The notes under the pieces are model-generated. The model was not told the origin of the DNA. It was given only the letters and a program-made list of their open reading frames with translations, and made no database searches. Source: Rubrivivax sp. (GTDB lineage Bacteria > Pseudomonadota > Gammaproteobacteria > Burkholderiales > Burkholderiaceae_C). From it: a stretch of 41,306 nt of DNA. The stretch is from assembly GCA_016790435.1 (NCBI GenBank), contig JAEUPE010000005.1, forward strand, positions 1 to 41,306. The letters run 5' to 3'. Numbering within the stretch: position 1 is the first letter of the stretch; the number at the start of each line of letters is the position of its first letter. Shown here piece after piece: positions 1-41,306 of the stretch. The translations under genes were made by a program, and so were the position numbers.

Positions 1-972
1 CTGGCCGTGCTGCTGCTCACCGCGGCGCTGGACAGCGGCGTGTGGCTCACCTTCACGATGCTGGCGCTCTACGGCGCGCTGCTCGCGCAGGCGTGGAACA
101 TCCTCGGCGGCTACGGCGGGCAGTTCTCGTTCGGGCACGCGCTCTTCTTCGGCGTCGGCGCCTATGGACAGGTGATCGCGCAGATGACCTTCGGCATCAA
201 CGCCTGGGTAGCGCTCGCTCTGGCCGTCGCTTTGGCCGCGGCGGTCGGGCTCGCGGTGGGCGCCATCACCTTCCGCTACGGGCTCAAGGGCTCCTACTTC
301 GCGCTCGTCACGCTCGCCTTCGCCGAGGTCTTCCGCATCGGCGCGGTGTCGGTGGGGTTCACCGGCGGTGGCGTCGGCATGATGCTGCCACTGGCGGAGT
401 CGTTCGCCAACCTGCAGTTCGGCTCGCGCAAGGGCTACATCGTGCTCATGCTCGGCTTCGTCGTGGCCGCGGCGGCGGTGACGGCGTGGATCCGGCACTC
501 GCGCTTCGGCGCCGGCCTGATGGCCGTGCGCGACAACGAGGACGCGGCCAGCGCCGTCGGCGTCGACCCGCAACGCGCCAAGCGCGGCGCCATCACGCTT
601 TCGGCGGCGTTCATGGGCGCGGCCGGCGCCTTCTACGTGCAGGTGTTCCAGTACATCGACCCCGGCATCGCCTTCGGGCCGCATGTCTCGGTGGAGGCGC
701 TGGTGGCCGCCATCGTCGGCGGCATGGGCACGCTGTGGGGGCCGGTGCTGGGCGCGCTGGCACTGCACACGCTGGCCGACCTCACGCGCAACCTGTTCGG
801 CCAGCTGCCCGGGCTCAACATGGTCATCTACGGCAGCGTGCTCGTGCTCATCGTGATGTTCATGCCGCGCGGGCTGGCGGGGCTGCTGGGCCAGGCGCAG
901 TCGGTGCGCGAGCTATGGCGGCGGCGTGGCGGCGGTGGCACTGGCGGCGAAGGCGGAGGTCCGCGTGGCTGA
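1..972 (+). CDS. livM: LIV-type ABC transporter permease (LivM family), 5' partial
   Basis: Inner-membrane permease of a branched-chain-amino-acid-type ABC importer; the true substrate is unknown. The frame is open to base 1, so the gene begins before the window. The product is strongly hydrophobic, with about eight membrane segments. It carries the LivM cytoplasmic coupling loop near residues 175-200 (RDNEDAASAVGVD, then RAKRGAITLSAAFMG), which contacts the ATPases. The C-terminal tail is Gly/Arg-rich. The livG gene starts inside the last codons and livF follows by overlap, so the three are co-transcribed. A partner LivH permease and a LivK binding protein would be expected upstream, outside the window. 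Assignment to the family is firm; the amino-acid specificity is inference, and the neighbouring catabolic genes suggest another carboxylate or amide substrate. Confidence 0.93.
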   Translation: MAVLLLTAALDSGVWLTFTMLALYGALLAQAWNILGGYGGQFSFGHALFFGVGAYGQVIAQMTFGINAWVALALAVALAAAVGLAVGAITFRYGLKGSYFALVTLAFAEVFRIGAVSVGFTGGGVGMMLPLAESFANLQFGSRKGYIVLMLGFVVAAAAVTAWIRHSRFGAGLMAVRDNEDAASAVGVDPQRAKRGAITLSAAFMGAAGAFYVQVFQYIDPGIAFGPHVSVEALVAAIVGGMGTLWGPVLGALALHTLADLTRNLFGQLPGLNMVIYGSVLVLIVMFMPRGLAGLLGQAQSVRELWRRRGGGGTGGEGGGPRG

Positions 973-1738
973 GCCGCTGCTGCGCATCGAGCACCTGTCG
1001 CGCGCCTTCGGCGGCCTGCGTGCGGTGCACGACGTGAGCCTGGCCGTGCAGCCGGGCACGCTCACGGCGCTCATCGGCCCCAACGGCGCTGGCAAGACGA
1101 CGCTCTTCGCGCTCATTTCGGGCTTCATCAAGCCCGACTCCGGCCACGTCCACTTCGCCGGCTCCGACATCACCGGCCGCGCGCCGCACCTGAATGCGCG
1201 CGCCGGCATGACGCGCACGTTCCAGATCGTGCAGCCCTTCGCCGCGCAGACGGTGCGCGAGAACATCGCCGTCGGCGCCCACCTGCACGAGCCGAAGCGC
1301 GCCGCCGCGCTCGAGCAGGCCGAGCAGGTGGCGGCACGCGTGGGGCTCGCGTCGCAGCTCGACAAGCCGGCGGGCGACCTCACCGTGGCCGGCCGCAAGC
1401 GGCTGGAGCTGGCGCGCGCGCTGGCGACGCGCCCGAAGCTGCTGCTGCTGGACGAGGTGCTGGCCGGCCTCAACCCCCAGGAGGTGGCGGAGATGATCCC
1501 GGTGGTGCGCTCGCTGGTCGGCACCGGGGCGGCCTCCGGTGGAGCGGGCGGCACCACCGTGCTGATGATCGAACACGTGATGCAGGCGGTGATGAACCTC
1601 GCCGAGCGCGTGTGGGTGCTGGCGCAGGGCCAGCTCATCGCCGAGGGCACGCCGGCCCAGATCACCGGCAACCCGCGTGTCATCGAGGCCTATCTCGGCC
1701 ACGGCACGGCGGCACGGCTGCGTGGAGGCGCGGCATGA
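965..1738 (+). CDS. livG: LIV-type ABC transporter ATP-binding protein (LivG family)
   Basis: ATPase subunit of the importer, bound to the cytoplasmic face of the permeases. I chose the GTG at 965 (MAEPLLRIEHL) because GGAGGT lies at 955-960, four bases upstream; a GTG at 926 in the same frame has no such site and would add a Gly/Ala-rich leader. The product is 257 residues. Walker A (GPNGAGKT) is at about residues 38-45, and Walker B (LLLLDE) follows a signature region that reads LTVAGRK instead of the canonical LSGGQ. The sequence GTGAASGGAGG before the H-loop is a short extra linker. It overlaps livM by 8 bases and livF by an ATGA. Confidence 0.93.
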   Translation: MAEPLLRIEHLSRAFGGLRAVHDVSLAVQPGTLTALIGPNGAGKTTLFALISGFIKPDSGHVHFAGSDITGRAPHLNARAGMTRTFQIVQPFAAQTVRENIAVGAHLHEPKRAAALEQAEQVAARVGLASQLDKPAGDLTVAGRKRLELARALATRPKLLLLDEVLAGLNPQEVAEMIPVVRSLVGTGAASGGAGGTTVLMIEHVMQAVMNLAERVWVLAQGQLIAEGTPAQITGNPRVIEAYLGHGTAARLRGGAA

Positions 1739-2466
1739 CGCACGACGCGCCCGGATCTGCGCCGCTGCTGGAGGTGCGCGAGCTGCGCAGCGGCTACGGC
1801 CGCGTCGAGGTGCTGCGCGGCGTGAGCCTGGAGGTGCGCGCCGGCGAGATCGTGGCGCTGCTGGGCAGCAACGGTGCCGGCAAGTCCACGCTCAACAACA
1901 CCGTGTGCGGCGTCGTGCCGGCCACGGCCGGCCGCGTCACCTTCGGCGGCGACGATCTCACGCGGGCCCGCACACCGGACATCGTGCGCGCCGGGCTCAT
2001 CCAGGTGCCCGAGGGCCGGCGCATCTTTCCCAACCTCACCGTGCTCGAGAACCTCGAGCTCGGCAGCTTCGCGCGTGCACGCGAGCGGCGCGCCGCCAAC
2101 CTCGAGCGCGTGTTCGCGATCTTCCCGCGCCTGGCCGAGCGCACGAAGCAGCTCGCCGGCACCATGAGCGGTGGCGAGCAGCAGATGCTCGCCATCGGCC
2201 GCGGCCTGATGGCCGAGCCGCGCCTCTTGATCCTCGACGAGCCCTCGCTCGGCCTCTCGCCGCTGCTCGTGGAGGAGCTGTTCGCGCTTATCGCGCGCCT
2301 GCACGGCGACGGCCTCGCGGTGCTGCTCGTGGAGCAGAACGTCGGCCAGTCGCTCGACATCGCCGACCGCGCCTACGTGCTCGAGAACGGCACCCTGCGT
2401 TTCGAGGGCACGCCGGCAGCCCTGCTGGCGAGCCCCGAGCTCAAGCGCGCCTACCTTGGGCTGTAG
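1735..2466 (+). CDS. livF: LIV-type ABC transporter ATP-binding protein (LivF family)
   Basis: Second ATPase subunit, pairing with LivG. The ATG at 1735 overlaps the livG stop as ATGA, which indicates translational coupling. The product is 243 residues, the usual LivF size. Walker A (GSNGAGKS) is at residues 44-51, the signature MSGGEQQ is intact, Walker B is LLILDEPSLGLSP, and the family-typical VPEGRRIFPNLTVLENL segment is present. The Bug-type receptor gene starts 32 bases downstream behind GGAGG, so the transcript probably continues into it. Confidence 0.94.
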   Translation: MTHDAPGSAPLLEVRELRSGYGRVEVLRGVSLEVRAGEIVALLGSNGAGKSTLNNTVCGVVPATAGRVTFGGDDLTRARTPDIVRAGLIQVPEGRRIFPNLTVLENLELGSFARARERRAANLERVFAIFPRLAERTKQLAGTMSGGEQQMLAIGRGLMAEPRLLILDEPSLGLSPLLVEELFALIARLHGDGLAVLLVEQNVGQSLDIADRAYVLENGTLRFEGTPAALLASPELKRAYLGL

Positions 2467-2498
2467 CACCCGCCCGAACCGCCGGAGGACCGAACCCG

Positions 2499-3470
2499 AT
2501 GCTTCGCCGCCGCACCTTCAACGCCTCGGTCGCCGCGGCCCTCGCCGCGCTGGCCGCCCCCGGGCGCGCGCGCGCGCAGCCGGCGCAGGGGCCTATCCGC
2601 ATCTGGGTCGGCGCGCCGCCTGGCGGCAGCACCGACACGCTGGCGCGCGAGATCGCGCCCGAGATGGGCCGCCAGCTCGGCCGCACCGTCATCGTCGAGA
2701 ACAAGTCCGGCGCTGGCGGCAACCTCGCCGCCGACCAGGTGGCGAAGTCGGCCCCCGACGGCAGCCACCTGCTGCTCAGCTTCACGAGCCACACCATCAA
2801 CGCCACGCTGTACCCGAAGCTGCCCTTCGACCCGGTGGCCGACTTCACGCCGCTGACGATGGTGGCCACCTCGCCGTCGGTGCTGGTGGCGAACCCCGGC
2901 GTGCCGGCCAAGGACGTGCGCGAGCTCATCGCCTACGCGAAGACGCGCCCCGGCCAGCTCAGCTTCGCCATCGGCGGCATCGGCAGCTCGCTGCACCTGG
3001 CCGGCGAGGCGTTCAAGCTGCAGTCGGGCCTCTTCATCGTCAACATCCCCTACCGCGGCACGGCGCCCGCCATCGCCGACGTGGTGGCGGGCAACGTGCC
3101 GCTGATGTTCGCGGCCGTGGGCAATGCACGCAGTCTCGTGCAGAGCGGCCGGCTCAAGGCGCTGGGCGTGACGAGCCCGAAGCGGTTGCCGCAGTTCCCT
3201 GATGCGCCGGCCATCGCCGAGGTGCTGCCGGGCTTCGAATCGTCGGCCTGGTTCGGCCTCTTCGGCCCGGCGAAGATGCCGCCCGACGTGGTGAAGCGCC
3301 TCGCCGACGCGGCGCGCGCCGCCATTGCCACCGAGGGCATGCGCAAGCGGCTGGAGGCCGATGGCGCCACGCCGGTGGGCAACACGCCGGAGGCCTTTGC
3401 GGCCTTCGTGCGCGCCGACGTGCCGCGCTGGGCGCAGCTGGTGCGCTATTCGGGCGCCAAGCCCGAGTGA
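2499..3470 (+). CDS. Bug-family tripartite tricarboxylate transporter substrate-binding protein
   Basis: Periplasmic solute receptor of the Bug/TctC family, which binds carboxylates, amides and related small molecules. The ATG at 2499 follows a GGAGG box. The product is 323 residues, normal for the family. It begins with an Arg-rich export signal (MLRRRTF, a hydrophobic Ala stretch, ARA-Q near residue 27). Family landmarks are GAPPGGSTDTLAR near the start of the mature protein, the ENKSGAGGNLAAD strand-loop, and the PYRGTAPAIADV segment. No TctA/TctB membrane partners are visible in the window. Orphan Bug receptors are very common in Burkholderiales. Its position between livF and the hydratase genes suggests that it senses or binds the substrate of this pathway (inference). 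Confidence 0.92.
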   Translation: MLRRRTFNASVAAALAALAAPGRARAQPAQGPIRIWVGAPPGGSTDTLAREIAPEMGRQLGRTVIVENKSGAGGNLAADQVAKSAPDGSHLLLSFTSHTINATLYPKLPFDPVADFTPLTMVATSPSVLVANPGVPAKDVRELIAYAKTRPGQLSFAIGGIGSSLHLAGEAFKLQSGLFIVNIPYRGTAPAIADVVAGNVPLMFAAVGNARSLVQSGRLKALGVTSPKRLPQFPDAPAIAEVLPGFESSAWFGLFGPAKMPPDVVKRLADAARAAIATEGMRKRLEADGATPVGNTPEAFAAFVRADVPRWAQLVRYSGAKPE

Positions 3471-3593
3471 GCCGCGCCCAGCGCTGGACCGATTCCAGAA
3501 CGATCCTCGCCTGAAGCCGACGGACCTCGAGACACGCCTCCCACCCCGCCCACGCCACTGCCCCCACCACCCGCCCCACGCTGTCCGCCCGCC

Positions 3594-4919
3594 ATGGTCA
3601 TCCCGGCCCACGCTTCCCTCGACGTCGCACCAGCGCCTCCGGCAACCGGCGCGGCGCGCATGACGCTGGCGCAGAAGCTCATCGCGCGGGCCGCCGGCCG
3701 CGCGCACGTGACCCCCGGCGAGATCGTCAACTGCCGCGTCGACCTCGCCATGTTCCACGACAGCAGCGGCCCGCGCCGGCTGGCGCCGATGCTGGCCGAG
3801 ATCGGCGCGCCCATCTGGGACAAGAACAAGGTCGTGCTCGTCATCGACCACTTCGTGCCCGAGGCCGACGACGAGTCGCGCAAGATCGTCCGCTTCGCGC
3901 GCGACTGGGCCGCCGAGCAGAAGCTGCCGCACGTGCACGACAGCCAGGGCATCTGCCACATCGTGCTGCCGCAGGGCGGGCACCTGCGCCCGGGCATGTT
4001 CGCGGTGGGCGGCGACTCGCACTCCCCCACCGGCGGCGCGTTCGGCGCCTACATGTTCGGCATCGGCGCCACCGAGATGTTGGGCGTTGTCGCCACCGGC
4101 GAGATCTGGGTGCAGGTGCCGCAGACGATCTTCATGCGCTGGATCGGGCGCCTGACCGACGGCGTGAGCGCCAAGGACATGGTGCTGATGATGCTGGGCC
4201 GGCACGGCATGAACGGCGGCCAGTACCAGGCACTGGAGTTCTGCGGCGAGGCCGTGCAGGCGCTCTCGATGCCCGAGCGCATGACGCTGGCCAACATGAG
4301 CGCCGAGCTCGGCGCGCAGGTGGGCCTGGTGGCGCCAGACGCCACGACGCAGGCCTGGCTGGCGATGCAGGGCACGCGCATCGGCGCCGACGACACCGCG
4401 CCCTGGTTCAGCGACGAGGACGCGGCCGGCATCCGCCACGCCTTCGACGCCAGCGCGCTGGAGCCGCAGGTGGCACTGCCGCACAGCCCGGCCAACGTGC
4501 GGCCGGTCTCGGACGTGCCGAACATGAAGATCGACATCGCCTACATCGGCGCCTGCACCGGCGCCAAGGTCGACGACCTGCGCGCCGCGGCGCGCGTGCT
4601 GGCGGGCTACCGCATCGCGCCCGGCGTGCAACTGCTGGTGGCCCCGGCGAGCCTGCGTGACCACGAGCTGGCCGAGCGCGAGGGCATCGTGCGCATGCTC
4701 ACCGAGGCGGGGGCGCAGTTCCTGCCCAGCAGCTGCGGGGCTTGTGCGGGCTACGGCAGCCGCATTCCCGAAGGGGCGACGGTCATCTCGTCGACGGCGC
4801 GCAACTTCAAGGGGAGGATGGGGGCGGCGACAGCCGAGGTGTATCTCGGGTCGCCGTTCACGGTGGCGGCGTCGGCATTGAGGGGGGTGATCTCGGATGC
4901 GCGCGAGATATTGCGCTGA
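3594..4919 (+). CDS. Aconitase-family hydratase, large subunit (LeuC/HacA/DmdA type)
   Basis: Iron-sulfur large subunit of a two-subunit hydro-lyase. The three cluster cysteines are visible at C321 (GACTGAK) and C381/C384 (SSCGACAGYG). The FHDSSGP, VIDHFVPEAD and GGDSHSPTGGAFG blocks are typical of the family. At about 420-440 residues it matches the short archaeal-type LeuC2/homoaconitase/dimethylmaleate-hydratase group rather than the longer biosynthetic LeuC. The ATG at 3594 gives 22 extra Ala/Pro-rich residues; the ATG at 3660 (MTLAQKLIARAAG) fits the family N-terminus better, and neither has a clear ribosome binding site. The partner small subunit is at 5592, separated by a large palindromic element. 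Catabolic context argues against leucine synthesis; the substrate is unknown. Confidence 0.88.
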   Translation: MVIPAHASLDVAPAPPATGAARMTLAQKLIARAAGRAHVTPGEIVNCRVDLAMFHDSSGPRRLAPMLAEIGAPIWDKNKVVLVIDHFVPEADDESRKIVRFARDWAAEQKLPHVHDSQGICHIVLPQGGHLRPGMFAVGGDSHSPTGGAFGAYMFGIGATEMLGVVATGEIWVQVPQTIFMRWIGRLTDGVSAKDMVLMMLGRHGMNGGQYQALEFCGEAVQALSMPERMTLANMSAELGAQVGLVAPDATTQAWLAMQGTRIGADDTAPWFSDEDAAGIRHAFDASALEPQVALPHSPANVRPVSDVPNMKIDIAYIGACTGAKVDDLRAAARVLAGYRIAPGVQLLVAPASLRDHELAEREGIVRMLTEAGAQFLPSSCGACAGYGSRIPEGATVISSTARNFKGRMGAATAEVYLGSPFTVAASALRGVISDAREILR

Positions 4920-4946
4920 GGGCGGAGTGACTCGGTGTCGGCGTTT

Positions 4947-5562
4947 GACTCGACGTCGGCCGGGGTTCGCTTCCATGGGCGGAGTGCTTCGGAGTCGACT
5001 GCTGACTCGACGTCGGCCGGGTCCCGCCCCGGCGGGCGGGTCACTTTCATTTGCTGGCCCAAATGAAAGTAACCAAAGCAAAGGGCCTGATGTCCTGCAA
5101 GAGTTGATTGCCTGCGGAGGCGGGCCTCGGTTTGGCCGTCTCGCTTCGGACAGAAGATTCATGCGACCTACTGTCTTTCGGGTGCACACCCCATTCCGCT
5201 CGCTCGGGACCACGGCTCGCTGCGCATCGCCGAACTCCCAAAGGCGACGAGCCTTGCAACAAGCTGCACGGCCAAGGCGATGCGCAGCGAGCCGTGGTTG
5301 GAGACGAGCTGTCGGTCCAAGCCGCAGCGGTGCAACGGGTAGACGCAGCCGTTTTTGTGGCCGGAGCGCGCCGGCCAAACTGAGGCCCGCATCCGCAGCA
5401 AGAAATCGTGTCAGGGCATCAGGCCCTTTGCTTTGGTTACTTTCATTTGGGCCAGCAAATGAAAGTGACTCGGCTGCCGGGCCGAGACCCGGCCGACGTC
5501 GAGTCAGCAGCCGCTTCCGAAGCACTCCGCCAGCAGAAGCGAAACCTGCGCGACGTCGAGTC
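4947..5562. repeat. About 615 bp imperfect palindromic intergenic element
   Basis: The whole stretch between the two hydratase subunit genes is one long imperfect inverted repeat centred near 5254. The outer arms are 4947-5091 and 5416-5562. Each arm contains a perfect small hairpin, an 11-bp stem ACTTTCATTTG/CAAATGAAAGT with a 6-base loop, at 5043-5070 and 5439-5466. The innermost part is a perfect 22-bp inverted repeat at 5210-5231 and 5276-5297. An 18-base sequence TGACTCGACGTCGGCCGG recurs at 4946-4963 and 5003-5020. Open frames exist on both strands and their products resemble each other, which is what a self-inverted sequence produces; I see no credible protein. There is no transposase. 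It looks like a dispersed, non-autonomous repeat that landed inside an operon. Confidence 0.85.
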
Positions 5563-5591
5563 ACCCACCCCCTCCCCCAGGAGGACATGCC

Positions 5592-6080
5592 ATGAGAACC
5601 TGGCGCCTCCCCCCCGATGTCGACACCGACCAACTCGCCCCCGGCCACGCCATGAAAGACGGCCGCCTCGAGACGGTGGCAAAGCACTGCCTGGAAAGCC
5701 TGCGCGCCGAGTTCGCGCACAGCGTGCGCCCAGGCGACGTCATCGTCGCCGGCCCCAACTTCGGCATCGGCAGCTCGCGCGAGCAAGCGGCGAGTGTCCT
5801 CGTGCATCTCGGCGTCGCCGCCGTCGTGGCGCCGAGCTACAGCGGCCTCTTCTTCCGCAATGCCTTCAACGTCGGCCTGCTGCTGCTCACCTGCCCGCGC
5901 GCGCTCGAGATCGCCGATGGCGTGGCGCTGCGCTTCGACGCGCGCGAGGGCTATGTCGCGCTCAACGGCGGCGTGCGCCTGCCCACCCAACCCATTCCCG
6001 GCTTCCTGCTCGAGCGCATCGACGCCGGCGGGCTGCTGCCCGAACTGAAGAAGCGTTTCCGACCGGAGGAGAAGACATGA
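5592..6080 (+). CDS. Aconitase-family hydratase, small subunit (LeuD/DmdB type)
   Basis: Swivelling small subunit that completes the active site of the upstream large subunit. The ATG at 5592 follows AGGAGG. The product is 162 residues, normal for the short LeuD2/HacB type. The DTDQLAPG motif sits near residues 11-18 and the active-site GPNFGIGSSREQA near residues 54-66, followed by a YSGLFFRNAFNVGLL segment. The substrate-recognition loop after the DTD motif reads HAMKDG, without the YLxT-like residues usual in isopropylmalate isomerases. The stop codon overlaps the ATG of the amidohydrolase gene (ATGA). Family assignment is firm; the substrate is unknown. Confidence 0.88.
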   Translation: MRTWRLPPDVDTDQLAPGHAMKDGRLETVAKHCLESLRAEFAHSVRPGDVIVAGPNFGIGSSREQAASVLVHLGVAAVVAPSYSGLFFRNAFNVGLLLLTCPRALEIADGVALRFDAREGYVALNGGVRLPTQPIPGFLLERIDAGGLLPELKKRFRPEEKT

Positions 6081-7576
6081 CCCGCCCCGAATTCGACCTG
6101 CTGATCAAGAACGTGCGCGTCGTGCGCCCGCACGGCAACGTGGTGCACGACGCCGACATCGCCATCGCCGACGAGAGGATCGCGCTCGTCGCGCCCGGCA
6201 TCGACGTCACTCGCGCCAAGGCCGTGCACGACGGGCGCGGGCACCTCGCCTTCCCGGGCGTGGTGGACGCGCACATGCACAGCGGCATCTACTCGCCGCT
6301 GGCCGAGGACGCCGTCACCGAGTCGAAGGCGGCGGCGATGGGCGGCGTGACGAGCTCGCTCAACTACTTCCGCACCGGCCAGTACTACCTCAACAAGGGC
6401 GGGCCGTACAAGAAGTTCTTCCCCGAGGTGCTGGCCACCGCCAGGGGCCGCTTCCACGTCGACTACGGCTTCCACCTCGCGCCGATGGACCGCAAGCACA
6501 TCGAGGAGCTGCCGATGCTCATCGAGAAGCACGGTGTCGCGAGCTTCAAGATCTTCATGTTCTACGGCAGCCACGGCCTGCATGGCGCGAGCAACACACA
6601 GCGCGACTTCCTGATGATCGGCGAGGACGAGCGCTACGACGTCGCGCACTTCGAGTTCATCATGCGCGGCCTGCAGGCGGCGCGCGAGGCGATGCCGGCC
6701 GAGAAGGCGCGCCAGGTCTCGCTCTCGCTGCATTGCGAGACGGCGGAGATCATGACGGCGTACACGAAGATCGTCGAGAAGGACAAGTCGTTCAAGGGCC
6801 CGGGCATGGGGCTGGCCGCCTACAGCGCCAGCCGGCCGCAGCACAGCGAGGGCCTCGCCGTCTTCACCGCCGCCTACCTCGCCAACGAGACGGCGCTGCC
6901 CAACATCAACCTGCTGCACCTGAGCTCGCGCAAGGCGGTGCAGGCGGCGATGACGATGAGCGAGGTCTTCCCGCACATCGACTTCAAGCGCGAAGTGACC
7001 ATCGGCCACCTGATGCTCGACATCACCAGCCCGGCGGCCGAGCTGGCCAAGGTGAACCCGCCGATCCGCCCGCGCGAGGACGTGGAGTTCCTGTGGGAGG
7101 CGCTGCTCGCCGGTGAGCTCGACTGGGTGGTGAGCGACCACGCCTGCTGCCGGCACGAGACGAAGATTCCGAAGCCCAGTTCACGCTACTTCGGCGGCAA
7201 CATCTGGATGGCCAAGAGCGGCTTCGGCGGCACCGAGTACCTGCTGCCGGCGCTCGTGAGCGAGGGCACGAAGCGCGGCATGGGCTACAACCACATGGCT
7301 CGTGTCACGGGCTGGAACCCGGCGCAGCGCTACGGCCTCAACAAGAAGGGCGACATCGCGCCCGGCTTCGACGCCGACCTCGCGCTCGTCAACCCGGCGC
7401 ACACCTGGACCATCCGCGCCGCCGAGTCACCCAGCACGCAGGGCTACACGCCATTCGAAGGGCTGGAGCTCTCGGCGCGCGTGGAGAGCACGTTCCTGCG
7501 CGGGCACAAGATCTACGAGGGCGGGCAGGTGCTCGGCAAGCCGCTCGGGCGCTACCTGCACCGGCCGACGGCCTGA
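6077..7576 (+). CDS. Dihydropyrimidinase/hydantoinase-like amidohydrolase
   Basis: Cytoplasmic metal-dependent hydrolase of cyclic amides (dihydropyrimidinase, hydantoinase and allantoinase superfamily). The ATG at 6077 overlaps the small-subunit stop and follows GGAGGAGAAG. The product is 499 residues. The full binuclear metal set can be placed: H66 and H68 (DAHMH), the carboxylatable lysine K158 (SFKIFMFYG), H219 (SLHCE), H281 (LLHLSS) and D354 (VVSDHA). Beta-sandwich segments flank the barrel at both ends (MTRPEFDLLIKNVRV; GFDADLALVNP). Translational coupling to a hydratase suggests that ring opening feeds the hydratase step or runs in the same pathway (inference). It could also act on a linear enamide, as enamidase does. 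Confidence 0.85.
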   Translation: MTRPEFDLLIKNVRVVRPHGNVVHDADIAIADERIALVAPGIDVTRAKAVHDGRGHLAFPGVVDAHMHSGIYSPLAEDAVTESKAAAMGGVTSSLNYFRTGQYYLNKGGPYKKFFPEVLATARGRFHVDYGFHLAPMDRKHIEELPMLIEKHGVASFKIFMFYGSHGLHGASNTQRDFLMIGEDERYDVAHFEFIMRGLQAAREAMPAEKARQVSLSLHCETAEIMTAYTKIVEKDKSFKGPGMGLAAYSASRPQHSEGLAVFTAAYLANETALPNINLLHLSSRKAVQAAMTMSEVFPHIDFKREVTIGHLMLDITSPAAELAKVNPPIRPREDVEFLWEALLAGELDWVVSDHACCRHETKIPKPSSRYFGGNIWMAKSGFGGTEYLLPALVSEGTKRGMGYNHMARVTGWNPAQRYGLNKKGDIAPGFDADLALVNPAHTWTIRAAESPSTQGYTPFEGLELSARVESTFLRGHKIYEGGQVLGKPLGRYLHRPTA

Positions 7577-7635
7577 GGTCGCTGATGGCGCGGAACGCGC
7601 GAAACGTGCTGGAGGCGCTGAACGCCGTGACGCTC

Positions 7636-8733
7636 TCAGCCCGCCGTGGCGCGCAACGCCGCCACGGCCTGCTGCACGAACTCCGCCGTGGCCGCCGGGT
7701 CGAGCCAGCGCGCCACGATCACCGCGCGCAGGCGGGGCTCGATGAGCACCAGATGCCCGCCCGCACCCACCATCGCATAGGCCTCGGGCGAGGCTGCGGC
7801 ATACAGGCTGCCGGTGACGTTGAGCCACACGAGGTAGCCGTAGAACGGCGCGATCGTGCAGGGCGTGCGCATGCGCTGCACCCAACCCGACTCGATGGGG
7901 CCGCGGCCCTCGCCGGCCGGCCCGATGCGCCCCTCGTCGAGCAGCAACTGGCCCAGGCGCGCCTGGTCGCGAGCGCCTATCGAGAGGCCCGCGCCCCAGT
8001 GCGTGCCGCCGGGCACCGACTGCACGCGCCGGCCGCCCACGCTCACCCACGCGTCGTCGTAGCCCTGCCACTGCCAGCGGCTGCTGGCACCGAGCGGCTG
8101 CATCAGCGTCTCGTTGAACACCTCCGGCAGCGGCCGGCCGAACAGGTGCAGCAGCGCCAGCGAGAGCTGGTTGATGCGCACGTCGTTGTATTCCCAGTAC
8201 GTGCCGGGCGGGTTCAACGGCCGCGCGCCGCCCTTCGGGCCGGCGGCCGGGCGCGGGTCGTTGGAGACATGCCGCCAGCGGTCCACCTGGTCGGGCAGGC
8301 CGAGGCAGGTGCCCTCCCACTCGCTCGTCTGCTGCAGCAGGTGGTGCCAGGTGACCTCGGCGTTGGGCCCGGCGTCGAAACCAATGCCGGGCACGCGCCG
8401 CACCACCGGCTCGTGTACGTCGGAGAGCAGGCCACGCGCATGCGCCACGCCGGCGAGCATCGCGAGGCAGGTCTTGGCGACGCTGAAGGTCTGGTCGGCG
8501 CGATCGGGGTCGCCCCAGGCGTGCAGCTCTCGGCCGTCCTGCCAAAGCACGCCGCTGGGCCCGCCGCGGGCGTGCAACGGCCCGCGCAGGCGGTTGAAGG
8601 GCACCGGGTCGTCGTGGTGCACGCCGAAGGGCTGCTGCCCCGCCGCCGGCAGGGCGGCAGGGTCGCGGGGCCACGGCGTCTCGTGGGCGAGGGCGAATTC
8701 GCTGACTTCGCGCAGGGCTTGGGGGGTATTCAC
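7636..8733 (-). CDS. Serine hydrolase, class C beta-lactamase family
   Basis: Penicillin-binding-protein-like serine hydrolase or esterase. The start is a GTG at 8733. The product is 365 residues with no obvious signal peptide, so it is probably cytoplasmic. The nucleophile motif SxxK is visible as SVAKT near residues 83-87. The second motif is a YND-type variant within WEYNDVRINQ, near residue 185. A GAGGH segment near the C-terminus replaces the KTG box, as in esterase-type members. It lies on the minus strand, convergent with the amidohydrolase and divergent from the FAD oxidoreductase, so it interrupts the cluster. A role in ester or amide cleavage for the same pathway is possible; true beta-lactamase activity is unlikely. 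Confidence 0.8.
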   Translation of the reverse strand: MNTPQALREVSEFALAHETPWPRDPAALPAAGQQPFGVHHDDPVPFNRLRGPLHARGGPSGVLWQDGRELHAWGDPDRADQTFSVAKTCLAMLAGVAHARGLLSDVHEPVVRRVPGIGFDAGPNAEVTWHHLLQQTSEWEGTCLGLPDQVDRWRHVSNDPRPAAGPKGGARPLNPPGTYWEYNDVRINQLSLALLHLFGRPLPEVFNETLMQPLGASSRWQWQGYDDAWVSVGGRRVQSVPGGTHWGAGLSIGARDQARLGQLLLDEGRIGPAGEGRGPIESGWVQRMRTPCTIAPFYGYLVWLNVTGSLYAAASPEAYAMVGAGGHLVLIEPRLRAVIVARWLDPAATAEFVQQAVAALRATAG

Positions 8734-8861
8734 AGCGGCCTATCCTATGCCTGTGGCGAAAGGGCTTCCGTCGACGCGCCGGGCGGTCGCACGCGAGGGA
8801 CCGCATCGACGCGATCGGCACGAGGCCCTGGACCGTCTCAACGGCTGCGAGAGACCCGGCG

Positions 8862-10376
8862 ATGACCGCGCCCACCGACCCCACGGCCCCCGCCGCCCCC
8901 GCCCCACCGCGCCTCGTGTGGGCCGAGGCGATGCCGCCCGGCACGCCCGAGGTGCCCGTGGCCATCGTCGGCGCTGGCGCCTGCGGCCTCACGGCGGCGA
9001 TCTTCCTGCGCGAGGCCGGCATCGACTGCGCCCTGCTCGAGCGCGACGCCACGCCGCAGGGCAGCACGGCGCTGTCCAGCGGCTTCATCCCCGCCGCCGG
9101 CACGCGCGTACAGCGCGAGGCCGGCGTGCTCGACGACGACGCGGCGCGCTTCGCAGCCGACATCCAGGCCAAGGCGCACGGCACGGCCGCGCCGCACCTC
9201 GTGGCCGCCTATGCCGAGGCGGTGGCACCGGCGCTCGATGCGCTGCAGCAGCGGCACGGCCTGGCGTTCGAGTTGCTCGATGGCTTCCTCTACCCCGGCC
9301 ACTCGCGCCGGCGCATGCACACGCTGCGCGAGCGCACCGGCGCGGCGTTGGTGGCCGCGCTGCACGCCGCGGCCGAGCGCGCTGGCGCCATGGTGGTGCC
9401 GGAGGCGCTGGCGTGTGAGCTTTGGTGTAGTGGGCAGGGCGGCGAGGTTGCCGGGGACGGCGGAGGCCAAGGTGGCGAGCGCCGCGAAGGCCGCCTGGAC
9501 CGCGGCGGCGACGATGCCCCGCGCGCCCACGCTCCGACTCCGGCCCCGCGCATCCTCGGCGTTGGCTACCGCCGCCCCGACGGCCGCATCGAGCACCTTG
9601 CCTGCCGCGCGCTGCTGCTGGCGTGCAATGGCTTCGGCGGCAACACGGCCATGGTGCGCGAGTGGCTGCCCGAGATGCGCGATGCCGTCTTCGGCGGCCA
9701 TGCCGGCAATGACGGCAGCGCCATCGCCTGGGGCCGCGCGCTCGGCGTGGGCCTCGCGGACCTCGGCGGCTACCAGGGCCACGGCAGCTGGGCCGTGCCG
9801 CAGGGCGCGCTCATCACCTGGGCGCTGATGATGGAAGGCGGCATCCAGGTCAACGCGCGCGGCGAACGTTTCCACGACGAGACCGCCGGCTACAGCGAGG
9901 CCAGCGTGCAGGTCCTGGCGCAACCGGGCGGCGTGGCGTGGAACGTCTTCGATGACCGGCTGCTGGCGCTCGGCCGCACCTTCCCCGACTTCGTGGCCGC
10001 CGAGACCGCGGGGGCCGTGCGGCACGCGGCCGATGCGCACGCGCTGGCGGCGCTCATCGGCTGCGCGCCCGGGGCCATCGCCGCCACGCTCGCCAGCACG
10101 CTCCGCCCCCTGGCGGCGCCGTACCACGCCATCCGGGTGACGGGCGCGCTCTTCCACACGCAGGGTGGCCTCTGCATCGACGCCCGGTGCCGCGTTCTGC
10201 GGGCCGCCGATCAGGCGCCCTTCCCCAACCTGCTCGCCGCCGGCGGTGCCGCGCGCGGCGTTTCGGGCAACGCGGTGTGGGGCTACCTCAGTGGCAATGG
10301 GCTGCTCAGCGCTGTCGCCGGGGGCCACATCGCCGCCGCCACGATGACCGAACAACTCGCGACTGGATCGCCATGA
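8862..10376 (+). CDS. FAD-dependent oxidoreductase (fumarate reductase flavoprotein-like)
   Basis: Flavoprotein of the FAD-binding-2 group (fumarate reductase, 3-ketosteroid dehydrogenase and relatives). The product is 504 residues. The dinucleotide-binding GAGACGLTAAI is near residues 31-41, followed by the ERD acidic end of the second strand and STALSSGFIPAAG. The C-terminal FAD site is AGGAARGVSGNAVWGYLSGNGLLSAV. The N-terminus is Ala/Pro-rich. Residues about 186-228 are a Gly/Arg-rich stretch (around CSGQGGEVAGDGG) that does not look like family sequence and may be an inserted segment. Its stop overlaps the ATG of the lyase gene (ATGA), so the two are coupled. The likely reaction is oxidation or reduction of a C-C bond next to a carbonyl or carboxylate; the substrate is unknown. 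Confidence 0.85.
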   Translation: MTAPTDPTAPAAPAPPRLVWAEAMPPGTPEVPVAIVGAGACGLTAAIFLREAGIDCALLERDATPQGSTALSSGFIPAAGTRVQREAGVLDDDAARFAADIQAKAHGTAAPHLVAAYAEAVAPALDALQQRHGLAFELLDGFLYPGHSRRRMHTLRERTGAALVAALHAAAERAGAMVVPEALACELWCSGQGGEVAGDGGGQGGERREGRLDRGGDDAPRAHAPTPAPRILGVGYRRPDGRIEHLACRALLLACNGFGGNTAMVREWLPEMRDAVFGGHAGNDGSAIAWGRALGVGLADLGGYQGHGSWAVPQGALITWALMMEGGIQVNARGERFHDETAGYSEASVQVLAQPGGVAWNVFDDRLLALGRTFPDFVAAETAGAVRHAADAHALAALIGCAPGAIAATLASTLRPLAAPYHAIRVTGALFHTQGGLCIDARCRVLRAADQAPFPNLLAAGGAARGVSGNAVWGYLSGNGLLSAVAGGHIAAATMTEQLATGSP

Positions 10377-11254
10377 CCTCAAATCCGGCAACGCCGCCCA
10401 CCCTGCGCGCCCGCCTCGCCGAAGCGCGCCCGCTGCTCGCCCCCGGCATCTACGACGCCCTCTCGGCCCTGCTCGCCGAGCAGGCCGGCTTCGAGGCGCT
10501 GTACCTGAGCGGCGCCAGCATCGCCTACACCGCGCTCGCGCGCAGCGACGTGGGCCTGACCACCGCCACGGAGGTGGCCGACGTGCTCGCACGCATCACC
10601 GAGCGCGTGCGCGTGCCGGTGATCGTCGACGCCGACACGGGCTTCGGCAACGCCCTCAACGTGCAACGCACCGTGCGCGCCTTCGAGCGTGCCGGCGCCG
10701 CGATGGTCCAGCTCGAGGACCAGACCTTCCCCAAGCGCTGCGGTCACCTGCAGGGCAAGGGCGTGGTGAGCACGGCCGAGATGTGCGGCAAGCTGCGCGC
10801 CGCGCTCGACGCGCGCACGAGCGGCGAGACGCTGATCCTGGCGCGCACCGACGCGCTGGCCGTGGAGGGCCCCGAATCTGCGTTCGAACGCGCCGAGGCG
10901 TATCTCGAAACCGGTGTCGACGCGCTCTTCGTCGAGGCCCTGCGCACGCGCGAGCAGATGTCGGCCGCTTGTGCGCGCTTCGGCTCGCGCATTCCCCTGC
11001 TCGCCAACATGGTGGAAGGCGGCCACACGCCACTGGCCACGGCCGAAGCGTTGGGCACGATGGGCTTTCGCATCGTCATCTTCCCCGGCGGCACCGTGCG
11101 CGCGCTGGCGCATGCGCTGCAGGGCTACTACGCGAGCCTGAAGCAGCACGGCGGCACGGGGCCATGGCGAGAGAAGATGCTGGACTTCGACGGGCTCAAC
11201 GGCGTGATCGGCACGCCGGCGTTGATGGAAGCGGGGCAGAAGTACGCCGGTTGA
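10373..11254 (+). CDS. Isocitrate lyase/PEP mutase-family C-C lyase
   Basis: TIM-barrel lyase of the isocitrate lyase/phosphoenolpyruvate mutase superfamily (methylisocitrate lyase, dimethylmalate lyase, oxaloacetate decarboxylase-like). The ATG at 10373 overlaps the flavoprotein stop. The product is 293 residues, the usual size. Key motifs are LYLSGASIAYT near residues 43-53, the metal-binding VDADTGFGN, the mobile catalytic loop PKRCGHLQGK, and ARTDA. The cysteine of KRCGH indicates a lyase or hydrolase acting on a 2-hydroxy dicarboxylate rather than a phosphonate mutase. Together with the hydratase pair upstream it could form a hydratase-lyase module ending in pyruvate plus a second acid (inference). 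Confidence 0.87.
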   Translation: MTSNPATPPTLRARLAEARPLLAPGIYDALSALLAEQAGFEALYLSGASIAYTALARSDVGLTTATEVADVLARITERVRVPVIVDADTGFGNALNVQRTVRAFERAGAAMVQLEDQTFPKRCGHLQGKGVVSTAEMCGKLRAALDARTSGETLILARTDALAVEGPESAFERAEAYLETGVDALFVEALRTREQMSAACARFGSRIPLLANMVEGGHTPLATAEALGTMGFRIVIFPGGTVRALAHALQGYYASLKQHGGTGPWREKMLDFDGLNGVIGTPALMEAGQKYAG

Positions 11255-11294
11255 CACCGGTGCCGTCGCTGGACCCGCATGGAGCCGCGAAGCG

Positions 11295-11337
11295 CAGGCA
11301 TCGAACCGTCAGCGAACAGGCATCGAAACGGCAGCGA
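11295..11337. repeat. Two-copy direct repeat, 22-bp period
   Basis: Two 21-base units, 11295-11315 and 11317-11337, both starting CAGGCATCGAA and ending CAGCGA, match at 19 of 21 positions. They lie one base apart, giving a period of about two helical turns, in the 184-base gap before the nitroreductase gene. This could be a paired operator or a chance duplication. Confidence 0.5.
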
Positions 11338-11387
11338 GTCGGCCACCGGGTCGTCGAACCAGCCGTTGAGCCACGTCAACGCCGGCC

Positions 11388-11415
11388 GGCCCGCGCCGCC
11401 TAGGCTGCGCGGGCC
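11388..11415. other. GC-rich hairpin upstream of nitroreductase gene
   Basis: A perfect 9-bp stem GGCCCGCGC/GCGCGGGCC encloses a 10-base loop and ends 23 bases before the ATG at 11439. No T-tract follows. It could be a weak terminator for the upstream operon or a 5' leader structure of the nitroreductase gene. Confidence 0.35.
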
Positions 11416-11438
11416 ACACGCCTTCGCCGGAGCCGCCG

Positions 11439-12131
11439 ATGAACACGCTCACCAAGCTCGCCCTCGGCCTGATGGGGCAGTTGCGCCCGCAGCCCGCGCT
11501 GGACGAAGGCGCACCGACGATCGAGCTGCCCGCACCGCGCACCGAGGGCGGCCAGCCGCTGATGCAGGTGCTGGCGCGGCGCCGCTCGCAGCGCGAGTTC
11601 GCGCCGCAGTCGCTGCCGCGGCCGGTGCTCGCCGACCTGCTGTGGGCCGCCACCGGCGTCAACCGGCCGAAGCTCGGTGGCCGCACCGCACCGAGCGCGA
11701 TGAACGCGCAGGAGGTAAGCGTGTACGTGGCCCTGCCCGAAGGCCTGTACCTCTACGAGCCGGGCGCGCACCTGCTGCGCCAGGTGGCGGCGAGCGACGT
11801 GCGCCGCGTCACCGGCTACCAGGACTTCGTCGACCGCGCGCCGCTGGACCTCATCTACGTGGCCGACCACGCGCGCATGAAGCTCGTTCCGGCCGACCGG
11901 CGCGAGGCCTATGCCTTCGCGGCGGCCGGGGCCATGGCGCAGAACGTGTACCTCTATTGCGCCTCGGCCGGCCTGGCCACCGTCATCCGGGCCTGGTTCG
12001 ACGCGCGCGCGCTCACGCAGGCGATGCAGCTGCCAGCGGACCAGCACCTGCTGCTGGCGCAGACCGTGGGCCGGCCGGGCAAGGCGGCGCGCGCCGTGGC
12101 TGCGGGCAGGGCATCGACAGCACCAGCCTGA
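11439..12131 (+). CDS. Nitroreductase-family protein, SagB-like
   Basis: FMN-dependent oxidoreductase fold of the nitroreductase/SagB dehydrogenase-like group. The product is 230 residues. The FMN-contacting RRRSQREF motif is near residues 47-54, followed by LADLLWAATGVNRP and RTAPSAMNAQEVSVYV, which are typical of single-domain SagB-like proteins. GLYLYEPGAHLL and AAGAMAQNVYLYCASAGL are later family landmarks. The N-terminal 35 residues are a loosely conserved, partly hydrophobic leader. It stands alone, with no peptide precursor, YcaO or cyclodehydratase gene nearby, so a role in making azole peptides is not supported. It is convergent with the lipoprotein gene. Confidence 0.82.
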   Translation: MNTLTKLALGLMGQLRPQPALDEGAPTIELPAPRTEGGQPLMQVLARRRSQREFAPQSLPRPVLADLLWAATGVNRPKLGGRTAPSAMNAQEVSVYVALPEGLYLYEPGAHLLRQVAASDVRRVTGYQDFVDRAPLDLIYVADHARMKLVPADRREAYAFAAAGAMAQNVYLYCASAGLATVIRAWFDARALTQAMQLPADQHLLLAQTVGRPGKAARAVAAGRASTAPA

Positions 12132-12200
12132 CGCCGGGCCGGGTGTCGAAGACGATGGCGACGGTGCGAGGGCTGGAGTGCGTGTCGGCGGGCGCTGCGG

Positions 12201-14777
12201 CTACGGGGCGCCGATAGGCACGAACGCGATCAGCGGGTCGTCCGTGAGCGTCACGACCACCAGGCCGTCGGGCAGCACGACCAGCTGCGCGGGCTTCAAC
12301 GCCCGGGCGTAGCCGGCCACCTTGTAGCCCTGCAGCAGGGCGCCGGCCGGGGTGTAGACCCAGAAGTCGTAGGTGGCATACCAACCCGAGATGCCGCAGA
12401 TCGGCCGGCCGTCGCTGGTCACCTCCACGTTGTTGGGGTAGGCGTCACCGCCCGGCAGGGCGCCGATGAAGGTGCCGGTGACGCCATCGGCCACGCCGCA
12501 CTTGTAGCCGCCGTCGGTGCCGCCACCCGAGGCGCCATAGACGCGGCTGCCGTCGCGCGAGACGGCGATGTCCTGCGGGTTGCCGCCGGAACGCACGTCG
12601 ACGAAGTTCATCAACGTGGCGAACATCGTGCCGCCCGCCATCGCCGAGTAGTCGAGCGCGTGCCGTGAGCCTCCCACGTTGAAGGCACGTTGGCCGTCGG
12701 CCGTGGCCGCGATGACCGTGCCCGTCGGCCCGGTGCTCTCGCCCAGCACGCGGCGCCCGCCGGCATAGGCCGTGCCATCGCCCACCAGCACCACGTCGAT
12801 GCCGTTGGGGCGCACGACCTGTAGGCCGGTGAACGAATTCACCGCGTTGTCCAGCGGCCAGGATCCGGTGCGCGCCTGCGTGGCCAGGTCGACCAGGGCA
12901 AGCGTTCGCGTGGCCGTGTCCAGCACATACAGCAGGTTGCCGTCGGGCGAGACGGCCATCTGCCCGAGCGCCGAGCCGACATTGGCGATGGTCGCGATCT
13001 TCTGCGTCGAGTAGCCGTGATAGACGTCGATCGACGTGCCGCCGTCGTTGGCATAGACGTAGGGCCGGATCGCATCGGCGACCAGCTGGCCGTAGCTGGC
13101 GGCGAGCTTGGCGGTGGCGCCCAGGCCAGCGTTGTTCTTCCACAGCGCCACCTGCACCTGCGCCGGCACCACGCCCGGCGTGGCGGTGCTGACGGTCACG
13201 GTGGCGGTGTGGAGCGCGCCGTTGGCCAACGCGGCGGGGTTCGCGCTGAGCGTCAGCGTCGAGGCACCACCCGTGCTGCCGTTGGCGGTGACGCTCAGCC
13301 ACGGCGCGCTCGAACTGGCCGTCCAGGCCAGCGTGCCGCCGAAGTTGTCGCGGACGGTCAGCGTGCGCGTGACCGCCGTGCCGGTGGGCGTGGCGGCGAG
13401 ACCCACGCCCCACTGCGAAGGCAGCAGGCGGCGCTGATCGAGATTCAGGTTCACCGTCAGCGGCAGCGCCACGGTGTCGCCATTCACGCGCGCCGTCATC
13501 GTCACCGTGGTACTCGTCGAGCCCGGCGTGGCCGCAGCCGCCTGTGGAGCAAACGACACGGACGTGCCCAACTGCGCCACCGTGCCCGTGGGAGTGGTGC
13601 TGCCGAGCCAGGCCGGCAGCGCCGACAGCGTGAACGGCCAGGCGTTGGCGCCGGTGTTCAGGCTCACCGAGGCCTGCACGGGGCTGGTGTCACGGCCCTT
13701 GGGGCCGCCGAGGGTCAGCGTCGGCGTGGGCGTCGACAGCGTCGCCGGCTCGAGCGCGAGTTGCGTCGTCACGTTGCGGTTGGGCACGCCGCTGGAAGCC
13801 AGCACCAGGTCGGCCTGGTGGCTGCCGCTGGCCAGCCGGCCCCGCGCGGGATCGGGTTGCAGCGAAACGATCGACGGCGTGGTGCCGGTGGTGGGCGTGG
13901 CCAGCAGCCAGTCGGCCGTGGTCGATGCGCTCCAGGCGCTCGGCACGCCGTTGTCGAGCGCGAAGGCGAGCGGCTGCGCCGCGATCGGCGCACCGTTGAC
14001 CGCACTGAAGCTCGGCACGCCGGAGGTCAGCACGAACTGCGTGGGCAGCACGTCGAGGATGACGGGAATGCGCACGGTCTGGCCGTCGCCGGACCGCACC
14101 ACCACCTCGCCCTCGTGGCGACCCTCGGGGAGCGCGGGCGTGTCCAGGCCGATGCTGAAGGCGCCCGGGCCGGTGCCGCTGCCCGGCGTGGCGCGGATCC
14201 ACGCGGCCGAAGGCGTGGCCGTCCAGGCCGTGGTCGACCCGCCGACCTGCACGGCGGCCGTGGCACTGAGTGCGCCGCCCCGATGCACGGTGAACGAGGT
14301 GCTGGTCTGCGGCACCGCCGTCAGCGGCGCCGGCGTCACGGTGAGGTCATAGGGCAGCGGCACCGGCGAGCCGGGCACCTGGGAGGCACAGGCGATGTCG
14401 TTGCACAACCTGACGCTGAATTCACCGGTATGCCGGCCGACGGCCAGCGTGGGCTGGGTGTGCAGCGTGGCGGAGACGGTGCGGCTGTCCACCGAGGCGA
14501 GCTCGATCGACGGCAGCAGCACGCCCGCGGCGTCGACGACGAAGACGTAGACCTGGCGAGAGAACAGCGCGGCGTCGGTCGCGGTCGCGCGCACGGTCAA
14601 CGTGGCCGAGGTGCCGGCCTGCACGTTGGTGACCAGGCCGCCCGGGGCGAAGGTCACGGCCGGCGTCGCTGCGCCACTGCCATCACCCCCTCCACCACCG
14701 CCGCAAGCGGCCAACAGCAGCGCCAGGCCGGCGCCGCCCGCAAGGCGGCGCCAGTGCGCCACGAACTCTCTCGACAT
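12201..14777 (-). CDS. Large lipoprotein with BACON-like repeats and C-terminal beta-propeller
   Basis: Exported lipoprotein of 858 residues. The signal peptide ends in the lipobox LLAAC with Cys25, followed by a poly-Gly linker. About four Ig-like repeats follow, at roughly residues 183-241, 280-345, 385-450 and 480-545. Each has an AW(T/S)A-type strand, a short gap and a PxWL/AxWI turn, then G(x)H/GAL(H) and a terminal strand, as in BACON domains. The C-terminal 290 residues carry propeller-type repeats (GQMAVSPDGNLLYVLD, PQDIAVSRDGSRVYGAS, NNVEVTSDGRPICG). BACON domains are thought to bind carbohydrate or mucin; no catalytic motif is visible. The gene is monocistronic, with its promoter presumably in 14778-14975. 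Confidence 0.78.
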   Translation of the reverse strand: MSREFVAHWRRLAGGAGLALLLAACGGGGGGDGSGAATPAVTFAPGGLVTNVQAGTSATLTVRATATDAALFSRQVYVFVVDAAGVLLPSIELASVDSRTVSATLHTQPTLAVGRHTGEFSVRLCNDIACASQVPGSPVPLPYDLTVTPAPLTAVPQTSTSFTVHRGGALSATAAVQVGGSTTAWTATPSAAWIRATPGSGTGPGAFSIGLDTPALPEGRHEGEVVVRSGDGQTVRIPVILDVLPTQFVLTSGVPSFSAVNGAPIAAQPLAFALDNGVPSAWSASTTADWLLATPTTGTTPSIVSLQPDPARGRLASGSHQADLVLASSGVPNRNVTTQLALEPATLSTPTPTLTLGGPKGRDTSPVQASVSLNTGANAWPFTLSALPAWLGSTTPTGTVAQLGTSVSFAPQAAAATPGSTSTTVTMTARVNGDTVALPLTVNLNLDQRRLLPSQWGVGLAATPTGTAVTRTLTVRDNFGGTLAWTASSSAPWLSVTANGSTGGASTLTLSANPAALANGALHTATVTVSTATPGVVPAQVQVALWKNNAGLGATAKLAASYGQLVADAIRPYVYANDGGTSIDVYHGYSTQKIATIANVGSALGQMAVSPDGNLLYVLDTATRTLALVDLATQARTGSWPLDNAVNSFTGLQVVRPNGIDVVLVGDGTAYAGGRRVLGESTGPTGTVIAATADGQRAFNVGGSRHALDYSAMAGGTMFATLMNFVDVRSGGNPQDIAVSRDGSRVYGASGGGTDGGYKCGVADGVTGTFIGALPGGDAYPNNVEVTSDGRPICGISGWYATYDFWVYTPAGALLQGYKVAGYARALKPAQLVVLPDGLVVVTLTDDPLIAFVPIGAP

Positions 14778-14975
14778 CGAATGCCTCCCTCATTGCCTGA
14801 CCGGCCCTGGGCGCCGGCAGCGGCGGGATTCTTCCATCGGCACGCGACGATCATCGCCCTGGCACCACCCGCGAACCGGGGGCGGACGGCCCTTCAGGCA
14901 AGCGGTTCCGTCGTGCCCTCGCCGTTCGCTGATGCCGCGTGTGGGCAGCGGGCCCCATCCGGCGGGGCGCGAGCT

Positions 14976-15590
14976 TCAGATCACGTAGCGCAGGATCGCA
15001 ACGTAGTGGGTAGCGCTGCCGGCCATCACGAACAGATGCCAGACGCCGTGGAAGTGCCTGACTCGGGCGTCGAGCGCATAGAAGACGATGCCCAGCGTGT
15101 AGAAGAGCCCGCCCGCCACGAGCCAGGCGAGACCGGCCGACCCCAAGGCCCTGTGAAGGGGGACCAGGGCGACCACGACCGCCCAACCCATCACGACGTA
15201 GATCACCACCGACAGGACACGGGCCTTGCCGGCCCAGAACTCCTGCAGGCTGCCGATCACCGCGAGCGCCCAGACCACGCCGAACAGCGACCAACCCCAA
15301 CTGCCGCGCAGCGTGACCAGGCAGAACGGCGTGTAGCTGCCCGCGATGAGCAGATAGATGCTCTGGTGGTCGAGCTTCTGCAGGACGAGCTTGGCGCGCC
15401 CGCGCAGGCTGTGGTACAGGACCGAGAAGGTATAGAGCAGCACCAGCGTCAGGCCGTAGATCGAGACGCTCACCACCTTCCACGGGTCCCCGCCCAGCGC
15501 GGCCAAGGCCACCAGCACCACCGCCCCGACAAGCGCCAGCACGGCCGCCACGAGGTGGGTGATCGCATTCAACTTCTCGCCGTGGTACAT
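14976..15590 (-). CDS. HlyIII/PAQR-family integral membrane protein
   Basis: Seven-helix membrane protein of the haemolysin III/YqfA/PAQR family; the bacterial members are poorly characterised metal-dependent membrane hydrolase-like proteins, and haemolysis should not be assumed. I chose the ATG at 15590 (MYHGEKLNAITHL), which matches the family N-terminus and gives 204 residues. An in-frame GTG at 15602 is possible; the longer upstream frame is Arg-rich and unlikely. Conserved residues are SVLYHS (H60), KLDHQSIYLLIAGSYTP (D74, H75) and the C-terminal HFHGVWHLFV histidines, which form the metal site of this superfamily. It is divergent from the GST gene. Confidence 0.87.
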   Translation of the reverse strand: MYHGEKLNAITHLVAAVLALVGAVVLVALAALGGDPWKVVSVSIYGLTLVLLYTFSVLYHSLRGRAKLVLQKLDHQSIYLLIAGSYTPFCLVTLRGSWGWSLFGVVWALAVIGSLQEFWAGKARVLSVVIYVVMGWAVVVALVPLHRALGSAGLAWLVAGGLFYTLGIVFYALDARVRHFHGVWHLFVMAGSATHYVAILRYVI

Positions 15591-15796
15591 GCCGTTGGCC
15601 ACTCTCTCCTGGCGGCAGCGCGGGCGTGCCCGCATGAGGGCCCGTGTCGTCACCGATGACGGCCTCGGGCCGACACTGTGCGCCCGGAGAATAGGCGCCC
15701 GTGCCGCAGCCGCCGAATGCCCCGCGCCGCGCGCCGGCGTGCGCCCGCGCCCCACAATTCGCGCCCCAAGCCACCACCGAGCCCAGGACCCATCCC

Positions 15797-16480
15797 ATGC
15801 TGAAGTTCTACTACTCCCTCGCCCCCAACCCCATGAAGGTGGCGCTGTTCCTCGAGGAGGCTGGCCTGCCCTACGAGGCCGTGCCAGTGGACACGCGCAA
15901 GGGCGAGCAGCATGCGCCGGCCTTCACCGCACTGAACCCGAACGCCAAGGTGCCGGTGATCGTCGATGGCGCCAACACCGTGTTCGACAGCAGCGCCATC
16001 CTGCTGTACCTGGCCGAGAAGAGCGGCCAGTTCCTGCCCGATGCTGCCGACCGCGGCGCCATGCTCTCGTGGCTGATGTTCACGGCCTCGGGCATCGGCC
16101 CGTTCTCGGGGCAGGCCGTGCACTTCAAGCACTACGCGCCCGAGAAGCTGCCCTACGCCATCAACCGCTACGACTTCGAGGCCTGGCGGCACTGGAAGAT
16201 CCTGGACGCGCACCTCGCCAAGCAGCCGTGGATGGTGAGCAGCCGCTACACGCTGCTCGACATGGCGGTGTGGGGCTGGGCGCGTGCCGTGCCCTTCGCG
16301 CTGGGCACCGAGGCCTGGGAACAGCTGCCGAACGTGAAGCGCCTGTTCGATGCCGTGACCGCCCGCCCCGCCGCGCAGCGCGCCGCGGCGCTGAAGGAGC
16401 GGTACACCTTCAAGACCGAGATGGACGACGAGGCGAAGCGGGCGATGTTCCCGCAGAACGAACGGTTGAAGCCGGCCTGA
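15797..16480 (+). CDS. Glutathione S-transferase family protein
   Basis: Soluble GST of 227 residues. The start is the ATG at 15797 (MLKFYYSLAPNPMKVALFLEE); the upstream in-frame extension is Ala/Arg-rich and without support. The thioredoxin-like domain spans residues 1-80, with the cis-proline AKVPVIVD and the glutathione-contacting DSSAILLYLAEK. The helical domain follows, with LLDMAVWGWARAV as the N-capping region. The pattern resembles bacterial YghU/Ure2p-like enzymes. The substrate is unknown. It is convergent with the small membrane-protein genes. Confidence 0.88.
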   Translation: MLKFYYSLAPNPMKVALFLEEAGLPYEAVPVDTRKGEQHAPAFTALNPNAKVPVIVDGANTVFDSSAILLYLAEKSGQFLPDAADRGAMLSWLMFTASGIGPFSGQAVHFKHYAPEKLPYAINRYDFEAWRHWKILDAHLAKQPWMVSSRYTLLDMAVWGWARAVPFALGTEAWEQLPNVKRLFDAVTARPAAQRAAALKERYTFKTEMDDEAKRAMFPQNERLKPA

Positions 16481-16490
16481 GCGCGCGCAC

Positions 16491-16512
16491 GGCCCGCTGC
16501 GGCGCGCGGGCC
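16491..16512. terminator. Candidate bidirectional hairpin terminator
   Basis: A 7-bp GC stem GGCCCGC/GCGGGCC with an 8-base loop lies in the 48-base gap between the convergent GST and small membrane-protein genes. There is no T-tract on either strand, so efficiency as an intrinsic terminator is doubtful. Confidence 0.3.
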
Positions 16513-16528
16513 GGCGGCATGGCGCGCA

Positions 16529-16780
16529 TCAGTAGGACTGCGGCAGGTCCTCGGCCCTGAGCACGGGCTCGCCCATGCCCGGCTGGGGCGAGGGCACGAG
16601 CACGTACATCGGGGACGGGGCCTCGACGCTCGGCGTCTCGGCGGACGCTGCGTCCGGGTCGGCTTGGCCGCTAGGAAGCAGGAGCCCGCTCAACGCCACC
16701 GTGACGATGAGCAGGGGCACGAGGTTCCACGTCCAGGCGTGGGTCTCTTGCTGCCGGAGGGCCTTGGCGGATTCGTACAT
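16529..16780 (-). CDS. Small single-pass membrane protein, tandem paralogue B
   Basis: An 83-residue protein of unknown function. The ATG at 16780 follows AAGGAG. It reads as a short polar N-terminus, a conserved HAWTWNLVPLL segment that begins one hydrophobic helix (about residues 18-37), then a Pro/Glu-rich tail ending VPSPQPGMGEPVLRAEDLPQSY. The gene immediately upstream encodes a paralogue with the same architecture, the same WTWN-xPL entry to the helix and a nearly identical tail (VPSPQPGLGEPALVPADLPPTY). The two genes are 28 bases apart and probably co-transcribed. The conserved tail suggests a binding or sorting function on one side of the membrane (inference). I do not recognise the family. 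Confidence 0.7.
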   Translation of the reverse strand: MYESAKALRQQETHAWTWNLVPLLIVTVALSGLLLPSGQADPDAASAETPSVEAPSPMYVLVPSPQPGMGEPVLRAEDLPQSY

Positions 16781-16808
16781 GGTGGGCTCCTTGTCGATGG
16801 ATGGTGGT

Positions 16809-17078
16809 TCAGTACGTCGGCGGCAGGTCGGCGGGCACCAGCGCGGGCTCGCCGAGGCCCGGCTGCGGCGAGGGCACCAGCAGCATGGCCAGCGTCGGGG
16901 CCTCGCTGGGCATCGCCTGGGCGGCTGTCGCTTCCGCGACCTCCACCGCATCCCCGGGCAGCGTGCCTTGCGGGAAGAAGACGATGCCCAGCGCCAGCGC
17001 GGCGGCGAACAACGGCAACACGTTCCAGGTCCACGAGGTGTCGTGGGACATCGTCACGGATTCGAGGTGGTTGTTCAT
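16809..17078 (-). CDS. Small single-pass membrane protein, tandem paralogue A
   Basis: An 89-residue protein of unknown function, first of a tandem pair. The ATG at 17078 follows CAGGAG. It has a polar N-terminus, a TSWTWNVLPLFAAALALG segment that leads into a single transmembrane helix (about residues 14-34), and an acidic/Pro-rich tail ending VPSPQPGLGEPALVPADLPPTY. The match to its neighbour is strongest in the WTWN motif and the last 22 residues, so both ends of the pattern are under constraint while the middle drifts. It is divergent from the Crp/Fnr regulator across 195 bases, which may control it. Confidence 0.7.
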   Translation of the reverse strand: MNNHLESVTMSHDTSWTWNVLPLFAAALALGIVFFPQGTLPGDAVEVAEATAAQAMPSEAPTLAMLLVPSPQPGLGEPALVPADLPPTY

Positions 17079-17215
17079 GGGCGGCTCCTGGGTGGCGGGG
17101 TTCGTTGATCGGTGTTCGCATGTTCGGGGCGCCGCGCCGCAACGGCGTGGCGCCGTTCAATAGTGACCGCCGGCCTGGGCGCGGCTAGAGTTGCCGCCGG
17201 CCAAGCCCTGGCCGG

Positions 17216-17255
17216 GCGTGGCGTGGCGTGGCGTGGCGTGGCGTGGCGTGGCGTG
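17216..17255. repeat. Pentanucleotide tandem repeat (GCGTG)8
   Basis: Eight perfect GCGTG units run from 17216 to 17255, then a ninth degenerate unit (GCGGG). The tract ends 18 bases before the ATG of the Crp/Fnr gene. The unit is not a multiple of three, so copy-number change would shift any reading frame initiated upstream (an ATG at 17112 is in frame at the present copy number) and would alter promoter or leader spacing. Confidence 0.9.
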
Positions 17256-17273
17256 GCGGGCAGGATTGGGCAC

Positions 17274-17909
17274 ATGGACACCGGACCGACGACGGAGCAA
17301 TCAGCCGAGTTCCTGCACGAGCTGGCGCGGCTGGGCGAAACGCGCACCTGGGAACCCGGCGCGACGGTGGTCACGCAGGGCGACCCCGCCGACTGCATGT
17401 ACGTCATCCACGAAGGCGAGCTGCGCGCTGTCATCGCCGGCGAAGGCGGCCGTGTCGTCGAGCTGAACACGCTGCGCCCGGGCGAGGTCTTCGGCGAGCT
17501 CATGCTCAGCGGCGAGCTGCGCTCGGCCACGGTGCAGGTCACCACCCGTGCCCGCCTCACGCGGGTGACGCGGGCCGAGGTGGAGCGGCTGCTGGCGGCA
17601 CGGCCCGACCTCGCCTTCCAGCTGGTGCAGCGACTGGTGCAGCGCGTGCGCGCGCTGACGCGCACGGTGGGCCACCTCGCCTCGGCCGACGTCTACGGCC
17701 GTCTCGTCGGCCTGTTCGACGCGCTGGCGGTGGAGCAAGGCGGCCAGCGCTTCGTGCCGGGGCCGCTGAGCCAGCAGCGCATCGCCGAACGCGTGGGCGC
17801 CTCCAAGGCGATGGTGAACCGGCTGCTGCAGGACCTCGAGCGCGGCGGCTACATCGAGGCCTCGCGCGAGCGCATCGTGCTGCTCAGGAAGCTGCCGCCG
17901 AAGTGGTAG
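17274..17909 (+). CDS. Crp/Fnr-family transcriptional regulator
   Basis: DNA-binding regulator of 211 residues. The start is the ATG at 17274, with an AGGA eight bases upstream. The N-terminal cyclic-nucleotide-binding fold covers about residues 10-120. It has the phosphate-binding-cassette pattern FGELMLSGELRSATV, with E75, R83 and S84 in the positions that hold cAMP in CRP, so a cyclic nucleotide ligand is plausible. No FNR-type N-terminal cysteine cluster is present. The C-terminal winged helix contains LSQQRIAERVGASKAMVNRLLQDLERGGYI as its helix-turn-helix. It is divergent from the two small membrane-protein genes and has a pentanucleotide repeat in its leader. Targets are unknown. Confidence 0.9.
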   Translation: MDTGPTTEQSAEFLHELARLGETRTWEPGATVVTQGDPADCMYVIHEGELRAVIAGEGGRVVELNTLRPGEVFGELMLSGELRSATVQVTTRARLTRVTRAEVERLLAARPDLAFQLVQRLVQRVRALTRTVGHLASADVYGRLVGLFDALAVEQGGQRFVPGPLSQQRIAERVGASKAMVNRLLQDLERGGYIEASRERIVLLRKLPPKW

Positions 17910-18022
17910 GCCGCCACGGCAAACCCTGACTGGACGCCGCCGCGCGCTACTGAACACAATGCGCGGCACGGGCGGCCAGGGGGGCGGCTCGGCATCGAGG
18001 CGGCGAAAACGCCGGACTTCCC

Positions 18023-19825
18023 ATGGCGCCGATGCACGACGACGCTGCTGCCGCCGCCGCACGGTCCTCGTGGGCCTCCTGGGCCTCCTGGGCCTTGTGG
18101 GCCTCGAAAGCCTCGCGGTGCTTGTTCGCCCGGCGGCGCGACGCGCCGGCGCCGGCCACTCGACGATGCGCACCGGGCTTCCGCGTCGGGCGCGCGTGGA
18201 CCGCCATGCTGTCGATACTGTTGTGCGCCGCGGCCGGGGTCGACGCGGCCGCCGCCGACGCCCCTGCAGGTGGCGGCTTCAGGCTGCCGGCACTCCCCCT
18301 CGCGCCTCCGGGGTCCCCGACCAGCAGCGCCGCGCCGAACCCAGCGCCCATCACCCTGCGCGCCGTGCGCTTCGAAGGTCACACGCAGTTCACGCTGGCC
18401 GAGCTCGAGGCGCTGGCTGCGCCTTTCCTGCAGCGGCCGCTGCGGCCGCTGGACCTGGAGGAGCTGCGCCAGCGCGTGACGCGCGCCTACGTCGAGCGCG
18501 GCCACGTCAACTCGGGCGCCGTCATCGCCGAGGGCGCGCTGCAGGGCGACACGCTCACGCTGCGCATCGTCGAGGGCCGCATCACGCAGCTTCGCCAGCG
18601 CGGCCTGCAGGGCCTGACCGAGCGTTACCTCGCCTCGCGGCTGCTGCGCGAGGGCGAGGTGCTCGACGTCAACCGGCTGCAGGACCGCTACCGCCTGCAA
18701 CTCGCCGACCCGTTGTTCGCGCGCCTCAACGCGCAGTTGCTGCCCGCCGGCGAGCCCGGCGCGGCGGTGCTCGATGTCGAGGTGACGCGCGCCCCGCCGT
18801 GGCAGGCCACGGTCTTCGCCAACAACCATGTCGCGCCGGCGGTCGGCTCGACGCAGCTCGGCATGGAAGGGGTGTGGCGCGACCTCGCCGGCTGGGGCGA
18901 CGCACTGGCCATCACCCTGGCCGGTGGCGAGGCGAGCCGGCAGATCGACGCCACCTGGCTGCTGCCGCTTGGGGGCAGCCGCACGACGCTGGCGCTGCGC
19001 GCGGCCGACGGCGAGTCGTCGGTGATCGAGGAGCCGGTGGCGGCGCTCGACATCGGAAGCCGCGTCACCACGCGCGAGGCGACGCTTACGCAGCCGCTCA
19101 TCGACGAGTCGCGCCAGCGCTGGGCCCTCGGGCTGACGTGGGCGCAGCGGCGCAACCGCACTTCGCTTTCGGGCGTGCCCTTCGCGTTCGTGCCGGGCGA
19201 GCCGGAGGGCGGCATCCGCATCGAGTCGTGGCGCGTTTTCCAGGAGCTCACGGTGCGCCGCGAGCGCGACGTGTGGGCCCTGCGCGCCAGCGTGCTCGCC
19301 GGCCGCAACAACCTGGCCGCCGAGCCGCTGCTGCCGCAGCAGCCGCCGCGCCACTACCGGCTCGCGCAGCTGCAGGGGCAGGGCTCGATCGCCACCGGTT
19401 CGGAGGGCGAGCCCGGCGGCCCGCTCATCGTGCGCGCGCTGCTGCAGCGCAGCCCCGACCGCCTCGTGCCGCTGGAGCAGATCGCCGTCGGCGGGCGGCA
19501 TACGGTGCGCGGCTACCGCGAGAACCAGCTCGTGCGCGACAACGGCTGGGCGGTCGGCCTGGAGTGGCATTGGCCGCTCTGGCGCGACGCCGTGCGCCGC
19601 GCCGGCGTGACGCTGGCCCCCACGCTCGATGCCGGCGCGGCGTGGAACCGCGACGAGCCGAAGAGCCGCCTCGCCTCCGCCGGCCTCGGCCTGCTGTGGA
19701 CGGTGGCCGAGGTCGAAGGCGAGCTGTTCGTGGCGCGCCGCCTCGAGCGGCGCGACAACCCCACCCATGGAGACCTGCAAGACCGTGGCATCCACCTCTC
19801 GTTGCGCTGGCGGCCGCAGCCTTAG
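18023..19825 (+). CDS. TpsB-family outer-membrane translocator (ShlB/FhaC/HecB type)
   Basis: Omp85-superfamily pore of a two-partner secretion system, exporting the TpsA protein encoded two genes downstream. As called from 18023 the product is 600 residues. POTRA domains lie at about residues 107-260 (ITLRAVRFEGHTQFT; LRIVEGRITQL), and the beta-barrel occupies the rest. The Omp85 signature VRGYRE, which forms the tip of the L6 loop, is at residues 495-500. The N-terminus is uncertain. The ATG at 18023 yields an odd W-A-S repeat and an Arg-rich stretch before the hydrophobic LSILLCAAAGVDAAAA export signal, while the ATG at 18206 starts directly at that signal but without positive charges. Its 3' end overlaps the CHAT gene by 59 bases (or 41 from the alternative GTG), so it is the first gene of an operon. 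Confidence 0.88.
   Translation: MAPMHDDAAAAAARSSWASWASWALWASKASRCLFARRRDAPAPATRRCAPGFRVGRAWTAMLSILLCAAAGVDAAAADAPAGGGFRLPALPLAPPGSPTSSAAPNPAPITLRAVRFEGHTQFTLAELEALAAPFLQRPLRPLDLEELRQRVTRAYVERGHVNSGAVIAEGALQGDTLTLRIVEGRITQLRQRGLQGLTERYLASRLLREGEVLDVNRLQDRYRLQLADPLFARLNAQLLPAGEPGAAVLDVEVTRAPPWQATVFANNHVAPAVGSTQLGMEGVWRDLAGWGDALAITLAGGEASRQIDATWLLPLGGSRTTLALRAADGESSVIEEPVAALDIGSRVTTREATLTQPLIDESRQRWALGLTWAQRRNRTSLSGVPFAFVPGEPEGGIRIESWRVFQELTVRRERDVWALRASVLAGRNNLAAEPLLPQQPPRHYRLAQLQGQGSIATGSEGEPGGPLIVRALLQRSPDRLVPLEQIAVGGRHTVRGYRENQLVRDNGWAVGLEWHWPLWRDAVRRAGVTLAPTLDAGAAWNRDEPKSRLASAGLGLLWTVAEVEGELFVARRLERRDNPTHGDLQDRGIHLSLRWRPQP
18072..18107. repeat. Four-copy 9-bp repeat in the TpsB N-terminal region
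   Basis: Four imperfect GGGCCTCCT-type units run head to tail. In the translocator frame they encode a Trp-Ala-Ser-like triplet four times, just upstream of the probable export signal. The repeat sits where the start codon is in doubt, so it may be leader rather than coding sequence. Confidence 0.6.
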
Positions 19826-22139
19826 CGCCGCGGCAGCCGCCTTGCTGCTGGCCGCTGCCGTGGGCAGCGCCGCAGCCGCGGAATGCAGCGCCGGTGGCGG
19901 GCCGCTGCGCCTGGCCGTTGTCGGGCTGCAAGCCGATTTCGAGCGCGCCACCGAGCCACTGGCGCGCGCCCGTGCCGCCGCGGCGCTGGGCGCGGCCTGG
20001 CTCAAGCTCGACCGCCAGGACGAGGCCGCGCGCGCGCTGCAGCAGGCGCTGGCCGGGCCGCTGCCAGCGCGGGAACGCGCGGCGGTGCAGCTCGACCTCG
20101 GCAACCTGGCCCTGACGCAGCAACGGTTTGCAGATGCCGACGCCGCTTGGAAGGCCGCCGCGACGCTGGTGCCCGCTGACGCCGAGCTCGCGCTGGCCGC
20201 CGAGCTGAACCGGCTGCGCCTGCCGGAGGCGACGGGCGCGCCAGGCATCGCTGGCACTTCAGGCGCTTCCGATGCATCCGGCGCTTCCGCCAGCGCCAGC
20301 GCGCCGCGCCTCCTGCCGCGGTTGCGCACCGCGCTCGCGCGCAGTGCCGGGCTCGGCGATGCGGCGCTGCGCGCCCGCTTCGCCTTGAATGTCGCGGCGC
20401 AGGCCGCGGCCCTCGGCCCGGAGGGCGGCGAGCTGGCCTGGCGCGCCCACGAACAGGGCCGCACGCAGGCACTCGCCGCCGGCGAGGCACGCCTGGCGGC
20501 CGAGGCCTATGAGGGGCTGGCGCTGCTGTACGAGGCGCAACAGCGCCCCGAAGAAGCGCTTCGCCTCGTCGAGGAAGGCATCGCGCAAGCGCGCCGCGTG
20601 CCTGCGCGCGAACGGCTGATGCAGCTCGAGGGCCTGGCCGGACGCCTGGCGTGGCGCATGGGCGATGCCGAGCGTGCGCTCGCCGCCTACCGACGCGCCG
20701 TGGAGCATGTGGAGGCGGTGCGCAGCGACATCCCGGTGCGCTACCAGGACGGGCGCTCGTCGTTCCGCGACACACTGGAGCCTCTGTACCTGGGCCTCAC
20801 CGACCAGCTGCTGCGCCGCGCCGACGCCGGGCCGCCAGCCGAGCGCAGCGCGCTGCTGCGGCAGGCGCGCGACGCGGTCGAGTTGATTAAGCAGACCGAG
20901 CTCGAGGACTGGCTGCGCAGCCGCTGCGGCGTCGAAGGCAACCGCCTGGCGTGGAAGCCGCCGGCTGGCAGCGCGATGCTGCACGCCATCATCCTGCCCG
21001 ACCGCCTGGCGCTGCTCGTCGAGACGGCGGGCGGCATCGAACACCGCAGCGCCGCCATCGCCGGCGACGAGCTGCGCCGCGAGGTGCTCGACTTCGTCGC
21101 CGCGCTGCGCGAGCGGCAGCCGCTGCAGGCGCGCGCCGAGGGGCTGCACCGCGTGCTCATCGCGCCCATCGAGCCGCTGCTCGCCGCCGAGCGCATCGAC
21201 ACGCTGGTGGTCGTGCCCGACGGCGTGTTGCGGCTGCTGCCGTTCGGCGCCCTGCACGACGGCCAGCGCTGGCTGCTTCAGCGTTATGCCGTGGCGACGG
21301 TGCCGGGCCTGAGCCTCACGCCGGCGCCGCGCAGCGGGCGCACGCCGTCGACCGGAGGGATGACCGCACTGCTCACCGGCATGGCCGAGCCCGGCCCGGT
21401 GCTCGACAAGCTGCCGCGCGACCTGGTGGACAGCGTGCTCGATGCCGCGGACCCGACACGCCAGGCCGGCGCAGCGGCGGGGCGGGCGGGCGAAGGCGCG
21501 GCAATGCCGGCCGGCCCCGCGAGCGCAGCGTCGGCGGCCACCGCGGCCGAACGGTCGGCGGCACGCACCGGCGCCCTGCGCGAGGCGCTGGCGCTGCCCG
21601 GCGTGCGCCAGGAGATCGAGGCCCTGGCGCGCGTGCTGCCGGGCACCGTGCTGCTCGACCGCGGCTTCACGCTGCAGGCGCTGAAGGCCCGCATGCGCGC
21701 CACCGCGCCGCCGGTGGTGCACATCGCCTCGCACGGCGTCTTCGGCGCCAGCGCCGAGACCACCTTCATCATGACCTACGACGAGCTGCTGACGCTGGAC
21801 GGCCTGCAGTCGCTGCTGCGCGACGAGCGCCCGCGCGACTCGCCGATCGAGCTGCTCACGCTGTCGGCCTGCCAGACGGCGGAGGGGGACGACCGGGCGC
21901 CGCTGGGCATGAGCGGCACGGCGCTGAAGGCACGCGCGCGCACCGTGCTCGGCACGCTGTGGCCGGTGGCCGACGAGGCGGCGCAGCAGGTGATGGAAGG
22001 TTTCTACCGCCATCTGGCCGAAGGCCGGCTGTCGCGCGCCGCGGCGTTGCGCGACGCGCAGCTCGCGCTGCTCGCCAGGCCCGGGCGCAGCCACCCGTTC
22101 TTCTGGGCGCCGTTTGCATTGATCGGAGACTGGCAATGA
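19767..22139 (+). CDS. Exported TPR-CHAT domain protein (caspase-like), between TpsB and TpsA
   Basis: A 790-residue protein with a hydrophobic leader (LSAAAAALLLAAAVGSAAAA, cleavage near residue 38), TPR-like alpha-helical repeats at about residues 45-330, and a C-terminal CHAT domain at about 395-790. CHAT is a clan CD peptidase-like fold related to caspases and separase. The dyad is intact: H656 in HIASHGVF and C702 in LSACQTAEG. VVVPDGVLRLLPFGAL and GTLWPVADEAA are further CHAT landmarks. An Ala/Gly-rich insert lies at about residues 563-605 inside the domain. The start is the ATG at 19767 or a GTG at 19785, both inside the tpsB 3' end; the stop overlaps the tpsA ATG. The role inferred from context is periplasmic or surface processing of TpsA. 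Confidence 0.88.
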   Translation: METCKTVASTSRCAGGRSLSAAAAALLLAAAVGSAAAAECSAGGGPLRLAVVGLQADFERATEPLARARAAAALGAAWLKLDRQDEAARALQQALAGPLPARERAAVQLDLGNLALTQQRFADADAAWKAAATLVPADAELALAAELNRLRLPEATGAPGIAGTSGASDASGASASASAPRLLPRLRTALARSAGLGDAALRARFALNVAAQAAALGPEGGELAWRAHEQGRTQALAAGEARLAAEAYEGLALLYEAQQRPEEALRLVEEGIAQARRVPARERLMQLEGLAGRLAWRMGDAERALAAYRRAVEHVEAVRSDIPVRYQDGRSSFRDTLEPLYLGLTDQLLRRADAGPPAERSALLRQARDAVELIKQTELEDWLRSRCGVEGNRLAWKPPAGSAMLHAIILPDRLALLVETAGGIEHRSAAIAGDELRREVLDFVAALRERQPLQARAEGLHRVLIAPIEPLLAAERIDTLVVVPDGVLRLLPFGALHDGQRWLLQRYAVATVPGLSLTPAPRSGRTPSTGGMTALLTGMAEPGPVLDKLPRDLVDSVLDAADPTRQAGAAAGRAGEGAAMPAGPASAASAATAAERSAARTGALREALALPGVRQEIEALARVLPGTVLLDRGFTLQALKARMRATAPPVVHIASHGVFGASAETTFIMTYDELLTLDGLQSLLRDERPRDSPIELLTLSACQTAEGDDRAPLGMSGTALKARARTVLGTLWPVADEAAQQVMEGFYRHLAEGRLSRAAALRDAQLALLARPGRSHPFFWAPFALIGDWQ

Positions 22140-25100
22140 GCTCGAAGTGGTTCTCCTCGCGGCGGGCTCCGATCGCAGCCGCGGCGATCACGCTGCTCGG
22201 CGTGGCCGAAGCGAATGCGGCCGCGGTGACCGACGGTTCGGTCGGCGCCGTGCAGACGCTTTCGGGCGCGATGACGGTGCCGCAGACGCTGGGCACGCTG
22301 CGCGGCGGCAACCTCTTCCACAGCTTCGCGCGCTTCGGCATCGCGGCGGGCGAGTCGGCCACCTTCACCACCGTCGACCCCGGCATCCGCCACGTCATCA
22401 CGCGTGTCACCGGCGGCGAGGCGAGCGTGCTGCAGGGGCCACTGGCACTGCAGGCCGCCGGCGGCGCGCGGCCCGACTTCTGGCTGCTGAACCCGGCCGG
22501 CGTGCTGGTGGGGGCGGGTGCGTCGTTCGACCTGCCGGCCGGGCTGCACCTCGCGACCGCGCCGCAGCTGCGCTTTGCCGATGGCGAGGTGTGGTCGACC
22601 GGCAGCGCCGCGCCGAGCACGCTGAGCGTGGCCGCGCCGGAGAGCTTCGGCTTCCTCGCCACGCCGGCAGCGGCGCTGCGCTGGCAGGACGCCAACGTCC
22701 AGCTGGCGCCGGGCTCCACGCTGTCACTGGCCGGTGGTGAGCTGGCCATCGACCGCGCTGTGCTGGTGGCGCCGGCCGGCACGCTGCGCCTGCAGGCGCC
22801 CGGCGCCGTGCGCCTGGGCGCCGAGGCCGTGCTGGGGGCCACGGCACCGCAGGCGGGCGACAGCGGCCACATCGACGTGCAGGCCGCCTCGCTGCGCCTG
22901 GAGGCCGACGCCGTCGGGGCCGCCTTCATGCTGGCGCAGACCAACCTCGGCGGCACCGGCGGCGGCATTGCGCTGCAGCTGGGCGGCGCGCTCGAACTGG
23001 GCGAAGGCGCGGCGATCCAGGCGGTCAACGTCGGCAGCGGCAGCGGGCTCGCGGTCAACGCCGCCAGCCTGCGCTCCGACGGCGGCCAGCTCCTCACCCA
23101 GGGGCTCGGCAGCGGCCCGGGCCCCGCGCTGAGCGTGCAGCTGACCGGCGCGCTGGAGCTGATCGGCGGCAACATCACCAGCGTGGCCAGCGGCGCCGGC
23201 AGCGCCGGCGCGGTGCAGGTGCGCGCGAACTCGATCCGCCTCGACGGCCAGGGCTTCCTCGGCTTCGGCGCCATCACGAGCCAGAGCAGCGCAAACGGCG
23301 GCGCGCCCGGCGCGATCTCGGTCACCAGCGCCGGCGCGCTCGACCTCGTGGGCGCCGCGGGCATCGGCTCCAACAACCGCAGTGGCGACGCCGCCGGCGC
23401 CGTGCAGGTACAGGCTCGCAGCGCCTCCTTCGAAGGTGAAGGAACGAACCCGTCCTCGGTGTATTCGCTGACCACGGCCGGCGGCAGCGCGGCGGCGGTG
23501 AGCGTGAGCGTGGCAGAGGGGCTCACGCTGCGGCCGGGCGGGCAGATCCAGTCGGGCACGCTGGGCATCGGCGGGGCCGGCAACGTCACGGTGCAGGCCG
23601 ATCAGCTGGTCCTGCAGGGCCAGCCGGGCGGCAGCATCGTCGCATCGGCCGTCACGGGCGTGTCCAGCGTGCCGCTGGGCGGGGCCCAATCGGGCGCCGG
23701 GGGCACGGTCGAGGTCAGGAGCCGCAGCATCACGATGACCGGCGACGCCGTCATCTCGACGAGCACGCTCGACAGCGCCACGGGTGCGGGCGACATCCGC
23801 ATCACCGCCAGCGAGATGACGATCGACGGCCGGCTCCGCGGCGGTGGGGTCCGCGCCAGCGTGCTGGGCGGCACGGGCGACGCCGGCCGCGTGCAGGTGG
23901 ACGTGCGCGACGGCCTCACGCTGCAGGACGGCGGCGTCATCGAGGCCAGCAACGCCGGCTCGGGCGCCGCAGGCAGCGTCGTCGTCAATGCGGGCAGCGT
24001 GCGCGTGGACGGCAGCAACGCGGGCAACACGCTCACCGGCATCAGCGCCGACGGCATCGGCGCCGGCGCCGGGGCGCCGGTGCTGGTGCAGGCCGGCCGC
24101 GTGGAGGTCGTGCGCGGCGGCGTCATCTCCTCGAGCGCCTTCGGCGTGCGCGATGGCGGCAGCGTCACGGTGCGCGGCATGGCGGTGTGGGTGGACGGCG
24201 GCAGCATCCTCGCCGAGGCCTACGACGCCGGCGCCGCCGGCAGCGTGACGGTCGAGGCCACGCAGGTCGACGTGCTCGGTGCCGGCTCGATCTCCACGAG
24301 CACCATCGGCAGCGGCCGCGGCGGCAGCATCGCCATCACCGCCGAGCGCGTGCGCTTCGAGCGCTCGGGCGGCGCCTTTTCGGTGACCGCCGGCGCCGGT
24401 GACGCCGGCCGCGTGACCCTGGACATCGCCGACACGCTGACCCTGGCCGAGGGCGGCTTCATCGTCACCAACACTGGCGACAGTGGCGCGGCCGGCCGCA
24501 TCGACATTCGCGCCGGCCGCGTCGAGATCGGCGGCGTCGACCCGGCCAGCGGCCAGCGCAGCCGCATCACCAGCCGCGCGTTGACCACCTCCGGCGGCCA
24601 GTCCGGCAGCATCACGCTCGACGTGGCCGGGGCGCTCGACCTGCGGCCCGGCGCCCTGCTGAGCATTGCCAACGACGCCAGCGTGGCTGACCCCGCCGCG
24701 CTCGCGCCGACCGCCCTCACGCTGCGCGCCGGCAGCCTGAGCCTGGAGGGCGCCGACATCACCGCGGCGGCCAGCGGCAACGCGCGCGCCGGTGCGATCA
24801 GCATCGACACGGCGGGCCCGCTGCGGGCCCTCGGCAGCCGCATCAGCACCACCGCCGTCGACGGCGATGGCGGGCCGATCACCATCGCCGCGGCGGGCGG
24901 CGTGCTGCTGAAGGACAGTGCCATCACGACCTCCGTCGCTGGCACCACCAACGGCAATGGCGGCGACATCACCCTCACCGGCGACTGGCTGGCCATGGCC
25001 TCGGGCTTCGTGCAGGCCAACACCACCGCGCCGCGTGCGCGCGGCGGCAACGTCACCGTCAACGTCGGCCTGCTCGTGCCCGACGGCAGCAACGTCTTCG

Positions 25101-25384
25101 TCGGCGGCAGCCGCATCGCCGAGGTGCGGCTGGGCGCGCCGGGCTACAACGTCATCCAGGCGGCGGCACCCGAGGGGCTGGCCGGGCAGCTCGACCTCAC
25201 GCGGCCCGACCTGAACCTGTCGTCGAGCCTGGTGGGGCTGCTGGTCCCGGTGATCGACTTCGGCCTCATCGGCCGCGACATCTGCGCCGCGGGCACCGAC
25301 AGCACCTTCACGGTGCTGGGTGGCGGCGCGCTGCCGGCGCCTGCGTCGGCGCCCCTGCGCATTCGACCGACACCCACGCCATGA
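22136..25384 (+). CDS. TpsA-type filamentous haemagglutinin N-terminal domain protein
   Basis: Exoprotein of 1082 residues secreted by the TpsB partner. The ATG at 22136 overlaps the CHAT stop (ATGA), with GGAG upstream. A signal peptide spans about residues 1-28. The TPS domain covers about residues 30-290, with NLFHSFARF at residue 59 and the NPAGVLVG variant of the NPNGI motif at 119. The rest is a beta-helix of repeats of the form G-xGG-S(I/V)-x(I/V)-xA-xx(V/L), followed by an I-x-(S/A)-ST turn. Near the C-terminus, RDICAAGTDSTFTVLGGGALP (Cys1050) resembles the end of cyanobacterial haemagglutinin-domain proteins. It has no long FHA-like toxin tip or CDI-type VENN motif. Likely a surface adhesin or biofilm protein. 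Confidence 0.9.
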   Translation: MSSKWFSSRRAPIAAAAITLLGVAEANAAAVTDGSVGAVQTLSGAMTVPQTLGTLRGGNLFHSFARFGIAAGESATFTTVDPGIRHVITRVTGGEASVLQGPLALQAAGGARPDFWLLNPAGVLVGAGASFDLPAGLHLATAPQLRFADGEVWSTGSAAPSTLSVAAPESFGFLATPAAALRWQDANVQLAPGSTLSLAGGELAIDRAVLVAPAGTLRLQAPGAVRLGAEAVLGATAPQAGDSGHIDVQAASLRLEADAVGAAFMLAQTNLGGTGGGIALQLGGALELGEGAAIQAVNVGSGSGLAVNAASLRSDGGQLLTQGLGSGPGPALSVQLTGALELIGGNITSVASGAGSAGAVQVRANSIRLDGQGFLGFGAITSQSSANGGAPGAISVTSAGALDLVGAAGIGSNNRSGDAAGAVQVQARSASFEGEGTNPSSVYSLTTAGGSAAAVSVSVAEGLTLRPGGQIQSGTLGIGGAGNVTVQADQLVLQGQPGGSIVASAVTGVSSVPLGGAQSGAGGTVEVRSRSITMTGDAVISTSTLDSATGAGDIRITASEMTIDGRLRGGGVRASVLGGTGDAGRVQVDVRDGLTLQDGGVIEASNAGSGAAGSVVVNAGSVRVDGSNAGNTLTGISADGIGAGAGAPVLVQAGRVEVVRGGVISSSAFGVRDGGSVTVRGMAVWVDGGSILAEAYDAGAAGSVTVEATQVDVLGAGSISTSTIGSGRGGSIAITAERVRFERSGGAFSVTAGAGDAGRVTLDIADTLTLAEGGFIVTNTGDSGAAGRIDIRAGRVEIGGVDPASGQRSRITSRALTTSGGQSGSITLDVAGALDLRPGALLSIANDASVADPAALAPTALTLRAGSLSLEGADITAAASGNARAGAISIDTAGPLRALGSRISTTAVDGDGGPITIAAAGGVLLKDSAITTSVAGTTNGNGGDITLTGDWLAMASGFVQANTTAPRARGGNVTVNVGLLVPDGSNVFVGGSRIAEVRLGAPGYNVIQAAAPEGLAGQLDLTRPDLNLSSSLVGLLVPVIDFGLIGRDICAAGTDSTFTVLGGGALPAPASAPLRIRPTPTP

Positions 25385-25644
25385 CAGCGTGAGCGCGTTC
25401 AGGCCCTGACGAATGCAGACACTCCACAAGGGCCAGCCCGAACATCCCCGGCTCGTGCTCGATCGGGCGGGATGGGCGCTTCGAGCGGCGCGGCCCGTCG
25501 CGCAGCTGCCCGACCTCGCGGCGCGCACTGTCGACCTCGGACTGAAGCGACCACCAGTTCATCGCCATCCTCCCGCGCCCGCCTCAGCGTCCGCGACCGA
25601 CTCTCGCGCGCGAAGCGCATCCGGACACGCGGGAGCCGACGCCG

Positions 25645-26058
25645 CTACTTCGTGTAGCTGAAGTCCAGCACCTTGTCACCGGTGAAGGTGATCACCAGCA
25701 TCTTGTTGATCGGATCCTTGCGATACAGGCCGAAACTCTGCGAGCGCTTGAGTGCATTGGCATAGGCATCGGAGTAGTGGTAGGTCCACGAGTCGTTGCC
25801 GGCCGTGACGGTGGTCTGCCACGGCTCGCCGATGTTCTTCTTGATGTCGGCCTTGGTCGTGACGCCTTTCTTGATCTGCGCGACATAGCTGTCGTCGAAT
25901 GGGCGGCCGGTATCGCTGGCCGCGGGTCCGTCGAGTGCGGCGCAGCCGCTGAGGCAGCCCAGGCTGGCCAACGACAGCGACAGTGCAAGTGCGACGAACA
26001 GTCGGCGCGAATGGGACGAAAGCGACGGGTGGCTGGAAGTGGCGGAGATGGGACGCAT
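25645..26058 (-). CDS. Small BamE/SmpA-like lipoprotein
   Basis: A 137-residue exported lipoprotein. The N-terminus has a hydrophobic signal ending in a lipobox LSGC near residue 39. The mature domain starts with DDSYVAQIKKGVTTKADIKKNIGEP, the helix-helix pattern of the SmpA/OmlA (BamE) fold in which a GxTxxxVxxxxGxP-like motif precedes a beta-sheet. The strand WTYHYSD and the C-terminal LVITFTGDKVLDFSYTK complete it. It is too divergent, and in the wrong context, to be called the housekeeping BamE. It is divergent from the winged-helix kinase gene. The role is unknown; outer-membrane anchored on the periplasmic side. Confidence 0.78.
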   Translation of the reverse strand: MRPISATSSHPSLSSHSRRLFVALALSLSLASLGCLSGCAALDGPAASDTGRPFDDSYVAQIKKGVTTKADIKKNIGEPWQTTVTAGNDSWTYHYSDAYANALKRSQSFGLYRKDPINKMLVITFTGDKVLDFSYTK

Positions 26059-26140
26059 GCGGGCTCCTCGATGGACGGCACAGCGGCTGCCGCTGCAGCA
26101 CGCATGACACCTCGCGACGCCCGGCCCCGTCTTCGCCGGG

Positions 26141-26158
26141 CTCTAACCGATCGCTAAC
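26141..26158. promoter_or_regulatory. 11-bp-period direct repeat upstream of winged-helix kinase gene
   Basis: CTCTAAC at 26141-26147 and CGCTAAC at 26152-26158 are spaced 11 bases, the arrangement used by OmpR/PhoB-type winged helices. The repeat lies 45 bases before the ATG at 26204, in the divergent gap shared with the BamE-like lipoprotein gene. It is short and could be chance. Confidence 0.25.
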
Positions 26159-26203
26159 TTCGCGGCGGGGCGGCACCGTCCGCTCTGGCAAACTGGCCCG
26201 GCG

Positions 26204-28921
26204 ATGTTGCGCCAGAGCAAAGCCCCCCAGCCGTTGCCGCCCGCGCCAGGTACCCGCTACCGCTTTCGCTTCGGGCAGGACGCCGAGTTCGACGCCGCGC
26301 GGCTGGAGCTGCGCGTGCAGGGCCGCACCGTGCCGCTGCAGGCCAAGCCGTTGGAGCTGCTGGCGCTGCTGTTGGCCACGCCCGGCGAGGTGCTGAGCAA
26401 ACAGGCCATCCTCGATACGCTGTGGGCTGAACGCGAGGTGGTCGAGGCGGTGCTGGCCAACGCCGCCTCCAAGCTGCGCGCGGCGCTCGGGGCAGCCAAT
26501 GCCGGGTGCATCGTCACGGTGGCGCGCCAGGGCTACCGGCTCGAAGGCCCGGTCGAGCGCATTGCGCACGGGCGCCGACTTGTGAGCGCACTGGCGCTCG
26601 CGCGGGGCGACGCCGTGCCCGGGCGCGCCGGGCACCGCCTCCTGCGCCAGCTCGGCGCCTCGCCCGGACAGGAAACTTGGCTGGCCGAGCAGCCCAAGAC
26701 CGGCGATACGCGGGTCTTCAAGTTCGCGCTCGACGGCGAGCGCCTCGCCGCGCTGCAGCGCGAGGCGACGATCTCGCGCCTGCTGGAGCGCTCGCTCGGC
26801 CGGCGCGCCGACCTGGTGCGCGTGCTGGACATGAACTTCGAGGAACCGCCGTTCTGGATCGAAACCGAGTATGCCGGCGACGACCTCGAGGCGTGGTGCA
26901 ACGCGGCCGCGGGCGCGGCCAGCAGCGTTGCCGGCACGGCGGATTCCCCTCACGCCCCGAATCCCGGGAGACTGGCAACCCCCACGGTGCCGGGCCGCAC
27001 GCGGCTGCAAAGCCTGCCGCTCGCGGAGCGCATCGCTCTCGTTCGGCAGGTGGCCGATGCGCTGGCGGCCGCGCACCGCGCGCAGGTGCTGCACAAGGAC
27101 CTCAAACCGGCCAACGTGCTTGTGCAGCCGCTGTCGGCCGCAGCGGGCGAACCCGCACGCTGGCAGGTCCGCCTGGGTGATTTCGGCAGCGGGCGGCTGC
27201 TCGACCCCGCCGAACTCGAACGGCTACGCGTCACGCGGCTCGGGCTCACGCTGGACAGCCTCGATTCGAGCCCGGGCACGCCGCTGTACATCGCGCCGGA
27301 GCTGCTCGGCGGCGGCGCGGCCACGCCGGCCAGCGACGTGTTCGCGCTCGGCGTCGTGCTCTACCAGATGCTCGCCGGCGAGTTGCACCGGCCGCTCGCG
27401 CCCGGCTGGGAGCGCGACATTGCCGACGAACTGCTGCGCGAGGACATCGCGCTTGCCACCGACATCGACCCCGCTCGCCGGCTCGGCTCGGCCGCCGAGC
27501 TGGCCGAGCGCCTGTCGCGGCTGCCCGAGCGGCGCGCGCTGCGCGAGGCCGAGCGTGTGCGCGCCGAGCTCGACGCGGCGCAGCGGGCGGCGGCCGAGCT
27601 GGCGCGTCAGAACGCCGTGGCCGAGACCTTGAACCGGCTGCTGCGCGAAGACCTGATCGGCGCGGCCAATCCCGGCCTGCAAGGCCGCGCCGACATCACG
27701 GTGGCCGATGCGCTGACCGGCGCGGCCGCGCGCATCGACACCAAGTACGCCGCGCTCGAGCCGGCGCTGCGCGCGCACCTGCACACGGCGCTCCAGCATG
27801 CGCTGGCGGACCTGTCGCGCTCGAAGGACGCCGTCGAGGCCGGGCAGCGCGCCGTGCGCGCCTGGGGCGAGGCCCTCGCAGCGGCACGCGCGGAGCAGTC
27901 GGCCGCGCCGGTAGCGGCCGATGCGTTGTCCGCTGTGCAGCAGGCGCTCGAGTCGCTGCAGAAGTCGCGCCTGCGACTGACGATCGACCTCGTGCAGCTC
28001 TCGCAGCTCGCCGAAGCGGCCGCCGTGGTGCAGGCCATCGACGCCGACGCGCCGCCGCCGGCCGAGCAGGAGCCGATATTCCGCGCGCGGCTGCTGTTCG
28101 CCAAGTCGTGGCTGACCGCGGGCGATCTGTCGCTGCAGGAATCGCTCGCGCAGCTGGAGGAGGCGGCCACACTGGTCTCGCCCTTCAGCGAGGAACAGGC
28201 GCCCAGCCGCAGCGTCATCCTGTTCGGCCTGGCCGACAACCTCGCGCTGGTGGGGCGGCTGGCCGAGGCCGAAGCGCTGTACCGGCAGCTGCTCGGCGAA
28301 CACGTGCAGCGCCACGGCGAGCAGCACGTCCGCAGCCGCTATACGCAGGTGGGGCTGGGCAATGTGCTGGCGCGCCTGGGCCGATACGACGAAGCGCGCG
28401 CCGAGATCGAGCCAGCCGCCGCGGGTCTGGCCGCGGCGCTAGGCGCGCGCCACCGCCAGACGCTGACCGCGCGCGACATGCTGGCCGACCTGCGCTTCCG
28501 CCAGCGAGACTTTGCCGGCGCCGCACGTGAGTGGGCCGAGGTCCAGGCCGGTTATGCCGAGCTGATGGGCGAAGGCAGCAGCTATACGCTCACCGTGCAG
28601 ACGCAGCATGCGGCTGCGCTGCTGCGTGCCGGCCAGGCTGCGGCGGCCGAGCCACTGCTGCGCCGCGCACTCACGCTGGCGCGCGCCTTTCTCGCGCACG
28701 AAGCGCCGCAGGTGCAGCAGATCCGCTGCGTGCTGGCCGAGTGCCTGCTCGAGCTGGACGGCGCTGCCGAGGCGCAGTGCCTAGCCGAGGGCCTGCAGCC
28801 CGCGGCACTGGCCCTGGCCGAAGCCGATGCCGACTGGCCCGCACGGCTGGCGTCACTGCACCGGCGCACGGCAGCCGGGAGCGCGGCCGCTGCTCAGGCC
28901 GGCGCGGAACGCACCCCGTAG
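26204..28921 (+). CDS. Winged-helix DNA-binding / Ser-Thr protein kinase / TPR fusion
   Basis: A 905-residue three-part protein. Residues about 18-118 form an OmpR/CadC-type winged helix (LQAKPLELLALLLATPGEVLSKQAILDTLW; the wing ends VARQGYRLEG). Residues about 140-435 form a protein kinase with lysine K173 (RVFKFAL), the catalytic loop H297-K298-D299 (HKDLKPANVLV), D326 in DFGSG, and GTPLYIAPEL. The glycine loop is degenerate (GASPGQETWLA) and HRD has become HKD, so activity is likely but not certain. Residues about 440-905 are coiled-coil and TPR-like helices (for example RLAEAEALYRQLLGEHVQRHG). No transmembrane helix is visible, so it is presumably cytoplasmic. Coupling DNA binding to a kinase in one chain suggests a one-component phospho-regulator (inference). 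Confidence 0.85.
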   Translation: MLRQSKAPQPLPPAPGTRYRFRFGQDAEFDAARLELRVQGRTVPLQAKPLELLALLLATPGEVLSKQAILDTLWAEREVVEAVLANAASKLRAALGAANAGCIVTVARQGYRLEGPVERIAHGRRLVSALALARGDAVPGRAGHRLLRQLGASPGQETWLAEQPKTGDTRVFKFALDGERLAALQREATISRLLERSLGRRADLVRVLDMNFEEPPFWIETEYAGDDLEAWCNAAAGAASSVAGTADSPHAPNPGRLATPTVPGRTRLQSLPLAERIALVRQVADALAAAHRAQVLHKDLKPANVLVQPLSAAAGEPARWQVRLGDFGSGRLLDPAELERLRVTRLGLTLDSLDSSPGTPLYIAPELLGGGAATPASDVFALGVVLYQMLAGELHRPLAPGWERDIADELLREDIALATDIDPARRLGSAAELAERLSRLPERRALREAERVRAELDAAQRAAAELARQNAVAETLNRLLREDLIGAANPGLQGRADITVADALTGAAARIDTKYAALEPALRAHLHTALQHALADLSRSKDAVEAGQRAVRAWGEALAAARAEQSAAPVAADALSAVQQALESLQKSRLRLTIDLVQLSQLAEAAAVVQAIDADAPPPAEQEPIFRARLLFAKSWLTAGDLSLQESLAQLEEAATLVSPFSEEQAPSRSVILFGLADNLALVGRLAEAEALYRQLLGEHVQRHGEQHVRSRYTQVGLGNVLARLGRYDEARAEIEPAAAGLAAALGARHRQTLTARDMLADLRFRQRDFAGAAREWAEVQAGYAELMGEGSSYTLTVQTQHAAALLRAGQAAAAEPLLRRALTLARAFLAHEAPQVQQIRCVLAECLLELDGAAEAQCLAEGLQPAALALAEADADWPARLASLHRRTAAGSAAAAQAGAERTP

Positions 28922-29013
28922 GCGCGCTGGCCGAGGAAGAGATATCGACCCGCAAGACCGGATCGCCGAGCTCCTCGCAGAGGCCCCCCCGACCCGGCCA
29001 CATCAGGCGCGGG

Positions 29014-29715
29014 TCACGCGTAGAAGCGCGCCTTCATGCGCTGACAGTACGCCTCGAGCGTCGGCCGCGCCAAGACATGGCGGCGGATCGGCGAATCGAC
29101 CGGCGCCCACAGCAGGTTGGCCAGGAATGCGTAGGCGGTGGCGTCGAGCGAGCTCGGCGCGTCGCCGAGCATGAAGGGCTTGTCGGCGAGGAAGTCGGCC
29201 ACCGCGGTGACGTCCTTGATGCCGATGGCGTGGATCTCGGCCACGCTGTGGCGGCCCATGCCCTGGCCGCGCATCTCGGCCAGCAGGCCGCGCCGCGCCA
29301 GCGCCGGCACGAACCAGCGCATCGGCACGGGCAGCGTGCCGAAGAAGGCCTCGCGCGTCTTCGCCCAGCCGGCTTCGTCGGCCCAGCGCGTGTGCACCAC
29401 GGCCCAGTAGAGGTTCTCTTCGAACAGGCGCTGGAAGGCGAGGGACACGGCGCGCTCGGCTGGCGTGAGCGCGGCGTCGAGCCGGTCGCCGTGGCGCTGC
29501 TTCAGGTGCTCGATGATGAAGCTCGTGTCGGCCACGAGCACGCCGTCGTCCTCGATGTACGGAAGCTTGGCCTTCGGCGCCTTCAAGACGCGCAGGCCGT
29601 CGTTCACCAGCTCGAACGGCAGGCCGGCCATGCGCAGCCACGTCTCCAGCTTCATGCAGAAGGGGCTGGCGTTCGGCAGACCGAAGGCGGGGGCGAACTG
29701 GTAGACCTTGATCAT
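29014..29715 (-). CDS. Metaxin/FAXC-like glutathione S-transferase family protein
   Basis: A 233-residue GST-fold protein. The N-terminal thioredoxin-like domain starts MIKVYQFAPAFGLPNASPFCMKLETWLRMAGLPF, the pattern of the Tom37/metaxin/failed-axon-connection group. The cis-proline is in KAKLPYIEDDG and the helix-capping residues in ADTSFIIEHLK. The C-terminal helical domain includes MGRHSVAEIHAIGIKDV and LDATAYAFLANLLWAPVDSP. Bacterial members are uncharacterised and classical glutathione conjugation is not established. It is convergent with the winged-helix kinase gene across about 90 bases. Confidence 0.87.
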   Translation of the reverse strand: MIKVYQFAPAFGLPNASPFCMKLETWLRMAGLPFELVNDGLRVLKAPKAKLPYIEDDGVLVADTSFIIEHLKQRHGDRLDAALTPAERAVSLAFQRLFEENLYWAVVHTRWADEAGWAKTREAFFGTLPVPMRWFVPALARRGLLAEMRGQGMGRHSVAEIHAIGIKDVTAVADFLADKPFMLGDAPSSLDATAYAFLANLLWAPVDSPIRRHVLARPTLEAYCQRMKARFYA

Positions 29716-29831
29716 GCGAGTGCTCGCGGCTCGGTGTCGAACGAGAGCCGGCGAGGATCCGCGTGGGAGGGGTTCGAGTCAAGGCGAGGCAACCCGCTGC
29801 GCAGGGGCCCCGGGCCGTGCATCATCGCGGC

Positions 29832-30776
29832 ATGCCACTGGTCGGACCGCCCGGACTGCCCGTCGACATCGATGCCGCCCGCTTCGACGCGCTGCACGAC
29901 GAGCCCGGCGCGTGGCGGGCGGTGATGGAGTCGCTGGCGCTCGAGCAAGGCACGCCCGCTTCGGCCGTGAAGCAGGAGACCGAGGGGACCGTGCTCGTGG
30001 CGCGCCTGGGCCGCGAGCGCGTGCTCAAGCTCTACCCACCCTTCCTGCGCGACCACTTCGAGTTCGAGCGCGCCATGCTGGCACGGCTGCATCGTCGCCT
30101 GCGCGTGCCCACGCCCGAGTTGCTCGCCAGCGGCGAGCGCGACGGCTGGCCCTACCTGGTGATGACGCAGATGGCCGGCGAGCCGCTCACCACCACCTGG
30201 CCTGCGATGAGCGAGACCGAGCGTTGTGCGCTGCTGCACGAGCTGGGCGCGCTCGCCGCCGAGGTGCACGCACTGCCCGTGGGCGAAGTGGCCGCGCTCG
30301 CGCCCCGCTGGGAGGACTTCGTGACCCGCCAGCGAGAACGCTGCGTATGGCGCCAACAGCGCACGGGCCTGCCCGCCCACCTGCTGGCCCAGGTGCCGGC
30401 TTTCGTCGACGGCCCGCTGCCCGAGGGGCCGGCGGTGCTGCTCACCGGCGAGTACACGCCGTTCAACCTGTTCACGACGCCCTCCCCCGCGGGGCACCGG
30501 CTGAGCGCGATGTTCGACTTCGGCGACGGGCTTGTCGGCCCGCGCGAATACGACTGGCTCGGGCCGCAGTGCTTTCTCGTGGCGGGGGATCGTGCACGGA
30601 GCGAGGCGTTCATGCACGGTTATGGCGCGCGGGTCGATGAAGACATGCGGCTGCGCCTGATGCGCCTGCTTCTGCTGCACCGATACAGCCACCTGAAGGC
30701 ACAGGTGGCCATCGAGGGCTGGCAGGAACTCCGCAGTTTCGAGGAGCTGGCGGCGCGACTTTGGCCTTTGCCGTAG
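29832..30776 (+). CDS. Aminoglycoside phosphotransferase-like kinase, altered catalytic loop
   Basis: A 314-residue small-molecule kinase-fold protein of the APH/choline-kinase group. I used the ATG at 29832 (MPLVGPPGLPVD); the in-frame GTG-side extension from 29763 lacks support. The lysine of the N-lobe is probably in RVLKLYPPFL (about residue 66), followed by EFERAMLARLH. The catalytic loop, normally HGDxxxxN, reads T205-G-E207-Y-T-P-F-N212, so the catalytic Asp is Glu and the His is Thr. The metal-binding DFG is intact at D229-G231 (FDFGDGLVGPREYDWL). The substrate is unknown; antibiotic resistance should not be inferred. It is divergent from the metaxin-like GST. Confidence 0.78.
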   Translation: MPLVGPPGLPVDIDAARFDALHDEPGAWRAVMESLALEQGTPASAVKQETEGTVLVARLGRERVLKLYPPFLRDHFEFERAMLARLHRRLRVPTPELLASGERDGWPYLVMTQMAGEPLTTTWPAMSETERCALLHELGALAAEVHALPVGEVAALAPRWEDFVTRQRERCVWRQQRTGLPAHLLAQVPAFVDGPLPEGPAVLLTGEYTPFNLFTTPSPAGHRLSAMFDFGDGLVGPREYDWLGPQCFLVAGDRARSEAFMHGYGARVDEDMRLRLMRLLLLHRYSHLKAQVAIEGWQELRSFEELAARLWPLP

Positions 30777-30862
30777 CAAGCGGTTGCCCCTCGCAGGCGC
30801 GAAGCTGACTAGCATCGACCAAGCACCCCGGGCGCGACGCCCAGGGCAATGCGGGGAACGTC

Positions 30863-32935
30863 ATGAAGCGAGAAGAGCCGCCTGGGGTGCCGGTCGATCC
30901 GGCGGCGCCGGAGCCAGCGAAGTTCAGCGCAGCTTCGAATGCGCCCACGGACCGGCCGACGCAGGAAGCCGCGGAGTTGTCGTCGGACTTCCTGCTGGAC
31001 GTGCAGTCGCCCATGCCGGCGGCCCCGCCGTCGCAGGCGCTGCGGAGAGCCCCCACGCCAGCGCCATCGCCGCAAGGCAGGCCGGACGCTGCGCTGCTGC
31101 CGCTCTCGGCCGCCGCCCTGGCCGCTGCCGCGCTGGCCGCCTGCGGCGGCAGCGGGGGTGAAGAGACGCCGCCGGGACCCGCGCCGGCGCCGCCCGCCCC
31201 CACGCCACCAGCGCCCTCACCCACGCCGGCCCCGACCCCGGCGCCGACGCCCGCACCGCCCGCCCCTCCGCCCGGCCCCTACAGCCTCGACGCCACCGAC
31301 ATGGCCGCGGCGCGCTTCGTGCAGCACGCGGCCATCGCCAGCACCGAGGCCGACATCGCCGCCGTCAAGGCACAGGGCGCGGCCGCGTGGCTGGACGCGC
31401 AGATGGCGATGCCAGTGGCCGAGAAGGCCTGGGACTGGCTGGTCGCCAAAGGCTACAGCGCCATCGACGAGTTCACCTTCTACGACTCCGGCGCCTACGC
31501 GACGCAGTTCGTCATGGGCCACCAACTCGTGAAGCAGCCCGACCAGGTACGCAAGCGCGTGGCGCTGGCGCTGTCGGAACTCTTCGTCGTCTCGGTGAAC
31601 GTGGCCGGCTTTCCGTGGCCGCACATGGGCATCGCGCACTTCTGGGACCAGCTCAACGCCCACGCCTTCGGCAGCTTCCGCCAGCTGCTCGAAGACGTGA
31701 CGCTCAACCCGGTGATGGGCGCCTGGCTCAACACACGCGGCAACGCCAAGGAAGACCCCGCCACGGGCCGCGTGCCCGACGAGAACTATGCGCGCGAGGT
31801 GATGCAGCTGTTCACCATCGGCCTCGTGCGACTGAACATCGACGGCACGCCGATGACCGACGCCGGCGGCCGGCCCATCCCCAGCTACACGCAGGACGAG
31901 GTGAGCGAGCTGGCACGCGTGTTCACCGGCTACGACTACTGGTGGGACGGGCGCACCTTCCCCTCGGCCAACGACGGCTCGCCGCGCCCTTACCCCGAGT
32001 TCGCGCGCCGCGCCATGGTGTTCGACGCCACCAAGCACAGCAACCTGGCCGCGAACTTCCTGGGCACCACGATCCCGGCCAACACGGCGGGGCCGCAGGC
32101 GCTGCGCATGGCGCTGGACACCCTCGCCAACCACCCCAACGTCGGCCCGTTCTTCGCACGCCAGATGATCCAGCGGCTGGTGACGGGCAACCCGAGCCCG
32201 GCCTACGTGGCGCGCGTGGCCGCGAAGTTCAACGACAACGGCGCCGGCGTGCGCGGCGACCTCAAGGCCGTGTGGCGCGCCATCCTGCTCGACGAAGAAG
32301 CGCTGGGCGCGGCCGGCCTCGCCAGCACCACGCACGGCAAGCTGCGCGAGCCGATGCTGCGCCACTTCCAGTGGGGGCGCACCTTCGGTGTCGAGTCGGC
32401 AGTGGGCAGCTTCAAGTGGTCGTACAACTTCGACGACCCGCGCTACTGGTATGGGCAGGCGCCGTTCTGGTCGCCCTCGGTCTTCAACTTCTTCCGCCCG
32501 GGCTACGTGCCGCCGGGCACGGCGATGGCGGCCGCGGGCGCGACAGCGCCGGAGTTCCAGATCGTCAACGAGTCGACCACCAGCCAGTGGATCAACTCGA
32601 TCGAGGGCTGGGTGGCGCTCGGCATCTACGTCGTGCAACCCGGCCGCCCCGGCTTCACCTTCCCCTACGTCGGCCCCTACCCCGGCGACGGCTTCGACAT
32701 CCGCACCGACTACACGCCCGAGGTGGCGCTGGCGCACGACGCGGTGGCGCTGATGAAACGCCTCAACCTGCTGCTGTGCGCGGGGCAGATGAGCGTGGCA
32801 ACGCAGCAGCGCATCGTGGCCGCGCTCGGCGAGCGGCCGGTCACCACGGCGAGCTCGGCCGAAGAGAAGCGCTGGCGTGTCGTCGCCGCCATCGTGATGG
32901 TGATGTGCTGCGCCGAGTACATCGTGCAGAAATAG
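30863..32935 (+). CDS. DUF1800 domain-containing exported protein
   Basis: A 690-residue protein of the DUF1800 family, function unknown. The polar N-terminus (to about residue 75) is followed by a hydrophobic Ala/Leu segment ending LAAC at Cys94, which resembles a lipobox far from the start. An ATG at 31013 would put it nearer the N-terminus. A long Pro/Thr/Ala linker (about residues 103-140) precedes the DUF1800 domain. Landmarks are RFVQHAAIASTEADIAAVKAQG, VRKRVALALSELFVVS, ENYAREVMQLFTIGLVRLN, ARVFTGYDYW and PNVGPFFARQMIQRLVTGNPSPAYVARVAAKFNDN. The DUF1501 gene follows 16 bases later, the usual partner arrangement, so the pair probably works together at the cell envelope. Confidence 0.88.
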   Translation: MKREEPPGVPVDPAAPEPAKFSAASNAPTDRPTQEAAELSSDFLLDVQSPMPAAPPSQALRRAPTPAPSPQGRPDAALLPLSAAALAAAALAACGGSGGEETPPGPAPAPPAPTPPAPSPTPAPTPAPTPAPPAPPPGPYSLDATDMAAARFVQHAAIASTEADIAAVKAQGAAAWLDAQMAMPVAEKAWDWLVAKGYSAIDEFTFYDSGAYATQFVMGHQLVKQPDQVRKRVALALSELFVVSVNVAGFPWPHMGIAHFWDQLNAHAFGSFRQLLEDVTLNPVMGAWLNTRGNAKEDPATGRVPDENYAREVMQLFTIGLVRLNIDGTPMTDAGGRPIPSYTQDEVSELARVFTGYDYWWDGRTFPSANDGSPRPYPEFARRAMVFDATKHSNLAANFLGTTIPANTAGPQALRMALDTLANHPNVGPFFARQMIQRLVTGNPSPAYVARVAAKFNDNGAGVRGDLKAVWRAILLDEEALGAAGLASTTHGKLREPMLRHFQWGRTFGVESAVGSFKWSYNFDDPRYWYGQAPFWSPSVFNFFRPGYVPPGTAMAAAGATAPEFQIVNESTTSQWINSIEGWVALGIYVVQPGRPGFTFPYVGPYPGDGFDIRTDYTPEVALAHDAVALMKRLNLLLCAGQMSVATQQRIVAALGERPVTTASSAEEKRWRVVAAIVMVMCCAEYIVQK

Positions 32936-32951
32936 GGCGGAGGACCACACC

Positions 32952-34409
32952 ATGCATCTCATCGACCCCCGCCAGCAGGCGCGCCGCGCCTTCCTCAAGC
33001 GCGCCGGGCACCTGGCGCTGGCCGGCGCGGCCACGCCCTTCGGCCTGAACCTCGCCGCCTTCGGCGACGCGGCGGCATTCAACGCCACCGACTACCGGGC
33101 GCTGGTGTGCGTGTTCCTCTTCGGCGGCAACGACTACGCCAACACCGTGGTCACCTACGACACGCCGAGCTGGCAGGCCTACCGCAACATCCGCGCCTCC
33201 GGCCCCGGGCCGGCGGGGCTGGCCATCGAGCAGGCGGCGATGGCCGGCACGGTGCTCAACCCCACCACGGCGCTGGCCGGCGGACGGCAGTACGCGCTGC
33301 ACCCGTCGATGCCGGGCGTCGCGAACCTGTTCAACAGCGGCCAGGCCGCCGTGCTGTTCAACACCGGGCCGCTGATCCGGCCGACGACCAAGGCCGAGTT
33401 CTTCAGCGCCGACCGCGTGCGCTATCCGCTGCCGCCGCAGCTGCTTTCGCACAACGACCAGCAGTCGGTGTGGCAGGCGCAGGGCGCCGAAGGCAGCACG
33501 GTGGGCTGGGGCGGCAACCTCGGCGACCTCGCGATGGCGAGCAACGGCAACTCGCTCTTCACCTGCATCTCGGCCACCGGCAACGCCGTCTTCCTCTCGG
33601 GCGACAACGCACAGCAGTACCAGGTGAGCACGCAGGGCGCGGTGCAGGTTCGCGCCGCGCGCGAGGGTGTGTTCGGCCTCTTCACACCGACCTCGGCACG
33701 CGCCTTCACCGAGCTCGTCAGCGAGACACGCACCCACGTGCTCGAGAACGAATACAACCGCGTGACGCGCCGCTCCATCGAGGCCGAGGCGCAGCTCACC
33801 ACGGCGCTCGCCGGCGTGACGGTGAACACCCTGTTCCCCAGCGGCAATTCACTCGCCGACCAGATGAAGATCGTGGCGCGCCTCATCGGCGCGCGCAACA
33901 CGCTGGGCAACAAGCGCCAGGTGTTCATCGTCTCGCTCGGCGGCTTCGACCTGCACGACAACCTGGTGGCCACGCAGCCGGTGCTGCTGCGGCGCGTCAG
34001 CGAGGCGATGACGGCCTTCCACGCCGCCACGGTGGAGCTGGGCGTGGCCGACAAGGTCACCGCGTTCACGGCCAGCGACTTCGGCCGCACGCTCACGAGC
34101 AACGGCGACGGCACCGACCACGGCTGGGGCGGCCACCACCTCGTGGTCGGCGGCGCCGTGCGCGGCAAGGCCTTCTATGGCGTTGCGCCGCCGGTGACCG
34201 TGGGCAACACGGCCGCACCCGAGGACCAGTGGCACATCGGCCAGGGGCGCCTGATCCCCACGACCTCGGTGGACCAGTACGCGGCGACGCTGGCGCGCTG
34301 GTTCGGCGTCGCCGACACGGAGCTGGCCGGCATCCTGCCCAACCTGCGCAATTTCGGCACGGCCGGCGGCCGGCCCGACTACCCGACGAACCTGGGCTTC
34401 CTGGGCTGA
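32952..34409 (+). CDS. DUF1501 domain-containing protein (Tat-exported sulfatase-like fold)
   Basis: A 485-residue protein of the DUF1501 family, related to the alkaline phosphatase/sulfatase fold. The ATG at 32952 follows GGAGG. The N-terminus RRAFLKRAGHLALAGAA is a Tat signal, so the protein is exported folded. Core motifs are VCVFLFGGNDYANTVV, ALHPSMPGV, FIVSLGGFDLHDN, VTAFTASDFGRTLTSNGDGTDHGWGGHHLVVGGAV and YAATLARWFGV. The HGWGGHH histidines and nearby Asp residues could bind metal, but no activity is known. It is co-transcribed with the upstream DUF1800 gene. Confidence 0.9.
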   Translation: MHLIDPRQQARRAFLKRAGHLALAGAATPFGLNLAAFGDAAAFNATDYRALVCVFLFGGNDYANTVVTYDTPSWQAYRNIRASGPGPAGLAIEQAAMAGTVLNPTTALAGGRQYALHPSMPGVANLFNSGQAAVLFNTGPLIRPTTKAEFFSADRVRYPLPPQLLSHNDQQSVWQAQGAEGSTVGWGGNLGDLAMASNGNSLFTCISATGNAVFLSGDNAQQYQVSTQGAVQVRAAREGVFGLFTPTSARAFTELVSETRTHVLENEYNRVTRRSIEAEAQLTTALAGVTVNTLFPSGNSLADQMKIVARLIGARNTLGNKRQVFIVSLGGFDLHDNLVATQPVLLRRVSEAMTAFHAATVELGVADKVTAFTASDFGRTLTSNGDGTDHGWGGHHLVVGGAVRGKAFYGVAPPVTVGNTAAPEDQWHIGQGRLIPTTSVDQYAATLARWFGVADTELAGILPNLRNFGTAGGRPDYPTNLGFLG

Positions 34410-34426
34410 AGCCCCGCGCCGGCTTC
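34408..34426. terminator. Candidate hairpin between convergent genes
   Basis: GAAGCC/GGCTTC, a 6-bp stem with a 7-base loop, starts in the DUF1501 stop codon and lies in the 22-base gap before the convergent PAS-GGDEF-EAL gene. There is no T-tract, so it is a weak candidate. Confidence 0.3.
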
Positions 34427-34431
34427 GACCC

Positions 34432-36324
34432 TCAAACCGTGCCGCAGGGCGCGGAAAGCAGCGTCAGCGGTTCCCACGCCAGCGCCGCGGCGGCGACGGG
34501 TCTGCCGAGCAGGTAGCCCTGGGCCTCGTCACAGCCGATGCGGCGCAGGTACTCCAACTGCGCGGGTGTCTCCACGCCCTCGGCCACGGTCTCGAGGCCA
34601 AGGCTGCGCGCCATGGCGACCACCGCCTGCGTGATGGCGATGTCGTTGGCATCGTCCGGCAGACCGCGCACGAACGAGCGATCGATCTTCAGCGTGCGCG
34701 CCGGAAATCGCTTCAGGTACGCCAGCGACGAGTGGCCGGTCCCGAAGTCATCGATGGCGATGCGCACACCCAGGTCGCTCAGCCTCGTCATCACCCTGTG
34801 CGCACGGGCGGGGTCGATCATCACCGCGCTCTCCGTCACTTCGATCTCGAGGGCCGATGCCGCGACGTCGCTTCGAGCGAGGGCCGCAACCACTTCCTCC
34901 ACCAGATGCTCGCTGGTGAAGTGGTGCGCCGACAGGTTGACCGCGCAGTGCCCGACCTCCCGCCCTGCGTCCTTCCAAGCGCGCATCTGCCGGCAGGCCG
35001 CGGCCATCACCCAGCGACCGATCGGCAGGATGAGTCCGCGCTGCTCGGCCAGCGGAATGAAGTCGCCGGGCGCCAGCAGGCCGCGCTGCGGGTGCTGCCA
35101 GCGCACGAGCGCCTCGACACCGGCCAGCGCCCCGCCCGACAGCCGGAACTTGGGCTGGTAGTGCAGCACCAACTCATCTCTTGCCAGCGCCTCGCGCAGT
35201 TCCGTCTCGAGCGAGAAAGACTCGGCCGCGCGCGTGGCCAGGTCAGCGGTGTAGAAGTTGAGTTGCCCGGCGCCGCTCTTCTTGGCCTCGTACATGGCCG
35301 CATCGGCATTGCGCAGCATGGTCGGGCCGTCCTCTGCGTCCTGGGGGAAGACCGACATCCCCACACTGCCCGAGATGCGGAAGTCCCGGTCCTGCAGTCG
35401 CACCGGTGTCCCCAGCACCTCGATCACGCGCTTGCCCATCGCCACCAGCGCCGGCTGCGGGCCGGCGTTCTCGACCACCATCACGAACTCGTCGCCGCCC
35501 AGGCGCGCGACCAGTTCTCCGGCACGGGCGGTCTGCTCGAGCCGCTGCGCCATCACGCGCAGCAGTTCGTCGCCAGCGGCGTGGCCGAGGTTGTCGTTGA
35601 TGTGCTTGAAGCCGTCCAGGTCGATGAAGGCCACCGCCACACGCGTGCCCTGTCGACGCGCGCGCGCCAGCGCACGCCGCAGCGCGTCGTTGAGCATGTT
35701 GCGGTTGGGCAGATTCGTGAGGGTGTCGAATCGCGCCATCTGCTCGGCCCGCCGTGACGCCAGCGTCGCCTCGGTGGCGTCGCTGCCCACGCCTCGATAG
35801 CCGACGAACTCGCCCTGGTCATCGAGCAGCGGCTGCCCCGCGAGCCGGAAGAAGCGCTTGCCACGCGGCGTGTCCATGCCCACGGTCAGGTCGCGGAACG
35901 GCAGCCGCTGGCCAACACAGCGCCGGTACTCGAGCTTGACTTCGTCGGCCGCATCCAGTCGATCGAGGCTCAGCCAGCCGGTGCCGAGGAAGACACTCGG
36001 CCTCAGGCCCGTCGCCGCCTCCCAGCCCTCGGAGACATAGGTCACCGTGTGCTGCTTGTCCTGCTCCCAAACCCAGTCGGTCGACAGGCCCAGCAAGCTG
36101 GCCAGCCGCGCCTCGTTCAGCCGCAGCTGCTCGGCCTGCGCATGCAACTCGCGCGAGGAGATGTCCTGCGCCCGCTCCAGCAGATAGCGGTCCTGCTCGG
36201 CCTCGCGGTAGGCGCGGCCGACGCCGTGCAGCAACTGCGTCCAGCGTTCAACGTCGGTGGGACCGGACGCGGCGTCCAGCCCCAGCCTGCGCAGCTGGCG
36301 TTCGAGCAAGGGGTGCAGGTCCAT
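34432..36324 (-). CDS. PAS-GGDEF-EAL c-di-GMP signalling protein
   Basis: A 630-residue soluble signalling enzyme. A coiled coil at about residues 40-80 leads into a PAS domain at about 80-190 (STDWVWEQDKQHTVTYVSEGW; FVGYRGVGSDATEA). The GGDEF domain has an intact RLGGDEF at 276-280, so cyclase activity is possible. The inhibitory I-site position five residues upstream reads RAGE, not RxxD. The EAL domain has EAL at 404-406, IDDFGTGHSS and AEGVET, consistent with active phosphodiesterase. It lies 44 bases downstream of the FIST gene on the same strand, the usual arrangement of a sensor followed by its effector. Confidence 0.92.
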   Translation of the reverse strand: MDLHPLLERQLRRLGLDAASGPTDVERWTQLLHGVGRAYREAEQDRYLLERAQDISSRELHAQAEQLRLNEARLASLLGLSTDWVWEQDKQHTVTYVSEGWEAATGLRPSVFLGTGWLSLDRLDAADEVKLEYRRCVGQRLPFRDLTVGMDTPRGKRFFRLAGQPLLDDQGEFVGYRGVGSDATEATLASRRAEQMARFDTLTNLPNRNMLNDALRRALARARRQGTRVAVAFIDLDGFKHINDNLGHAAGDELLRVMAQRLEQTARAGELVARLGGDEFVMVVENAGPQPALVAMGKRVIEVLGTPVRLQDRDFRISGSVGMSVFPQDAEDGPTMLRNADAAMYEAKKSGAGQLNFYTADLATRAAESFSLETELREALARDELVLHYQPKFRLSGGALAGVEALVRWQHPQRGLLAPGDFIPLAEQRGLILPIGRWVMAAACRQMRAWKDAGREVGHCAVNLSAHHFTSEHLVEEVVAALARSDVAASALEIEVTESAVMIDPARAHRVMTRLSDLGVRIAIDDFGTGHSSLAYLKRFPARTLKIDRSFVRGLPDDANDIAITQAVVAMARSLGLETVAEGVETPAQLEYLRRIGCDEAQGYLLGRPVAAAALAWEPLTLLSAPCGTV

Positions 36325-36368
36325 CGGTCGCGAAATTCGTCGAGCCTCGAAGCGTCACCGGTCGAGCT

Positions 36369-37520
36369 TCACGTCTCGGCCAGCACGGTCACCGTCATCG
36401 TCTGGTTGTGGAGCTCGCTGGCGCCACCCGGTTGAGTCGGCGAGATCTCCCCGTAGCTGTAGAAGCCGACATGGCCACAGCGCGGCGGCGCACGGTCCAG
36501 GACGGCCTCGACCTCCTCTTCGGTGCGCTCGCCCAGCACCAGCCGACGGCCGACACAGCTGACGGTGATGGCGAGCGAGTCGCCGCTTGCGGCCCCGTCG
36601 CCAAAGGCGGTCGCGGCAGCGCGGGCGGCGCTGTCGATCAATCGTTCGGTCGTCGAGCGCATCAGGCGAGCGATACCCCCTTGCGGAATGTCGCCGGCGA
36701 AGGTCATGGAGCGCGCCTGCTCGTCGGTCGCCAGCACGGTGCGCACGAGCGACGGACCCCCGCCGTCGCGGCGCACGGCCAGCGGGAACAGCAGCGCCGC
36801 GCCGGGCAGGCCGGCGGCGCGATCGCCGAGGTAGTGCTTGTACAGGTCGAGCGCCGGCTTGCCGTCCAGCTCATACAGCACGTTGCCCTCGGCCCGGGTG
36901 ATGCGTCGCTCGGGGCCGAAGTCATGCCAGCCGCCATCGCAGCCGTGTCCGACGCGAAGTCGATCGCCGTACAGGCCGATCGTGACGACGTGCTGGCGGC
37001 GCGGCGTCACGCCGTCGAGCACCCAGGTCGATGCAAATCGGTCTCCGTCGCCGGCCAGCCCTCCGGTGACAACGACACCGGCAGGAAGCGCGCGGTGCAG
37101 GCCTTCGACCAGTGGTGAGCCGTTCACGTTCAGGCCATCGGACAGCACAAGGACCGAGCGCAAGCCTTCGTGCGGCAGCGCCGCCGCCAGGCGGCCACCG
37201 GCGGCCAGGGAGTCCCCGGGGCCAGCCAGCGACGTGCTGGCGCGGCACAGCCGCGTGTGTTCAAAACGGGCGACCACGACGCTGATGCTGTCGTCGCGCA
37301 CGCGGTCGGCCAGGATCTCGCCGGCGGTGGAGCAGCCGGCCATCTGCGACAGCGGGAACGCCCTGCCAAGCTGCTCCAGCGCCGCCTGCTGTGGCGTGCC
37401 TTCCTGCACCACCGCCGGGCCGGCAAAGGCCAGCACGAGCGTGTGGGAGCCGTCCATCGCGACAGGAAAGGGGGCACTCCAGCCCGCATCGGGGTGGAAC
37501 GCAAGGGATTGCTGCCGCAA
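36369..37520 (-). CDS. FIST-domain signal-sensing protein (possible NosP-like)
   Basis: A 383-residue soluble sensor with FIST_N (about residues 20-210: PLSQMAGCSTAGEIL, VLVLSDGLNVNGSPLVEGL, VTGGLAGDGDRF) and FIST_C (about 225-370: NVLYELDGKPALDLYKHYLG, CVGRRLVLGERTEEEV, GFYSYGEISP). The start is a TTG at 37520 with GGAG six bases upstream; an in-frame ATG at residue 22 is the alternative. FIST proteins bind small ligands, and the NosP subgroup binds haem and nitric oxide and is encoded beside histidine kinases or c-di-GMP enzymes. The immediate downstream neighbour is a PAS-GGDEF-EAL protein, which fits that pattern. I cannot confirm haem binding from sequence. Confidence 0.88.
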   Translation of the reverse strand: MRQQSLAFHPDAGWSAPFPVAMDGSHTLVLAFAGPAVVQEGTPQQAALEQLGRAFPLSQMAGCSTAGEILADRVRDDSISVVVARFEHTRLCRASTSLAGPGDSLAAGGRLAAALPHEGLRSVLVLSDGLNVNGSPLVEGLHRALPAGVVVTGGLAGDGDRFASTWVLDGVTPRRQHVVTIGLYGDRLRVGHGCDGGWHDFGPERRITRAEGNVLYELDGKPALDLYKHYLGDRAAGLPGAALLFPLAVRRDGGGPSLVRTVLATDEQARSMTFAGDIPQGGIARLMRSTTERLIDSAARAAATAFGDGAASGDSLAITVSCVGRRLVLGERTEEEVEAVLDRAPPRCGHVGFYSYGEISPTQPGGASELHNQTMTVTVLAET

Positions 37521-37690
37521 GGGGTCTCCAAGGACCGGTCACCGCCGGAACGGCGATCGACAGGTTATCGGCTCGCACGCCACCATCTTGACCGGTGGCC
37601 GCACACACGCCGCACGAGAACATCGGCCGAGCGCGGGGCCTTGCCGCGCCGGGAGGGCGTGGTCCACAAGCCGTCTGCGGCAACCTCGGA

Positions 37691-39697
37691 TCAGCAGGCG
37701 ATGGCCGGCGCGCACGCACGTTCGCGCAGCAGCGCCTCGAACTCGGCCGCCGGCAGCGGCCTGGAGTACAGGAAGCCCTGGTACTCGGCAATGCCGCGTT
37801 CGCTCACCCAGCGCAACTGCTCGGCCGTCTCCACGCCCTCGGCCACGGCCGAGAGCTTCATGAGCCCGCACAGCTGCACGATCAGCTCGGCGAGCGGGCG
37901 GTTGTCGACGAGCCCGTGGATGAAGGAGCGGTCGATCTTCAGCGTCTGGATCGGGTAGCGGTGCAGGTAGGCCAGGTTGGAGTAACCGGTGCCGAAATCG
38001 TCCAGCGCGATGCCCAGGCCGAGCGCGGCCATCGCGTGCAGCGTGCGCAGCGGGCGTTCGTCCTGGCCGAGCAGCATCGACTCGGTGATCTCGACCTGCA
38101 GGCGTGCGGGGTCGCAGCCGCACTCGGCCATGGCCGCCCGCATGCCCTCGACGAGGCCGTCTTGCGAGAACTCGCGCGGCGAGACGTTCACCGAGACGGC
38201 GAGGTCGAAGCCGGCCTGGCTCCAGCGCGCCACCTGGCGCGCGGCGGTGGCGAAGACCTGGCGGCCGAGGTCGCGGATGAGGCCCGTGCTCTCGCACAGG
38301 GGAATGAACTGGTCCGGCGGGATCATGCCGCGCACGGGGTGCCGCCAGCGCACGAGCGCCTCGGCGCCGACGATGCGGTTGCTGGCCACGCACACGCGCG
38401 GCTGGTAGTGGACCTCGAAGGCCTGCTGTTCGACGGCCGTGCGCAGGTCGTGCTCGAGCTCGGTGCGCGCGCGCAGGGCGCGGCCCATGGCGTCGTCGTA
38501 ATAGGCGAGCGTGTTGCGCCCCTCCTCCTTGGCCGAATACATGGCCAGGTCGGCGCGGCGCAGCAGCGTCTCGAAGTCGCTGCCGTCGCGCGGAAAGAGG
38601 GCCGCCCCGAGCGTGGCAGTGACGCGCACCATGGTGCCGGCCATGGCGATGGGCGCGGAGACCGTGGCACGGATGCGCGCGTCGATGCGGCTGACCTCGG
38701 CCTCGATGTCGTGCGAGGCGACGAGCAGCAGGAACTCGTCGCCGCCGAAGCGCGCCACGAGATCGACGCGGCGCACGGAAGTGCGCAGGCGCTGCGCCAC
38801 CTCGACGAGCAGCTCGTCGCCGACGGCGTGGCCCAGGCTGTCGTTGACGTTCTTGAAATGGTCGAGGTCGATGAGCACCAGCGCCGCCTGGCCGCCGCTG
38901 GTGCGCAGTTCGCGCATGGCCTGCGCGAAATGCAGCTTGACCTGGTTGCGGTTGGGCAGGCCGGTGAGGGCGTCGTGCACGGCCAGGTAGCTGGCCTGCG
39001 CCTCGCTCTCCTTGAGTTGCGTGACGTCGACTTCGCTCAACAGGATGGCGGCATCGCCGCTCACGGCGTCGCGGCACTTGCGCGCCGACAGCTCGTGCCA
39101 GCGCACGCCGGCCCCGGTGTGCACGGGCTGCGTCAGCGTAGCCACTTCGCGCTCGGCCAGTTGCTGCATCAGCTGCCCATGGGCGGCCGCGTCGGTGAAG
39201 CGCTCGGACAGCCGTTCTCCGGGGGCGCACACCATCTCGCGGGCGGCCGGGTTGCGGTACAGCGGCAAGCCGTGCATGTCGTACAGGGTGATCATCACCG
39301 CCGTGTGCAGCAGCGCCTCCACCGAGCGCAGCGCCTCGGGCGTGGCCTGCACCGTCTGGCGGGCCTCGCACAGCATGGCTATGCGGCCGTCGGCGAGGCG
39401 GTGGCCGGTGAAGGTGACGTCGAGCGAGACGGGCTTGCCGCCGGGGTAGACCGTCCACTGCTCGTGGAACACCGCACCATGGCCGACGAAGTCGGCCTGG
39501 TACTGCGCCAGCCGACGCGCCACCGATTCGGACATGTCGGCGCCCATGTCGCGCGCGCACAGTTCGTCCAGCGTGGCGGCGCCCCAGACGCGCAGTGCCG
39601 CGCCGTTGGCCCAGCACACGCGACGGTGGTCGATGTCGAAGATCCAGACCGGCGCTCCGATGAGCTCCAGCGCGCGATAGTCCGGCGTCAACGACAT
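37691..39697 (-). CDS. PAS-PAS-GGDEF-EAL c-di-GMP signalling protein
   Basis: A 668-residue protein without transmembrane helices. I chose the ATG at 39697 (MSLTPDYRALELIGAPVW) because the longer frame upstream overlaps the GST gene in another frame. Two PAS-like regions lie at about residues 8-112 (APVWIFDIDHRRVCWAN) and 125-230 (TAVMITLYDMHGLPLYRNPAA; VDVTQLKESEAQ). The GGDEF domain has FGGDEF at 318-322 and an inhibitory-site RRVD at 309-312. The EAL domain has EAL at 446-448, ALDDFGTGYSN and AEGVET. Both catalytic halves look intact. It begins 14 bases downstream of the GST stop, so the two are probably co-transcribed. Confidence 0.92.
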   Translation of the reverse strand: MSLTPDYRALELIGAPVWIFDIDHRRVCWANGAALRVWGAATLDELCARDMGADMSESVARRLAQYQADFVGHGAVFHEQWTVYPGGKPVSLDVTFTGHRLADGRIAMLCEARQTVQATPEALRSVEALLHTAVMITLYDMHGLPLYRNPAAREMVCAPGERLSERFTDAAAHGQLMQQLAEREVATLTQPVHTGAGVRWHELSARKCRDAVSGDAAILLSEVDVTQLKESEAQASYLAVHDALTGLPNRNQVKLHFAQAMRELRTSGGQAALVLIDLDHFKNVNDSLGHAVGDELLVEVAQRLRTSVRRVDLVARFGGDEFLLLVASHDIEAEVSRIDARIRATVSAPIAMAGTMVRVTATLGAALFPRDGSDFETLLRRADLAMYSAKEEGRNTLAYYDDAMGRALRARTELEHDLRTAVEQQAFEVHYQPRVCVASNRIVGAEALVRWRHPVRGMIPPDQFIPLCESTGLIRDLGRQVFATAARQVARWSQAGFDLAVSVNVSPREFSQDGLVEGMRAAMAECGCDPARLQVEITESMLLGQDERPLRTLHAMAALGLGIALDDFGTGYSNLAYLHRYPIQTLKIDRSFIHGLVDNRPLAELIVQLCGLMKLSAVAEGVETAEQLRWVSERGIAEYQGFLYSRPLPAAEFEALLRERACAPAIAC

Positions 39698-39711
39698 GCG
39701 CCGCTCGGGTC

Positions 39712-40329
39712 TCAGGCCACCAGCAGCTCGCCGATTCCGGCGTAGCCGGGCGTGGCGAGCACGCGGGCCATCCAGCCTTGCACGGCGGCATGGGCCGCGA
39801 GCGACACGCCGCCCTCCGCTGCGAGGTGCGTGTAGCCGTAGACGGCGATGTCGGCCACGCTGTAGCCGTGGTCGGTGACGAACTCCCGGCCCTGCAGGTG
39901 GCGGTCGAGCTCCGCGAGGCCTGCCTGTGCGGCCTGCTGCCAGCGGGCGATGTCGGCAGCACGCCGCTCGCGCTCGCCGGGCAGGATGTGGGTGAAGAAG
40001 CGCGCCGGCGAGATGTTGGGCTCGAGCGCGGTCTGCTCGTAGATCATCCACTGCACGGCCTGCGCGCGCGCCAGCGCCGTGGCGGGCATGAGGGGCGTGC
40101 CTTCGGCGAGGTACCAGGCGATCGCGTTCGATTCCCCGAGGCCGACGCCGTCCGACGTGACCAGGTACGGCACCTGCCCGCGCGGGTTGATGGCGAGGAA
40201 CTCCGGCTGCCGCGTCTGCCCGGCCAGCACGTCCATCGGCAACATGCGGCACCGCCGGCCGGTTTGGCGCAGCACGAGCGCCGGCTTGAAGCTGTTGCCT
40301 GAACCGAGGGTGAAGTAGAGGGTGTCCAA
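39712..40329 (-). CDS. Glutathione S-transferase family protein, TTG start
   Basis: A 205-residue GST. The frame continues far upstream, but the family N-terminus (DTLYFTLGSGNSFKPALVL) begins at a TTG at 40329, with GGAG eight bases upstream; I take that as the start. The thioredoxin-like half contains INPRGQVPYLV (cis-proline) and LGESNAIAWYLAEG. The helical half contains FVTDHGYSVADIAVYGYTH, the conserved N-capping box. The stop lies 14 bases before the GGDEF-EAL start, so they share a transcript. The substrate is unknown. Confidence 0.87.
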   Translation of the reverse strand: MDTLYFTLGSGNSFKPALVLRQTGRRCRMLPMDVLAGQTRQPEFLAINPRGQVPYLVTSDGVGLGESNAIAWYLAEGTPLMPATALARAQAVQWMIYEQTALEPNISPARFFTHILPGERERRAADIARWQQAAQAGLAELDRHLQGREFVTDHGYSVADIAVYGYTHLAAEGGVSLAAHAAVQGWMARVLATPGYAGIGELLVA

Positions 40330-40556
40330 GGCAAGCGCTCCTGTCCCGCGAGGTGTGAACAGGCCTTTCTCGGCCCCGTCGTCCGTCGACTTTAGGACGC
40401 GACATGGCGCGGGTCCGTCGCTGGCTCGGATGCGCATTGAAATCGGCGCACTACTGCGCACGCCCAGCTCCGGCGTCCTTGCGGGCGTGCCAGCCGGCGG
40501 GCGCGCGGGCATGGAGCGCATCGCTCCCGCCCCACACCTCCGGACAGGTCAATCGA

Positions 40557-41306
40557 TCAGCGGCAGGCGACGCCGAGACACTGGAACGCTTCCATCTGAA
40601 GGAACGTGCAGTGCCCCTGCGGGCCCCCCGGCCTGGCGACACCGGGAGGGAGGATGAATGTGCGCGCGTGGGCACCGGCCAGGCCCTCGGGCAGGTCGAA
40701 CGGCTTCAGCACCACATAGACCTGGCCATTGCCTAGCCGCCAGTCCATCGCGCGCCGGTACTTCTCGAGCGGCTGCCCCAGGCGCGCGGCCGCGCCTGCG
40801 ACCCAGGCCGCCACTTCTTCGTCAACCGCCAGGCGGATGGCGCCGTCCTTGACGAGGCGGTCGAGCCCCTTCAGCCCCCCAGGCACCTGGTCGCCGGGCA
40901 GGGCCACGCTCTTCAGCGGCGTGTCCGCCGAGTACACGGGTTCGCCGGTGACCTCGCCGACGGCGAATCGGCCCCCGGCCTTGTGGGTGAGGAAGCTGGT
41001 GATCCCGCGCCCGAACAGCTCCCTCACGCGGCGTTGAACGGCGGCGTACTCGCTGCCTTCAGCCTTGCCGGCCCGGAAGTGGCGGCACGCGTTGGGGCCG
41101 TCGGCCGTGGTGTAGCTGGCCAGGCGCGTCGACTTAGGCAGGCCAATCACCACCTGGCGGTGATGCCCCTGCGCCAGCACGCCGGCGAGTTGCGCCTGCG
41201 GGGTGCGTCCGACATTCCAGACGATCGGGTCGTGGCCCGTGAGGATCAGCACGACGGGCCTGGGCGTGGCGCCCACCACCACGTCTTCCTGGGTGACGTC
41301 GTTACC
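40557..41306 (-). CDS. Unidentified protein, C-terminal part (5' partial)
   Basis: The frame is open to the end of the window, so the N-terminus is missing; 249 codons are visible. I do not recognise the family with confidence. The visible part starts with a strand-rich segment, VVLILTGHDPIVWNV followed by VLAQGHHRQVVIGL. The pattern of a (D/E)P-x-x-W strand followed by a G-x-H-x-Q strand is one I associate, tentatively, with uncharacterised exported proteins. Later segments (LPGDQVPGGLKGLDRLVKDG; VYVVLKPFDLPEGLAGAH; FILPPGVARPGGP) are soluble. Two Cys lie near the end (CTFLQMEAFQCLGVACR has three). It is followed by about 227 bases without a gene before the GST. Confidence 0.55.
   Translation of the reverse strand, partial: GNDVTQEDVVVGATPRPVVLILTGHDPIVWNVGRTPQAQLAGVLAQGHHRQVVIGLPKSTRLASYTTADGPNACRHFRAGKAEGSEYAAVQRRVRELFGRGITSFLTHKAGGRFAVGEVTGEPVYSADTPLKSVALPGDQVPGGLKGLDRLVKDGAIRLAVDEEVAAWVAGAAARLGQPLEKYRRAMDWRLGNGQVYVVLKPFDLPEGLAGAHARTFILPPGVARPGGPQGHCTFLQMEAFQCLGVACR

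Follow-up and report, generated by a model that had tools for sequence, protein, structure and literature searches.

In Pseudomonas aeruginosa, the periplasmic cysteine protease LapG frees the two-partner-secreted adhesin CdrA from the cell surface by acting at the C-terminal end of the adhesin. In HMW1 and HxuA, a Cys-bearing C-terminal segment with a disulfide loop is expected to remain in the periplasm, and retention is Cys based. The TpsA protein FhaB of Bordetella is proteolytically processed during secretion; the proteases SphB1 and DegP are encoded outside the two-partner secretion (TPS) operon (PMC5422565). A 2017 review states that genes for putative TpsA maturation proteases appear outside TPS operons (PMC5422565).

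Here we analysed a window of 41,306 nucleotides from Rubrivivax sp. (contig JAEUPE010000005.1), in which a gene for a TPR-CHAT protein lies between the two genes of a TPS system. LapG is a transglutaminase-like protease under c-di-GMP control whose gene accompanies lapD rather than cdrAB, whereas here a clan-CD CHAT protein is encoded among the TPS genes; this protein is not a LapG, as Pfam gives only CHAT and TPR for it and no transglutaminase-like family. SphB1 and DegP likewise belong to protease families other than CHAT. HMW1 and HxuA differ in having a disulfide loop, whereas TpsA of the window has one Cys in all instead of two. In an open collection of 5.39 million papers, with most subscription papers outside the scope, the CHAT domain was nowhere mentioned together with two-partner secretion, nor with filamentous hemagglutinin, and no paper combined CHAT with both CHASE2 and hemagglutinin; a wider open-literature search gave no CHAT and TPS term together among the matches listed. 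Based on gene linkage, tail correlation, a fusion protein, fold and catalytic dyad, we consider that there is a somewhat better than even chance that the CHAT protein acts as a dedicated periplasmic clan-CD protease whose substrate is the C-terminal tail of its partner TpsA, much as LapG acts on CdrA.

Gene layout and the CHAT protein

The genes tpsB, CHAT and tpsA stand head to tail on one strand, with the CHAT gene in the middle, and comprise the following features.

18023..19825, plus strand: TpsB outer-membrane translocator, 600 aa (Pfam POTRA_2 at residues 111-185, ShlB at residues 246-557)
19767..22139 (or from GTG 19785), plus strand: TPR-CHAT protein with export-type leader, 790 aa (Pfam CHAT and TPR)
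20925..20927, plus strand: codon of Cys387, non-catalytic, between the TPR and CHAT parts, invariant in 77/77 relatives
21732..21734, plus strand: codon of His656 of the CHAT dyad, invariant in 77/77 aligned relatives
21870..21872, plus strand: codon of Cys702 of the CHAT dyad, invariant in 77/77 aligned relatives
22136..25384, plus strand: TpsA exoprotein, 1082 aa (TPS domain PF05860 at residues 31-220, E 8e-22)
25085..25366, plus strand: conserved TpsA C-terminal region (NVIQAAAP, Cys, SS and GxG in this order, then mostly G/A, L, P), from alignments A3 and A4 and the genome search
25283..25285, plus strand: codon of Cys1050, the sole Cys of the window TpsA, Cys in 39/39 alignment rows

Pfam matches for all three products bear out the identities given in the initial annotation. 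TpsB matches POTRA_2 (E 1e-13) and ShlB (E 3.5e-18), both above cut-off, and this POTRA and ShlB-type barrel, together with the N-terminal TPS domain of the linked TpsA, is the make-up of a type Vb system. The signal peptide of TpsA was judged by eye only. Overlaps of 59 and 4 bases had been reported. The latter, at the CHAT/tpsA junction (ATGA at 22136), is confirmed, and the length of the tpsB/CHAT overlap depends on the start of CHAT. ATG 19767 gives 59 bases; GTG 19785, the window's form of an alternative start (MASTS) that lies six codons downstream and is common to relatives, gives 41 bases. At this second site L039, L040, L042 and L043 have ATG, and L042 is without a start at the first. 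The overlaps suggest that tpsB, CHAT and tpsA may be translated jointly. The window genome (5.39 Mb, incomplete) holds 7 CHAT matches and 2 TPS-domain matches; its second TpsA, on contig C209, has no window-type tail and no CHAT within the 16 kb inspected.

The CHAT domain was recognised with E 8.8e-54, and this profile match combined with a His-Cys dyad is what defines a CHAT peptidase of clan CD. The dyad had been described as intact at H656 and C702; in the numbering of the 790-aa form these positions are right, and the invariance of both residues indicates that catalysis probably matters. The predicted CHAT model matches the solved structures of the Craspase TPR-CHAT protein, separase and gingipain, a caspase/separase-like fold. 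Sequence searches of solved structures with the full protein listed 60 of 128 matches, all covering the TPR part, and with the CHAT part alone none was obtained at E 0.1. Two of the structural relatives differ in their setting. Separase is a eukaryotic cohesin protease, and the Craspase protein (Csx29) is the RNA-guided partner of Cas7-11, whereas the window protein has an export-type leader and lies beside TpsB and TpsA.

This leader, already pointed out in the initial annotation, is indeed signal-peptide-like, with the h-region AAAALLLAAAV and, by eye, AxA before residue 39, and a cytoplasmic location of the window CHAT protein looks unlikely judging from its sequence. A lipoprotein reading was rejected, as there is no lipobox and Glu precedes Cys40 (by eye). 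Cys40 was also rejected as a general disulfide partner of Cys387, since its column is Cys in only 9/77 relatives; some Cys occurs within the stretch aligned to residues 33-60 in 28/77. A crude, home-made rule, which accepts a start codon anywhere in the upstream portion of the frame, gave a signal-like leader in 55/84 TPS-linked CHAT frames, cut frames included. Twenty of the misses were inspected by eye, and 19 look like leaders; L113 does not. The same crude rule found such a leader in 9/20 other CHAT frames, one of which (L052) has a TpsB frame nearby, so the statement that CHAT proteins are otherwise cytoplasmic was too strong. The existence of CHAT leaders without TPS partners counts against processing by a dedicated protease.

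Recurrence of the operon and of a TpsA tail class

A CHAT search of 60 relatives gave seven same-genus matches with best-segment identities of 49-81% (G012, G013, G029, G005, G017, G009 and G018). All seven adjoin TpsB and six also adjoin TpsA, the exception (G005) being a cut contig. In G048, from another family, a more distant CHAT was found with TpsA and TpsB inside about 11 kb. A scan of genome contigs for CHAT yielded 526 relatives, and the analysis covered the best 80; these are the most window-like, which favours TPS neighbours, some come from one genome, and the profiles were built from the loci themselves. Their titles include Burkholderiales, Undibacterium, Aquabacterium, Methylococcaceae, Accumulibacter, Chromatium, Achromatium and Desulfamplus. 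TpsA and/or TpsB lies on the same strand at most 8 kb from CHAT in 76/80 of these best loci (both in 55, TpsB only in 12, TpsA only in 9), and neither was found in 4: two on contigs below 4 kb (L098, L100), one with 151 bases downstream (L095) and one with 5.5 kb upstream and 2.8 kb downstream (L101). The gene order varies among the best 80 of 526 (with A, B and C for TpsA, TpsB and CHAT, BCA 37, CAB 9, ABC 4, and others), and the CHAT frame opens upstream of the TpsB stop in 35/57 TpsB-CHAT pairs. As the three-gene arrangement recurs elsewhere, these sequence comparisons indicate that it is not due to chance. The pairwise distances of 56 loci with all three genes gave a Spearman correlation of 0.63 for TpsB and CHAT and of 0.414 for the TPS domain and CHAT (0/500 permutations as high). 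For distant pairs the latter correlation is weak (0.117), which counts against a dedicated protease, as do four TpsB-CHAT loci (L128, L129, L137 and L145) with no recognised TpsA in a 10-kb flank.

The TpsA proteins of these operons share a characteristic end. In 39 aligned TpsA ends, NVIQAAAP..G..G is followed by an invariant (39/39) Cys, Ser and GxG and then by mostly G or A, L and P. The model of the window TpsA is a confident beta-helix from residue 753 to about 1022 (about 270 of the 330 residues modelled) with low confidence beyond, and the pLDDT is below 50 from about residue 1028. The Cys/GxG part is probably an unfolded tail; alternatively, the low confidence may only reflect a shallow alignment. 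A fold search with the C-terminal model was uninformative (best E 0.45), and a sequence search of solved structures with TpsA gave none at 0.01. Cys residues of the mature protein were counted in 58 TpsAs with this tail, that of the window among them: 28 possess just one, located 26-39 residues before the C-terminus, 20 possess two, the second of which falls within the last five residues in 13 cases, and 10 possess more. The residue between the invariant Gly pair is Arg in 27/39 rows. GRG was rejected as a universal Arg cleavage site because the other 12/39 rows have another residue; the window itself has Gly there, and a simple cut specific for Arg therefore does not apply throughout.

The tail is linked with CHAT. 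In the genus, a TPS-domain match occurs in 58/81 genomes, and our TpsA set comprised 113 loci (112 fetched places, with G019 omitted as below cut-off, and the second TpsA of the window genome), to which seven operons were added (window, G012, G013, G029, G017, G009 and G018). The C-terminal region was found in 10 TpsAs of the whole set, all of which (10/10) have CHAT in the operon. It was found in 0/110 of the other loci, a single one of which (L181) has a CHAT, on the opposite strand and about 7 kb away; among the 113 loci the TPS profile recognised 97, and a stop codon is visible in 59, of which 3 have the region. At the level of the order, 300 genomes were searched with two profiles: the one for the TpsA C-terminal region matched 11 places in 10 genomes, and the one for CHAT gave 9 loci at 220 bits or above, with the next score at 112 bits; the 220-bit line was set after viewing the scores, and at most 3 (CHAT) and 16 (TpsA region) candidates were scored per genome. 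Each of the 9 strong CHATs lies no more than about 5.5 kb from a tail region of the same contig, and CHAT is present at 9/11 region places; the window was part of alignments A1 and A4, and G048 part of A1, so those rows are not independent. The TPS domain as such is far more widespread, with a match in 91/200 genomes of the order. Two exceptions count against a dedicated protease: G352, where TpsA, TpsB and the region lie on an 11.8-kb contig of a genome that is not among the CHAT matches, and G180, where the region is on a 6.4-kb contig and a CHAT end with a CHASE2-profile gene on a separate contig of 3.2 kb. The sequence data point to a strong association of the CHAT subfamily with one TpsA tail class. 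If the CHAT protein were an exported toxin or a cell-death effector, encoded in the operon of an adhesin with no functional tie to it, this correlation would be left unexplained, and we regard this possibility as very remote. In polymorphic toxins, caspase-like domains do work both as toxins and as peptidases that bring about release (PMC3482391), but the window CHAT protein carries a Sec-type leader and lacks a TPS domain, and PADLOC gave no match for it (P0002).

Cyanobacterial loci and a natural fusion

A CHAT search of plasmids gave 97 records, most of the named ones being cyanobacterial, and eight were inspected. TpsA and TpsB lie beside CHAT on plasmids of Pseudanabaena ABRG5-3, Planktothrix and Leptolyngbya, and no TpsA or TpsB was seen near CHAT in the inspected plasmid records of Nostoc ATCC 53789, Pseudanabaena PCC 7367 and Azospirillum. 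The initial annotation had mentioned a cyanobacterial precedent, which is thus real in these and other genomes, and it had proposed looking for synteny across proteobacteria and cyanobacteria; this conserved synteny was found and its absence is excluded. Of the cyanobacterial TpsAs checked, 5/7 match the tail profile below 1e-3. All seven (7/7) have a Cys pair near the C-terminus, as in HMW1 and HxuA and as in some of the other TpsAs with the tail; L062 has two more Cys near the N-terminus. In an unannotated locus of Paraburkholderia (L064), the CHAT, TpsB and TpsA frames stand in a row and TpsA is without the window-type tail, which counts against a dedicated protease.

In Acaryochloris marina MBIC10699, a single plasmid-encoded protein of 1757 residues has a TPS domain at 25-213, followed by the tail motif at 835-897 (E 1.5e-17), a TPR-like part and a CHAT domain at 1450-1755. 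Its only three Cys are the tail Cys, the equivalent of Cys387 and the catalytic Cys. With this fusion as the query, which favours records with both parts, 42/50 rows listed (of 100 records) have annotations of both kinds at the same site, haemagglutinin or S-layer on the one hand and CHAT or TPR on the other. Further cyanobacterial examples come from Trichormus, Halotia, Anabaena cylindrica and Nostoc, and 2/4 of them have CHASE2 and DUF928 genes. Synteny, the reciprocal link with one TpsA tail class and this one natural TpsA-CHAT fusion favour the earlier proposal that the CHAT protein serves this secretion pathway specifically. The idea of a surface protease triggered by contact, also put forward in the initial annotation, is not supported, no sign of contact sensing having been seen.

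TPR domains bind other proteins, and a CHAT protein equipped with them could also serve in quality control by degrading or unblocking TpsA stalled in the periplasm, with no part in normal maturation. The periplasmic protease DegP acts on FhaB (PMC8263021). However, for a general quality-control protease one would expect neither a link with a single TpsA tail class nor fusion to it, and we consider quality control improbable.

Possible mechanism and regulatory neighbours

If the CHAT protein is a dedicated protease, the events could be as follows. TpsB would form the outer-membrane pore, and TpsA, a beta-helical surface exoprotein, would leave through it with the N-terminus leading. The CHAT protein, a putative Sec-exported clan-CD cysteine protease, would stay in the periplasm. 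Once the TpsA shaft is out, the last 30-60 residues, with the invariant Cys, Ser and GxG, would stay behind in unfolded form, close to where the TpsB pore opens into the periplasm, and serve as a retention tail. The TPR part of the CHAT protein may provide the docking surface, and CHAT would recognise the tail and cut at or near it, so that TpsA is released or matured. We infer in this way the periplasmic residence, the tail position, binding, cleavage, and release rather than anchoring, two outcomes that sequence does not separate. Should this be true, the CHAT/TPS module would be an exception to what the 2017 review states on TPS operons (PMC5422565). Exported CHAT proteins would have a candidate for their natural substrate and, within it, a defined stretch as the candidate site of cleavage, and the shedding or keeping of large surface proteins by many environmental and filamentous bacteria could be explained.

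PorU is a clan-CD enzyme of type IX secretion that cuts and anchors its substrates, and gingipain is a relative of PorU. By analogy, CHAT might cut the tail and link TpsA to another surface component, or keep it attached, like a sortase. The short conserved C-terminal signal, the invariant Cys and the clan-CD partner resemble sorting systems, and the CHAT fold matches that of gingipain. On the other hand, no hint of an acceptor came up in the loci, the neighbour clusters that can be named are sensor and signalling proteins, including CHASE2, and DUF928, and such anchoring is unlikely in our view.

A CHASE2 gene lies within about 4 kb of CHAT in 12/80 loci (best 80 of 526) versus 1/113 genus TpsA loci. 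Seven of the 12 were tested and confirmed by Pfam; these proteins are cyclases in L076, L085, L096, L116 and L125, a GGDEF-EAL protein in L139, and the seventh is in L132. The CHASE2 profile also matches the order-level loci L262, L263, L264 and L267, and CHASE2 genes occur as well beside CHATs without nearby TPS frames (L054, L057). L110 and L129 were rejected as CHASE2 loci, since Pfam shows other sensor kinases, and so was L141, where the gene is 9 kb off. In the window, 114 bp separate tpsB from the end of an upstream gene for a Crp-type, cyclic-nucleotide-binding regulator. From their position, these neighbouring sensors and regulators may have a control role. The CHASE2 enrichment and the Crp-type gene would also fit a non-proteolytic or signalling function, in which CHAT, on binding the tail, signals to a membrane sensor (CHASE2, for instance) that export has taken place, or processes the sensor. 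We find this quite improbable, as the invariant dyad argues for catalysis, and 68/80 loci, some of them on short contigs, have no CHASE2 gene within about 4 kb.

Returning to a protease dedicated to its TpsA, we tentatively extend it to a three-partner type Vb system of proteobacteria and cyanobacteria, an extension that is rather doubtful. A clan-CD protease encoded among the TPS genes would read the Cys/GxG tail of its own TpsA and release or install the adhesin on command, and CHASE2 sensors and nucleotide second messengers would control part of the family, a Lap-like switch built of unrelated parts.

A conserved kinase partner was rejected, with no P0004 match of at least 60 bits in 27 loci (L001-L007 and L038-L057). 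A conserved Crp regulator was rejected too, the matches among L038-L145 being only L045 and, weakly, L138. A neighbour cluster of six loci (e.g., L067 3295-6492) has no Pfam match and may be a spurious frame. DUF928, seen in cyanobacterial loci, forms a five-locus cluster (L085, L096, L103, L111 and L113), one member of which was Pfam tested. In L045, the Crp-type regulator, similar to that of the window, is encoded between CHAT and a CHASE2-cyclase.

Genes flanking the window operon and the start of tpsB

The TPS-CHAT operon of the window is flanked by the following genes:

17112-17909, + strand, Crp-type regulator with a cyclic-nucleotide-binding domain
25645-26058, - strand, small lipoprotein-like ORF with an LSGC lipobox, judged by eye
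26204-28921, + strand, winged-helix, Ser/Thr kinase and TPR protein, located 3' of TpsA

The tpsB gene begins 114 bp past the end of the Crp-type regulator gene, and a Crp-type gene resembling that of the window lies between the CHAT gene and a CHASE2-cyclase gene at locus L045. Kinase annotations are also present in the vicinity of the TPS-CHAT genes of Halotia and Leptolyngbya. The lipoprotein-like ORF has TpsA on one side and the kinase gene on the other.

The 5' part of tpsB (window 18065-18120) contains repeated GTGGGCCTCC-like units that translate to SWASWASWALWASKAS. This is an odd leader, and the real TpsB start may lie further downstream.

CHASE2 and DUF928 neighbors

At loci L054 and L057, CHAT genes are adjoined by CHASE2 genes with no TPS frames in the vicinity, which suggests that the CHASE2-CHAT pairing extends more widely; a TpsB frame is present at L052. 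DUF928 family genes close to TPS-CHAT, also a feature of cyanobacterial plasmids, were seen on five proteobacterial contigs (L085, L096, L103, L111, and L113), a call for which Pfam was run on L113 alone.

Variant, multicopy, and fused loci

Four loci (L128, L129, L137, and L145) carry TpsB-CHAT pairs for which TpsA was not recognized within the 10-kb flank, and possibly a different kind of secreted partner takes its place. The CHAT match at G337:C115:3298-4926 (genome:contig:positions) is interrupted by two in-frame TGA codons and is possibly a decayed copy.

Caenimonas (L143, 5467-17582) has a short frame of CHAT type together with a TpsA gene ahead of a second CHAT, TpsA, and TpsB, and at L077 and L099 one CHAT gene precedes two TpsA genes. 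One locus carries a natural fusion:

5152-10422 of L059, Acaryochloris marina MBIC10699 plasmid, TpsA-TPR-CHAT fusion

After the fusion gene come two genes annotated as toxin-activating acyltransferases and a calcium-binding protein gene.
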